DNA of 42,893 nucleotides. Source: a virus. Both the position numbers and the translations under genes were made by a program. The notes under the pieces were generated by a model. The model had not been told where the DNA came from and did not search any database. It saw only the letters and a list, made by a program, of their open reading frames with translations. Below, piece by piece: positions 1 through 42,893 of this stretch; positions within the stretch are counted from its first letter, which is position 1; the number at the start of each line of letters is the position of its first letter. The stretch lies in the IMG/VR virus record IMGVR_UViG_3300005563_000051, positions 1 through 42,893 of that record. One strand, given 5' to 3'.

Positions 1-865
1 GATGTCGGGTTCGGCGGCAGAGAACAGTTCCTTGAAGTCGGGCCTTAGTTCCCGCACCTGCTTGTCGACTGCGAGCAGATCGGCATGCAACTCAGCCGTC
101 GCCGGCGCAGCGGCCTGTTCGATCGAGGTGGCGGCATCGTGGCCGACCTGCGCCATGTCGGCGGCGATGACCTTGTTCTGCTTGAGGACTAGTGCGGTCA
201 CGCCGACCATGGCGGTGCCCAGGCCGGCGGCCAGCAGCGAGCCGCCGATTGCGCCCGCTCCGGCGAGTGCGGCGATGATCAGCGGGGACATGCCCTGACC
301 GGCGTCTTTGGCCGCCTTCTCGCCCTTGCCCTTGATCTCCTCATCGAGATCGTCCAGGCCTGGGGCGACTCCCTTGCCGATCTCGTCGCCAATGCCCTTG
401 CCGATCTCGTCGCCGACGGTCTGGCCGGCGGAGATGAACCGGCCGCGCGAGTCGCGCAGGCGCGTGGTGACGGCGGTGGCGGCCTCGTCGGCGACTTTGC
501 TGCCGCTTTCGCGCACGGCCGGGATCGCGCCCTGGATGCCCGCGTCGATCCCCTTGCCGGCCTCGGTGCCGACCTTGCCGCCGAGGCCTTTGCCGATGCG
601 TTCAGCCTCGTCCATGATCGGCGCCTCGGCGTCGGCGACCCCGCGGACGATCCCGTCCCCGACGCTTTTGCCGATGTCGGCCGCGTCGCGCTCCAATACC
701 GGCTTGGCGTCCAGCAGCCCCTTGGACAGGCCCGAGGCCATCCGGGGGGAGGATCCCGCGCTCGCGCCCTCGACCGCTGCGGCGATCTTCGCCTTCCAGT
801 CGGCCTCGTCGATGTTCGCTTTGACGTCCATCCACGCCGAACCGGCTTTGAACCCTTCAGGCACC
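1..865 (-). CDS. Tail tape measure protein, N-terminal part (cut by window edge)
   Basis: This is the first 288 codons of a tape measure protein, which sets tail length and occupies the tail lumen. The N-terminus reads VPEGFKAGSAWMDVKANID and is followed by repeated Gly/Lys/Asp-rich helical stretches (GKGLGGKVGTEAGKGIDAG, GDEIGKGIGDEIGKGV). A hydrophobic Ala/Gly segment (IIAALAGAGAIGGSLLAAG) lies near residues 190-215, typical of the membrane-interacting part of tape measures. I chose GTG 865 because an AGGAGGT Shine-Dalgarno lies 7-8 nt upstream; GTG 874 is an in-frame alternative. The start overlaps the end of the G-T chaperone frame by 9 nt, the usual order for siphoviruses. The C-terminus lies beyond the window. 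Confidence 0.87.
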
Positions 866-1509
866 CCTGTCACCTCCTCCCATCCTGGTCGCGGCCTGGA
901 TCACCAGGGCCGGGTTGGCGCCCACCCAGTCGTCGAAACTCATCTCCGCAGCCGCCTGTCCGCGTCCCTGCGCCGCCGGGCCGTCCTGCTGCGCGCGTGC
1001 CCGCGCGGCCGCGAGGGCGACCGCGCCGCCGTACACCTCCAGCCGGTAGGCCAGCGCGAAGAACTCCGGGCCCGACAGGTCGCTGCCCTCGATCGGGCGC
1101 ACCCGGTGGAAGCGGCTGAAGTCGCTGGCCACATCCCGCCAGTAGGCCAGGACCCAGGCGACTTGCGCGGCGCGCTGCTCGATCAGGCTTTTGGGTCCTC
1201 CGGTCCGCCCAGCAGGGCGTCGCGCAGTGCGGCGCCGATGTCGGGCATGTGGTCGCGGGTGAGCGCCGGGTCCTCCTCGAGCCGCGTGTACTGCTCGCTT
1301 CCGAGCAGCTTCATCAGCGCCCACGTCAGGGCGTGGTCGGAGCTGGAGGCGTAGAGCAGCCGCAGGTAGGTCAGCCCCCAGCCGACGGGGATGTGCGCGG
1401 GGAAGGTGTAGATCGTGTCGGCGACCTTGAACCCCGGCACCCGGTCTTCGGCCGGGCCGCCCGCCTCGTCGCCCGTCGCGGGCGCGGCGTTCGCTTTCGT
1501 AGTGGTCAT
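857..1509 (-). CDS. Tail assembly chaperone G-T, made by -1 frameshift
   Basis: This is the extended tail assembly chaperone made by a -1 slip near the end of gene G. Reading the zero frame from 1509 to the slippery CCCAAAA (1195-1189) and then moving back one base continues as SLIEQRAAQVAWVLAYWRD and runs to the stop at 857-859. The fusion is about 217 aa. The T part contains a coherent helical sequence (FSRFHRVRPIEGSDLSGPEF) and ends with SFDDWVGANPALVIQAATR. In long-tailed phages the G and G-T proteins bind the tape measure and recruit tail tube subunits. The position between the major tail and tape measure genes fits exactly. The slip is inferred from the sequence. Confidence 0.85.
1183..1509 (-). 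CDS. Tail assembly chaperone G (unshifted product)
   Basis: A 108-residue zero-frame product starting MTTTKANAAPATGDEAGG. It has a disordered N-terminus, then FKVADTIYTFPAHIPVGWGLTYLRLLYASSSDHALTWA-type helices, and ends GGPEDPKA just after the slippery heptamer. Codons further upstream in this frame overlap the major tail gene stop, so the ATG at 1509, 5 nt after that stop, is preferred. It acts as a scaffold-like chaperone in tail assembly and is normally absent from the mature virion. It is assigned by position and by the frameshift architecture, since sequence conservation in this family is low. Confidence 0.83.
   Translation of the reverse strand: MTTTKANAAPATGDEAGGPAEDRVPGFKVADTIYTFPAHIPVGWGLTYLRLLYASSSDHALTWALMKLLGSEQYTRLEEDPALTRDHMPDIGAALRDALLGGPEDPKA
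1189..1195 (-). other. Programmed -1 ribosomal frameshift site CCCAAAA
   Basis: On the coding (minus) strand the heptamer CCCAAAA matches X XXY YYZ. In the zero frame it reads xxC CCA AAA GCC TGA. After a one-base slip the tRNAs for Pro (CCA to CCC) and Lys (AAA to AAA) can re-pair, and the frame continues AGC CTG ATC. The zero-frame stop follows one codon later, which is typical for tail chaperone frameshifts. Confidence 0.85.
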
Positions 1510-1514
1510 GGGCG

Positions 1515-2090
1515 TCACGCGGTCTGGTCGATGTTGGCCCACGCGGGGATCGAGTCGGACACCTCGTAGAGGGTCCACGTCGCCGCGAGCGTGGAGATCT
1601 TCCCGTCCTGCACGAACGCCTTCTGCACCTTCGGCTTCGACAAGGCCTTACGGCCGATCAGGCGGCGGCGGAACCCGCCCGGCGCCCAGCCGTCCAGCAG
1701 CACCGCCCCGTACTGCGGCACCGGGGGCAGGCCGCCGACCTGCGCCTCCTGCTTCGCCCACCCGGTGCCGGATGTCGAGGTGACCAGGTTGTTCATGATG
1801 ATCGCGTAGTTCGCGAGCGTGGCCTCGGCCATCGCGACGGTGATCGTGGTCATCGCGGTGCCCGCGACATACCGCGCGCCGATCGGGCGCAGCCGCTGAT
1901 CGACGATCAGATCGGTGGACGGCAGGTCGTCCTCCCACACGAACCCGCCGCTGGTGTCGCCGACGTCCGTCCACACGGCAGGGTCGGGCGCGGTGTAGGG
2001 GGACATGGATGAGTCGGCGGGTTCGAGCGCGCCGAACGCGCCGTAGTAGAACTTGCCGACGCCGGACACGACGTTATTCGGGTTGCCCAT
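1515..2090 (-). CDS. Major tail (tube) protein
   Basis: This 191-residue protein starts MGNPNNVVSGVGKFYYGAFG and has the make-up of a siphovirus tail tube subunit: 'GVGKFYYGAFGALEPADSS' followed by 'WTDVGDTSGGFVWEDD', a beta-rich core (TTITVAMAEATLANYAIIMN) and a C-terminal segment with TLAATWTLYEVSDS. Tube subunits polymerise as hexameric rings around the tape measure. It lies directly upstream of the frameshifted chaperone genes, the canonical place. ATG at 2090 is the only sensible start before the coherent sequence. Confidence 0.83.
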   Translation of the reverse strand: MGNPNNVVSGVGKFYYGAFGALEPADSSMSPYTAPDPAVWTDVGDTSGGFVWEDDLPSTDLIVDQRLRPIGARYVAGTAMTTITVAMAEATLANYAIIMNNLVTSTSGTGWAKQEAQVGGLPPVPQYGAVLLDGWAPGGFRRRLIGRKALSKPKVQKAFVQDGKISTLAATWTLYEVSDSIPAWANIDQTA

Positions 2091-2156
2091 GGCGGTGTTG
2101 CTCCGTTTCGTTCCCGTCTACCGGGGACTCGTGGGTGGTGCGGGGTGTTGCTGCGG

Positions 2157-2355
2157 CTAGCGCTTCCTGGCGCCTTTACGGACCGGGAGGGCGCGGTAGC
2201 CGGTCTTCTTGCCTCGGGTGGCGACGATCTGCTCAGCCCATTTTTTGGCGAAGGGCTTCTTTGTTGCATATAGAAAGCGGTTGTCGCCACTGTGCCTTGG
2301 AATGCATCGGTCCAGGGGACTTGCGCTTCCCGCTGGACTTCTTTGTGGAGGCCAT
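2157..2355 (-). pseudogene. Small basic protein gene interrupted by a frameshift
   Basis: From ATG 2355, after AGGAGGTGATC, the frame reads MASTKKSSGKRKSPGPMHSKAQWR and then degenerates to a stop at 2233-2235. The +1 frame picks up as NRFLYATKKPFAKKWAEQ, then IVATRGKKTGYRALPVRKGARKR, and stops at 2157-2159. The two pieces read naturally as one basic, Lys/Arg-rich protein of about 65 residues. Joining QWR directly to FLYATKK would need removal of about 7 nt (ACAACCG, near 2281-2290). It could be a real mutation, a sequencing error or, less likely, a programmed +1 shift. It lies between the major tail gene and the HNH gene. Confidence 0.55.
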
Positions 2356-2360
2356 CGTGG

Positions 2361-2963
2361 TTAGATCACCTCCTCGAGATAGGTTTTCGCGGAATCCCAC
2401 CAGTCGGGGCGTTCCACATAATGCAAGACCATGTTGCAGACGCGGCATAATGCTCCCCGCACCTGACCGGTTTTGTGATCGTGATCAACGCAGGTCGCTT
2501 TTTGCGTCCGACAGATCCAGCAGAGGCCGTCATGCCGGGCGGCCAGCCCGTCCCATTCCTTCTCGGACAAGCCGTATCGACGCAACCTGGCCCGCGCTGA
2601 CTTGCTGGGCGTGCATTCGAAACAGATCCTCTGTCTACTGCTCGTCGGTTCGTAGGCCTGACCGCACTTTGAGCAAGTCGCAGTCGAAGGTCGTCCACCC
2701 GAGGGGTTCTTCACCAGGGCGCGCACCTGGACCATGTCGCGGACCGACACGGCACATTTTTTCGAGCACCGAGATTGTGTACGCCAGTTACGCGTGCGGA
2801 AAGAAGAACCACAGCCAGGGCATACCATCGCTGGATGGCGGCATTCAAATGAGCAGAATTTTTGGCGGTTGCTCGACGGCTGGAAAAGGTCGCCACACGT
2901 GATGCACGGGCGCTTCTCGCTACTAACATTCATAACTTCAGGGATATCTTCTTCTGCTATCAC
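2361..2963 (-). CDS. Endonuclease VII-like HNH endonuclease with zinc-ribbon N-terminus
   Basis: A 200-residue protein with several Cys pairs in its N-terminal two thirds (CITCGDLF, CSFEC, CPGCGSSF, CSKKC, CSKCGQ, CFEC), then a recombination endonuclease VII-type core: LCWICRTQKATCVDHDHKTG followed by VRGALCRVCNMVLHYV. The DHDH residues and flanking CxxC pairs are the expected His-Me finger and zinc site. Such proteins in phages act as debranching or mobile endonucleases. Start is GTG 2963, with GGAGG 7 nt upstream. The base composition is more AT-rich than its neighbours and it separates two tail genes, so a free-standing homing-type insertion is likely (inference). Confidence 0.82.
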   Translation of the reverse strand: MIAEEDIPEVMNVSSEKRPCITCGDLFQPSSNRQKFCSFECRHPAMVCPGCGSSFRTRNWRTQSRCSKKCAVSVRDMVQVRALVKNPSGGRPSTATCSKCGQAYEPTSSRQRICFECTPSKSARARLRRYGLSEKEWDGLAARHDGLCWICRTQKATCVDHDHKTGQVRGALCRVCNMVLHYVERPDWWDSAKTYLEEVI

Positions 2964-3009
2964 TGCAGTGCCTCCTCTCGCGATATCGAATTCACGAAGA
3001 TATAGCCGC

Positions 3010-3363
3010 CTACGACACCCCCGGCATGCGAAACAGGGCGACCGAGACGCCCGTGTTCGCCGAGAAATCCAACTCGACCGTGTTCGAACTCGGCTGGTTG
3101 TAGTCCGAGGGGTAAGGCCCGAACTTCACCGGCGCGGGCGTGGTAGCCACGACGACCGTCGTCGGTGAAGTCACGGACTGCCCTTGGACGAGGCGCCCGA
3201 TCTTCTCGGTGACCGTGGTCGTGGTGCCGGTGGTGACGACCTCGATCCACTCGCGGCCGGTGTTCTGGAACGTCAGGCCGCTGTTGCTGCCGAGCGAGGT
3301 GTAGGTGGGCACGAGTCCCGCCGGGGTGGGGACCTGCGCGGCGAGGTTGGTGAGCAGGGTCAT
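3010..3363 (-). CDS. Putative virion protein of unknown function (117 aa)
   Basis: Starts MTLLTNLAAQVPTPAGLVPT and continues as a beta-rich sequence (TFQNTGREWIEVVTTGTTTT, VVATTPAPVKFGPYPSDYNQ) with no Cys. I do not recognise a named family. The composition resembles decoration or tail-associated beta-sandwich proteins. The ATG overlaps the upstream stop by 1 nt (TAATG), so translation is probably coupled to the small basic gene. Its place among connector and tail genes argues for a structural role. Confidence 0.66.
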   Translation of the reverse strand: MTLLTNLAAQVPTPAGLVPTYTSLGSNSGLTFQNTGREWIEVVTTGTTTTVTEKIGRLVQGQSVTSPTTVVVATTPAPVKFGPYPSDYNQPSSNTVELDFSANTGVSVALFRMPGVS

Positions 3364-3572
3364 TACTTGCTGCCTTTCTTGGCCCACTTGCGGGCGTTTT
3401 GGGCGAACACGGCGCGGCGGCGCGTGGCCGGGTTTTTGGACTTGGCCAGGGCGGCGAGCTTCGCGGCGGGGATCGGCCGGCCCTTCTTCGCCCCGGCGGC
3501 GGCGCGCAGCTTGCCCGCATTCGAGGCCTTGATCTTGATGGGCGACTTGCCGCCGCCCGACTTCATCGCCAC
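3363..3572 (-). CDS. Small highly basic structural-region protein (69 aa)
   Basis: MAMKSGGGKSPIKIKASNAG, then KLRAAAGAKKGRPIPAAKLA, ending RRAVFAQNARKWAKKGSK. Lys/Arg/Ala make up most of the residues. Similar short basic proteins (KIKASN..GKLR....G....PIP..KL..A..S..P..R.RA.FA.NARKW) are common in the structural regions of actinophages. Function is not known; nucleic acid binding or a head role is possible. Its stop overlaps the next start. Confidence 0.72.
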   Translation of the reverse strand: MAMKSGGGKSPIKIKASNAGKLRAAAGAKKGRPIPAAKLAALAKSKNPATRRRAVFAQNARKWAKKGSK

Positions 3573-3585
3573 GCGCGCCTCCCGC

Positions 3586-4056
3586 TCATGAATAGGTCGC
3601 CTCGATTTCGGTCCACAGCAGTTGCAGGTCGAAACCCACGTGCGCCCAGTCCGCCGGGTCCCCGTACATGCGCCGCGGCTCCGTCACCAGCCGCGCCGAG
3701 GCGACCCGCGCCGGGAAGTAGGTCACCGGCCCCGCAGTGATCTCCAGGTCGCGTACGGCGCGGTCGCGCTGGAACGTCTCGGCGCGGATGTGCTCGGCCA
3801 GGCGGTGTGCGACCCCCCACGGCGGCTTGTTCGAGTTGGCCACGGTCGCGTAGCAGTCGATCTGCACCACGGGCGCCTTCGCCGGGACGTCGAGCATCGT
3901 GCCGCCCACACCGCCGGTGACCACCACGAACCCATCCGCCGACCACGCGGACGGGTCGGGCAGCGCGGTGGCGCACATGTCGGCGGACAGCCCGGGGATC
4001 GACGCGAGCCACGCGAGGACCACCAAGTCGGTGTTGGGGCGGTTCGGCAGGCTCAT
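3586..4056 (-). CDS. Tail terminator / tail completion-like protein
   Basis: 156 residues from MSLPNRPNTDLVVLAWLASI. The pattern 'VQIDCYATVANSNKPPWGVAHRLAEHI' followed by 'DLEITAGPVTYFPARVASARLVTEPRRMYGD' and 'AHVGFDLQLLWT' fits small tail terminator proteins of siphoviruses, which cap the tail tube and join it to the head connector. The start at 4056 overlaps the stop of the gp10-like gene as ATGA. Assignment rests on size, order and these patterns. Confidence 0.67.
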   Translation of the reverse strand: MSLPNRPNTDLVVLAWLASIPGLSADMCATALPDPSAWSADGFVVVTGGVGGTMLDVPAKAPVVQIDCYATVANSNKPPWGVAHRLAEHIRAETFQRDRAVRDLEITAGPVTYFPARVASARLVTEPRRMYGDPADWAHVGFDLQLLWTEIEATYS

Positions 4057-4388
4057 CCGGAGCGCTCCTGGTAGACCGCTGGGCGCATGAACGGCTGCGC
4101 TGGCACCCACGTCTGGTGCGCCGGATGCCCGTTGATCTCAGCAGGGGTCCAGTGCCCGAACTCGACCCAGCGGGGATAGTCCGCCGAGTTCTCGATGATC
4201 AGGTCGTGGCCGCCCTCGCCGCCCAGGCGCGGTGGCTCACAGTGCTCCAGCAGGTTCCCCGTATCCACCGGGCAGTAGCGCCGCTCGTCCTCAACGATCG
4301 CCGGGCCAAGCTTCCCCAGGAACACCCGGTCGGTGCCCGCGTACACGCCCTCGCGCCAGTCCGGTTCCATCTCGATGCGCACGCTCAT
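4053..4388 (-). CDS. HK97 gp10-like tail completion protein
   Basis: 111 residues from MSVRIEMEPDWREGVYAGTD. It contains the family's usual central part: CPVDTGNLLEHCEPPRL followed by LIIENSADYPRWVEFGHWT and a C-terminal QPFMRPAVY. Proteins of the HK97 gp10 type link the connector to the tail. ATGA overlaps join it to both neighbours, which supports ATG 4388. Confidence 0.77.
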   Translation of the reverse strand: MSVRIEMEPDWREGVYAGTDRVFLGKLGPAIVEDERRYCPVDTGNLLEHCEPPRLGGEGGHDLIIENSADYPRWVEFGHWTPAEINGHPAHQTWVPAQPFMRPAVYQERSG

Positions 4389-4726
4389 TTGGTCACGCTC
4401 GTCACACGCTGCAGGACTGCCGTCAGGTCCGGGGTCAGACCGGGCGCGTTGGGCTGTGTCAGCTGCGTGACCGAGTACACGTAGCCGGTTTCCTCGTCGA
4501 GGATCTGGTCGCTGGAGAGCAGGTCCGTGGTCGAGGGCAGCGTCAGGTCGATGCGGCGCACGGTGCGCCGCTGCTGGGTCGCGGCGTCCCACGTCGTCGC
4601 GTTCGACTCGACCAGCGCCGCGATGATCCCCGTCTTGTACGGGGTCTGCGTGTCGATCAGGTCGCCGGCGTCGTTGTAGTCGGTGCCGCGCAGGATCGTG
4701 ACTTTCGTCGTCGCCAGTGCGTACAC
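4385..4726 (-). CDS. Head-tail joining protein (putative head closure)
   Basis: 113 residues from GTG 4726 (MYALATTKVTILRGTDYNDA). The central TWDAATQQRRTVRRIDLTLP followed by STTDLLSSDQILDEETGYVY and SVTQLTQPNAP is a small beta-barrel pattern seen in head closure / stopper proteins. It lies between the connector adaptor and the gp10-like gene, where the closure protein is normally encoded. It overlaps the next gene by 4 nt. Confidence 0.63.
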   Translation of the reverse strand: MYALATTKVTILRGTDYNDAGDLIDTQTPYKTGIIAALVESNATTWDAATQQRRTVRRIDLTLPSTTDLLSSDQILDEETGYVYSVTQLTQPNAPGLTPDLTAVLQRVTSVTK

Positions 4727-4727
4727 G

Positions 4728-5489
4728 TCAGCCCCCGTACGTTCCGACGGGGAACCACGGGAACGCCAGGTCGTTCGCGGACGAGTCCGCGTTCGGGTTG
4801 AGCAGGCCGCCGAAGGAGTCCTGGAACGGGGACTGCACGTGCAAGCTGCGCCCGCGCATCCACGAGACCTTCGACAGCGCCTTCGCGGCCAGCGGCGCGA
4901 TGCGCAGCGAGTCGTCCTTCAGCGCCACCGCCCGGCTGCCCATCGTGATCGCCGCCAGGTCGATGCGCTGGAACAGGTCCGGCTGCGCCGTCAGCCACGC
5001 CGCCTGGAACGCCACTGTGAGCTTGAGCCAATACTGGTCGCGGGTGCCGGTCCTGGGCTGCGCGTCGTAGGTGCGGCCGGCGAAGATGTCCACGAGCGCC
5101 TGCGCCTGCATCAGCTGCGCCGTCGTGACCGTCAGCCCCGTGTAGGTAGCGACGTCGTCGAGGGTGGCCCACGAGCCGAGCGGGGAGACGTTGGGGTTCG
5201 CGGCCAGGACTTCGAAGTCCTCGTCGCTGAACGCCGGAGAGCCGTCCACGTCGGTGCCGGTCCAGATCGCGGCGTAGTCCCCGGGGCTCTGATCGGAAGG
5301 CGCCTGCCAGGTGTAGGTGTACACGCCCGTACCCGGGTGGCCCACGCCGGTGGGGGTGGGGGACAGCACGATGTGGCCGCCGGAGTCCACCAGCCCGAAC
5401 GCGATCGAGGCGAGGTCGGTGAGCATGGTGCCGGTCTCGTCGTACCAGAGCGACGAGAACACGCCCGGCCGGCCCTGTGTCACGTCCAT
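4728..5489 (-). CDS. Head-tail connector (adaptor) protein with N-terminal extension
   Basis: 253 residues from MDVTQGRPGVFSSLWYDETG. The first ~100 residues resemble an Ig-like beta domain (GTGVYTYTWQAPSDQSPGDY). The remainder has the helical connector pattern: SWATLDDVATYTGLTVTTAQ, LMQAQALVDIFAGRTYDAQP, then YWLKLTVAFQAAWLTAQPDL. The latter part matches gp6-like adaptors that sit under the portal. ATG 5489 lies immediately after the upstream stop at 5491. The N-terminal beta domain may be a decoration; that part is inferred from composition. Confidence 0.7.
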   Translation of the reverse strand: MDVTQGRPGVFSSLWYDETGTMLTDLASIAFGLVDSGGHIVLSPTPTGVGHPGTGVYTYTWQAPSDQSPGDYAAIWTGTDVDGSPAFSDEDFEVLAANPNVSPLGSWATLDDVATYTGLTVTTAQLMQAQALVDIFAGRTYDAQPRTGTRDQYWLKLTVAFQAAWLTAQPDLFQRIDLAAITMGSRAVALKDDSLRIAPLAAKALSKVSWMRGRSLHVQSPFQDSFGGLLNPNADSSANDLAFPWFPVGTYGG

Positions 5490-5490
5490 G

Positions 5491-7245
5491 TCACGCCGCC
5501 TTCGCGACGGCGCCGCCGAGCAGCGAGATCGTGTTGCTCGCAGACGCCGTGCCCCACGTGAACCCGACCGCGAGCGCGCTGCTGGCGCTGGTGGTGACGG
5601 CTGTAGGCGCGGTCGGGGTGCCTGCGTACGGGCTGGCCGCTCCCGTGGAGGTGTTGGTGACCAGCAGCAGATCCAGTTCGGCGGTGACCGAGGTCGAGGA
5701 CCGGAACGTGATCCTGGCTCGGTATTTGAACGTGGCATTGGTGACACCGGACGGGGCGGTGATCGCGGGGATGGAGGCGATGAGGGTTCCGGCGGTGCCG
5801 CCCCAGTACACGGCGAACGTCATCGCCGGCGTTCCGCTGGTCGAGTACACGCCGTAGCCTTCAACCTCGTACACGCTGCCGACCTGCGGGTCGCTCGCGG
5901 GCACGGTGCCGGTTTGCAGCGTCGACAGCGCGGCCGTGTTGGCGATCGTCGTGGTCGAGGTGACCGCGGCGGCGGGCCGCAGGCTCGGGATGTTGTTCAA
6001 GCCAGGCAGCGTGCCGCCGAACTGGGTGCCGGTGCTGGCCGGGCAGTTCTTCACCGAGTAGCGGCCCGTCGCGGACGCGTCGAACGTCACGTGCGCCGTG
6101 GTCGGCGCGGTGCCGTACACGCCGACGATGTCTTCGAGCACGATCGTGGAGCCGCCGACTGCGTGTGCGAGCACCCCGCTGACGACGTTCGCCGAGCCGC
6201 CGTTGCCGATCGCCACGTCCCGCAGGCTGTGGTTGCCGCCGAACAGGGAGATCAACGTCTGCGGGGTGGAGAACCCGGCGGCGAAACCGCCGGCGTACAC
6301 GTACAGGTGCTCGCCGAAGAAGTTCTTCGTGGTGTTGTCGGTGCTGATGTACGGGCCGCCGGCCATCGTGTCGCCCTCGAACTTGCAGTCCGTGACGTAC
6401 AGCCCGTTGCCGTTCGCGGAGTTGCCCGGGCCTTGGCTGAACCAGAGCGCGCCGGTGCCGAACGCCTCGAACCGGCAGTTGCGGAAGTGGATCTGGTTGC
6501 TGGTGCCCGCGGAGTTGCCGAACCCGCTGGCGGCGGCGCTGTTGCGGATCCACACGTTCGGCTGCGTCGTGGACCCGGCGGTGCCGGTGCAGGAGACGAT
6601 CGCGCAGTCCTCGAAGCGGGAGTCCCAGAACTCCGCCGAGTCGAGGACCAGGTCCGCGTTGCTGATGATCACAACGTCGCGGAACAGCAGGTTGTCCGCG
6701 TAGTAGCACTGGAAAACCAGGCCGGTTTTCCCGTTCCCGTTGATCCCGAGCGCTTCGATCGCGGAGAAACGGCAGTGCGTGGCCCCGCTCAGGTCGGTGG
6801 ACGGGCCCGACATCGAGATCAGGGTGCCGTTGGCTGCTTTCTTCAGGATCGTGGCGTTGCGTCCGGCGCCGCGCATGCGCACGTTCGAGGGCATGCTCAG
6901 CGCGACTGCGGGGCTGCCGGTGGGGGTGAGCACGCACGTTCCTGCAGGGATTTCCACGGTGCCGCCGCCGAATGTGCTCAGCGCGTTGAGCGCGGCCTGC
7001 ACGGCGGACGTGTCGTCGGTGACGCCGTCGACCTTCGCGCCGTATGCCGAGTTCTTCACGTTTAGTGTCGCCGCGCCGGTGTAGTCCCATTTCCCGTTGC
7101 CGGATGCGTCGCTGGACCAGACTTTCCCTGTAGCGGCGTCCGCGGCCACGGTCATCGCGGGGGTGCCGGTGAGGGTGAGGGTGCCGGTGAGGGTGCCGCC
7201 GGCGAGCGGGAGTTTGTCGGCCGAGCCGTATGCGGTGGCTGCCAT
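5491..7245 (-). CDS. Right-handed beta-helix (pectate-lyase-fold) fibre/spike-like protein
   Basis: 584 residues. The N-terminus KLPLAGGTLTGTLTLTG is a fibre-type repeat. A typical beta-helix entry follows, NVKNSAYGAKVDGVTDDTSA (about residues 63-82), with VQAALNALSTFGGGTVEIPAG and then many short strand-turn coils rich in N and G (HCRFSAIEALGINGNGKTGL, DNLLFRDVVIISNADLVLD). The C-terminal ~150 residues look like a beta-sandwich (VYEVEGYGVYSTSGTPAMTF). This fold is common in depolymerising tail spikes and host-binding fibres. It is encoded between capsid and connector genes rather than after the tape measure, so a head-attached fibre is possible. Confidence 0.78.
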   Translation of the reverse strand: MAATAYGSADKLPLAGGTLTGTLTLTGTPAMTVAADAATGKVWSSDASGNGKWDYTGAATLNVKNSAYGAKVDGVTDDTSAVQAALNALSTFGGGTVEIPAGTCVLTPTGSPAVALSMPSNVRMRGAGRNATILKKAANGTLISMSGPSTDLSGATHCRFSAIEALGINGNGKTGLVFQCYYADNLLFRDVVIISNADLVLDSAEFWDSRFEDCAIVSCTGTAGSTTQPNVWIRNSAAASGFGNSAGTSNQIHFRNCRFEAFGTGALWFSQGPGNSANGNGLYVTDCKFEGDTMAGGPYISTDNTTKNFFGEHLYVYAGGFAAGFSTPQTLISLFGGNHSLRDVAIGNGGSANVVSGVLAHAVGGSTIVLEDIVGVYGTAPTTAHVTFDASATGRYSVKNCPASTGTQFGGTLPGLNNIPSLRPAAAVTSTTTIANTAALSTLQTGTVPASDPQVGSVYEVEGYGVYSTSGTPAMTFAVYWGGTAGTLIASIPAITAPSGVTNATFKYRARITFRSSTSVTAELDLLLVTNTSTGAASPYAGTPTAPTAVTTSASSALAVGFTWGTASASNTISLLGGAVAKAA

Positions 7246-7249
7246 CGGG

Positions 7250-8518
7250 TCACCGCCCGTACATGATGAAGTAGCCGCTGTTGGGCGTGTACGACGACGG
7301 CGTGAAACTAGGGGGCACAGACAACTGGCTGCCTTTGAAGAGGGCGGTGTAGTGGCCGTTGACCACCGGGAAGTTCGCGGTCCCGGTGGTGCCGGTGGCG
7401 GCGAAGTGGGGCGAGGTGCCGGAGAAGTGCGTCAGGAAGCCGAGGTAGTAGCCCGTGCCCGCCGTGACCGTGTGCGAGCCGCCCATGGCTCCCTCCGCCA
7501 TCCCCGCGGAGGAGAACGCGGCCGTCATATCGCCGGTCTGGTCGATCAGAACCCCGGCCTCGGTGTACAGCAGGAGAGCGTTCACCCCGGAGCCGACCGC
7601 GCCCGCCGCCGTGACCCAGATACCCAGGGTGGAGATCGACCTAGTTTTCGGCGGCGTGCACAGGCACAGGACCAGGTCCCCCGCCGTCTGCTGGTAGGTG
7701 ACCCCGCTCTCGGTGAACCTCGCGGTGAGCAGCGCGACGCCGAGCATGTCGCACCAGTCGGACGCGACAGCGCCGGTGATCCGCGAGTCGTCGCCGGCCG
7801 CAACGGTCCCGGCGGTGGCGCCGACGGAGAGGAACGCCGCGCCGCCGAGGGAACTGGTGGCGGCGGCGCCGATCGCCGCCGGCGACAGCGGGTCGGTGCC
7901 GCCCGTGGCGTGCGTGGACGCGTGCGCGGTGGGCGTACGAGCGTTCGTGGTCGTCGCATCGGTGGATGACAGCGCGACGCCCGCGCCGGCTCCGACCGCG
8001 CCCACCGTGGGCACTTGGCCGAGTGCGGCGCCGTCGGTCGGCGCGGTGCCGTCGGCGACGCCCGTGAGCTTGTGGTTGCCCAGTGCGAGCGCCCCGGTCA
8101 GCGTGCCGCCGGCCAGTGGCAGGTAGGTGCTGGCGGCGTTCGCCCCGGCGGCGCTGATGGCCGCTGCCTGGGCTGCCGCTGCCGCGCCCGCCGCGTCGAA
8201 CGCGGACGTGTTGGCGGTAGCCGCCGTACCCAGGCCGAGTTGCGTGCGTGCGCCGGGCGCGTCGGCGGCGTTCGTGCCGCCCTGGGCGAGCGGCAACGGC
8301 GCGGCCAGGTGGGTGCTGATGACGATCGGCGCGCTGTTAGTGCCCCCGAGGTCGGCGGCGATCTGCACGCCCCCGCCGCCGCCCGCGTGCGCGAGCACGA
8401 ACTGCCGGGTGGCCGCCTCAAGGTCGAGCAGCGGGTCGCGTTCGAGGATCAGCGGGCCCGTCAGCGTGCCGCCGGACTTGTCCAACTTGCCGGACGCGCT
8501 CAGGGAGATGGACACCAC
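7250..8518 (-). CDS. Fibre-like / host-binding virion protein with GGTLTG repeats
   Basis: 422 residues. Fibre-repeat motifs appear at the N-terminus (KSGGTLTGPLIL) and again around residue 135 (LPLAGGTLTGALALGNHKLT). The region HASTHATGGTDPLSPAAIG is a hallmark of phage fibre proteins. Long Ala/Thr-rich segments and a compact C-terminal domain (GVALLTARFTESGVTYQQTA ... PNSGYFIMYGR) follow. GTG 8518 is preferred because AGGAGGTGA lies about 10 nt upstream; a second in-frame GTG follows at once. It shares the LPLAGGTLTG motif with the next gene, suggesting joint assembly. Confidence 0.75.
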   Translation of the reverse strand: MVSISLSASGKLDKSGGTLTGPLILERDPLLDLEAATRQFVLAHAGGGGGVQIAADLGGTNSAPIVISTHLAAPLPLAQGGTNAADAPGARTQLGLGTAATANTSAFDAAGAAAAAQAAAISAAGANAASTYLPLAGGTLTGALALGNHKLTGVADGTAPTDGAALGQVPTVGAVGAGAGVALSSTDATTTNARTPTAHASTHATGGTDPLSPAAIGAAATSSLGGAAFLSVGATAGTVAAGDDSRITGAVASDWCDMLGVALLTARFTESGVTYQQTAGDLVLCLCTPPKTRSISTLGIWVTAAGAVGSGVNALLLYTEAGVLIDQTGDMTAAFSSAGMAEGAMGGSHTVTAGTGYYLGFLTHFSGTSPHFAATGTTGTANFPVVNGHYTALFKGSQLSVPPSFTPSSYTPNSGYFIMYGR

Positions 8519-8560
8519 GGGCCGTTCACCTCCTCGCGCCGGGCCGGATGAATGGGTGGG

Positions 8561-9010
8561 TCAGTCGCCGTTTCGGTCCGTCGACTGCTCAGGGGCGGCG
8601 GGGGTCGAGGCGCGCGGTTCGACGGGCACGGCGAAGCTGAGCGCGGATTTGTCGCCGTCCGCCGCGCCGTACACGAACCGCGCTGGGCCGGTCGGGGCGT
8701 AGCCCTGTTCGCGTGCCGCGCGTGCGACGGCGTCGGGCAACGCCGCGGTCTGCGAATGCTCGGCCAGTTCGTCGGCGCTAAGCAGGTGCAGGTCGGAGAG
8801 CCCGAGGTTGAACTGCTTGACGAACACGTTTCGTTCGGCGTCGTAGCCCTCTGCGGGCGCGTCCTCGTCCGTCGCCTCGGCGTTCGCCTCCGGCTCGTCC
8901 GTCTCCGGCTCTTGCTCCGGCCCGCCCTGCTTGAGGTCGGCCAGGCGCGCCGACAACGCCGCCACCGGGTTCGGCTCCTGCCGGGCGTCCTGCTCGTCCT
9001 GCTCGCTCAC
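8561..9010 (-). CDS. Acidic protein of unknown function in the fibre block
   Basis: 149 residues from GTG 9010 (MSEQDEQDARQEPNPVAALS). The first half is strongly acidic and disordered (PEQEPETDEPEANAEATDED). The second half is ordered: NVFVKQFNLGLSDLHLLSAD followed by ELAEHSQTAALPDAVARAAR and GPARFVYGAADGDKSALSFAV. No family recognised. Its place between fibre-like genes suggests a virion or assembly role. Confidence 0.62.
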   Translation of the reverse strand: MSEQDEQDARQEPNPVAALSARLADLKQGGPEQEPETDEPEANAEATDEDAPAEGYDAERNVFVKQFNLGLSDLHLLSADELAEHSQTAALPDAVARAAREQGYAPTGPARFVYGAADGDKSALSFAVPVEPRASTPAAPEQSTDRNGD

Positions 9011-9079
9011 CGCGCGCTTCCCTTCATGCCGCGAAACCCGGGCGGCCGTCCCCTTGAACCGCCCGGGTGATCAGGTGCC

Positions 9080-9535
9080 TTACGCAGGCTTAACCAGGTG
9101 GTTCCAGTTCGTGCCGTCCGAGTACCAGGCGCTGGAGGAGTGCGCGGTGGTGGTCGTGGCCGCGACGGGAGTGCCCTGCGCAGTGCCGTCGATGGTGCCG
9201 CCGCCCGTCGGGGTGACGATCGAGAGCAGGTTGCCGGTGGTCGAGGAGCCGTTCTCGTCCGCGACGAGGATGACCGTGCCCGCCGGGACGCTGTTCGCGG
9301 CGGGGATCGTGACCACGACGCCGCCGGAGCGGATCGCCGCGTTGCTGAAGATCACGCTGGTGTTCGCTGGCGCGGTCGCCGTAGCCGCCGCGGCGACGCC
9401 GAAGCGCCCGCCCGCGCCGCCGATCGCGAGCCCGTACTGGGCGACGAACTGCCCGGTGGCGGCGACGTAGTCGTCGACGTTGCCGAACTGGTCCTTGATC
9501 TCGCTGCGGTCGCCCGCGCCGCCTGCTGTAGGCAT
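9080..9535 (-). CDS. Small fibre-type or capsid decoration protein
   Basis: 151 residues from ATG 9535, directly downstream of the major capsid gene. The sequence VILVADENGSSTTGNLLSIV followed by TPTGGGTIDGTAQGTPVAAT and a C-terminal SAWYSDGTNWNHLVKPA is the short beta-repeat found in many fibre tips and head fibres. The N-terminal GNVDDYVAATGQFVAQYGLA could anchor it. Its position just after the capsid gene makes a head fibre or decoration protein the best guess. Confidence 0.62.
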   Translation of the reverse strand: MPTAGGAGDRSEIKDQFGNVDDYVAATGQFVAQYGLAIGGAGGRFGVAAAATATAPANTSVIFSNAAIRSGGVVVTIPAANSVPAGTVILVADENGSSTTGNLLSIVTPTGGGTIDGTAQGTPVAATTTTAHSSSAWYSDGTNWNHLVKPA

Positions 9536-9571
9536 GGCCGTTGTCCTTTCGGTGCTCTGCCGGGTGCCGGA

Positions 9572-10597
9572 TCAGCGGCTGGTGTCGACGAGGATGGAGA
9601 ACGCCTGCTCGACGGCCGGCGCGAACGCACGCCGGGCGCGGCCCTTGAGCACGGCCTCGTCGGTCAGGGAGATGTTCGGGGGGATGACCTGGAACTCGGG
9701 CGTACCCGCCGGGTTCGTCGGATTTGTCGTCCTCTTGCCGAGCAACATGTACAGCGGGTTGCAGAACACCATCAGCGGGTGGCCGGTCGGCTTCGCCGTC
9801 GGTGTCGCGTTCAGCCGCGCACCGAGCGACCAGCGCACCGGGTAGCCGAAGATCATCGCCGGGGTGCGGCCCTGCCCTCCGCCCGGGAAACCGCCGCTGG
9901 ACTCCTGGAAGATCGGCCGCTGCTGGCCGTCGAGCACTCCGCGCAGCGACTGCTTGAAGTCCGGGTGCGCGATGGCGATCGTCTCGCCCTCGTCGAAGTA
10001 GTCTCCGGCCTCGTACAGGCCCAGCGACGTGTTGTACTCCGCGTAGGACGGGGCTGCGGCCGAGGTGGTGATGTTCGCGTTCGCCGTGTAGCTGGTGTTC
10101 GTGTCGTTCTGCGTCAGCAGGTAGTACAGGCTGTCGAACGCCATGCCCGTGGTGGCCCTGGCCGCGGTCACCCCGAAGCAGGAGTTGTCCAGCTTCTTCG
10201 CGTACGCAGTGCCCCAGGCGTTCTGCTTGCTGTTGATGATGTTCGCCAGCGAGTCGTTCAAGTCCTCTTCCGCGAGGCGGTAGGCCCTCGTGAACTTCTG
10301 CGCGGTCAAGGTCACCTGGTCGTTGGCGTTGGTGTCCTCGTTGTACGAACCGCCCTTGGCCGTGTGGTCGATGTCCGACCCGGTGTCGCGCGGTGTGCTG
10401 CGGCTGTTGGTGCTCATCAGCACCTCTTGCGCGTACGCCTCGACGACCGAGGTCTGCTTGACCTTCTGGATCACGTCGGCGGCGTACTCGACCGGGACCC
10501 ACGCGTCGAAGTTGTCCGTCGCGCCGCCCATGATCAACGTGATGGGCTGGCCGTTGCTGCGGTAGCCCAGCACTGCGCCGGGCGTGGGGATGCGCAT
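9572..10597 (-). CDS. Major capsid protein (HK97 fold)
   Basis: 341 residues. Core capsid pattern: WVPVEYAADVIQKVKQTSVV, then DIDHTAKGGSYNEDTNANDQ, VTLTAQKFTRAYRLAEEDLN, a central LYYLLTQNDTNTSY and a C-terminal VFCNPLYMLLGKRTTNPTNP. No long scaffold delta domain is fused to it; a separate scaffold gene precedes it. The N-terminus has GYRSNGQPITLIMGGA, a motif also found at the start of the scaffold protein. The start at 10597 is preceded by a weak GGAAAG. Confidence 0.85.
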   Translation of the reverse strand: MRIPTPGAVLGYRSNGQPITLIMGGATDNFDAWVPVEYAADVIQKVKQTSVVEAYAQEVLMSTNSRSTPRDTGSDIDHTAKGGSYNEDTNANDQVTLTAQKFTRAYRLAEEDLNDSLANIINSKQNAWGTAYAKKLDNSCFGVTAARATTGMAFDSLYYLLTQNDTNTSYTANANITTSAAAPSYAEYNTSLGLYEAGDYFDEGETIAIAHPDFKQSLRGVLDGQQRPIFQESSGGFPGGGQGRTPAMIFGYPVRWSLGARLNATPTAKPTGHPLMVFCNPLYMLLGKRTTNPTNPAGTPEFQVIPPNISLTDEAVLKGRARRAFAPAVEQAFSILVDTSR

Positions 10598-10873
10598 CAG
10601 GGATCGCTTTCCGCGGTGCCCCGATGTGGTCAGGGGCGTGGGCCGCTACAGGAATACCGGCGCGCAGCGAGTGAAGGCGCGGGAGTGTCCCGGCCTGCTG
10701 GCCTTGCGTCTGGGTTTGCTGTGCGGCGCTGCCGCGAAACGTGCGATGCCCACTGGGCTGAAACGTGCTACGTGCTTGCCGGGAACCGGCGCGGAGCGAC
10801 CGCGCGATTCCAGCGCTGGCACCAGTTTGCGCCTCGCAGCCTGCGCGTGGCAAGCCGCGAGGCGCATATCAAC
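10598..10873. other. Long scaffold-capsid intergenic region with hairpins
   Basis: A 276-nt gap in an otherwise tightly packed operon. A 73-codon leftward frame (10646-10867) is open but its translation is random-looking. The region holds a 10-bp perfect stem at 10828-10866 and a short GCCGG/CCGGC hairpin at 10778-10790, plus two copies of GAAACGTGC. A transcription control, RNA processing or separate capsid promoter region is plausible; no clear -10/-35 was identified. Confidence 0.5.
10828..10866 (-). terminator. Hairpin just downstream of scaffold gene (terminator or processing site)
   Basis: TGCGCCTCGC (10828-10837) is perfectly complementary to GCGAGGCGCA (10857-10866) across a 19-nt loop. 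It begins 8 nt after the scaffold stop. No T-run follows, so partial termination or mRNA stabilisation is inferred. Confidence 0.5.
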
Positions 10874-11728
10874 TCACTCCTCGCTCTTGCCGAGCAGCCG
10901 ATTCGCCAGGATCTCGGCCGTAGTCGGAGCCTTCGGTGCTTCACCGCCGCGCCCCGCCGCGCCCCTTCCCGCTACCGCCGGGGCCGCGCGCAGCACCCGC
11001 GCACCCGCCGCAGTCCCGTTGGGCGGTGCGACGGCAGGCGCTACCGCGGCGGCCGGCTGGGCGAACAGTTGCGGCACGGTCTCCTTCAGTTCGGCGATCT
11101 GCTCGTCCAGTCCGGCGATCTCCCCCGCGCCGCGCCGCTCCAGCGCGTCCAAGTCGATCAGCCGCACGGCTTTGGCGACTGCGCTCTTCGGGACGCCCGC
11201 CTCGGCCAGCGCCGCGCGGGCGCCGAGCAGTAGCCCGTCCCTGCGGGTCTCCTCCAACTGGGCCGACAGTTCGGCGAGGCGCGTGTCGGCTTCGGACGGC
11301 TCGGCCGCCTCGACGGCCTTCTTCGCCGCCGGCTTGGGACCTGGCTTTCCAGTGGAGCTGTCGCTGAGCGCTTCGAGCAGCTTGCGGGATTTGACGCGCT
11401 CTGCCGCGGCTTCCCGTGAATGACGCTGCACCTTCTCGCGCCACTCCTCCCGTTCGGCCTCGATCGCCGCGTCCCGTTCGGCGCGCTCCTTCTGGGCCGC
11501 GTTGTACTTCTCGATGACATCCTTGAAGTTCTTCTCCGAGAACTCGAGCTCATCGTCACTGTCGGCCGGATCCGGCTCGCCAGCGCCTGTACCGCCGGGC
11601 GCAGGATCTGCGGGCGCCGCCGCAGGATCGGCCGCGGGCGCCGGGTCTTCCGCACCGCCGCCGATCAGGAGCACCGGGCGCCCGTCCGCCCGGTAGCCCA
11701 GCGCGGCCCTGTCCAGCACATCAATCAT
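10874..11728 (-). CDS. Capsid scaffolding protein
   Basis: 284 residues. N-terminus DRAALGYRADGRPVLLIGGG, then a Pro/Ala/Asp-rich stretch, then a long coiled coil (EFSEKNFKDVIEKYNAAQKE, RAERDAAIEAEREEWREKVQ) and later ADTRLAELSAQLEETRRDGL. It has a disordered Ala/Pro linker and ends TAEILANRLLGKSEE. Coiled-coil scaffold proteins direct procapsid assembly and then leave. It lies directly upstream of the capsid gene. ATG 11728 gives the motif-bearing N-terminus. Confidence 0.83.
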   Translation of the reverse strand: MIDVLDRAALGYRADGRPVLLIGGGAEDPAPAADPAAAPADPAPGGTGAGEPDPADSDDELEFSEKNFKDVIEKYNAAQKERAERDAAIEAEREEWREKVQRHSREAAAERVKSRKLLEALSDSSTGKPGPKPAAKKAVEAAEPSEADTRLAELSAQLEETRRDGLLLGARAALAEAGVPKSAVAKAVRLIDLDALERRGAGEIAGLDEQIAELKETVPQLFAQPAAAVAPAVAPPNGTAAGARVLRAAPAVAGRGAAGRGGEAPKAPTTAEILANRLLGKSEE

Positions 11729-11741
11729 GGGGGACTTCTCT

Positions 11742-12782
11742 CTATCTCGAACCGGTTGTGATCGTTGTGTGCGTGCGGAATTGCCCTGCCGCGATCCGCC
11801 GCCGGGCCCGCTGCTCGACGCTCTTCGGCAAACCCGCGCCGCCGCGACGGGCGAGCAGGGCTTGCGCCGCGCGCTGCCGTGCGGCCTGCGACTCGGACGG
11901 CAGCGCGATCCCGAGCACGACCGAACGGCGCGCCTCGCGCTGCAGCACGTTCGTCAGCGAATCGAGACCGAGGCCGGACACGCGCGGATCGCTGCGGCGC
12001 ACCAGGCGCCCGCGACACCGGCAGTGGTTGTGGACCAGCAGCGTGACGCCCTCGCGGTCACCGGGCGCCAGCCACGGGCCGAGGATCAGCGGCTTGAACA
12101 CGAAATCCGGCGGATCCGCGATCGCGCCCTGCAGGGACGTGCATCTAAGGCACGCCGAGCGTTCGCCTTGCAGGATCTGCGACCATCCGTCGGCGAGGGC
12201 CACCTGGTTCATGCCGGAGCGGGCCGCGTCGTGCACGAGCCCGGACGCGGCCTGGTCGGTGTGCGTCACGGCGCGGCTGGCGAGTGCGAACGCTTTGACC
12301 ACATCGCCTCGGTCGCGCGCCACCGAGATCAGCGCGTTCGCGTCGGCCAGGAAACCCTGCTGCCTGCTGCGCGCCGCGGCCAGTTGCCCGAGCATCCGGG
12401 CGTCGAGGATCAACTCGCCGCGACCCAGAGGGGCGGCCCCGGACTCGATCACGGCCTGGTGTGCGCCGAGCCGCAGCGCGTCCTCCAGCTGCGGCACGAT
12501 CCGCCCAGGGTCCGGCAGCGACGCGCCCACCCGGTCGATCTCGGCCGCGAACCATTCCCGGAACTCCACCAGCGCCCGGATCGACCCGGTCGCGGCCTTG
12601 GCGGTGAACCGGGCCAGGGCGAGCGCGAGCAACGCTTTCAACAACTCGTGCGCGCGGCCGGTCAGCGCCGCCGCAGCAGTGCCGGCGAGCGCCGCGACCT
12701 GGTCGGCGTGCTCCCAGGACTGCTGCGTCTGCGCCGAGAGCGGCTGCTGCTGCGCCGGGGTGTCGAGAGCGGCTGCGGTCAC
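11742..12782 (-). CDS. MuF-like minor head protein
   Basis: 346 residues from GTG 12782, overlapping the portal stop by 4 nt. Helical N-terminal half, then ERSACLRCTSLQGAIADPPD and LLVHNHCRCRGRLVRRSDPR. The CLRC...H.HCRC pattern is characteristic of the minor head proteins encoded directly after the portal (Mu gpF / SPP1 gp7 type). These associate with the portal and help DNA packaging or ejection. The basic C-terminus (QRARRRIAAGQF) is usual. Confidence 0.8.
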   Translation of the reverse strand: MTAAALDTPAQQQPLSAQTQQSWEHADQVAALAGTAAAALTGRAHELLKALLALALARFTAKAATGSIRALVEFREWFAAEIDRVGASLPDPGRIVPQLEDALRLGAHQAVIESGAAPLGRGELILDARMLGQLAAARSRQQGFLADANALISVARDRGDVVKAFALASRAVTHTDQAASGLVHDAARSGMNQVALADGWSQILQGERSACLRCTSLQGAIADPPDFVFKPLILGPWLAPGDREGVTLLVHNHCRCRGRLVRRSDPRVSGLGLDSLTNVLQREARRSVVLGIALPSESQAARQRAAQALLARRGGAGLPKSVEQRARRRIAAGQFRTHTTITTGSR

Positions 12783-14413
12783 GGCTCGCCGCCGTCGCCC
12801 GCGGTCTCCACGCCGTCATCGCTGGCGATCGAGCCCTCATCGCCATCCGGTTCGATCGCGGAACGGTCGCGCTTACCGAATGACGCGGGCCCGGCCGGTG
12901 CGAACTCCAGCATCTGCGCAAGCAGCGCCTGCACATCCGCCTTGTCGAACACCCCGAGTTCCATCGCGACAGCCCAACCCTGCGCCGCCTGCCCGATCGC
13001 GTTGAGGGTCTCGATCTGCTGCGCGAGGGTCTGCGCGCCCTCCTCCAGCCACTCGTCGACCTGCTCCTCGCTGTAGCCCGCTTCGAGCAGCAGTTGTTTC
13101 GCGGGGACGCCGAGCTTGTTCTTGATGTCGGCGGTCTGCCAGGTCTGCATGTCCGAGACGGACGAGCAGGGGTTCCAGTGCACGGAGATCTGCGGGTCGC
13201 CGATGTTCATCGCCACGTAGATCGCGAAGTCGATAGCGTCGCGCCACGCCCCGCCGAACAGCAACTGGCGGGTTTCGCACTTCTCCACGAACGGCGCCTC
13301 CATCGTCCTCAACGACTCGCCCGAGGGGGTCTGGCCGATCGTGTCGAAATAGTGCGCGGGCGTGGTGGTGATCTGCGCCATGGCCTTGACGTAAAACGTC
13401 ATCGGCGCGATGAACACGCTCGGGTCCGAGGGCGCGAACTCGCCCAAACCCTTGATGCCGGACAGCAGCCACAGCGACCCGGCCTCGCTGCGCAGTTGCG
13501 CGCGACCGTCGTCGGCGTTCGTCGTAGCGCCGGTGTCGATCGAGTACGCGGTCTCGTCCTCGTCGCCGACCGCGAAATCGTTGCTGGTGGTGCCCTCTTC
13601 GAGTAGCGCATAGCGCTGCGGCAGGGCGTGGTAGTCGATCCCGGCGGCGTGGCCCATCGCCAGCTTGTGCACCAGGTTCTGCGGGCCGTAGGCGTTGAGG
13701 TGCTCCGGCTGCCCGTACTGGAAGTCCGTGCGCAAATGGAAGACCGGGACCTGCCCGAACGGGTTCTCCAGCGGCCACTGCCCGTCGTCGGCCGAGTCGT
13801 GGAACCGTTGCCAGTCGCCGCGCAGCGAGCCTTTCTTGCCGGGCGTCGTGGCGTACTTCTCGATCCGGTCCGCGTAGTACAGGATCGCCTTCTTCACCGG
13901 GCCGTCGGTCCAGCGTTTGATCGCGTACCGCTTCTCGATCTCGTTCTCGGCGTCGTATATCAGCCGCATCACGCGCGGGTTGTTCAGGTACACCCGCACC
14001 CCGGACGGCAGCGTCTCATCCGGCCACACCAGCAGATAGCTGTCCCCGAATTCGCAGGCCCGCCGGAAAGACAGGATCTCGAACAGGTCGAGTTGGTTGT
14101 CCTTCCAGATCTGCGCGATCCGCTCCTGCACGCCCTCGACGGGCGAGGTGATCGCGTTGATGCGCAGCCTGCTGACGACTGCGTCCACGGGGGTCTTGGC
14201 GAAGTTCAACCGGAAGTCCACACCGGTCCTGGCCAGTGCGGCGCGCAAGCGGGGGGAGGCGAACACTTCCGGGAACGAGCCCTCGTAGTAGACCTGCGCC
14301 TTCCTGTAGGCGCGGTCCGCTTTGTCCATGGCCCGCAGACCCTCGTCGAGGTCGTCGACGGTCTGGTCCGGGTCGGCGCTGCCCAGCGCTGGGGGCCATC
14401 CCGTGACCGTCAT
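12779..14413 (-). CDS. Portal protein
   Basis: 544 residues from ATG 14413 (MTVTGWPPALGSADPDQTVD), which has GGAG 6 nt upstream. The frame is open further upstream but that part is not coherent. Portal features: KAQVYYEGSFPEVFASPRLR, LNFAKTPVDAVVSRLRINAI, then RACEFGDSYLLVWPDET, VFHLRTDFQYGQPEHLNAYG, and a helical C-terminus with DKADVQALLAQMLEFAPAG. Twelve copies form the DNA gate at the capsid vertex. The gene sits between terminase and MuF as expected, except for a rightward HTH gene inserted upstream. Confidence 0.87.
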   Translation of the reverse strand: MTVTGWPPALGSADPDQTVDDLDEGLRAMDKADRAYRKAQVYYEGSFPEVFASPRLRAALARTGVDFRLNFAKTPVDAVVSRLRINAITSPVEGVQERIAQIWKDNQLDLFEILSFRRACEFGDSYLLVWPDETLPSGVRVYLNNPRVMRLIYDAENEIEKRYAIKRWTDGPVKKAILYYADRIEKYATTPGKKGSLRGDWQRFHDSADDGQWPLENPFGQVPVFHLRTDFQYGQPEHLNAYGPQNLVHKLAMGHAAGIDYHALPQRYALLEEGTTSNDFAVGDEDETAYSIDTGATTNADDGRAQLRSEAGSLWLLSGIKGLGEFAPSDPSVFIAPMTFYVKAMAQITTTPAHYFDTIGQTPSGESLRTMEAPFVEKCETRQLLFGGAWRDAIDFAIYVAMNIGDPQISVHWNPCSSVSDMQTWQTADIKNKLGVPAKQLLLEAGYSEEQVDEWLEEGAQTLAQQIETLNAIGQAAQGWAVAMELGVFDKADVQALLAQMLEFAPAGPASFGKRDRSAIEPDGDEGSIASDDGVETAGDGGEP

Positions 14414-14661
14414 TGGATCTCCAACCGCTGGGCCGTCGCCTGGGCATCGCGGGACGCCAACTGCTGAGGCCTCCTCACTATCCAGTGATGATAGTAAGGG
14501 TTTGCCTGCCCCAGGCGTAGCTGCGTTGACTACGCCGACCAGCGGAAACGCGACAGGGACGCCGTCAATGGCGTCACATGTGTCCACGAGGTGCCATACG
14601 GACACTTGCCCATGGCGCGCCATCCGGCCGGAACGTGGCCCTCCGTGCGCTTTGACGCCGC
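14414..14661. promoter_or_regulatory. Divergent portal / HTH control region with four inverted repeats
   Basis: About 250 nt between the leftward portal and rightward HTH gene. Perfect inverted repeats: ACTATC/GATAGT (14477-14495), GGCGTAG/CTACGCC (14514-14536), GACGCC/GGCGTC (14558-14575) and GTGTCC/GGACAC (14580-14605). A TACTAT on the minus strand (14496-14491) could be a -10 for the portal operon, but the -35 is poor. This density of palindromes suggests protein binding sites, perhaps for the adjacent HTH protein (inference). Confidence 0.5.
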
Positions 14662-14889
14662 ATGACGTCTCGCGGGAACCTCGCGACCATGGACCGTGAG
14701 GATGTCGCCCCCGAAACCCCCGAGCTGCTCACGGCCAAGGAGTTCGGGCGTAGGGCGCGCGTCAGCAAGCGCACCGTGATCCGCTGGCGCAACGCCGGCG
14801 TCGGGCCCACACCGATCAGGATCGGCCCGCGCGCGATCCGCTACCGGGCGAGCGAGGTGGCCGAGTTCCTCGGCCTGCGCGCCGATTAA
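14662..14889 (+). CDS. MerR/excisionase-type HTH protein, opposed to the structural operon
   Basis: 75 residues from ATG 14662, or 66 from ATG 14689 (MDREDVAPETPELLTAKEFG). The domain LLTAKEFGRRARVSKRTVIR, then WRNAGVGPTPIRIGPRAIRY and SEVAEFLGLRAD, is a complete winged-helix HTH_17 domain as in excisionases and small regulators. It is transcribed against the packaging operon between terminase and portal. It may be a recombination directionality or late-gene regulator; the adjacent palindrome cluster supports a DNA-binding role. The ribosome site is weak for both starts. Confidence 0.77.
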   Translation: MTSRGNLATMDREDVAPETPELLTAKEFGRRARVSKRTVIRWRNAGVGPTPIRIGPRAIRYRASEVAEFLGLRAD

Positions 14890-14919
14890 TCGCTCGCTGG
14901 CGGCCTGCGCGCCACGCGA

Positions 14920-16848
14920 TCAGGCGTAGCCGACCGACGTGCCGCCCCCGCGCTTGCGCTGCGCCGGACGGTCCAGGAACCACTCCACCCCCGTGCCCAC
15001 CGTGTCCACCAGGTCGTCGTGCGCGCCGCGCGGGAACACCACCATGTTCTGCTCCAACGCGCGCAGCGGGCGCTCATGGAAGCACCGGCCGCCGCGCTGA
15101 TACTTGTCCAGCAGCCTGGCCGCCCTCACTTCCTTGTGCTCGGAATGCCACACCGTCTCGATCGGCAGCCCCAGGTCCCCCAGCAGCGCCAGCCACACCT
15201 CGCCGCCCTGATTACTCTCGATCACCAGGCCGCGGATCTGCGGATACTGCGCCACCACACGCACCACGAGTTGACGCAGCGCCTGCCCCGGCTGCACCCG
15301 CACCGCCCATGCGTCGCGCACCGCGCACCGCCGCGTCACCGCCGAGAACCCGATCACCGCGAGCGCGGTGAAGTCGGAAGTCTTCTTCGTGGTGACCGCC
15401 GGGTCGATCGCGAGCAACTGGTGGGTGATGGACGCGATTGTCTGCGCCTGCAACTCGGCGCTGACCCGGTTCGTGCCGAAATCCTCCGGCGTCCAATACG
15501 TACCCGCCGCGCCCAAGGGGTCGTTGGCGAAGTTCTTCAGGTAGTCCCGCGTGTTCTCGATCTCTTCGAGGAACGCGAGCGGCCACTTCGCTGGCCAGAT
15601 CGAGCGGCGACCGGTATCGCCCGAGTGTTCGTCGAACCATTCGACGATCGGCGCGTAGTAGTGCACGCGGACCGCCTGCTCCCGGATCCACGCCGAATCC
15701 GGGGTTTCCTCCGCGTCCGGATAGCGTTCCGACTCCACGAGTTGGTGGATGATCGAGCCGGGCATCACGACCGTGCCGACCAGCACCACGCGCGCCCGCA
15801 GGTTCAGCGGCAGGATCGCGTCGATGATCGAACGCAGCCGCTTGCCCACCTGCTCGGTGGAGTAGTTCGACTCGTCCGGCTCCACATCGTCAAGTAAGAG
15901 CATCGTCGGCCTTTGATCTTTCACCTTCAGGCCGAGGGTCTTGGTGTCCACGCCGCGCGCCGCGAACACGAAACCCGACTGGGCGATATACATGTTCTGA
16001 TTGTCTTTCAGCGACAGCCGCGACTCCTGGTCATCCCCCGACTCGTCCGGTCGCGCCCGCAACTTCGCCGCAGGTTTGCACAGGTCGGGGAAGTCCGAGC
16101 GCAGCAGCTCATTGTTCTCCAGTTCCTGCCGGAACGTCATCAGGTGGATCTCCGCCTGCGTCGCCGAGTCCGCGAACGCCGCGATGAACCGCTCATGCCC
16201 ATGCGCCGCAGCCCACGCGGGCAGCATCAGGAAGAACCACGTCGACTTCCCAGCTGATCTTGGGGCGACGTAGCAGTCCCGCGGACCCCGCACCTGAGTC
16301 ACGGGGCGGATCCAATCGCGGGCGGCCCGCGCCAGATCCAGGTGGAAGTCCGCGAACGAGAACACGCCCTCACCGGACTGCCCCGGCAGCACCGTCTTGA
16401 GGTGATGCGGCAAGTACACCAGCGCGAACAGCAGCGGATCACACTCGGTCAGCGCCCGACGCCCCTCCGACCGGCGCAGCAGCGGCGAATCGATGCCGCC
16501 GAACGGATCCAGGCGCTCACTCAGCCACGCGGGTAGGTCGAACGTCTCGCTCGTCAGCTCCTCGCCGGCCGCGTCGAGCAGGTAGCCGTCACAGTCCGGG
16601 TCCTCGCGCACCGCCGCGTTCAGCCCGTCGGTCAGGGCGAGCAGGGCATCGAACTCGTCCTCGCGGTCCGCGATCCGCTGCAACGCGACCCCGTCCCGGC
16701 GGCGCGCCGCGCGCCACAGCTGGATCTCGGCCAACTCCGACTCGGCGGCCGCCAGCGCGATCCCGGTGTTGTCCGCGCCCGCGGCGAGCAGTGCTGCGCG
16801 CTGGACTTCCAGCGGCTCGAACCGGTCAGGCCCCAGAAGGCTCGCCAT
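14920..16848 (-). CDS. Terminase large subunit
   Basis: 642 residues from ATG 16848. The ATPase Walker A-like motif is APRSAGKSTW (about residues 195-204), Walker B MLLLDDVEPDE (about 316-326), and a coupling-type motif VLVGTVVMPGS lies beyond it. The C-terminal RNase H-like nuclease shows AIDPAVTTKKTSDFTA (Asp about 482), LVIESNQGG (Glu about 544) and HDDLVDTVG (Asp about 611-615), the three acidic sites. It cuts and pumps DNA into the procapsid. An in-frame GTG at 16878 would add 10 residues. It overlaps the small subunit by about 23 nt. Confidence 0.9.
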   Translation of the reverse strand: MASLLGPDRFEPLEVQRAALLAAGADNTGIALAAAESELAEIQLWRAARRRDGVALQRIADREDEFDALLALTDGLNAAVREDPDCDGYLLDAAGEELTSETFDLPAWLSERLDPFGGIDSPLLRRSEGRRALTECDPLLFALVYLPHHLKTVLPGQSGEGVFSFADFHLDLARAARDWIRPVTQVRGPRDCYVAPRSAGKSTWFFLMLPAWAAAHGHERFIAAFADSATQAEIHLMTFRQELENNELLRSDFPDLCKPAAKLRARPDESGDDQESRLSLKDNQNMYIAQSGFVFAARGVDTKTLGLKVKDQRPTMLLLDDVEPDESNYSTEQVGKRLRSIIDAILPLNLRARVVLVGTVVMPGSIIHQLVESERYPDAEETPDSAWIREQAVRVHYYAPIVEWFDEHSGDTGRRSIWPAKWPLAFLEEIENTRDYLKNFANDPLGAAGTYWTPEDFGTNRVSAELQAQTIASITHQLLAIDPAVTTKKTSDFTALAVIGFSAVTRRCAVRDAWAVRVQPGQALRQLVVRVVAQYPQIRGLVIESNQGGEVWLALLGDLGLPIETVWHSEHKEVRAARLLDKYQRGGRCFHERPLRALEQNMVVFPRGAHDDLVDTVGTGVEWFLDRPAQRKRGGGTSVGYA

Positions 16849-17389
16849 TGCCGCCCGTGCTGACCCGCAGACGCTCAATCACGGCGCGCAACTCGGCTTC
16901 GCGCTCCTCGTCCCCGCTCAGCTCCACCTTCGAGCGCACCGGGGCATCGCTGCCCTGGATACGCCCGCGCCGCTCGTTGAGCATCCGAAGCTCCCGGATC
17001 GCGGCGAGCTTCGGCCCGTCGTCCAGTAGCCGGTTACCGTCCTCGTCGAACACGAGCTTGCCGCCCTGACTGACGTGGGGATGCTCGTGGTCGAGGATCT
17101 CCAGGGCGACCGCCGACAGGAAGTCGATCTCGCCGAGGGCGACGCGCCGCAACTCGGCGACATCGGCGGCAGGCGCCGCGGCGAGGGCCCGTGCGACGGC
17201 CCGGTAGGCGCCGCTCTTATCTGCGTAGCCGAGTTCGTCGGCGATCTGCTGGAATGTCCAGCGCTGCGCTTTGAGGCGTGCGGCTTCGGCGTCGCGTTCG
17301 GCGCTGTCGATGGTGCGCTCGAATTTGCCGTTGCCGTCGCGTGGGCGGTCTCGGGGGTTGATTGCGCCAGGGTTGTCGTGGCCGTCCAT
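16826..17389 (-). CDS. Terminase small subunit
   Basis: 187 residues from ATG 17389. The N-terminal third includes RWTFQQIADELGYADKSGAY followed by RAVARAL, a helix-turn-helix of the terS/phage packaging type. The middle is helical (VAELRRVALGEIDFLSAVAL) and the C-terminus acidic and helical (GDEEREAELRAVIERLRVST). It recognises phage DNA for packaging and hands it to the large subunit. First gene of the leftward late operon. The ribosome site is weak. Confidence 0.77.
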   Translation of the reverse strand: MDGHDNPGAINPRDRPRDGNGKFERTIDSAERDAEAARLKAQRWTFQQIADELGYADKSGAYRAVARALAAAPAADVAELRRVALGEIDFLSAVALEILDHEHPHVSQGGKLVFDEDGNRLLDDGPKLAAIRELRMLNERRGRIQGSDAPVRSKVELSGDEEREAELRAVIERLRVSTGGNGEPSGA

Positions 17390-17492
17390 GCAGAAATCAT
17401 TGCATGTGAATAGTCACATTCACTCACTACCTGCCACTGTGGCCGCTTCAGGTGTTCCCGCTGCCCCGCCGGCACTAGCCGCCGCACTCCCG

Positions 17493-17539
17493 CCGCCCCC
17501 GCTGTCTGGTTCACGCCAGGCGGTGGGGGCGGTTTTTTT
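17493..17539 (+). terminator. Strong rho-independent terminator upstream of attP and integrase
   Basis: CCGCCCCC (17493-17500) pairs with GGGGGCGG (17525-17532); an inner CTGG/CCAG stem (17506-17519) extends it, and seven T follow (17533-17539). It faces right. It would shield the integrase from rightward read-through in the phage and, after integration at the neighbouring attP, would lie at the prophage edge facing out into host DNA (inference). Confidence 0.87.
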
Positions 17540-17601
17540 GCGTTTCCTCGCCGGCCGTACGGCTCGGTGCGCTGGTCGGCGACCACTTCGCACAGCCGGC
17601 A

Positions 17602-17655
17602 ACCTACCCCCATAAGTAGTATTCGCGGTCGGGACACATGTATAAGGGGGTAGGT
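17602..17655. other. Probable attP of the serine integrase
   Basis: A 54-bp imperfect palindrome between the terminator and the integrase start. The outer arms ACCTACCCCC (17602-17611) and GGGGGTAGGT (17646-17655) are exact reverse complements, and partial symmetry continues inward. The exact centre is the dinucleotide GT at 17628-17629 inside CGCGGTC. Serine integrase attP sites are typically about 50 bp, imperfectly symmetric, next to the int gene and have a central 2-nt crossover. The core resembles that I remember for Bxb1 (CGCGGTCTC). No experimental support is visible. Confidence 0.72.
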
Positions 17656-17672
17656 CGCAGTACGATCGGCGG

Positions 17673-19139
17673 ATGCTGAGACCCGCTGCCGCAGGCGCCG
17701 AACCGCTGCGCGCCTTCATCTACGACCGCAACTCGCGAGACCCGCGCCGCCTCGGTACTGCCGTGCGCGACCAGGGCGTGGAGAATCAGCGACTGTGCGA
17801 AGCGTACGGATGGCGCATCGTCGAAGTCTTCGAAGACGCGGGCAAGTCCGCGTCCCGGTACGCGACGCGGACGCGCCCGGACTATGAGGAGATGCTGCGG
17901 CGCGCCGAGGCCCGCGAGTGCGACGTGATCGTCGCGTGGGAGGCGTCCCGGCTCAACCGCAACACCGAGACCTACCTTTCGCTGCGCAACCTGTGCGAGC
18001 GGCTCGGCATACTGCTGTGCTACAACGGCCGGCTGTACAACATGGAGCGCAGCGACGACCGGTTCGCCACGCACCTGGACGCGCTGCTCGCGGAGCGGGA
18101 GGCGGACGCGATCCGGGATCGCAACAAGCGCACACACCGGCTGATCCTGGAGCGCGGTACTCCCCCGGGGCGGTTGCCGTACGGTTTCGCGCGCGAGTAC
18201 GACGCGCGCACGGGCGCGCTGGTCCGGCAGGTGGTCGATCCCGCGCAGGGGGAGGTGGTGCGGGAGATCGCGCGGCGGGTGCTGGAGGGGCAGTCTTGCA
18301 GTTCGATCGCGCGGGAGTTGAACCGGCGGGGGGTGCCGGCGCCGTGGACGAGTCCGGCGTGGACGCTGGAGTCGGTCAAGCGGGTGGTGGTGCGCCCCTC
18401 CAGCGCGGGCAAGCGGGATCATCGCGGCCGGGTGGTGGGGGATGCGGCGTGGCCGGCGATCCTTGAGGAGTCGGACTGGCAGGCGTGCGTGCGGGTTCTG
18501 ACGGATCCGGCGAGGTTGAATCACCGCGGCGCGCAGGTGCGGCACCTGCTGTCGGGCCTGGTGTTCTGCGGGCCGTGCGGGGGTGCGTCCCGGCTGCGTC
18601 CGAAGAAGGTGAAGGGCGCCGTGAGCTACCTGTGTCAGCGCTGCTATCGGGTGAGCATGCGCGCACCGATGCTCGAGGCGTTCGCGGTGGAGCTGGTGTT
18701 GGGTTACGTGGAGAGGGAGGCGTTCGCCTCGTCGTTGTTGGCGGTGGATGTTGAGCGCGGGGACGTGGCGGCGCGGGCGGTGGCGGAGGCGCGGGCGTAT
18801 GAGGCGCAGCTGGCGGAGGCGACGGCGTTGGCGGGCCAGTTGGCGCCGGGTCGCGGCGGGCTGATGGTTCCGGCGCTGTCTGCGGCGCGGTTGGCGGCGA
18901 TGGAGGCGGATCTCCTACCGAAGATCGATGCGGCGTTGGCGCGGGCGCGTGGCGCGTCGGTTCCGGCGGTGCTGCGGGATACCGCGGGTCCGGGTGCGCG
19001 TGATCTGTGGGAGGAGGATTTGGACATCGGGCAGCGGCGGGTGGTGATCCGGGAGGTGGTGCGGTTGCAGTTGAACGAGGGCGGCATGGGGGCGCGCAAG
19101 ATCGCGCCGGGGCGTGTGACGTACGAGTGGCTGCGTTAG
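17673..19139 (+). CDS. int: Large serine integrase
   Basis: 488 residues. N-terminal resolvase domain with AFIYDRNSRD (nucleophile Ser21), AVRDQGVENQRLCEAYGW, FEDAGKSASRYATRTRPDYE and VIVAWEASRLNRN. Then a recombinase domain (PPGRLPYGFAREYDARTGAL; CSSIARELNRRGVPAPWTSP) and a zinc ribbon with CGPC and CQRC (about 305-335), followed by a coiled-coil-bearing C-terminus. Catalyses attP x attB recombination and so marks the phage as temperate. The start ATG 17673 has only a weak CGGCGG upstream. It ends overlapping the convergent membrane gene by 3-4 nt. Confidence 0.93.
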   Translation: MLRPAAAGAEPLRAFIYDRNSRDPRRLGTAVRDQGVENQRLCEAYGWRIVEVFEDAGKSASRYATRTRPDYEEMLRRAEARECDVIVAWEASRLNRNTETYLSLRNLCERLGILLCYNGRLYNMERSDDRFATHLDALLAEREADAIRDRNKRTHRLILERGTPPGRLPYGFAREYDARTGALVRQVVDPAQGEVVREIARRVLEGQSCSSIARELNRRGVPAPWTSPAWTLESVKRVVVRPSSAGKRDHRGRVVGDAAWPAILEESDWQACVRVLTDPARLNHRGAQVRHLLSGLVFCGPCGGASRLRPKKVKGAVSYLCQRCYRVSMRAPMLEAFAVELVLGYVEREAFASSLLAVDVERGDVAARAVAEARAYEAQLAEATALAGQLAPGRGGLMVPALSAARLAAMEADLLPKIDAALARARGASVPAVLRDTAGPGARDLWEEDLDIGQRRVVIREVVRLQLNEGGMGARKIAPGRVTYEWLR

Positions 19140-19615
19140 GCGCCGTGGCGGTCGCGGCGCCCCGAGCGTTCTTCAGCGCTGGCCAGCCGCAGCACGCGGC
19201 CCTGCGACGCGGCGCCGGTCTGTCCGCTGAGCGCTGCGGCCTGCGCGGCGAGCGAGACGAGGTGCGCGCGTTCTGTGCCGAGTTCGCCGGCGCCGGCGCC
19301 GTAGAGGGTACGACGGCGCGACTCGGCGTCGCGTGCGGCTTGGATGGCTGCGGCGGCGACGGCCGTGGTAGCCATGGCGGCGAGGCATGCGGCGCCGGCG
19401 AGCAGGCAGAGGCAGGCCGCCGACCATGCGGCGCCGCGGACGAGGCGGGGCGCGTGGCAGGCCGCCGCGGTGTACTGCGCCGCGACGAGTGTTGCGCCGC
19501 ACGTCCAGCTGGCCGTGGTGACGAGCGTGAGACGCCTGAGCGGTTTGCGCCGTTCGCGCGCGCGCCCGAGTGTGGGTAGCGGCTGGGTCGGCGTCTCGTC
19601 GCCTGGTCCGGGCAT
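19136..19615 (-). CDS. Small membrane protein next to integrase
   Basis: 159 residues from ATG 19615, preceded by GGGGAG. Two hydrophobic segments (LTLVTTASWTCGATLVAAQY and WSAACLCLLAGAACLAAMAT), then a charged cytoplasmic helix (IQAARDAESRRRTLYG). Located in the lysogeny region and convergent with int. Many phages encode superinfection-exclusion membrane proteins here, so that is a guess, not an assignment. Confidence 0.64.
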   Translation of the reverse strand: MPGPGDETPTQPLPTLGRARERRKPLRRLTLVTTASWTCGATLVAAQYTAAACHAPRLVRGAAWSAACLCLLAGAACLAAMATTAVAAAAIQAARDAESRRRTLYGAGAGELGTERAHLVSLAAQAAALSGQTGAASQGRVLRLASAEERSGRRDRHGA

Positions 19616-19795
19616 GCTCGCTCTCCCCTGCGTAGCGCACCGGGCGCCCGAGCCCGGAGGGTGACCTAGTGTCGCATGTCCGGGCCGCCGGGGTCTGGGG
19701 CTGCTCGGACATGGTTGGACATGGTCGCAGAGTTATTACAGTAAGCGCGCCGTGGCGCGCCCGGGAGTCTAATCACTCGTACGGGTGACGCTGTG
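19616..19795. promoter_or_regulatory. Upstream region of membrane gene with tandem GGACATGG repeats
   Basis: Two adjacent 10-bp copies GGACATGGTT / GGACATGGTC (19707-19726), and an inverted CATGTCC at 19675-19681. Spacing and symmetry suggest an operator for the leftward promoter of the membrane gene. No convincing -10/-35 pair was fixed. Confidence 0.42.
19745..19760 (-). terminator. Tight GC hairpin after the repressor gene
   Basis: GCGCGCC and GGCGCGC are perfect complements around GT. Read leftward, it lies about 35 nt past the repressor stop and is followed by TTACTGTAATAA. It is probably a terminator for the repressor transcript. Confidence 0.5.
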
Positions 19796-20344
19796 TCACA
19801 AGGCCGCGCGGTCGCCGTTGCCGCCGGATTCCGGTTCGTCGGAGGTCTGCGCGTTGCGCCGCAGTGCGTCTTCGTAGTCGCGTCGCATCAGGCGGATCGA
19901 CTCCTCTTTGCGTCGCAGGTAGTCCGTGCGTAGGCGATGGTATTCGTCGCCTGAGATGGTGCCGCGCTTGCGCTCGTCGGCGAGCCAGTGCAGGTGCGGG
20001 TCGTCCTCGATGGCGTCCAGTTCGCGGCGGATGACGGCGCCGATGGGGTCGCGGCGCATTTCGGCGGCGTAGTCGGCGATCGCGTCGTGTCCGGCTGCGC
20101 GCAGGGCGTCGATGGCGTCGCGCCCGAGGATCTCGGCGGTGAGGATGGCGAATTCGGCGCTCGCGGCCTGCTCGCCGCCCGTCCATCGGGATACCAGTGA
20201 GCGGGAGATGCGCCCGTCTGATGCGCTGGCGAGGTCGGTGGGGCGCCAGCGGGCGGTGCGTAGGGCGTTGTTGATCCAGTCGGCCCAGCGTGCGGCGCTT
20301 TCCTGGCGCTCCCGCTGCCGTTGGTCGCGTCCTGGTCGGGGCAT
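19796..20344 (-). CDS. XRE-like HTH repressor (candidate immunity repressor)
   Basis: 182 residues from ATG 20344 (MPRPGRDQRQRERQESAARW), with AGGA 8 nt upstream; GTG 20383 would add 13. HTH: LRTARWRPTDLASASDGRIS then RSLVSRWTGGEQAASAEFAI. The C-terminal half is acidic/basic helical (AVIRRELDAIEDDPHLHWLA). It is divergent from a cro-like gene across a palindrome-rich gap and near the integrase, the classical place for the lysogenic repressor. No protease or peptidase domain is visible, so it is not a LexA/CI-type autocleaving repressor. Confidence 0.75.
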   Translation of the reverse strand: MPRPGRDQRQRERQESAARWADWINNALRTARWRPTDLASASDGRISRSLVSRWTGGEQAASAEFAILTAEILGRDAIDALRAAGHDAIADYAAEMRRDPIGAVIRRELDAIEDDPHLHWLADERKRGTISGDEYHRLRTDYLRRKEESIRLMRRDYEDALRRNAQTSDEPESGGNGDRAAL

Positions 20345-20370
20345 CGCGTGTCCTGTCCGGATAGGCGGTA

Positions 20371-20404
20371 GTTGCGCAATCACAACGTCCGGTTGCGTTT
20401 ACGC
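20371..20404. promoter_or_regulatory. Operator-like palindromes near the repressor start
   Basis: TTGCGCAA (20372-20379), CAAC-gtccg-GTTG (20383-20395) and GCGT-TT-ACGC (20395-20404) follow one another. The half-site CAAC/GTTG is also used on the cro side, suggesting that one regulator binds both ends of the divergent region. Confidence 0.5.
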
Positions 20405-20529
20405 GACAAGTCTAGGGCACCGGTGTATCACGGGGCACGTCTCCCCTCGGCGTGCAGTGTCGCAAAGATCTCATGGCACTGCTACGGCCCGACGTCCCCG
20501 ATTTTGTGACCTGGCCGTGACCGATTCCC

Positions 20530-20576
20530 GTTGTGTTGTGTTGACGCAACATATAGCGTTGTACACGCAACACAAC
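20530..20576. promoter_or_regulatory. Nested operator and candidate early promoter upstream of cro-like gene
   Basis: GTTGTGTTG (20530-20538) is the exact complement of CAACACAAC (20568-20576). Inside lie TGTTG-ACG-CAACA (20539-20551) and GCGT-TGTAC-ACGC (20556-20568). TTGACG at 20541-20546 could be a -35 and TACACG at 20562-20567 a weak -10 (15-nt spacer). The AT-rich ATATAG between them is unusual for this genome. It is a likely early promoter under repressor control. Confidence 0.57.
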
Positions 20577-20593
20577 GATCCCGAGAGGACCCC

Positions 20594-20950
20594 ATGGCCA
20601 CCACGCACGAGAACGCGCCCGGCGCCGAGGCGAACCCGGGGCGCGCGAAAGAGATCCTGATCAAACCCGACACCTTGACCCGCCTCGCAGACGGCGACCG
20701 GATGCTCGGCAAGGCCCGCGAGGGCGGCTGGGAGCCGAACCTGTCCGCCATCGCCCGGCGTGCGGGCGTGGACAAGGGAACCCTCTCCCGTTTCGCCAGC
20801 GGCGACCAGGGACTCACCAAGAAGATCATCGAGGTGGTGATCGAAGCCAGCGGCAAGCACTGGCTCGACGCCCTCGCCGAGTACTTCGTCTACGACATCC
20901 CGCGCGCGCAGGCGGCCGAGGAGTGCGAGGACCTGGCGGCGGCCGCGTGA
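20594..20950 (+). CDS. Cro-like HTH regulator, first early gene
   Basis: 118 residues from ATG 20594, preceded by AGAGGA. HTH region NLSAIARRAGVDKGTLSRFA followed by SGDQGLTKKIIEVVIEASGK is an XRE/Cro-type fold. It opens the rightward early operon and is divergent from the repressor, so it probably represses the lysogenic promoter at lytic onset. The longer in-frame start at 20531 would run through the operator and is not favoured. Confidence 0.76.
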   Translation: MATTHENAPGAEANPGRAKEILIKPDTLTRLADGDRMLGKAREGGWEPNLSAIARRAGVDKGTLSRFASGDQGLTKKIIEVVIEASGKHWLDALAEYFVYDIPRAQAAEECEDLAAAA

Positions 20951-21156
20951 GCGCCTCGTCTTCCCGGAAGCGGCGCGAGGAGATCCTCGGCCCGGAGATG
21001 GTGGCGCTCATCGCGCGCGCTATCGCCGAGGCGCCTCCGCTCTCCCCCGCGAAGTTCGAACGCTTGCGCCGCATCTTCGGGCCGGCCGCGCAGCGCCACC
21101 GCATGCGCCTCACGAACGACGCCCAGTCCGACTTGGTGACATCCCGGGCGGCATAG
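20947..21156 (+). CDS. Small hypothetical early protein (69 aa)
   Basis: Starts at GTG 20947 with a GTGA overlap on the cro-like gene, so the two are coupled. MSASSSRKRREEILGPEMVA then LIARAIAEAPPLSPAKFERL, ending in RMRLTNDAQSDLVTSRAA. The pattern (helical, basic at both ends) resembles short regulatory proteins of Streptomyces-type operons. No named family. Confidence 0.68.
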   Translation: MSASSSRKRREEILGPEMVALIARAIAEAPPLSPAKFERLRRIFGPAAQRHRMRLTNDAQSDLVTSRAA

Positions 21157-21174
21157 CGGCCCAAGCGCAGAAAA

Positions 21175-21212
21175 GCCGCCTCGGCCCGGACGCGACCCGG
21201 GCCGTAAGCGGC
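21175..21212 (+). terminator. GC-rich hairpin between cro unit and next early gene
   Basis: CGGCCCGG (21182-21189) pairs with CCGGGCCG (21197-21204), flanked by GCCGC/GCGGC (21175-21179, 21208-21212). No T tract. It may cause partial termination or stabilise the short cro transcript. Confidence 0.5.
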
Positions 21213-21247
21213 GAGGCAGTTCATTCCACACGATAGGGGAGATATCA

Positions 21248-22390
21248 GTGGGCACAACCACTGTACAGCGGCCTTCCTCGAACGCGAGTTCGCGCAAGGC
21301 AAAATCCGAGTCAGGGTTCTCCGTCAGGGCGTTCCTGTTCGGCCCCCGCGGAGAGGCCGACGACGATCCTAGGCAGGCCGAACTCGAAGAGTCCGCCCTC
21401 GACGAGCAGTCCCAGTTGCTGCTCAAGCACTTCAAGGGCGAGTTGTCCAGGGCGGTCAACTTCCTCGCGGCGCAGAAGCGCGTCGCCCCCTCTCCGACGG
21501 ACCTGGACGGCTCGCGCCCCGCGTACCTGCTGCGGCACCTCGCGATGCTCGCCCTGGACGGGGAGATCGACCCGGAGCTGACGTTCCGCGGCGCGGTCGA
21601 GCGGTTGCAGTCGGCGTGGGATCTGCTCAACGAGCGCGCCGACGAGCAGGAGACGGTTGAAGCCCGCACTGTCGCGGCGATGGCGGCCGGCCAGCGCGTG
21701 ACGCGGAAGCTCGCCGAGGCCGCCGCCACCGAGGACATGATCCAGCGTGTCACCGGCGAGCGGGTCGAGCTGGAGATCGACACGGCGGCCATCGGCGAAG
21801 GCCTGGCGAAGCTGCACGCGAATGCGCACTCTCCGCAGGATCAGACGATGCAGTTCCCGGAGCCCCTGTACACGCCGGGCATGCCGGACCCGCGCAAGAG
21901 CGCTGAGAAGTCCTCACCGGTCGAGGTAACGCAGGTTCTCGCGCACCCGCATCCGTGGGACGCCGGCGCCGACGGGATGGTGCGCAGCGACGGCAGCATC
22001 CCGTCCTCGCCGGTGCACCGCGACGAGACCGCTCCCCCGGTCCCGCGGCGGGAATCGGAGCTGGGCGAGCGTCCGCTGCCCAAGCGCCACAGGGTTCTCT
22101 CGATTCCGGCGCGCATGTCCGCTGTCCCCGGCGTCCCGGCGGACGGCTCCGAGTATGCGGCTACGGAGCTGCTGGTGCTGCCCGGTGCGTGGATGTTCAC
22201 CGATGGCTTGTGGTCGCTGGTGGAGTCCGCGGAGGTGGACGCCGAGAAGCGGGTGGTCGCGCAGCCGGCCGGGGGCGACGAGGTGGTTCTGGGGCCGGGT
22301 GCGCCGGTGTGGCTGCTGGCGCCCGGCGAGGCCGCAGGCCTGGTGGAGGCGTATCGCGCGGGGCTGAACGAGACGGAGGCCTCCCGGTGA
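21248..22390 (+). CDS. Early protein of unknown function (380 aa)
   Basis: Starts at GTG 21248 with GGGGAG 7-8 nt upstream. Disordered N-terminus (TTTVQRPSSNASSRKAKSES), a helical domain about residues 45-190 (LLLKHFKGELSRAVNFLAAQ; AYLLRHLAMLALDGEIDPEL; AVERLQSAWDLLNERADEQE), a Pro-rich linker, and a C-terminal beta domain (LPGAWMFTDGLWSLVESAEV; VVLGPGAPVWLLAPGEAAGL). No motif recognised. It is first in the recombination operon. A structural or regulatory role for DNA metabolism is possible but unproven. Confidence 0.72.
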   Translation: MGTTTVQRPSSNASSRKAKSESGFSVRAFLFGPRGEADDDPRQAELEESALDEQSQLLLKHFKGELSRAVNFLAAQKRVAPSPTDLDGSRPAYLLRHLAMLALDGEIDPELTFRGAVERLQSAWDLLNERADEQETVEARTVAAMAAGQRVTRKLAEAAATEDMIQRVTGERVELEIDTAAIGEGLAKLHANAHSPQDQTMQFPEPLYTPGMPDPRKSAEKSSPVEVTQVLAHPHPWDAGADGMVRSDGSIPSSPVHRDETAPPVPRRESELGERPLPKRHRVLSIPARMSAVPGVPADGSEYAATELLVLPGAWMFTDGLWSLVESAEVDAEKRVVAQPAGGDEVVLGPGAPVWLLAPGEAAGLVEAYRAGLNETEASR

Positions 22391-22761
22391 GCGCCCCGAC
22401 GCTGACCACGGCCGGCCTGAAGTCCGCCGCGGCGCTGCCCGAGTTGCCGAACTCGTTCCTGGCCGAGATGACCGGCAGCGACGAGCCGGCGCAGGGCGAG
22501 CTGCGGGAGATCTTCCCGCGTACCGCGCGCCGTTCCCGCCCGGACCCGATCGCGCTGCTGCCGGGCGATTGCATCCTCGACGAGGGCGAGCGGCCGTGCT
22601 GGCTGCGGGTGGAGTTCGTCAAGCATGGGGCGACGGGCAGCGTGGTGCGCACCGCGTCGGGCCTGGAGTTGTCCGTGACGGCGGGCCGCGCGGTGTGGGT
22701 GTGGCGGCTCGTGGACGTGATGGCGTGGATGGTCCTGGGCGAGAGCGCGGGTGCCCGATGA
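22387..22761 (+). CDS. Hypothetical protein (124 aa)
   Basis: GTG 22387 overlaps the previous stop (GTGA). The first half is helical (SFLAEMTGSDEPAQGELREI) and the second a small beta domain (CILDEGERPCWLRVEFVKHG, ELSVTAGRAVWVWRLVDVMA). The C-terminal composition echoes the end of the preceding protein. Not recognised. Confidence 0.68.
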   Translation: MSAPTLTTAGLKSAAALPELPNSFLAEMTGSDEPAQGELREIFPRTARRSRPDPIALLPGDCILDEGERPCWLRVEFVKHGATGSVVRTASGLELSVTAGRAVWVWRLVDVMAWMVLGESAGAR

Positions 22762-22988
22762 GCGAGATCACCGCCGCCCTGGCCCGCGAAGTGCTGGAGA
22801 TCGCGCTCGTGCACGCCCCGGAAGCGCTCGACGAGCTGCTGCGGCTGCACGCCGCCGCGTGCGATGCGGACGGCGAGCCGGCCGAGGTTGCGCTGGCGCG
22901 GGTGCAGTTGGAGCGGTCGCTGCGTGATGCGGCGCTGGACGTGGAGGACTACGCGACCGCGACCGCCGCGAAGGTGGCGATGCTGTGA
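22758..22988 (+). CDS. Hypothetical protein (76 aa)
   Basis: ATG 22758 is in an ATGA overlap with the previous gene. All-helical sequence: MSEITAALAREVLEIALVHA, PEALDELLRLHAAACDADGE, then ARVQLERSLRDAALDVEDYA. It lies just before the exonuclease gene. No known family. Confidence 0.67.
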   Translation: MSEITAALAREVLEIALVHAPEALDELLRLHAAACDADGEPAEVALARVQLERSLRDAALDVEDYATATAAKVAML

Positions 22989-24034
22989 CCGCGCTCTTCG
23001 ACGTTCCGACCCCCGCGCAGCGCAAGCCCGGACCGCGCGTGACGCCCACTGCGACCCTTGTGCTGCCCGCCACCGCGTCGCGTGACGAATGGCTCGCCGC
23101 CCGACGCGAAGGCATCGGCGCCTCCGACGTGCCCGCGATCCTCGGGGTCTCCGACTACGGCACACCCCGCTCCGTCTACTACGACAAGATCGGCGAAGCC
23201 GTGGACGGCGCGACCGACGCCGCGCACTGGGGCACCGTCCTGGAAGAACCCATCGCCCGCGAATGGGCGCGGCGCAACCGCTCCGTGGTGCGCCGAGTGG
23301 GCCTGGTCGCGCACATCGACGACCCGATCCTGATGTGCACCCTGGACCGGCGCATCACCGAATGCCCGCTGCCCGACTCCCGCCGCGAACAGTGCGCGCT
23401 GGAGGTCAAGTGCCGTTCCGCGTTCAAGGCGGCGCGCTGGCACGCGAACCTGCCCGACGATGTCGCGGGCCAGATGCTGTGGCAGATCGCGGTGACCGGC
23501 TACGACCACATCCACTACGCGGTGCTGGTCGGCGGCAACGACTACCGGCAGGGCGTAGTGCGCCGCGCCGATCACGAGCCGACGATCCGGCACATCGTGG
23601 CCGCTTGCAAGCGGCTTTGGTCCGAGTTCGTCGTGCCGCGCATCGTGCCGGCCGCTGACTCGGAGCACGGCGAGCGGGAGCTGGAGATGTACAAGCGCAT
23701 GCACCGCTCCCGCTCCGGCCTGGTCGCAGCTGCGGATCCGGAGGCGGTGAAGCGGGCGCTGCTCGACTACGAGGAGCACCGGCTCGCGGAGTCGGCGGCG
23801 AAGAAGGCGAAGGCGGTGGCGCAGGCGGAGTTGCTGCACCTGCTGGGCGATCACGAGGCGCTGCTGATCGACGGCCAGGTGGCGTACGAGATGCGCCCGA
23901 CGCGGCGCACGTACACGGACCTGGAGCGGCTGGCTGAGCGCTACCCGGAGGCGTACCGCGACTGTGTCGTGGAGCGGCCCGGCCGCCAACTGGCGATCGA
24001 TACGGAGTTCAAGCAGATGGCGGAGGCGCAGTGA
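22985..24034 (+). CDS. YqaJ/RecB-type phage exonuclease
   Basis: 349 residues from GTG 22985. The YqaJ viral recombinase pattern is clear: EWLAARREGIGASDVPAILG (36-55), WGTVLEEPIAREWARRN, then MCTLDRR (Asp121) and LEVKCRSAFKAARW (Glu140, Lys142), the D...ExK catalytic set of PD-(D/E)XK nucleases. A long helical C-terminus follows (EAVKRALLDYEEHRLAESAA). The enzyme resects double-strand ends for single-strand annealing and is paired with the Erf-like gene next to it. Confidence 0.87.
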   Translation: MTALFDVPTPAQRKPGPRVTPTATLVLPATASRDEWLAARREGIGASDVPAILGVSDYGTPRSVYYDKIGEAVDGATDAAHWGTVLEEPIAREWARRNRSVVRRVGLVAHIDDPILMCTLDRRITECPLPDSRREQCALEVKCRSAFKAARWHANLPDDVAGQMLWQIAVTGYDHIHYAVLVGGNDYRQGVVRRADHEPTIRHIVAACKRLWSEFVVPRIVPAADSEHGERELEMYKRMHRSRSGLVAAADPEAVKRALLDYEEHRLAESAAKKAKAVAQAELLHLLGDHEALLIDGQVAYEMRPTRRTYTDLERLAERYPEAYRDCVVERPGRQLAIDTEFKQMAEAQ

Positions 24035-24939
24035 TGATGAGGCTTGCAGAGAACGCGGCGGCACTGGCCGGCGAACCGCTGCCGGGCACGATGGTCGCAG
24101 ACGAGCCGCAGTTCCGGGCCGCGCCCGACCTGACCGAACCGGACCTGGGTGACCTGACTGTCGACGGCGAGAAGGTGCCCGTCGTGGTCGCCTGGTCGCG
24201 GGTGATGGGCGAGATCCGCTCCATCGGGAAGAACCAGGACTTCGACGGCGGCAGGGCCGGGAAGTTCAAGTTCCGCGGCATCGAGGCGGCGTTGAACGCG
24301 TTCGGGCCCGCATGCCGCAAGCACGGCGTGGTGGTCTCTCAGCATCGCGTCGTTGCCGAGTACCGCGAGATTTCCACTGCCAGCGGCGGCAAGATGCGCG
24401 AGTGCACGGCGACGGTCACCTACCGCATCTACGGGCCGTCGGGCGATTTGTCGGAGTTCATCGAGTGCCAGGCGATGGGTGAGGCGTCGGATAGCGGCGG
24501 CCGGTCGACGCCGAAGGCTCAGTCGATCGCGCTGCGCACCTTGCTGATCAACAACGGCCTGGTGCCGACCGAGGACCGGGACGCGGACGCAGACCACTTC
24601 GAGCGCGGCGAGACGAACGTACGCACGGCGGCCTCGTACCTGGCGGAGGTGTTCAGCCCGGAGACCTCGCATGCACGCCTTCAGCAGATCTACCGCGAAC
24701 TGGTATCGAACCGGATCGCGACGTCGCTGGTGCGCAACGAGATCGGCGAGGACGAGGAGATCGGGAAGCTGGTCGCGCGCCTCGGCAAGGAACGCAAAGC
24801 GCGGCCCACTACGGACCCGTGGGCCTCGTCGCAGTCGCCGGCGCATGTCGGCCATCCGGACGGCGAATACGACGCAGACTGCGCCGGGTGCAGGGCGGAG
24901 TCGGCCGAAGCCGACCGGATCGCGGCAGGCGGCGCCTGA
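24034..24939 (+). CDS. Erf-family single-strand annealing protein
   Basis: About 301 residues. Starts GTG 24031, ATG 24034 and ATG 24037 are clustered; ATG 24034 has GGAGG at the best distance (7 nt). The Erf core is AWSRVMGEIRSIGKNQDF, FKFRGIEAALNAFGPACRKH, GVVVSQHRVVAEYRE and IECQAMGEASDSGGRSTPKA, followed by QSIALRTLLINNGLVPTE. C-terminus CAGCRAESAEAD has a small Cys motif. It anneals resected strands with the YqaJ exonuclease as a two-component recombination system. Confidence 0.84.
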   Translation: MMRLAENAAALAGEPLPGTMVADEPQFRAAPDLTEPDLGDLTVDGEKVPVVVAWSRVMGEIRSIGKNQDFDGGRAGKFKFRGIEAALNAFGPACRKHGVVVSQHRVVAEYREISTASGGKMRECTATVTYRIYGPSGDLSEFIECQAMGEASDSGGRSTPKAQSIALRTLLINNGLVPTEDRDADADHFERGETNVRTAASYLAEVFSPETSHARLQQIYRELVSNRIATSLVRNEIGEDEEIGKLVARLGKERKARPTTDPWASSQSPAHVGHPDGEYDADCAGCRAESAEADRIAAGGA

Positions 24940-25679
24940 TGGGTACCCCGTGGTGGCTTGGCCCCGCAGTGTCGTTCGACCTCGAGTCGACGGGTGTCGA
25001 TGTAGCGCAGGACCGGATCGTGACGGTCGCGCTGCTGTACCTCGACGGCCCGTCGGTGCGCCCGGAACGGTACCTGCTCGATCCGGGCGTCGAGATCCCC
25101 GAGGCCGCGACCGCCATCCATGGGATCAGCACGCAGCACGCGCGGGAGCACGGCGAGCAGCCCGGCCCGGCATTGAGCGATACCGCCGCGAAGCTGGCGC
25201 AGGCGATGCACTCCGGGACACCCGTGATCGGCGCGAACATCAGCTACGACTTGTCGCTGCTGCACTTCGAGTGCCTGCGCCACGGCATCCCGACGCTCTC
25301 GCAGCGCCTGGACGGCGCGATGCGCCCGGTGATCGATATCCGCGTGCTCGACCTTGCCGTCGACAAGTGGCGCAAGGGCAAGCGCAAGCTGACCGATCTG
25401 TGTGCGCACTACGAGGTGACGCATCACGGCGCGCACGACAGCGCCTATGACGCTCTGGCTGCCGCGCAGGTCGCCGCCGTGATCGCGGAGCGGTTTCCGA
25501 GGGTGGGTTCGCTCACGCTGGACGAGTTGCACGACGCGCAGGTGGCGTGGGCGCACGAGCAGCGCACTGACCTGCAGGCGTACTTCGATCGCAAGCGCCA
25601 AGACGGCGAGGCGCGCAAGGTCGTGGAGTTGGGCTGGCCGCTGTACGACCAGTGCGCGGATGTGGCGGTGTCGCCGTGA
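24939..25679 (+). CDS. DnaQ-like (DEDDh) 3'-5' exonuclease
   Basis: 246 residues from ATG 24939, in a TGATG overlap. Catalytic pattern VSFDLESTGVD (Asp14, Glu16), NISYDLSLLHFE (Asp104) and GAHDSAYDALAA (His166, Asp171) matches the DEDDh family. LTDLCAHYEVTHHGAHDSAY is the usual Exo III region. Acts on DNA or RNA 3' ends, perhaps in replication or recombination repair. C-terminus is a helical tail. Confidence 0.85.
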   Translation: MGTPWWLGPAVSFDLESTGVDVAQDRIVTVALLYLDGPSVRPERYLLDPGVEIPEAATAIHGISTQHAREHGEQPGPALSDTAAKLAQAMHSGTPVIGANISYDLSLLHFECLRHGIPTLSQRLDGAMRPVIDIRVLDLAVDKWRKGKRKLTDLCAHYEVTHHGAHDSAYDALAAAQVAAVIAERFPRVGSLTLDELHDAQVAWAHEQRTDLQAYFDRKRQDGEARKVVELGWPLYDQCADVAVSP

Positions 25680-25990
25680 CGGCCGCGCATGTCTGGCATT
25701 TCTTCGCGTCGATGCCCGCAGTGGTGCAGGCGTGGGCCGTGTTCGCGCTGGCGCTGCTGGGTCTCGGCGTGCGGTGCGCGTCGCTGTGGGTCGGACGGGC
25801 GGTGGCGTGGGTGGACGAGCACCGTCTCGTGCCGCGCGCTGCGCGGTTGCTGTGGCGCCGCCGCGAGTGGCGGGTGCGGCTGGCCCGCCGGGGCCCGCGC
25901 TGGTGGGTCGATCGCCGCGCCCGGGTGCTGTTCGCGGACCTGGAGCGTGCGGGTGACGACCTCGAGGAGGCCGATCGTGGACGCCTCTGA
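25676..25990 (+). CDS. Small membrane protein (104 aa)
   Basis: GTG 25676 in a GTGA overlap. One clear hydrophobic segment AVVQAWAVFALALLGLGVRC (about 15-34), then an Arg/Trp-rich amphipathic tail (RAARLLWRRREWRVRLARRG). Topology suggests a single-pass inner membrane anchor with a basic cytoplasmic tail. Function unknown. Confidence 0.63.
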   Translation: MTAAHVWHFFASMPAVVQAWAVFALALLGLGVRCASLWVGRAVAWVDEHRLVPRAARLLWRRREWRVRLARRGPRWWVDRRARVLFADLERAGDDLEEADRGRL

Positions 25991-26405
25991 GGCGCTGTTC
26001 GACATGGGCGTAGCCGCGCTGTTCGTCGCGGGCGTAGTGATCGCGTTCGCCGAGGTGCTGGCTCGCCGTGCCGACCGCCGCTACGCCGAGCAGTTGCGCG
26101 GTCGCGAACTGGCGGCTCAGGCGCGCACCGCGGTGATGCGGGCCGATCTCGAGCGGGCGCGGGCGCTGAACGACTGCGCGTTCGAGGCCGCCGAGCAGCA
26201 GCTCGCGCAGTCCGGCCGGCGGCGCCAGATGCCGTCGCGCGAGCAGGTGCGCGCGGGCGTGTCCTCGGTCACGGGCGAGCACGACCGGATCGAGGACATC
26301 CCGGCGATCGAGCTGCTCACGTTCGCGGCGATCGTGGACGGCCTGCGCGAACGTCCGGCGACTCCCGCCGATCCAGGCCAGGCGGGCGGTCCGCTCCAGT
26401 GGTGA
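25977..26405 (+). CDS. Membrane-anchored coiled-coil protein (142 aa)
   Basis: GTG 25977 with GGAGG 6 nt upstream, overlapping the previous gene by 14 nt. N-terminal transmembrane helix FDMGVAALFVAGVVIAFAEV, then a long Ala/Arg coiled coil (RADLERARALNDCAFEAAEQ). Together with the previous gene it may form a membrane pair. Function unknown. Confidence 0.62.
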   Translation: MDASEALFDMGVAALFVAGVVIAFAEVLARRADRRYAEQLRGRELAAQARTAVMRADLERARALNDCAFEAAEQQLAQSGRRRQMPSREQVRAGVSSVTGEHDRIEDIPAIELLTFAAIVDGLRERPATPADPGQAGGPLQW

Positions 26406-26426
26406 CCCTCCCGTCCTGATCAAGCC

Positions 26427-26461
26427 CCGGCCGCGCGTCCTCCCCCTCGTCGCGCGGCCGG
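26427..26461 (+). terminator. Long perfect GC hairpin in the 160-nt early gap
   Basis: CCGGCCGCGCG (26427-26437) is the perfect complement of CGCGCGGCCGG (26451-26461) with a 13-nt loop. No T tract, as is common in actinobacteria. It separates the recombination genes from the DUF5131 unit and could be a terminator or attenuator. Confidence 0.57.
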
Positions 26462-26565
26462 TAGCCGCGAAGCATCCCGCGGCGAACCGGTCCCGTTCCC
26501 GTCCAGCTGGCGGGGCGGGGCCGGGAGGGGGCAACCAATCCGATCCGATCCCCGAGGGGGACCCC

Positions 26566-27528
26566 TTGAGTACCAAGACCAGCATCGAATGGGCCAAAAA
26601 CAGCGACGGGACCGAAGGGCGCACCTGGAATCCCGTGGTCGGCTGCGACAAGGTCAGCGAGGGCTGCGGGCTGCCGAGGTTCGAGGGCGACAAGTCCGGC
26701 GGCTGCTACGCCGAGAGCATCGCCCGTCGCTTCGCCGGTTCGAAGGCCTTTCCGAACGGGTTCGCTGTCACGCTGCACCCGGAGCGCCTGAACGACCCGC
26801 TCAAGTGGCGCAAGCCGACCCGCGTGTTCGCGAACTCCATGTCCGACCTGTTCCACGACGCGGTGCCGGACCAGTTCATCGCGCAGGTATTCGCGGTGAT
26901 GGCCGCGACTCCGCAGCACGAGTACATGATCCTCACGAAGCGGCACGCGCGGATGCGTTCGCTGCTGCGGTCGGATGCTTTCGGCGAAATGGTGTGGCGC
27001 GCCTTTACCGACATCGACCACCCGGGCAAGGACTGGGAGGTCAACGAGAAACTGATCGGTGATCGCGCAACGCCGCGGCCGATGCCGCCACTCCCCCACG
27101 TGATGCTCGGCGTGAGCGCGGAGGATCAGCACTGGGCGCAGGTCCGCATCCCGGCACTCTTGGAGACCCCTGCGGCGACGCGATTCGTCAGCCTGGAGCC
27201 GCTGTTGGGGCCGATCGATCTGCGCAACCTGCATGCGCGGGGCGTGGTCATGGACGCGCTCGGCGGCGGCGTGAAGACCCTGCAGGGTGAGATCTACACC
27301 TCAACGCCTTCGGTGCTCGATCTGGTGATCGTGGGCGCGGAGTCGGGTTCGGGTGCGCGAGACATGGATCTGGATTGGGTCCGCGCGCTGCGCGATCAGG
27401 TCACGCGGGCCAGCGAGGTGGCGTTCTTCTTCAAGCAGGCAGCTGTGCATGGCAAGAAGATCCCGACGCCGGAGCTCGACGGGCGCGTGTGGGTGCAGAT
27501 GCCGCAGGTACGCGGGGTGGTCCGGTAA
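26566..27528 (+). CDS. DUF5131 / phage Gp37-Gp68 family protein
   Basis: 320 residues from TTG 26566 (GAGGGGG upstream). Family signatures: KTSIEWAKNSDGTEGRTWNP, a Cys cluster (GCDKVSEGCG and GGCYAESIARRF) and RVFANSMSDLFHDAVPDQFI, then YMILTKRHARM and GVSAEDQHWAQVRIPAL, DLVIVGAESGSGARDMDLDW and FFFKQAAVHGKK. The set of three Cys resembles an iron-sulphur or metal site; the family has been suggested to be distantly related to radical SAM enzymes, but the activity in phages is unknown. There is a ~12-residue insertion between the second and third Cys. Confidence 0.85.
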   Translation: MSTKTSIEWAKNSDGTEGRTWNPVVGCDKVSEGCGLPRFEGDKSGGCYAESIARRFAGSKAFPNGFAVTLHPERLNDPLKWRKPTRVFANSMSDLFHDAVPDQFIAQVFAVMAATPQHEYMILTKRHARMRSLLRSDAFGEMVWRAFTDIDHPGKDWEVNEKLIGDRATPRPMPPLPHVMLGVSAEDQHWAQVRIPALLETPAATRFVSLEPLLGPIDLRNLHARGVVMDALGGGVKTLQGEIYTSTPSVLDLVIVGAESGSGARDMDLDWVRALRDQVTRASEVAFFFKQAAVHGKKIPTPELDGRVWVQMPQVRGVVR

Positions 27529-28055
27529 TGGGCAGTCGCCTTGGCGTCCTGAAGGGCGCCGCACAGAAGACCGGGCTTTCGCTCGATGACTACCAGGCCA
27601 AGGTCGATGCCGGCGAGAAGTGGTGCACCGGCTGCAAGGACTGGCATCCGAAGTCCGAGTTCAGTGTCGACGCGAGCCGATGGGATGGCCGCAAGTCCGT
27701 CTGTGTTGAGCGTAGTAACGCGCGCCATCGGCAGGCCTATCGGCCGAGGCCGCGACCGGAGCCGGGGCGTCGCTTCCAGGCGCCTCGGGATGATGACCGC
27801 AGGCAGGCTCGCGGGCGCGTTAACCATCTGGTGAAGGTGGGCCTGCTGCCCAACCCGAACGATGTGCCGTGCACAGACTGCGGGCATCTTGAGCCGGGCC
27901 GGAGGCCGCGCCACGAGTATGACCACTACCTCGGCTATGCGTCCGACCACCAGGAGGACGTCGAGGCGGTTTGCAGCCCGTGCCATCACCGCCGCGAGTG
28001 GTCGCGGAAGAAGTCGCGTGGCGACAACTCGGCAGCCAAGGCGGTGCCGGCGTGA
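27528..28055 (+). CDS. HNH-type zinc endonuclease-like protein
   Basis: 175 residues from ATG 27528 in a TAATG overlap. First zinc knuckle KWCTGCKDWHPKSEFSVDAS, then a basic linker, then CTDCGHLEPGRRPRHEYDHY followed by LGYASDHQEDVEAVCSPCHH. The C..C...YDHY...C..CHH arrangement is an HNH/EndoVII-like module. A homing or packaging-related nuclease is possible. Coupled to the DUF5131 gene. Confidence 0.73.
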   Translation: MGSRLGVLKGAAQKTGLSLDDYQAKVDAGEKWCTGCKDWHPKSEFSVDASRWDGRKSVCVERSNARHRQAYRPRPRPEPGRRFQAPRDDDRRQARGRVNHLVKVGLLPNPNDVPCTDCGHLEPGRRPRHEYDHYLGYASDHQEDVEAVCSPCHHRREWSRKKSRGDNSAAKAVPA

Positions 28056-28426
28056 TGACCAATCCGACCGTCGACGCCGTCCTGGCCGCGCTCACCCTAT
28101 GCACGCAGCTCGCCGACGCGCGCACTGACGCCCCGATCACGATCGCCACGCTCACCAAGACCCACCGCGCCCCGCGCATCCCCGCGGCAGCCGGGCAGGG
28201 CGCGGTGACGTTGACGGTGCTTTCCGACGCCGTGTACGTCACGGTCGCGCGCCGGGGCGACACGCGCACGCTGTGGGCGGTCGCGGTGCCGTTCCCGCAC
28301 GCGGCGGGCAGCCTATCGGTGCCGGACGCCAAGCGGATCGACTCGCGCGCGTACCGGGCGACGCTGGGCGCTGACCTGGAGGCCGCGCTGCTGGTCGCCC
28401 GCGAGCAGACCGGAGCGGCAGCGTGA
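28055..28426 (+). CDS. Hypothetical protein (123 aa)
   Basis: ATG 28055 in a TGATG overlap. Helical N-terminus (NPTVDAVLAALTLCTQLADA), a beta core (AVTLTVLSDAVYVTVARRGD), then RTLWAVAVPFPHAAGSLSVP and DLEAALLVAREQTG. No family known. Overlaps the methylase start by 4 nt. Confidence 0.67.
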   Translation: MTNPTVDAVLAALTLCTQLADARTDAPITIATLTKTHRAPRIPAAAGQGAVTLTVLSDAVYVTVARRGDTRTLWAVAVPFPHAAGSLSVPDAKRIDSRAYRATLGADLEAALLVAREQTGAAA

Positions 28427-29250
28427 AGCCCCCAGTGCCGTACTTCGGCAGCAAGCAAACCCTCGCGCCGTGGATCGTCAGCATGCTGCCACCGCACGAA
28501 CACTACGTTGAACCCTTCGCCGGTTCCCTCGCGGTACTGCTGGCCAAACCGCCCTCGCGCATGGAGACCGTCAACGACCTCGACCACAGCCTGGTGACTT
28601 TCTGGCGCGTACTACGGAACCGACCGGAGGAACTGGCGCGCGCCTGCGCCCTGACGCCGCACTCGCGCGCCGAATACGAGAACGCCCTCATCCGCCTGGA
28701 CGCCGAAACGGACGACCTCGAACGCGCCCGCCTCGTATGGGTACTACTGCACCAGGGGCGCGCACGTCGCCTCGACGGGTACGACGGCTGGAAACACGCC
28801 GCCGCCCAGCGCCGCGTCCCCGCCGTCATCGGCAACGCCCTGGACCGGATAGCGCCGGCTGCGGCGCGCCTGCACGCAGTCACGCTCGAGTGTGCGCCAG
28901 CGCTCGACGTGATCTCCGAGTACGGCGCTCGCCCCGAGGTACTGCTCTACCTCGACCCGCCGTACCTCGAGGACACGCGCCACCCTGCTGCGCGCTACGG
29001 CCACGAGATGCGGGATCCCGAGGGGCATCGCGAGTTGGCGCGGGCGCTGCACGGGTGCGCGGCGGCGGTCGTGCTGTCCGGCTACCCGTCGCCGCTCTAT
29101 GACGGGCTGTACGGGGGCTGGGACCGTGTGCAGTGCCCTGCGGCGACCGGTAACGGGCGCCCGGGCGCCCGTGCCCGCACCGAGGTGCTGTGGTCGAACC
29201 GCCCGCTCGGCGCGCAGGGCGTCTTGAACTTCGAGGCGGGTGCCGCGTGA
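28423..29250 (+). CDS. Dam-type DNA adenine N6-methyltransferase
   Basis: 275 residues from GTG 28423. Class D12 features: PPVPYFGSKQTLAPWIVSML, motif I EPFAGSLAVLL (30-40), NDLDHSLVTFWRVLRN and DPPY (178-181) in YLDPPYLEDTRHPAARYGHE. It transfers a methyl group to adenine, presumably to protect phage DNA or alter regulatory sites. The target sequence cannot be read from the sequence. No cognate restriction endonuclease is nearby. Confidence 0.85.
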   Translation: MKPPVPYFGSKQTLAPWIVSMLPPHEHYVEPFAGSLAVLLAKPPSRMETVNDLDHSLVTFWRVLRNRPEELARACALTPHSRAEYENALIRLDAETDDLERARLVWVLLHQGRARRLDGYDGWKHAAAQRRVPAVIGNALDRIAPAAARLHAVTLECAPALDVISEYGARPEVLLYLDPPYLEDTRHPAARYGHEMRDPEGHRELARALHGCAAAVVLSGYPSPLYDGLYGGWDRVQCPAATGNGRPGARARTEVLWSNRPLGAQGVLNFEAGAA

Positions 29251-29798
29251 ACCGCCCTCGGTACACCGACGCCCTGGGTGAGCGCCTGCTCGCCACGGTG
29301 CGCGACGCGTACGCCGACGCCGACCCGGCGCCCCCGAGCCTCGCCGAGCGGTCCGGCTCCGCGCTCGACCTGCGCGCGCTGACTATTCGCCAGCCCTGGC
29401 TCGACGCGATCATCACCGACGACACCGACCCGAAGCGCACCGAGAACCGGACGACCCGCACGCATCGGCGCGGACTGGTCTTGCTGCACGCGGGCAAGAG
29501 TTACGACCGGCACGCCGCAGACCAGCCGGTTCTGCGCCGCTGGATGATGCGCACGGGCGCATTCCGGTTCGAGTCTCAACTCGGCTCGATCCTCGGACTC
29601 GCGCAGATCACCGACTGCCATGAGGCGGCCGGCTGCTGCGCGCCGTGGGGCGAACCGGGGCCGGGCGTCTTCCATTACACGCTCGACCGTGTGCGCCGCC
29701 TGCCGGAGCCGGTGCCGTGCAAGGGCGCGCTGGGGTTCTGGCGTCCGCCGCAGGACGTGCTCGACGCCGCGGCCGGGCAATTGGCAGGTGCGTCGTGA
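29247..29798 (+). CDS. ASCH/PUA-like RNA- or nucleotide-binding domain protein
   Basis: 183 residues from GTG 29247. The ASCH pattern is ALTIRQPWLDAIITDDTD, then KRTENRTTRTHRRGLVLLHA, GKSYD, GSILGLAQITDCHEAAGCCA and VPCKGALGFWRPPQD. ASCH domains resemble PUA folds and bind RNA or modified nucleotides. It follows the methylase directly and may read modified nucleic acid (inference). Confidence 0.77.
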   Translation: MNRPRYTDALGERLLATVRDAYADADPAPPSLAERSGSALDLRALTIRQPWLDAIITDDTDPKRTENRTTRTHRRGLVLLHAGKSYDRHAADQPVLRRWMMRTGAFRFESQLGSILGLAQITDCHEAAGCCAPWGEPGPGVFHYTLDRVRRLPEPVPCKGALGFWRPPQDVLDAAAGQLAGAS

Positions 29799-30004
29799 AG
29801 ACCCTCACCGCTCCCGAGTCGACCAGCCAACTGCTTGGCGACACCGGCACCGTGCACGTCGTGCACTGCGACGAGAACACCGCGCTGTGCGGCCTGGACG
29901 TGACGCACGTGCCGTGGGTGTCGGACGACGAGGAGACCACCTGCGTGGTGTGCGAGGACCTCGACGAGCAGGGCTACTGCCCAGTCTGCGGGGGCGAGTG
30001 GTGA
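29795..30004 (+). CDS. Small Cys-rich (zinc ribbon) protein, 69 aa
   Basis: GTG 29795, GTGA overlap. HVVHCDENTALCGLDVTHVP then CVVCEDLDEQGYCPVCGGEW: a His/Cys and two CxxC pairs, likely one zinc site. Common kind of actinophage accessory protein. Function unknown. Confidence 0.7.
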   Translation: MKTLTAPESTSQLLGDTGTVHVVHCDENTALCGLDVTHVPWVSDDEETTCVVCEDLDEQGYCPVCGGEW

Positions 30005-30453
30005 CCGAGATCGCCGCCCCGCCCGAGTCCCCCGCCGCGGCCCGAGCCTCAACCGCGGCGGGCCAGACCCCTCCCCCCGCGCTCGGACCGCACCCTGCGC
30101 GGGGGGAGGGAGCCACCCGTCGGCAACCCGTCTCGCGCATGACCGAGGCGGCGTGGACCGCGAAGATCCGCGAGACCGCCGCGTACTACGGGTGGATCAC
30201 GTACCACACGCACAACTCGAAGTTCTCCGAGCGCGGCTGGCCCGACTTCGTCCTCGGTCATCCTCGGCGTCGGCGCACGATCTTCGCCGAGCTCAAGACC
30301 GAGACCGGGCGCCTTAGCGACCCGCAGCGCGCCTGGCTCACCCACCTGACGGCGTGCGGGTTCGAGACCGCGCTGTGGCGGCCGAGCGACATGGGCACGG
30401 TCGTCGCGGTGCTCGGCCCGCAGCAGCGCGCTACCCGGTGGGAGCCGCGATGA
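30001..30453 (+). CDS. VRR-NUC domain nuclease
   Basis: 150 residues from GTG 30001; about 45 N-terminal residues are disordered and Pro/Ala-rich. Domain from MTEAAWTAKIRETAAYYGWI: FSERGWPDFVLG and TIFAELKTETGRLSDPQRAW contain the PD...ExK active site, with a C-terminal FETALWRPSDMGTVVAVLG. Family members are Holliday junction or flap nucleases used in phage replication or recombination. Confidence 0.84.
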   Translation: MTEIAAPPESPAAARASTAAGQTPPPALGPHPARGEGATRRQPVSRMTEAAWTAKIRETAAYYGWITYHTHNSKFSERGWPDFVLGHPRRRRTIFAELKTETGRLSDPQRAWLTHLTACGFETALWRPSDMGTVVAVLGPQQRATRWEPR

Positions 30454-30544
30454 GCGTGCCCGAGTAGTACTCAACGAATGTGCTGGCTTATAGCCGCCGA
30501 GCAGCGACATTCCCCGTTTCTAACCCCAGAGGACACGTGCATTG

Positions 30545-30922
30545 ATGAGCACCACAGCAGACCACTACCTCGCGCGTGACTGGCCGCCGGACACCCCCAC
30601 CGTGCACCCGACGACCGCGGAGTACGCGCTCGGCGAGCACGCCTGCAACCTCGCGCGGGAGCGTGACGCGGCACTGGAGACCGCGGCCCGCGAGCACGCC
30701 GAGAACCAGCGACTGGCCGAGGCGAACCGGCAGCTTCGCGAACGGGTGGCGTTGCAGGGCCAGACGATCGCGGCGCTGCGTCGGCAACTCGCGGTGGCTT
30801 CCACGGGCCGTGTCATGAAGCGCATCGACGCGGCACTGTCGGGCCCGTGCGCGTGTCTGGGTGACGGCGCGGGCGGCGAGCCTCGGCGCGGCCGGTGGAT
30901 CCCGTGGGTGCGTGCGCGGTGA
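30545..30922 (+). CDS. Coiled-coil hypothetical protein (125 aa)
   Basis: ATG 30545 after AGAGGAC; TTG 30542 is an alternative. Middle region ACNLARERDAALETAAREHA, ENQRLAEANRQLRERVALQG then QTIAALRRQLAVASTGRVMK is a plain coiled coil. C-terminus GPCACLGDGAGGEPRRGRWI has a Cys pair. The 91-nt gap before it is AT-richer and may hold a promoter, but no clear element was found. Confidence 0.63.
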   Translation: MSTTADHYLARDWPPDTPTVHPTTAEYALGEHACNLARERDAALETAAREHAENQRLAEANRQLRERVALQGQTIAALRRQLAVASTGRVMKRIDAALSGPCACLGDGAGGEPRRGRWIPWVRAR

Positions 30923-31206
30923 TCGCGTTGCGCCTCGGCCGGCTGCTGGTGCTGGGCGCGTGCCCGGCGCTGGTGGCCGGCTGCGCGTTCGCGGCGAAAG
31001 CCCACCTGCCCGCGCTGGTGCTCGGCTGCGCGTGCGGGTCGGTGCTGGCGCTGTTCCTGGGCCTCGGCCTGTGTGTCGCTGGCGGCGGGTCGATGGGTGA
31101 GCGGGCCGCGGAACCGTACGAGCAGTTGTTGCCGAGCCTCGTGGACCTGCCGTGCGGCGGCTGCGGGCAGTGCGAGGACTGCGATCTCCGCCTGGCGGAC
31201 GTGTGA
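30919..31206 (+). CDS. Membrane protein with Cys-rich tail (95 aa)
   Basis: GTG 30919, 4-nt overlap. Two hydrophobic helices (LLVLGACPALVAGCAFAAKA; VLGCACGSVLALFLGLGLCV), then a tail with CGGCGQCEDCD, a likely metal-binding cluster. Possible membrane anchor. Function unknown. Confidence 0.6.
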   Translation: MIALRLGRLLVLGACPALVAGCAFAAKAHLPALVLGCACGSVLALFLGLGLCVAGGGSMGERAAEPYEQLLPSLVDLPCGGCGQCEDCDLRLADV

Positions 31207-31267
31207 ATACCGCCCCGATCAAGCCGCTCCCCAGCCAAACCGAACTCGACTTCAACCAGGAGACATC

Positions 31268-31903
31268 GTGAACGAGATTCAGAACACTAGCCAATTCGTC
31301 AAGGACGGCGGCGCCTACCTGATCCTCGCCGAAGCCATGGGCGGCAAAAGCAGCGACCGGATCATCGGCGACATGGAAGCCGACGGGCAGCGGCAACTCG
31401 TCGCCTCCCAACTGCTGCCCACCGACACGCACCGCACCGACGCCGAGTTCGAGGCCCTGGGTTTCGTGTTCGGCGATCTCGCGGACGGCGACCCGATGTT
31501 CCGGCACACCACCCTGCCCGAGGGCTGGTCCAAGCGCGCCAGCGACCACGACATGTGGTTGTACGTCGTGGACGGGCTCGGGCGCGACCGGGTGTCGGTG
31601 TTCTACAAGGCCGCGTTCTACGACCGGCACGCGCACATGTCGCTGAACACCGTGTACGGCTATCTGCGCTCCTGTGTGTACGACGGCACGCCGATCGTCG
31701 CGGACGGATCGTGGGCGACTCCGGCGGCGCTGCGGAAGGCGGCGTTGGAGTCGATCGAGTCGTCCCGCGAGACGGTCGCACTGTACGAAGCCCGCGCGCA
31801 GGGCAACGACGAGTACGCGGTCAAGCGGCTGACGGAGGCGCGGTTGGAGATCGCACGGTACTCGGCCATCGCGGAGCAGTACGCGGAGCAGGCCGGTGCC
31901 TGA
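31268..31903 (+). CDS. Hypothetical early protein (211 aa)
   Basis: GTG 31268 with AGGAGAC upstream. N-terminal helix SQFVKDGGAYLILAEAMGGK, DRIIGDMEADGQRQLVASQL, a central beta part (FVFGDLADGDPMFRHTTLPE, DMWLYVVDGLGRDRVSVFYK, AAFYDRHAHMSLNTVYGYLR) and a C-terminal coiled coil. No catalytic motif recognised; shape suggests a soluble adaptor or binding protein. Confidence 0.68.
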   Translation: MNEIQNTSQFVKDGGAYLILAEAMGGKSSDRIIGDMEADGQRQLVASQLLPTDTHRTDAEFEALGFVFGDLADGDPMFRHTTLPEGWSKRASDHDMWLYVVDGLGRDRVSVFYKAAFYDRHAHMSLNTVYGYLRSCVYDGTPIVADGSWATPAALRKAALESIESSRETVALYEARAQGNDEYAVKRLTEARLEIARYSAIAEQYAEQAGA

Positions 31904-32153
31904 CTCCCCCGCTGCCGCCTCCTCGATGCGCCGCGCCGCGGAGTATCTGCGCCGGGACGCCGACCTGTCCGAGAGCCTGGGCCGCTCCGTGATGCTCAAC
32001 CCAGCCGAGGTGCGGGCGCTGGCGGACTGGCTGGAGTTCGAGGCCCAGTGTCTCGACGCGAGCGCCGACGATCCCGGCGCGGACGAGTCGCACGGCATGT
32101 ACGCGCTGGACCTCACCCGCGCCTACCTGCACGAGGCGGGTGAACGGTCGTGA
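31896..32153 (+). CDS. Helical hypothetical protein (85 aa)
   Basis: GTG 31896, overlapping the previous gene by 8 nt. SSMRRAAEYLRRDADLSESL, NPAEVRALADWLEFEAQCLD, YALDLTRAYLHEAGERS. It shares an A-E-Y-L-R/W-L-E helical pattern with the protein at 38213-38461 (TGIADWLEATAHDA). Function unknown. Confidence 0.63.
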   Translation: MPDSPAAASSMRRAAEYLRRDADLSESLGRSVMLNPAEVRALADWLEFEAQCLDASADDPGADESHGMYALDLTRAYLHEAGERS

Positions 32154-32713
32154 GCGTCCCGTCGATCCCGCAGCGCTGCGAGTCCAGACCCCTGCTCGGC
32201 GGCCTGGTCGTGCCGTACATCTCGCTGGTCGCCGAGGGCCGCACGCATCTCGGGGGCACGCACGGCAAGCGCGTCGCCGAGTGTGTCGCCCACTACCTGT
32301 GCCAGGTCTGCGGGCAGCGCCTGGGCGACCCGCCGTACCTGTTCCTCGCCACCCAGACGATGATCGACGAGGGGTTCTCGGGCGAGCCCGCGCTGCACCC
32401 GGAGTGCGCCGCCTACTCGGCCAAGGCGTGCCCGATGGTCGCCGGGCGGATGGCGACCTACTCGAAGCACCCGCATGACGTGACGGGGACGGCGTGCAAC
32501 GAGCCGGGCTGTGGCTGCGGCGGCTGGGTCAGCGATGAGAGCGCGAACGCGGGCAGGCCTGCGCCGTCGTGGTTCCGGGTGTGGGTGCGCACGTACGCGA
32601 TCGGCGTGAAAGAGCCGGGGCCGGTGACGGTCGGCAACGTGTCGGGCTGCGTGTTCAAGGGCCAGATCGTCAAGGTGCGGCCGGTCGCGCGAGCCGAGGT
32701 GAACGCCTCGTGA
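32150..32713 (+). CDS. Cys-rich early protein of a widespread actinobacterial family
   Basis: 187 residues from GTG 32150, GTGA overlap. RCESRPLLGGLVVPYISLVA, then CQVCGQRLGDPPYLFLATQT and LHPECAAYSAKACPMVAGRM give a zinc-ribbon core (CxxC...HPEC...C). A second half CNEPGCGCGGWVSDESANAG and the domain SWFRVWVRTYAIGVKE follow. Similar proteins are frequent in Streptomyces and its phages; function unknown. Confidence 0.72.
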   Translation: MSVPSIPQRCESRPLLGGLVVPYISLVAEGRTHLGGTHGKRVAECVAHYLCQVCGQRLGDPPYLFLATQTMIDEGFSGEPALHPECAAYSAKACPMVAGRMATYSKHPHDVTGTACNEPGCGCGGWVSDESANAGRPAPSWFRVWVRTYAIGVKEPGPVTVGNVSGCVFKGQIVKVRPVARAEVNAS

Positions 32714-33039
32714 CCACCGAGACCGTGTGCCTCAAGGGCCGCAAGAACGAGTTCGGCCCGCGCCTAGAGTGGGCGCCCGACGTGATCTACGTCGGCAGGT
32801 CGATGTACCAGGGCGGCTGGCGGCTGGCCGCCTCGCCGTTCGCGAACCCGTACAAGGTCCAGCAGGTCGGCGGCGCGGCCGAGGCGGTGCGGCTGTACCG
32901 GGAGTGGCTGCGCTCGCGGCCTGACCTGGTGGCGCTGGCCCGCGAGCGGCTGCGCGGAAAACGACTCGGCTGCTGGTGCGCGCGCGGGCCATGCCACGCC
33001 GCCGTCCTCGCCGATATCTCGGAAGGGGCCGCGCCGTGA
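32710..33039 (+). CDS. DUF4326 protein
   Basis: 109 residues, GTG 32710. VIYVGRSMYQGGWRLAASPF, ANPYKVQQVGGAAEAVRLYR then GCWCARGPCHAAVLADI give the DUF4326 signature, with the conserved Cys/His pattern. Members are common in phages. They may bind nucleic acids or ADP-ribose-like ligands; the activity is not known. Confidence 0.79.
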   Translation: MTTETVCLKGRKNEFGPRLEWAPDVIYVGRSMYQGGWRLAASPFANPYKVQQVGGAAEAVRLYREWLRSRPDLVALARERLRGKRLGCWCARGPCHAAVLADISEGAAP

Positions 33040-33269
33040 ACCTTCCCGAGCTGGTCGAACGTGCCGGCCGCGCGAACCGTCAGCCGCGCGTCTTCGAGCG
33101 CTTCCAGGTGTTCTACGTCGGCGCACTGGCGTTCGCGGTGTTCGACCTCGCGGTGTGGGGCGACGGCTTGGCGTGGGGGCTGCTCGGGATCGCGCTGGCC
33201 GGCCTGGGGCTGTCGGTGCGCGGCGAGATCTGCGCGCGCCGGACGCGGGACGGCGGTGGGGCGCTGTGA
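33036..33269 (+). CDS. Small membrane protein (77 aa)
   Basis: GTG 33036. Two hydrophobic segments: FYVGALAFAVFDLAVWG and LAWGLLGIALAGLGLSV, after an amphipathic start (ELVERAGRANRQPRVFERFQ). Coupled by a 4-nt overlap. Function unknown. Confidence 0.6.
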   Translation: MNLPELVERAGRANRQPRVFERFQVFYVGALAFAVFDLAVWGDGLAWGLLGIALAGLGLSVRGEICARRTRDGGGAL

Positions 33270-33610
33270 CCGAGCCGCGCCAGTCCATCCAGCCCACCTA
33301 CGACAGCCGCGAGACCGGCCCGCGCTACTACCTGAGCACGTTCGTGCACGGACGCTCCCTCGACTGGCGCAAGCCGATCGACGACCCCTTCGTCAGCACC
33401 GAGATCACGATCGGCTGGCCCGACCTGCTGCGCGCCCTCCTGCGCCGCCGCCTTCTCGTGCGCTTCCAGGTCGACGCCGACAGGGAGCTGGTCGAGGACG
33501 TGCTCGAACTCGACGGCAACTACCTCGGCCTCCCGAATTGCACCCGCCGCAGCGAATTCAACGGTCAGATCCACGCGGCGCTCAGCGACATGGACGGTGA
33601 GCAGCAGTGA
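33266..33610 (+). CDS. Hypothetical protein (114 aa)
   Basis: GTG 33266 in a GTGA overlap. RQSIQPTYDSRETGPRYYLS, TFVHGRSLDWRKPIDDPFVS then TEITIGWPDLLRALLRRRLL and a C-terminal acidic helix (LSDMDGEQQ). A basic core; no family known. Confidence 0.63.
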   Translation: MTEPRQSIQPTYDSRETGPRYYLSTFVHGRSLDWRKPIDDPFVSTEITIGWPDLLRALLRRRLLVRFQVDADRELVEDVLELDGNYLGLPNCTRRSEFNGQIHAALSDMDGEQQ

Positions 33611-34044
33611 ACGATTGGCAGGAGGGTCTAGACCAGGCCGACCGCGACAAGGTGGTCGCATGCGCTGATCTCGTGGGGCGCGCCGGGGCCCGGCAGTTCG
33701 AGATCGGCTTCGTCCACGAGGACGTTCCGGTCGCCGAGGCCGGCTGGTACGCGCATGCCCAGTACCGGGGAGCTCGGATCACCGCCGAGAACCACGACGG
33801 ACCGGCGCAGGCAGCGATGGCGCTCGCGGTGAAGATCCTGACCGGCGCGAAATGCCGGTGCGGCCGACTGGCCGCGCTGCGTCCGGACGGCGCAGTGGCG
33901 TTCCGCAAGACGCACATGGCGGACGGGACCGAGTGGTCGGCGGCCGAGGCGGCGAAGGCAGGGCAGTGCCGGTGGCGGCTGATCGGCGACAAGTGGGAGC
34001 CGTCGTGTCCGGTGCCAGCGAACCGGAAGGTCGGACCGCTGTGA
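33607..34044 (+). CDS. Zinc-ribbon hypothetical protein (145 aa)
   Basis: GTG 33607. Helical N-terminus DQADRDKVVACADLVGRAGA, then beta pairs (FEIGFVHEDVPVAEAGWYAH) and a C-terminal metal site KCRCGRLAALRPDG with a later CRWRLIGDKWEPSC. A common actinobacterial phage hypothetical. Function unknown. Confidence 0.68.
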   Translation: MNDWQEGLDQADRDKVVACADLVGRAGARQFEIGFVHEDVPVAEAGWYAHAQYRGARITAENHDGPAQAAMALAVKILTGAKCRCGRLAALRPDGAVAFRKTHMADGTEWSAAEAAKAGQCRWRLIGDKWEPSCPVPANRKVGPL

Positions 34045-34280
34045 CCGCCCGATGCGATCTCACCGACCTGGCCGTGGATCAATGCGCCTGCTGGCTGCAC
34101 TCCCCTACTCCGCAGCCGACCGTCGGCGTCGTGCGCGAGCTGCTGCGTCCGGACTGGTTCGAGGCCCGGTACCGGGGTCAGTGCGCGGGCTGCGGTGAGC
34201 CGTTTGCGGTCGGGGCGCGGATCACGCGGGACGAGGAGACCGGCGGATGGGTCGCGGAGTGCTGCGGCGACGAGCGATGA
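34041..34280 (+). CDS. Small zinc-finger protein (79 aa)
   Basis: GTG 34041. CDLTDLAVDQCACWLH and CAGCGEPFAVGARITRD with CC near the end give a likely zinc ribbon of a type often seen next to host-takeover genes. The C-terminal region resembles the small protein at 42626 (CSSCDGWIKRGQRYL). Function unknown. Confidence 0.66.
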   Translation: MTARCDLTDLAVDQCACWLHSPTPQPTVGVVRELLRPDWFEARYRGQCAGCGEPFAVGARITRDEETGGWVAECCGDER

Positions 34281-34327
34281 CCGATGCCACACCCACCCAC
34301 CCCACCCATCAGCCCGGAAGGGGCATC

Positions 34328-34897
34328 GTGACCGAGATCCAGCCGTTCGTCTTCCCGCCCACCGGCCAGCAGGTGCGCTCGCTAATGGTCGACGGAGAGC
34401 CGTGGTTCGTCGCCAACGACGCGTGCACGGCGGTCGGCATCACCAAGCCGCGAGACGCCGTCGCGCAGCTCGACGACGACGAAAGGGCGTCCACGGTCGT
34501 GGACACCCCTGGCGGCCCGCAGGTCATGACGGTGGTCAGCGAGGCCGGCGTCTACGCCCTGATGATGATCAGCCGGTCGCCGGCCGTGAAGCCGTTCCGG
34601 CGGTGGCTGGCGCACGAGGTGCTGCCCTCGATCCGCAGAACGGGCGGCTACAGCGTCGCGGGAGGCGACGCCTCGGTGCCCGTGCAGATTCAGGTGGCGG
34701 TCAACAGGCTCGCGGAGTTGGCGCACGACGAGCATGTGGTGCCGGCCGCTGCGCGGATTCTGGCGTTCAAGCGGTGGCGTAAGCCGCGCAAGGGGATCGA
34801 GGTTTACGTCCAACTCGCGATTGACGTCGGATCGCTCGGCCTGGACGGCGCCGCGGCAGGGGCCAGGGCACTGCCCGCGAAGGACCGGGCGCGGTGA
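34328..34897 (+). CDS. Bro-N antirepressor-like protein
   Basis: 189 residues from GTG 34328, after GGAAGGGG. Bro-N: MVDGEPWFVANDACTAVGIT, PRDAVAQLDDDERASTVV, VVSEAGVYALMMISRSPAVK and PFRRWLAHEVLPSIRRTGGY. The C-terminal ~75 residues are different and Arg-rich. The family includes phage antirepressors that can relieve repression. It sits among early genes, consistent with a lytic-decision role. Confidence 0.83.
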   Translation: MTEIQPFVFPPTGQQVRSLMVDGEPWFVANDACTAVGITKPRDAVAQLDDDERASTVVDTPGGPQVMTVVSEAGVYALMMISRSPAVKPFRRWLAHEVLPSIRRTGGYSVAGGDASVPVQIQVAVNRLAELAHDEHVVPAAARILAFKRWRKPRKGIEVYVQLAIDVGSLGLDGAAAGARALPAKDRAR

Positions 34898-35142
34898 CCC
34901 TCGACAGCATCGCCCGGTGGATCGTGCGCTCGCAGCCGTACCTGCCCGGTCTGGGCTGGTTCGTCGCGACGTTCTACGGCTTGTTCGCGGCGCTGTGCCT
35001 GCTGGTCGGCTGGTGGCCTGGGGTGGCGATGTTCGCCGGCGGGGGTGCGGTCAGCTGGTGGTGCGTGTGGCTGATGCGGCGCGGGGCTCGGGAGTTGGAG
35101 CAGCTGCAGCGGGTCATCGACGGGCGCAGGTGCGACCGGTGA
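34894..35142 (+). CDS. Membrane protein (82 aa)
   Basis: GTG 34894 overlapping the previous stop. Two hydrophobic stretches FVATFYGLFAALCLLVGWW and AMFAGGGAVSWWCVWLM, then an amphipathic ELEQLQRVIDGRRC tail. Function unknown. Confidence 0.62.
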   Translation: MTLDSIARWIVRSQPYLPGLGWFVATFYGLFAALCLLVGWWPGVAMFAGGGAVSWWCVWLMRRGARELEQLQRVIDGRRCDR

Positions 35143-35185
35143 CGCCCCGGTGTGTGCGCTGCGGCGCGGCGGTGCTGGAGGCGTC
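35139..35185 (+). pseudogene. Possible 5' remnant of a rightward zinc-ribbon gene
   Basis: GTG 35139 overlaps the stop of the membrane gene in the usual GTGA way, and the first codons read MTPRCVRCGAAVLEASGD, a CxxC zinc ribbon. Beyond about 35185 the frame stays open but lies antisense to the leftward cassette and is not coherent. A gene truncated by arrival of the cassette is a plausible reading; its 5' start is intact. Confidence 0.33.
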
Positions 35186-35438
35186 AGGCGATGCGACGCC
35201 AGTCCACCTCGGTGCCGCGCGGGATGTCGAGTTCGTCGAGATCGGCCTCGGTGAGCACGCGCAGGCTGTCGAGGTCCAGCGGGTTGACCGCGATGCCGTC
35301 GGCGGTGAAGGCGTAGGGCTCGGGTTCGCCGTTGCGCGGGTCGCCGGTCAGGCCGGGGACGAACGCGACCGCCGGGACTCCGCGCATCGTGAGCGCGAAG
35401 CCGTGGAAACGCAGGTGCAGGAAAAGCGGCTCGGGCAC
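35184..35438 (-). CDS. Hypothetical protein of the leftward cassette (84 aa)
   Basis: GTG 35438, just downstream of the HTH gene stop (35442). HLRFHGFALTMRGVPAVAFV, PGLTGDPRNGEPEPYAFTAD then LDSLRVLTEADLDELDIPRG: an ordered small protein with strands then an acidic helical C-terminus. Not recognised. Coupled with the HTH gene, it may be its partner (inference). Confidence 0.63.
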   Translation of the reverse strand: MPEPLFLHLRFHGFALTMRGVPAVAFVPGLTGDPRNGEPEPYAFTADGIAVNPLDLDSLRVLTEADLDELDIPRGTEVDWRRIA

Positions 35439-35441
35439 AGG

Positions 35442-35858
35442 TCAGCCCGCCGCAGGGTCGCCGAAATCGTCCGCGTCAAGGCCAGCGGCGGCCAGCTTCT
35501 CGCGAACCTTGCGGATGCTCGTAGTAGTCGGTTCGCGCAACGGCTCGACACCGTTCTCTCGGGCCATCTGACGGATGGTCTCGGCCGACTTCTCGGTCCT
35601 ACGCACGATCACAGCGGGACGAACGCCAGCCCGAATGGCTACCGCGACGGCTTCGGCGAACTCGGCGCGCTTACGCTTCTCGGCCTGCTCGGCCTTGCGC
35701 CATGCGGCGAGCGCCGCCATAACCGGAGCCATTCGCGGGTCGTCGGGGTCGATGCGCGCCATGCCGTCATCGTGCCACATGCCATTTGCGATGTGCAGGC
35801 CACCTACCTGCGAAGTCTTGTCGCTGGCGCATTGGTCAGCGAATCTGTCACGGTCCAT
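35442..35858 (-). CDS. HTH regulator of the leftward cassette, probably leaderless
   Basis: 138 residues from ATG 35858 (MDRDRFADQCASDKTSQVGG), or 106 from ATG 35762 (MARIDPDDPRMAPVMAALAA). Charged helix RKAEQAEKRKRAEFAEAVAV then AIRAGVRPAVIVRRTEKSAE and TIRQMARENGVEPLREPTTT resemble a helix-turn-helix of a sigma-region-4 or inverse regulator type. Start 35858 fits a good promoter whose -10 ends 7 nt upstream, so the transcript would begin at the ATG. It is transcribed against the early operon. Confidence 0.7.
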   Translation of the reverse strand: MDRDRFADQCASDKTSQVGGLHIANGMWHDDGMARIDPDDPRMAPVMAALAAWRKAEQAEKRKRAEFAEAVAVAIRAGVRPAVIVRRTEKSAETIRQMARENGVEPLREPTTTSIRKVREKLAAAGLDADDFGDPAAG

Positions 35859-35893
35859 GAGGTCTACTGTACAGACCAAACGACTTGTGGCAA
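35859..35893 (-). promoter_or_regulatory. Leftward promoter of the HTH cassette with palindrome
   Basis: Read on the minus strand: -35 TTGCCA (35893-35888), 16-nt spacer, -10 TACAGT (35871-35866), then 7 nt to ATG 35858. The -10 is inside GGTCT-ACTGTAC-AGACC (35861-35877), an inverted repeat with an internal CTGTACAG palindrome, suggesting that a regulator, perhaps the cassette's own HTH protein, binds over it. One of the best sigma70-type promoters seen in the window. Confidence 0.66.
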
Positions 35894-35922
35894 AGTGGCT
35901 ACCGGAAGGCTCGCAACAAAGC

Positions 35923-35958
35923 GGCCTCCGGAGGCGTCGGAAGCGCCAACCGGAGGCC
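35923..35958 (+). promoter_or_regulatory. Stable hairpin upstream of leader ORF and PAPS-reductase-like gene
   Basis: GGCCTCCGG (35923-35931) pairs with CCGGAGGCC (35950-35958), and an inner GGCG/CGCC stem extends it. It could be an attenuator or a terminator that separates this part of the operon. No T tract. Confidence 0.55.
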
Positions 35959-35993
35959 TGAACCCGCACCTGCGCATACAGGAGACGGATCTG

Positions 35994-36035
35994 ATGGCCC
36001 AGTCTACGGGCGCCCGCTTCGGGGGTCTCGCGTGA
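35994..36035 (+). CDS. 13-codon leader peptide upstream of PAPS-reductase-like gene
   Basis: ATG 35994, preceded by AGGAG at good distance (ATACAGGAGACGGATCTG). Reads MAQSTGARFGGLA and stops at 36033-36035, overlapping the GTG of the next gene. The larger gene has no own ribosome site, so this mini-ORF likely couples its translation. Whether the peptide itself acts is unknown. Confidence 0.45.
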   Translation: MAQSTGARFGGLA

Positions 36036-36883
36036 GCACGCAAACGACCCTCATCGAACTCGGCGACATCCGCGCCACCCCGGACTTGGACACGTACGAC
36101 GTGATCCTCGTCAACTCCAGCGCGGGAAAAGACTCCCAAGCGATGCTCACGCACCTGGTCGAGCGCGCCGACGCCGAAGACGTGCCTCGCAGTCGGATCA
36201 TCGTGGTCCACGCCGACCTCGGGCGCGTGGAGTGGGAAGGCACGCGCGAACTCGCCGAGCGTCAGGCCGCCGCGTACGGACTGCGGTTCGAGACCGTCGC
36301 GCGCACCGAGGACCTGCTCGACCAGATCGTCACCCGCCACAACACGCTGCGGGCGAAGGGTGACACCACGACCCCCGCGTGGCCGTCGAGTCAGGCCAGG
36401 TACTGCACCTCCGACCAGAAGACCGCCCAGGTCGCCAAGCTAATGACGCGGCTCGCCGACGAACACCGGCGCACGCATCCGGAACGCCCGATCAGGATCC
36501 TGAACTGCCTCGGCATCCGGGCCGCAGAGTCCCCGGCGCGGGCGAAGAAGACGCCGTTCGGGCCGGACACCGCCGCATCCAACGGGCGGCGCATCGTGGA
36601 CCGCTGGCTGCCGATCTTCGACTGGTCCTCGGGCCAGGTCTGGGAGACGATCCGCCGCTCGGGCCTGCCGCACCACCCGGCCTATGACGCCGGGATGCCG
36701 CGCCTGTCATGCATGTTCTGCGTCCTGGCCGGGCGCAAGGAACTCGTGTTGTCCGCGCGCCTCAACCCGGCCATGGCCCAGGAATACCTGGCGGTCGAGC
36801 GACTGGTGGGCCACAGCTTCAAAGCCGACCTGTCCATGGCCGAGATCGTGGCGGCCGCCTCCCCCGCGCCGATCGGAGCCTGA
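36032..36883 (+). CDS. PAPS-reductase-like ATP-pyrophosphatase
   Basis: 283 residues from GTG 36032. PP-loop VILVNSSAGKDSQAM (about 24-38), VHADLGRVEWEGT, YCTSDQKTAQVAKLM, LNCLGIRAAESPAR, then WLPIFDWSSGQVWETI and CMFCVLAGRKELVLSA. The family activates a substrate with ATP by adenylation; in phages the substrate is unknown. DndC-like proteins of DNA phosphorothioation belong to the same fold, but no dndD or dndE partner is visible. The Cys pairs could bind a metal centre. Confidence 0.84.
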   Translation: MSTQTTLIELGDIRATPDLDTYDVILVNSSAGKDSQAMLTHLVERADAEDVPRSRIIVVHADLGRVEWEGTRELAERQAAAYGLRFETVARTEDLLDQIVTRHNTLRAKGDTTTPAWPSSQARYCTSDQKTAQVAKLMTRLADEHRRTHPERPIRILNCLGIRAAESPARAKKTPFGPDTAASNGRRIVDRWLPIFDWSSGQVWETIRRSGLPHHPAYDAGMPRLSCMFCVLAGRKELVLSARLNPAMAQEYLAVERLVGHSFKADLSMAEIVAAASPAPIGA

Positions 36884-36884
36884 C

Positions 36885-37265
36885 ATGCCTGCCACTGTCC
36901 GCCGCACGTTCACGGCACCCGACACGCTCCCGAACGTCGTGCTCATCCAGGCCGAGGCGCTGTGGGCCGCCGCCACGGACGACGCCGACGACCGCCTCGC
37001 CGACCTGCTCGGCCTCGGCCCCGGCGACGGGCACGACGAACTGACGCGCTGCCAGGCGCCCGGCTGCGGCGCCTGGCTCTGGGCCGACGAGGGCGCGGAC
37101 CTGGTGTACGAGTCCGGCGCCAGCCTGCGGATGTGCGAGGCGCACGCCGTACCGGACGACCCCGGATGCCGCGTGTACCCCGGCGTGGGCCTGGAGGCGC
37201 GCTGGCGCGAGGCCGAGGACGCCGCCCGGTCCAAGCGGCTTCGCGAGACCGGCAGTCCGTGGTGA
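36885..37265 (+). CDS. Zinc-ribbon hypothetical protein (126 aa)
   Basis: ATG 36885, just past the previous stop. Start PATVRRTFTAPDTLPNVVLI, central helices, then CQAPGCGAWLWADEGADLVY and MCEAHAVPDD: CxxxxCG and C..H possibly bind zinc. C-terminal helix RWREAEDAARSKRLRETG. Function unknown. Confidence 0.66.
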   Translation: MPATVRRTFTAPDTLPNVVLIQAEALWAAATDDADDRLADLLGLGPGDGHDELTRCQAPGCGAWLWADEGADLVYESGASLRMCEAHAVPDDPGCRVYPGVGLEARWREAEDAARSKRLRETGSPW

Positions 37266-37346
37266 ACCCCCGACATACCGGCACGGCTCAAGCGCCGGCC
37301 CGCGACCCCACGTCCACACAACCCCTAGCAAGGAGGCTGCGGCTCA

Positions 37347-38216
37347 ATGGCCGACCGCCGCACCTATGTCCGGCTGCACGACGGACTGCCCGACCACATG
37401 AAGATTGCCGCGGTCGGCGGCGAGGCCGCGTGGCTGTACGTGTGTGGGCTTTGCTACGCATCACGCCAGCTCACGGACGGGGTTATCCCGGTTCGACTGA
37501 TCGGCCGGATGACCGACTTCAAGGACAACGAAGCACTTGCTTCGCGTTTGCTTGAAGCAAATCTCTGGCACACCGCTCAGCACGAGTGCAAGAGCTGCCC
37601 TCAAGCCGTCGGCGACGTGTACGTCATCCACGACTACTTGGAGCATCAGCGCAGCGCGGCCGAGGTCAGGGACCTGTCTGAAAAGCGTTCCGCCGCAGGC
37701 CAGAAGGGCGGAAAGGCTTCCGGGGCCACTCGCCGCGGCGAAGCAAACGATGAAGCAAGTGCTTCAGCAAAACCGAAGCAAACGCGAAGCAAAACCGAAG
37801 CAGAGACAGAGACAGATAAGAAGAAGACTTCGTCTTCTTCTGGCCGCACTACGCGCGGCACACGAATCCCCGACGACTTCACCGTCACCCCCGCCATGGT
37901 CGCGTGGGCCCGCGAAAACACCCCCGACGTCGACGGCAAGTACCAGACCGAGAAGTTCATCAGGTACTGGCGCGCCAAGTCCGGCCGCGACGCCACCAAG
38001 GTCGACTGGGTCGCCACCTGGGAGAACTGGATGTTCAAGGCCCAGGAGGACATCACCGGGCCGAGGCAGATCCCACTTCCTGTCACCGATCACGCCTCGC
38101 GCCCCGAATGGTGCGGCAACTGCGACCCCCAGACCCGCATGGCCGAGAACGCCGAACGCCACCCCGTGCGCTGCCCCCGCTGCCACCCCCTGACCCAGAA
38201 AGCGAGCACGCCGTGA
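37347..38216 (+). CDS. Replication initiator (lambda O-like architecture) with zinc finger
   Basis: 289 residues from ATG 37347, after AAGGAGG. N-terminal winged-helix type domain: YVRLHDGLPDHMKIAAVGGE, YVCGLCYASRQLTDGVIPVR, then LASRLLEANLWHTAQHECK and VIHDYLEHQRSAAEVRDLSE. A low-complexity linker about 125-170 (ASASAKPKQTRSKTEAETET) is encoded by iterons. C-terminal helicase-interaction-like helices (DDFTVTPAMVAWARENTPDV; FIRYWRAKSGRDATKVDWVA) and a zinc finger (CGNCDPQTRM...CPRCHP). It is followed two genes later by DnaB, as in phages where the initiator loads DnaB at an origin inside its own gene. Confidence 0.8.
   Translation: MADRRTYVRLHDGLPDHMKIAAVGGEAAWLYVCGLCYASRQLTDGVIPVRLIGRMTDFKDNEALASRLLEANLWHTAQHECKSCPQAVGDVYVIHDYLEHQRSAAEVRDLSEKRSAAGQKGGKASGATRRGEANDEASASAKPKQTRSKTEAETETDKKKTSSSSGRTTRGTRIPDDFTVTPAMVAWARENTPDVDGKYQTEKFIRYWRAKSGRDATKVDWVATWENWMFKAQEDITGPRQIPLPVTDHASRPEWCGNCDPQTRMAENAERHPVRCPRCHPLTQKASTP
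37530..37841. other. Probable replication origin: GAAGCA iterons plus hairpin inside the initiator gene
   Basis: GAAGCA occurs at 37530, 37554, 37740, 37752, 37775, 37786 and 37797, with TCAGCA at 37764. In the second block the spacing is 12, 12, 11, 11 and 11 nt, so the repeats are in helical phase but in all three reading frames. Two copies form 14-bp palindromes GAAGCA-nn-TGCTTC (37530-37543, 37752-37765). A perfect 10-bp stem AGAAGAAGAC/GTCTTCTTCT with TTC loop follows (37819-37841). The stretch is AT-rich for this genome. This matches the lambda O/ori layout. Confidence 0.73.
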
Positions 38217-38461
38217 GCGAGACCCGGCGCTTGCGCGACGCGGCCGAGATGCTGCGCACCGCGAGCCGCGACCACTACGCCGAACAACCCCTGAACTCAG
38301 CCGTCTGCACCGGAATCGCCGACTGGCTCGAAGCCACCGCCCACGACGCCGCATACACCGCCCGCGGACTCGCGCTGGAGCACGCGCACCGGATCGCGGA
38401 CGCCGTCCTACGCAGCGGCGAAACCAAGAACGCCGAATCGGTCCGGGACGGTGCCGCGTGA
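38213..38461 (+). CDS. Helical hypothetical protein (82 aa)
   Basis: GTG 38213 in a GTGA overlap. TRRLRDAAEMLRTASRDHYA, TGIADWLEATAHDAAYTARG, LALEHAHRIADAVLRSGETK. It sits between initiator and DnaB, the place of a helicase loader in some phages, but no ATPase motif is present. It resembles the protein at 31896-32153 in its helix pattern. Confidence 0.66.
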   Translation: MSETRRLRDAAEMLRTASRDHYAEQPLNSAVCTGIADWLEATAHDAAYTARGLALEHAHRIADAVLRSGETKNAESVRDGAA

Positions 38462-39774
38462 ACGACCGCACCCCCCCGCAGAACCTGGAAGCCGAGATGG
38501 CCGTGCTCGGCGGGATGCTCATGTCCAAGCACGCGATCAGCGAGGTCGCGGACATCCTGACCCCGGCGGACTTCTACAAGCCCGCGCACGAAACCATCTA
38601 CACCACGATCCTGCGCCTGTCCGCGACCGGCCAGCCCGCCGACGCGCTCACGGTCGGCGCGGAACTGACGAACCGCAGGCTGATCGGCAGGATCGGCGGC
38701 CTGCCGTACTTGCACGCACTCACCGGCAGCGTCACCACCCCCGCATCGTCGGGCTGGTATGCGCAGATCGTGCGGGACCTGGCGACCCGTCGCCGCCTGA
38801 TCGAGACCGGCACGCGCATCGCGCAGATGGGCTACGAGACCGACGACGCCGCGGACCTCGCGGCGATCGTGGACCGCGCACAGGCCGAGGCGAACGCGAT
38901 CAGCGACCGCACGGTGCACGAAGACGACCCGACGGTGCGCGACACGGCGGACGAGGTCATCGACGAACTCAAGAACGGCGTCGAGATGGGCCTGCCCACC
39001 GGGTTCCGCGACCTCGACGACCTCACGCACGGCTTGCAGCCCGGACAGATGGTGATCATCGCGGCCAGGCCTGGCATGGGCAAGTCAACGGCCGGATTAG
39101 ACGTGATCCGCAGCGTCTCGATCAGGCGGCGCTTGCCCAGCGTGTTCTTCTCCCTGGAGATGCCGCGTAAGGAACTGGTCCGTCGCTGCCTGTCCGCCGA
39201 AGGCTCCATCCCCCTGCACCACATGGCACCGCGTTGCATGGCGCAGGACGACTGGGAGCGCCTCGCCCTGTGCTACGACCGGGTCGTCACCGCCCCCATC
39301 ACGATCGACGACCGGCCGAACCTGACGGTCATGCAGGCGCGGTCCAAGGCCAGGCAGCTCAAGCAGGGCGCCGGCCTGGAACTGGCGGTGTTCGACTACG
39401 CGCAGTTGGCCAAGTCGGGCCGCGACCGCAAGCACGAGAACCGGCAGACCGAGGTCACCGCGATCTCGAACGAACTGAAGCTGATGGCCAGGGAACTGCA
39501 CATCCCGGTCATCGTGCTCGCCCAGCTCAACCGCGGCCCGATGCAGCGCGCGGACAAGCGCCCGATGATGTCCGACCTGCGCGAGTCGGGCGCGCTGGAG
39601 CAGGACGCGGATGTCGTGATCCTCCTGCACCGCGAGGACGCGTACGAGCGCGAGAGCCCCAGGGCGGGCGAAGCGGACTTCATCGTCGAGAAGCACCGCA
39701 ACGGCCCCACCGCGACGATCACCGTCGCGTTCCAGGGGCACTACAGCCGCTTCGTGGACATGGCGCACTCCTGA
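38458..39774 (+). CDS. dnaB: Replicative DNA helicase DnaB
   Basis: 438 residues from GTG 38458. N-terminal DnaB domain (NLEAEMAVLGGMLMSKHAIS, YLHALTGSVTTPASSGWYAQ), then RecA-like core: GLPTGFRDLDDLTHGLQPGQ, Walker A ARPGMGKST (203-211), VFFSLEMPRKELVRRCL, Walker B LAVFDYAQL (Asp313), IPVIVLAQLNRGPM and GALEQDADVVILLHRED. C-terminus FIVEKHRNGPTATITVAFQG. Hexameric 5'-3' helicase at the phage fork, presumably loaded by the initiator at the adjacent origin. Confidence 0.92.
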   Translation: MNDRTPPQNLEAEMAVLGGMLMSKHAISEVADILTPADFYKPAHETIYTTILRLSATGQPADALTVGAELTNRRLIGRIGGLPYLHALTGSVTTPASSGWYAQIVRDLATRRRLIETGTRIAQMGYETDDAADLAAIVDRAQAEANAISDRTVHEDDPTVRDTADEVIDELKNGVEMGLPTGFRDLDDLTHGLQPGQMVIIAARPGMGKSTAGLDVIRSVSIRRRLPSVFFSLEMPRKELVRRCLSAEGSIPLHHMAPRCMAQDDWERLALCYDRVVTAPITIDDRPNLTVMQARSKARQLKQGAGLELAVFDYAQLAKSGRDRKHENRQTEVTAISNELKLMARELHIPVIVLAQLNRGPMQRADKRPMMSDLRESGALEQDADVVILLHREDAYERESPRAGEADFIVEKHRNGPTATITVAFQGHYSRFVDMAHS

Positions 39775-39803
39775 CATTCACCACCTACTACCTAAGGAAT
39801 CCC

Positions 39804-40610
39804 GTGGACACCGAGAACCAGGCCCCGATCCCCACCGGCCACGAAGACCTCGACGCTCTCCTCGGCGGCGGACTGCACCCCGGCCACCTCACCGCCATCA
39901 CCGGACCTGTCGCCGTCGGCAAAACCATGTTCACCATCGGCCTCGCCCGCCACGCCGCCATCCGCTGCGGGCAGCCCGCGTTCTTCGCCAGCACCGAATC
40001 CGGAGCCGACCAGCTCATGGAGTACGTCCTGTGCGCCGAAGCGCGCGTCCGGTTCGGCGCGTCTCGGCGCGACCGGGCCACCCCCGAAGAGATGCAGCGC
40101 GCCAAAGAGGTGCGCGACGCGGTGACGGGCGCCGTACTGGGGCTGGACAACGTCATCAACTGGACGCTGGAGCGCGTCGCCCTCACCGCGATGCGACTGG
40201 TCCACGAGCGCGGACTGCGCCTGTTCGCCCTCGACTACGTGCAACTGCTCGCGGAAACGGACCCCGAGCAGGCGTCGGCCGACCGCATCGAAGAGATCGC
40301 CGTCGGGCTCAAGCAACTCGCTCGCGCCGCGAACATCGCGGTGGTCGCCGTTTCCACGATGCGCAGCTTCCCCGCGAAGGCCAACGGCTGGATCCACCCG
40401 GCGATGTTCGACCTCGGAGACACCGAGGCGTTCGAACGCCACGCCGACGAGTTGATCATTCTGCACCGCGAAGACCAGGACGACCGCGACAGCCCGCGCG
40501 CCGGGGAGGCGGACGTGATCCTCGCGAAGAACCGCAACGGCCACACCGGAACCGCGACCATCGCGTTCCAGCCGCACTTCGCCCGCTTCGTGGACATGGT
40601 CAAGAGCTGA
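39804..40610 (+). CDS. DnaB-like RecA-fold ATPase lacking the N-terminal domain
   Basis: 268 residues from GTG 39804, after AAGGAAT. Core: IPTGHEDLDALLGGGLHPGH, Walker A GPVAVGKT (34-41), FFASTESGADQLMEYVLCAE, Walker B LFALDYVQLL (Asp144), and a C-terminus RDSPRAGEADVILAKNRNGH plus TGTATIAFQPHFARFVDMVK that is nearly the same as the end of DnaB. It has no N-terminal dimerisation domain, and STMRSFP replaces the LAQLNRGP motif. A diverged duplicate acting as loader, regulator or second helicase subunit is likely. Confidence 0.86.
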   Translation: MDTENQAPIPTGHEDLDALLGGGLHPGHLTAITGPVAVGKTMFTIGLARHAAIRCGQPAFFASTESGADQLMEYVLCAEARVRFGASRRDRATPEEMQRAKEVRDAVTGAVLGLDNVINWTLERVALTAMRLVHERGLRLFALDYVQLLAETDPEQASADRIEEIAVGLKQLARAANIAVVAVSTMRSFPAKANGWIHPAMFDLGDTEAFERHADELIILHREDQDDRDSPRAGEADVILAKNRNGHTGTATIAFQPHFARFVDMVKS

Positions 40611-40819
40611 TGGCCGCCAGCCACGACCCCGAGCCGGACCGCGAGGCCCGCGTCGCTGCTGTGGATGAGCGTGCGCAAAGCGCTGGACCGAATGGGCGCC
40701 AGCCGATGACCGCACCCCTGCCGCCGCGCCTGTCCGACCACGCCCCGCAGCCCCCAGTGGCACTGACCTGCACGAACGCCCGGTTCCAGCCCCTCAACCC
40801 GAACGGAGATCAGCAGTGA
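40610..40819 (+). CDS. Small Pro-rich hypothetical protein (69 aa)
   Basis: ATG 40610 in a TGATG overlap. Disordered: MAASHDPEPDREARVAAVDE then APLPPRLSDHAPQPPVALTC and FQPLNPNGDQQ. The stop overlaps the next GTG. No clear domain; the conserved coupling supports expression. Confidence 0.55.
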   Translation: MAASHDPEPDREARVAAVDERAQSAGPNGRQPMTAPLPPRLSDHAPQPPVALTCTNARFQPLNPNGDQQ

Positions 40820-41109
40820 GCGACAACAACGGAAGCAGCGGCGGGATCAGCCTGATCGGCGCCCTCGGCCTGCTGTTTATCGGCCTGAAGCTCGGCCACG
40901 TCATCGACTGGTCCTGGTGGCTGGTGACGCTGCCGCTGTGGGGCGGTGCCGCGCTCGTCGTCGCGATCCTCGCGCTCGTCGTGGCGGGCGCCGGGGTTGG
41001 CGCGGCGGTCAAGAGCGCCGGGCGCCGGCGCGAGATCCGGTCCGCACGCGCACGGGGCGCCGTGTCCGGCCGCCGCGTGTCGATCGGCGAGCGCAGAGAC
41101 ACCCGATAG
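40816..41109 (+). CDS. Membrane protein (97 aa)
   Basis: GTG 40816. Two hydrophobic helices: SLIGALGLLFIGLKLGHVI and WGGAALVVAILALVVAGAGV, then a basic Arg-rich tail (SAGRRREIRSARARGAVSG). Function unknown. Confidence 0.63.
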   Translation: MSDNNGSSGGISLIGALGLLFIGLKLGHVIDWSWWLVTLPLWGGAALVVAILALVVAGAGVGAAVKSAGRRREIRSARARGAVSGRRVSIGERRDTR

Positions 41110-41166
41110 TCACCGCAATCCCTGACCTGCATCGACACCTGGCCGCACGGCCGGAAAGGAACTGAC

Positions 41167-41712
41167 ATGCACACCGCACCCGACAGCGCCGAAGGGCGCC
41201 TGACCGATCTCATCGACCGCTGGAGGATCGACAACCTCTCCGCTGCCGACCTCATGCCGAGCGCCGAGCAGATGCCCGCGTTCCTCGGCGACCTCGACGC
41301 GATCCTGCGCGAGCTGCGACAGACGCGCACCGGACTGGACCAGACCATTGGCGAACGCGACCAGGCGCAGGACGCGGCCGACAGCCTCGCCTACGCCATC
41401 GCCCCGCTCGAGGTGATCGGCGAGCACACCGGCGACAACGACCCGTGGGCCGAAGCGCTCGAAGTGCTCGGCCGGCAGAAGACCGAGTGGACGTGGCAGC
41501 GCAGTGACGCCTCCGGTCTCGCGGTCCGCGGGTTTCCGATGCCCGAGGCTGCGGCGCGCAAGCACGTCGATGACCTGAACGCCCGCGAGGACATCGCGAA
41601 GCGGGGATGGCGCTACGAGGTGGCGCGCAGGGTCATCGGGCAGTGGACCGCCGAGTCGGTCCTCCAGTCCGCGCCGCTCGTCGACGAGGCACCCTCGGCG
41701 GTGACGGCATGA
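41167..41712 (+). CDS. Hypothetical protein with coiled coil (181 aa)
   Basis: ATG 41167, preceded by GGAAAGGAACTGAC. DLIDRWRIDNLSAADLMPSA, DAILRELRQTRTGLDQTIGE then a C-terminal WQRSDASGLAVRGFPMPEAA and HVDDLNAREDIAKRGWRYEV. Not recognised. It overlaps the next gene by 4 nt. Confidence 0.66.
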   Translation: MHTAPDSAEGRLTDLIDRWRIDNLSAADLMPSAEQMPAFLGDLDAILRELRQTRTGLDQTIGERDQAQDAADSLAYAIAPLEVIGEHTGDNDPWAEALEVLGRQKTEWTWQRSDASGLAVRGFPMPEAAARKHVDDLNAREDIAKRGWRYEVARRVIGQWTAESVLQSAPLVDEAPSAVTA

Positions 41713-42629
41713 ACGACACCGACACGACCGGCACCCTCCCACTCGAGGCCCTCGACGCCGAGGCGCTGGCCAAGCAGATCGACTACCGCGTCGTCGCATA
41801 CGGCATCGACGTCCTGGACAACTCCGGCCACGAGATCGCCGCACGCATGCTGCGGCTGCTCGACGACCAGTTCGGGGCCATGTCCCGCAGGGCCGAGGCC
41901 CTTCAGGTCGTCCTGAACGCCGCGAAGGCGATGAACGGCGTGCACGAGCGCGCCATCGCCCGGCTGCGCGCCGAACTGGAGCAGGCGAAACTCGCCCCCG
42001 GCCCGACCGGTCTGACCCGCGTGTGGTCGGGCTACAACGACGACGAGTGCTGGTTCCCAATGTTCGCGAACCTGGCCGACGCGAAGGCGTACGCGGAGCG
42101 GGCGTTTCGGGTCTCGTGCGCGGAGCTGGACGCGGGCGAACCGGGCGAGATCACGTGGGTCGAGCGCAAGGCGCGCACCGACCACCTCGGCTACCCGGAC
42201 ATGTGGGACCTCACGTCGGACGTCGGCGGAGACGGCTGGGTGGTGTGCGGGGTGCTGGTGCACCCGGATCTGGCGTCGGGTCTGCGGGAGCAGCCGATCG
42301 AGCAGCCCGAGCCCGACGGCGAGCCGCAGCCGCAGACCGAGGGCCAGGGCGTGCTGCCGGTCGAGACCGCCGGGAGCGCCCCCGACCCGCGCGACTTCCG
42401 CATCGGCGACCTGGTGCAGATCACCGCCCGCGAAGGCGAGAGCGAGGCGACGCCGCCCGGCCTGCGCCTGAACGGCCGCACCGGTCCCGTCGTCGATTTC
42501 GACGACACCCAGTACCCGATCGGTGTCGCGGTCGAGGGCTGGCTCGGCCCGGTGTGGTGCAGCCCCGGCGAGGTCCGGCATCTGAGCGCCGAGGAGATCG
42601 CCCGGCTGGAGAGCGGGGTCGGCCGATGA
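41709..42629 (+). CDS. Hypothetical early protein (306 aa)
   Basis: ATG 41709 in an ATGA overlap. Coiled-coil N-terminal part (AARMLRLLDDQFGAMSRRAE, HERAIARLRAELEQAKLAPG), middle YNDDECWFPMFANLADAKAY with WVERKARTDHLGYPDMWDLT, a Pro/Glu-rich linker and a C-terminal beta domain (GDLVQITAREGESEATPPGL ... RTGPVVDFDDTQYPIGVAVE). The last part resembles an SH3-like KOW fold. No function can be assigned. Confidence 0.68.
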   Translation: MNDTDTTGTLPLEALDAEALAKQIDYRVVAYGIDVLDNSGHEIAARMLRLLDDQFGAMSRRAEALQVVLNAAKAMNGVHERAIARLRAELEQAKLAPGPTGLTRVWSGYNDDECWFPMFANLADAKAYAERAFRVSCAELDAGEPGEITWVERKARTDHLGYPDMWDLTSDVGGDGWVVCGVLVHPDLASGLREQPIEQPEPDGEPQPQTEGQGVLPVETAGSAPDPRDFRIGDLVQITAREGESEATPPGLRLNGRTGPVVDFDDTQYPIGVAVEGWLGPVWCSPGEVRHLSAEEIARLESGVGR

Positions 42630-42838
42630 CCGCCCTGGCGCGCACCGTCACCCGCACCGCCCGCAAGCCGCACCAGTGCTCCAGCTGCGACGGGTGGATC
42701 AAGCGCGGCCAGCGGTACCTGTCGCACACGATGAGCCCCGGCGGCGACATGGGCTACATCGGCTGGAACCGGATCGCCGAGTGCGCGGGCTGCGCTGAGC
42801 GCTACGGGCGGCCGATCCCCGCGGCGGGTGCCGCATGA
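42626..42838 (+). CDS. Small zinc-finger protein (70 aa)
   Basis: ATG 42626 in an ATGA overlap. RTARKPHQCSSCDGWIKRGQ then a middle HTMSPGGDMGYIGW and AECAGCAERYGR: two CxxC pairs forming a zinc ribbon. Function unknown. Confidence 0.72.
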   Translation: MTALARTVTRTARKPHQCSSCDGWIKRGQRYLSHTMSPGGDMGYIGWNRIAECAGCAERYGRPIPAAGAA

Positions 42839-42893
42839 CGCACCCGGAGCGCTCCCGCCCGATCCGCGACCGCAAGGGCCCGCGCGGCACGGC
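42835..42893 (+). CDS. Start of a further early gene (cut by window edge)
   Basis: ATG 42835 overlaps the previous stop (ATGA). The first 19 residues read MTHPERSRPIRDRKGPRGT. The C-terminus lies outside the window, so no family can be named. Confidence 0.5.
   Translation, partial: MTHPERSRPIRDRKGPRGT

Follow-up and report, generated by a model that had tools for sequence, protein, structure and literature searches.

A predicted replication initiator gene in an actinophage carries, inside its coding sequence, repeated copies of the hexamer GAAGCA. This raises the question of whether the copies exist for the sake of the encoded protein or mark an origin of replication that lies within the gene. 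The window, meaning the whole stretch of DNA analysed, is a virus record of 42,893 bases that was taken whole and may be a fragment itself; the phage is a relative of Streptomyces viruses. A sequence-only reading had proposed an iteron origin of the lambda O style inside this gene. On the evidence given below, we consider it probable that the repeats are sites for the phage's own initiator, as predicted from sequence, and that they mark the origin within the initiator gene. The features that enter the argument are the following.

37347-38216, + strand: replication initiator gene, 289 amino acids, with a winged-helix N-domain, a disordered linker and a helical C-module (PHROG matches, AlphaFold2 model)
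37374-37721, + strand: N-terminal winged-helix domain, about residues 10-125 (pLDDT block means 92-98 over residues 11-120)
37530-37559, unstranded: block A, codons 62-71 with three GAAGCA/TGCTTC copies, overlapping predicted helix 3
37530-37543, unstranded: dyad 1, GAAGCACTTGCTTC, 14 bp
37740-37802, unstranded: block B, six linker copies, with 11-nt spacing among the last three in forward orientation
37752-37765, unstranded: dyad 2, GAAGCAAGTGCTTC, 14 bp
37740-37844, unstranded: low-GC tract, 46.7% GC, putative opening place
37801-37816, + strand: short tandem repeat CAGAGACAGAGACAGA, period 6, not significant in the window gene alone (20/200 synonymous shuffles gave one as long)
37819-37841, unstranded: exact hairpin with a 10-bp stem and a 3-nt loop (z -3.1; reached in 0/200 synonymous shuffles)
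37863-38060, + strand: C-terminal module, putative helicase interface, recognised by identity with loci L038 and L080 (helices 182-191, 197-211 and 218-237)
38458-39774, + strand: DnaB-type replicative helicase, 438 amino acids (PF03796, E 2.2e-90; PF00772, E 2.1e-30)

The initiator matched two PHROG profiles annotated as 'replication initiation protein', PHROG 3926 (E 5.5e-21, residues 4-184) and PHROG 2447 (E 2.8e-19, residues 6-173), and this profile match over the N-domain places it among the initiators of these groups. Pfam returned no family at E 0.01, so there was no match to the RepA_N domain; no family of meaningful score appeared in Pfam or NCBIfam, and no relative of solved structure was found by sequence at E <0.01. 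The protein was modelled with AlphaFold2 from a 34-sequence alignment (mean pLDDT 76.5). The modelled N-domain contains helices at residues 25-41, 49-55 and 61-70 and strands at 46-48, 74-76 and 91-94; it is followed by a disordered linker (pLDDT <50 for residues 143-170) and then by a smaller helical C-domain. Foldseek found nothing for this model at E 0.001 or better (best 0.055). Structural comparison recovered many winged-helix proteins at middling Z scores of 6-8, Rep N-domains among them: 4pt7, 4pql and 5kbj, which we take to be staphylococcal Rep N-domains, scored Z 7.0, 6.9 and 6.6 against the N-domain fold, level with many unrelated winged helices. A DnaT-type C-module (PF17948) was tried as a candidate and rejected: it was found in 0 of 4 records, with a positive E. 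coli control, and did not appear when the C-module was compared with Pfam at thresholds up to E 5.

In the usual winged-helix topology, helix 3 is the recognition helix. Helix 3 of the model spans residues 61-70 and block A occupies codons 62-71, so that block A is predicted to lie in the recognition-helix codons of the winged-helix domain and not in the linker. The repeats had been assigned as a whole to a low-complexity linker, which is correct for the six copies of block B and incorrect for the three of block A in the DNA-binding domain.

Across the whole window the hexamer is not unusually frequent, with 17 copies on both strands and 17 reached in 28 of 100 shuffles. Nine of these copies lie in the initiator gene, where at least seven had been reported. 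Seven are in forward orientation, starting at 37530, 37554, 37740, 37752, 37775, 37786 and 37797, and two are in reverse (TGCTTC), at 37538 and 37760. Permutation of synonymous codons within the gene gave a mean of 0.99 copies and a maximum of 6; a null built from the codon usage of five neighbouring ORFs gave a mean of 0.63 and a maximum of 5. Nine copies were reached in 0/20,000 trials under either null, and two or more 14-bp dyads in 0/20,000 synonymous shuffles. Selection on the repeats acts at the DNA level, as had been claimed, and codon bias does not explain the copies. The described geometry was also borne out: forward copies in the main block start 12, 23, 11 and 11 nt apart (11-12 nt had been stated), the hexamer occurs in all three frames, although 5 of the 7 forward copies are in frame 0, and there are two 14-bp palindromes. 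These two, at 37530 and 37752, are the only dyads in the window, which has no second dyad cluster. A one-mismatch version of the repeat statistic was dropped, as it was swamped by GC-rich words and the window itself reached merely 10/200 under it. DNA resembling block B was sought in named phages, where a single 20-nt match was obtained (E 0.6), and in plasmids, where there was none. As a separate observation, a 17-nt exact inverted repeat joins blocks A and B (37537-37553 / 37776-37792) and has no exact counterpart in L018.

The surroundings of block B were then compared with what had been described for them. The tract at 37740-37844 is the second lowest in GC among the window's 105-nt stretches, consistent with the AT-rich segment that had been noted; the perfect 10-bp hairpin was recovered as described, and the DnaB gene does lie just downstream. 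DnaB_C was present in 11 of the 12 records searched, with the initiator within ~3 kb of it in 10. An origin is usually expected at the minimum of cumulative GC skew. The skew check proposed in the sequence-only reading gave no support, with the cumulative maximum at 35,435 and a polarity opposite to the usual one. No DnaA-box-like site with up to one mismatch was present between 36.0 and 40.5 kb.

Relatives of the initiator were collected by protein patterns outside both blocks, which yielded 61 loci; in 26 of them the N-domain matches the window's at 64% identity or more. Copies were kept in 25 of these 26 close loci, with 6-10 at both of the places seen in the window; the 26th, L012, ends at a contig end before the blocks. 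The loss in close relatives that had been named as a refuting outcome was not seen. One of the 25 (L017) comes from a contig that agrees with the window at every one of 10,289 bases and some clade genes are identical to one another, and comparisons were therefore made among the 22 non-identical clade genes, window included. The helix-3 dyad is present in all 22 and the linker dyad in 21, being degraded in L021. The distance between blocks is 222-234 nt in the clade, and the window dyads are 222 nt apart. Codons agreed among the 22 genes more often than expected, with an excess that peaks at +0.18 within 37737-37841 and is about +0.09 at block A. By this measure block A is weak when taken by itself, because the gene start (0.09) and a few C-terminal stretches (0.10-0.19) reach equal or higher excess. 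At residue 64, in the helix, the clade has Ser (AGT), Leu (CTT) or Asn (AAT); the T required by the dyad is kept each time, which suggests that this residue shows the pull of the DNA.

The dyads were also sought in DNA without regard to the protein. The window and 13 of 21 clade virus contigs each contain exactly two GAAGCANNTGCTTC dyads in the whole record, and in all of these both are restricted to the initiator gene. The same search found 0 dyads in the record of L038 and 4 in that of L002, and the backward control gave 0 in all 16 records. When IMG/VR was searched by DNA alone for two dyads at a window-like distance, 24 stretches were retrieved. Twenty-one were this initiator gene, with dyads at helix 3 and in the linker; the other three were the L002 record (helix 3 plus the upstream gene) and two stretches in repetitive unrelated proteins. 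Among 392 genomes from the genus of L008's host, 32 matched the N-domain profile at E 1e-5 and four of these were close (E <1e-60). One locus newly found among the four, L091, has both dyads, 234 nt apart.

Paired sites inside a gene could also serve as operators, at which the protein would bind and act as a roadblock to transcription of the gene that encodes it, while replication starts elsewhere. A winged-helix dimer would suit the dyads, and block A is located 184 nt inside the gene. We nevertheless regard this reading as unlikely, given that no dyad lies upstream of the start codon in the window, that the 13 other clade contigs likewise have two dyads only, and that block B adjoins a stretch that ranks second lowest in GC within the window. 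An operator placed at the gene start was rejected as a candidate for the window on the first of these grounds. Operator and origin roles may coexist.

Across the loci compared, repeat type varies together with N-domain type. One N-domain type and one iteron are combined with three different C-modules in the window, L018 and the L006 group. In L038 the C-module is 67% identical to the window's (54% in L080) and the hairpin is common to both, whereas the N-domain is just 50% identical. The L038 gene carries six copies of a different repeat, of the YTRGCAA type: the linker has four and helix 3 the other two, and its 7-kb flanks have none (word statistic 2/200). The helix residues Leu-Ala-Ser are encoded by CTTGCCAGC in L038 as against CTTGCTTCG in the window, which amounts to an altered half-site. 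L039 and L002, with an N-domain 34% identical to the window's, still have a GAAGCA dyad at helix 3, and their linkers still contain half-sites. The full linker dyad is lost in L002/L039 and three dyads are found in the gene upstream of the initiator, so the repeat layout can move. The extra GAAGCANNTGCTTC dyads of L002 are at 2606, 2678 and 3041, as if a site array had spread, and the upstream gene that holds them may be RecT-like by inspection.

We looked for the linker repeat at helix 3, with one mismatch allowed, in 12 other genes (L044, L046, L075, L040, L043, L014, L015, L105, L108, L082, L118 and L111) and found it in none; L101 and L085, in which helix 3 was misplaced, and L097, in which it was unplaced, were excluded from the count. 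Block A is therefore known solely from the GAAGCA clade, L002/L039 and L038.

The genes between initiator and helicase differ among these types. L018 has a P-loop ATPase before DnaB that is IstB-like (E 1.3e-10), and L006 has a P-loop ATPase in that position with AAA matches solely below curated cut-offs. No recognised loader was found between initiator and DnaB in the window. In L038, DnaB lies ~0.8 kb downstream of the initiator. The C-modules seem to match the neighbouring genes, a trend only among the four loci compared.

By analogy with lambda O, SPP1 gp38 and pSK41 Rep, the locus may work through initiator binding, opening, helicase loading and replication start. The N-terminal winged-helix domain would bind GAAGCA half-sites, paired at the two dyads, in blocks A and B. 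Occupancy of block B, where half-sites are about one helical turn apart, would stress the adjoining low-GC tract and lead to opening. The C-module would then recruit DnaB, without an intermediary in the window type and with the help of an ATPase loader in types L018 and L006, whereupon replication would begin. Block A, 222 or 234 nt away, might reinforce the complex through a DNA loop, curb transcription of the gene, or simply act as a second binding block.

The position of block A suggests a further, more tentative possibility, to which we give somewhat less than even weight: that the recognition-helix codons are a binding site for the very protein that bears the helix, so that initiator and origin specificity are physically coupled. 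Were this so, neither helix nor site could change without altering the other, and a switch to a new iteron, such as separates the window clade from L038, would have to pass through both. A recognition helix that overlaps its own target would, if block A is bound, offer a natural system for the evolution of protein-DNA specificity.

Linker repeats were not confined to the GAAGCA clade. Other lineages carry ATGGCAAA ten times (L044), CGATCGAA five times at 22-nt steps (L046) or CGTCTAC eight times (L135), and 6-mer matches at lag 11 in 34 representatives numbered 84 against a null maximum of 27. A repeated word at <=1/200 was detected in 18 of 46 representatives; on inspection ten of these are iteron-like, seven are short tandem repeats (L013, L047, L066, L075, L076, L122 and L127) and one, L058, is scattered, while L038 and L039 each scored 2/200. 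Most representatives show no iterons by this repeated-word test, which degeneracy may defeat in some of them. Of the 46, 31 carried a tandem repeat with units of 5-8 nt in which T or A is mostly missing, against 6.3 expected from synonymous shuffles. It was followed within 60 nt by a hairpin (<=10/200 shuffles) in 14 of the 31, starting within 8 nt in 12 of those 14. The hairpin stems vary by lineage, with loops such as TGAC or TAC. The recurring order in the family's linkers is iterons, strand-asymmetric repeat, hairpin. Examples of linkers with tandem repeats are L122, in which a GTACCC repeat precedes a hairpin with a 12-bp stem, and L120, L050, L063 and L072.

The frequency of these tandem repeats in family linkers might suggest that the linker copies are themselves slippage products of an unconstrained low-complexity linker. 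Slippage could have made the tandem repeat, but not the hairpins. For the GAAGCA copies we find slippage very improbable: they occur in both orientations, they form two blocks separated by 222-234 nt, a folded domain contains one of these blocks, and their positions are kept in 25 relatives with no loss among the 25 full-length clade loci. Equally little credence is due to a partition or other maintenance site, for although centromere-like sites have repeated dyads, ParA-type AAA_31 was found in 0 of 12 records (which may be fragments) and ParB_N in one of 12, at 171.9 kb in a record of 175 kb that has its initiator near 18.7 kb. That codon bias or peptide selection alone yields the repeats, as the conserved peptides EANDEASAS and EA(S/L/N)AS and the shared frame of five forward copies might imply, is scarcely credible and was rejected by the synonymous shuffles, by GC3 (0.81-0.91 elsewhere in the gene, dropping to 0.18 at block A and to 0.37 over block B and on to the hairpin) and by the low probability of the block A dyad codons given the peptide, as estimated from the rest of each gene (3.5e-4 in the window, 1.1e-3 in L039, 5.3e-5 in L008).

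We compared the origin proposed here with known systems, as they are described in passages of the literature. At ori-lambda, iterons lie in the middle of the initiator gene O beside an A+T-rich tract, and the helicase is recruited later (PMC5043065, PMC7466680). The window has in common with this the repeats internal to the initiator gene, the adjacent A+T-rich tract and, as proposed, helicase recruitment. The label 'lambda-O style' is thus apt for the working mode, with in-gene repeats, a low-GC tract and a downstream helicase gene; it does not extend to the layout. The lambda passages describe four 19-bp inverted repeats in one block, whereas the window has two dyads plus direct half-sites ~11 nt apart in two blocks, one of them in recognition-helix codons. 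DnaB is also phage-encoded in the window, unlike in lambda. A phage-encoded DnaB-type helicase is shared with SPP1 (gp38/oriL), for which the passages also describe a second origin, oriR, ~13 kb away, while the window is without a second dyad cluster (PMC6316719). In pSK41 the N-terminal winged helix of Rep, a RepA_N protein, binds Rep boxes located centrally within rep, the origin encodes the linker, and the C-domain is separable; in pPR9 and pSK41 the N-domain and the origin differ together and the C-domain is kept (PMC5703833). The Rep boxes are in the linker part of rep and the passages mention none in the DNA-binding domain, where the window has block A (PMC5703833).

Named actinophage initiators in PHROG 3926 and 2447, such as gp46 of Gordonia phage Schmidt and gp63 of Mycobacterium phage Jung, are sequence relatives in the N-domain or the C-module; identity is no higher than 27-53% and extends over part of the protein. 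Short linker repeats were seen in several of ten records of such initiators. In Jung, the sole named phage examined for this, the phage's own repeat was looked for at helix 3 and was absent. In the Streptomyces linear plasmid pSLA2, the rep gene contains a phage-like origin.

In-gene origins are already known from lambda O, SPP1 gp38 and pSK41 Rep, and the joint difference of N-domain and origin from pPR9; the present locus is therefore not a new kind of origin. Its variant features are the block in recognition-helix codons and the mixed layout of dyads and direct repeats. No description of an iteron block in recognition-helix codons was found in the literature passages (PMC7157519, PMC3583192, PMC6316719, PMC7466680, PMC5043065, PMC5703833), and none of the tandem-repeat-plus-hairpin pattern; both absences are weak, as few subscription papers were covered. 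For actinophages, the locus supplies a precise candidate origin where the passages offered supposition only. The candidate is 300 nt long with base-level predictions, so that origin mapping becomes a small cloning experiment, and the initiator family is present in Streptomyces genomes and viral contigs. Lineages with different iterons could supply compatible replicons for actinomycete genetics.

Several observations concern the neighbourhood of the initiator. Directly 3' of dnaB, at 39828-40592, is a second DnaB-type ATPase domain (PF03796, E 2.6e-45); this ORF has no match to the DnaB N-terminal domain. The 3' part of dnaB is duplicated there at 78% identity (39617-39763 vs 40453-40599). A second DnaB_C is also present in the near-identical record G398, and the ten other records searched have one or none. 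Upstream of the initiator are a BRO-type antirepressor at 34247-34897 (PF02498, E 2.3e-20) and a PAPS-reductase-domain protein at 35885-36883 (PF01507, E 5.3e-15). L001, a contig of 115,995 bases, matches window positions 32347-42635 at 100% over 10,289 bases, with the last 258 window bases unmatched, and the window may be a fragment or variant of the L001 virus.
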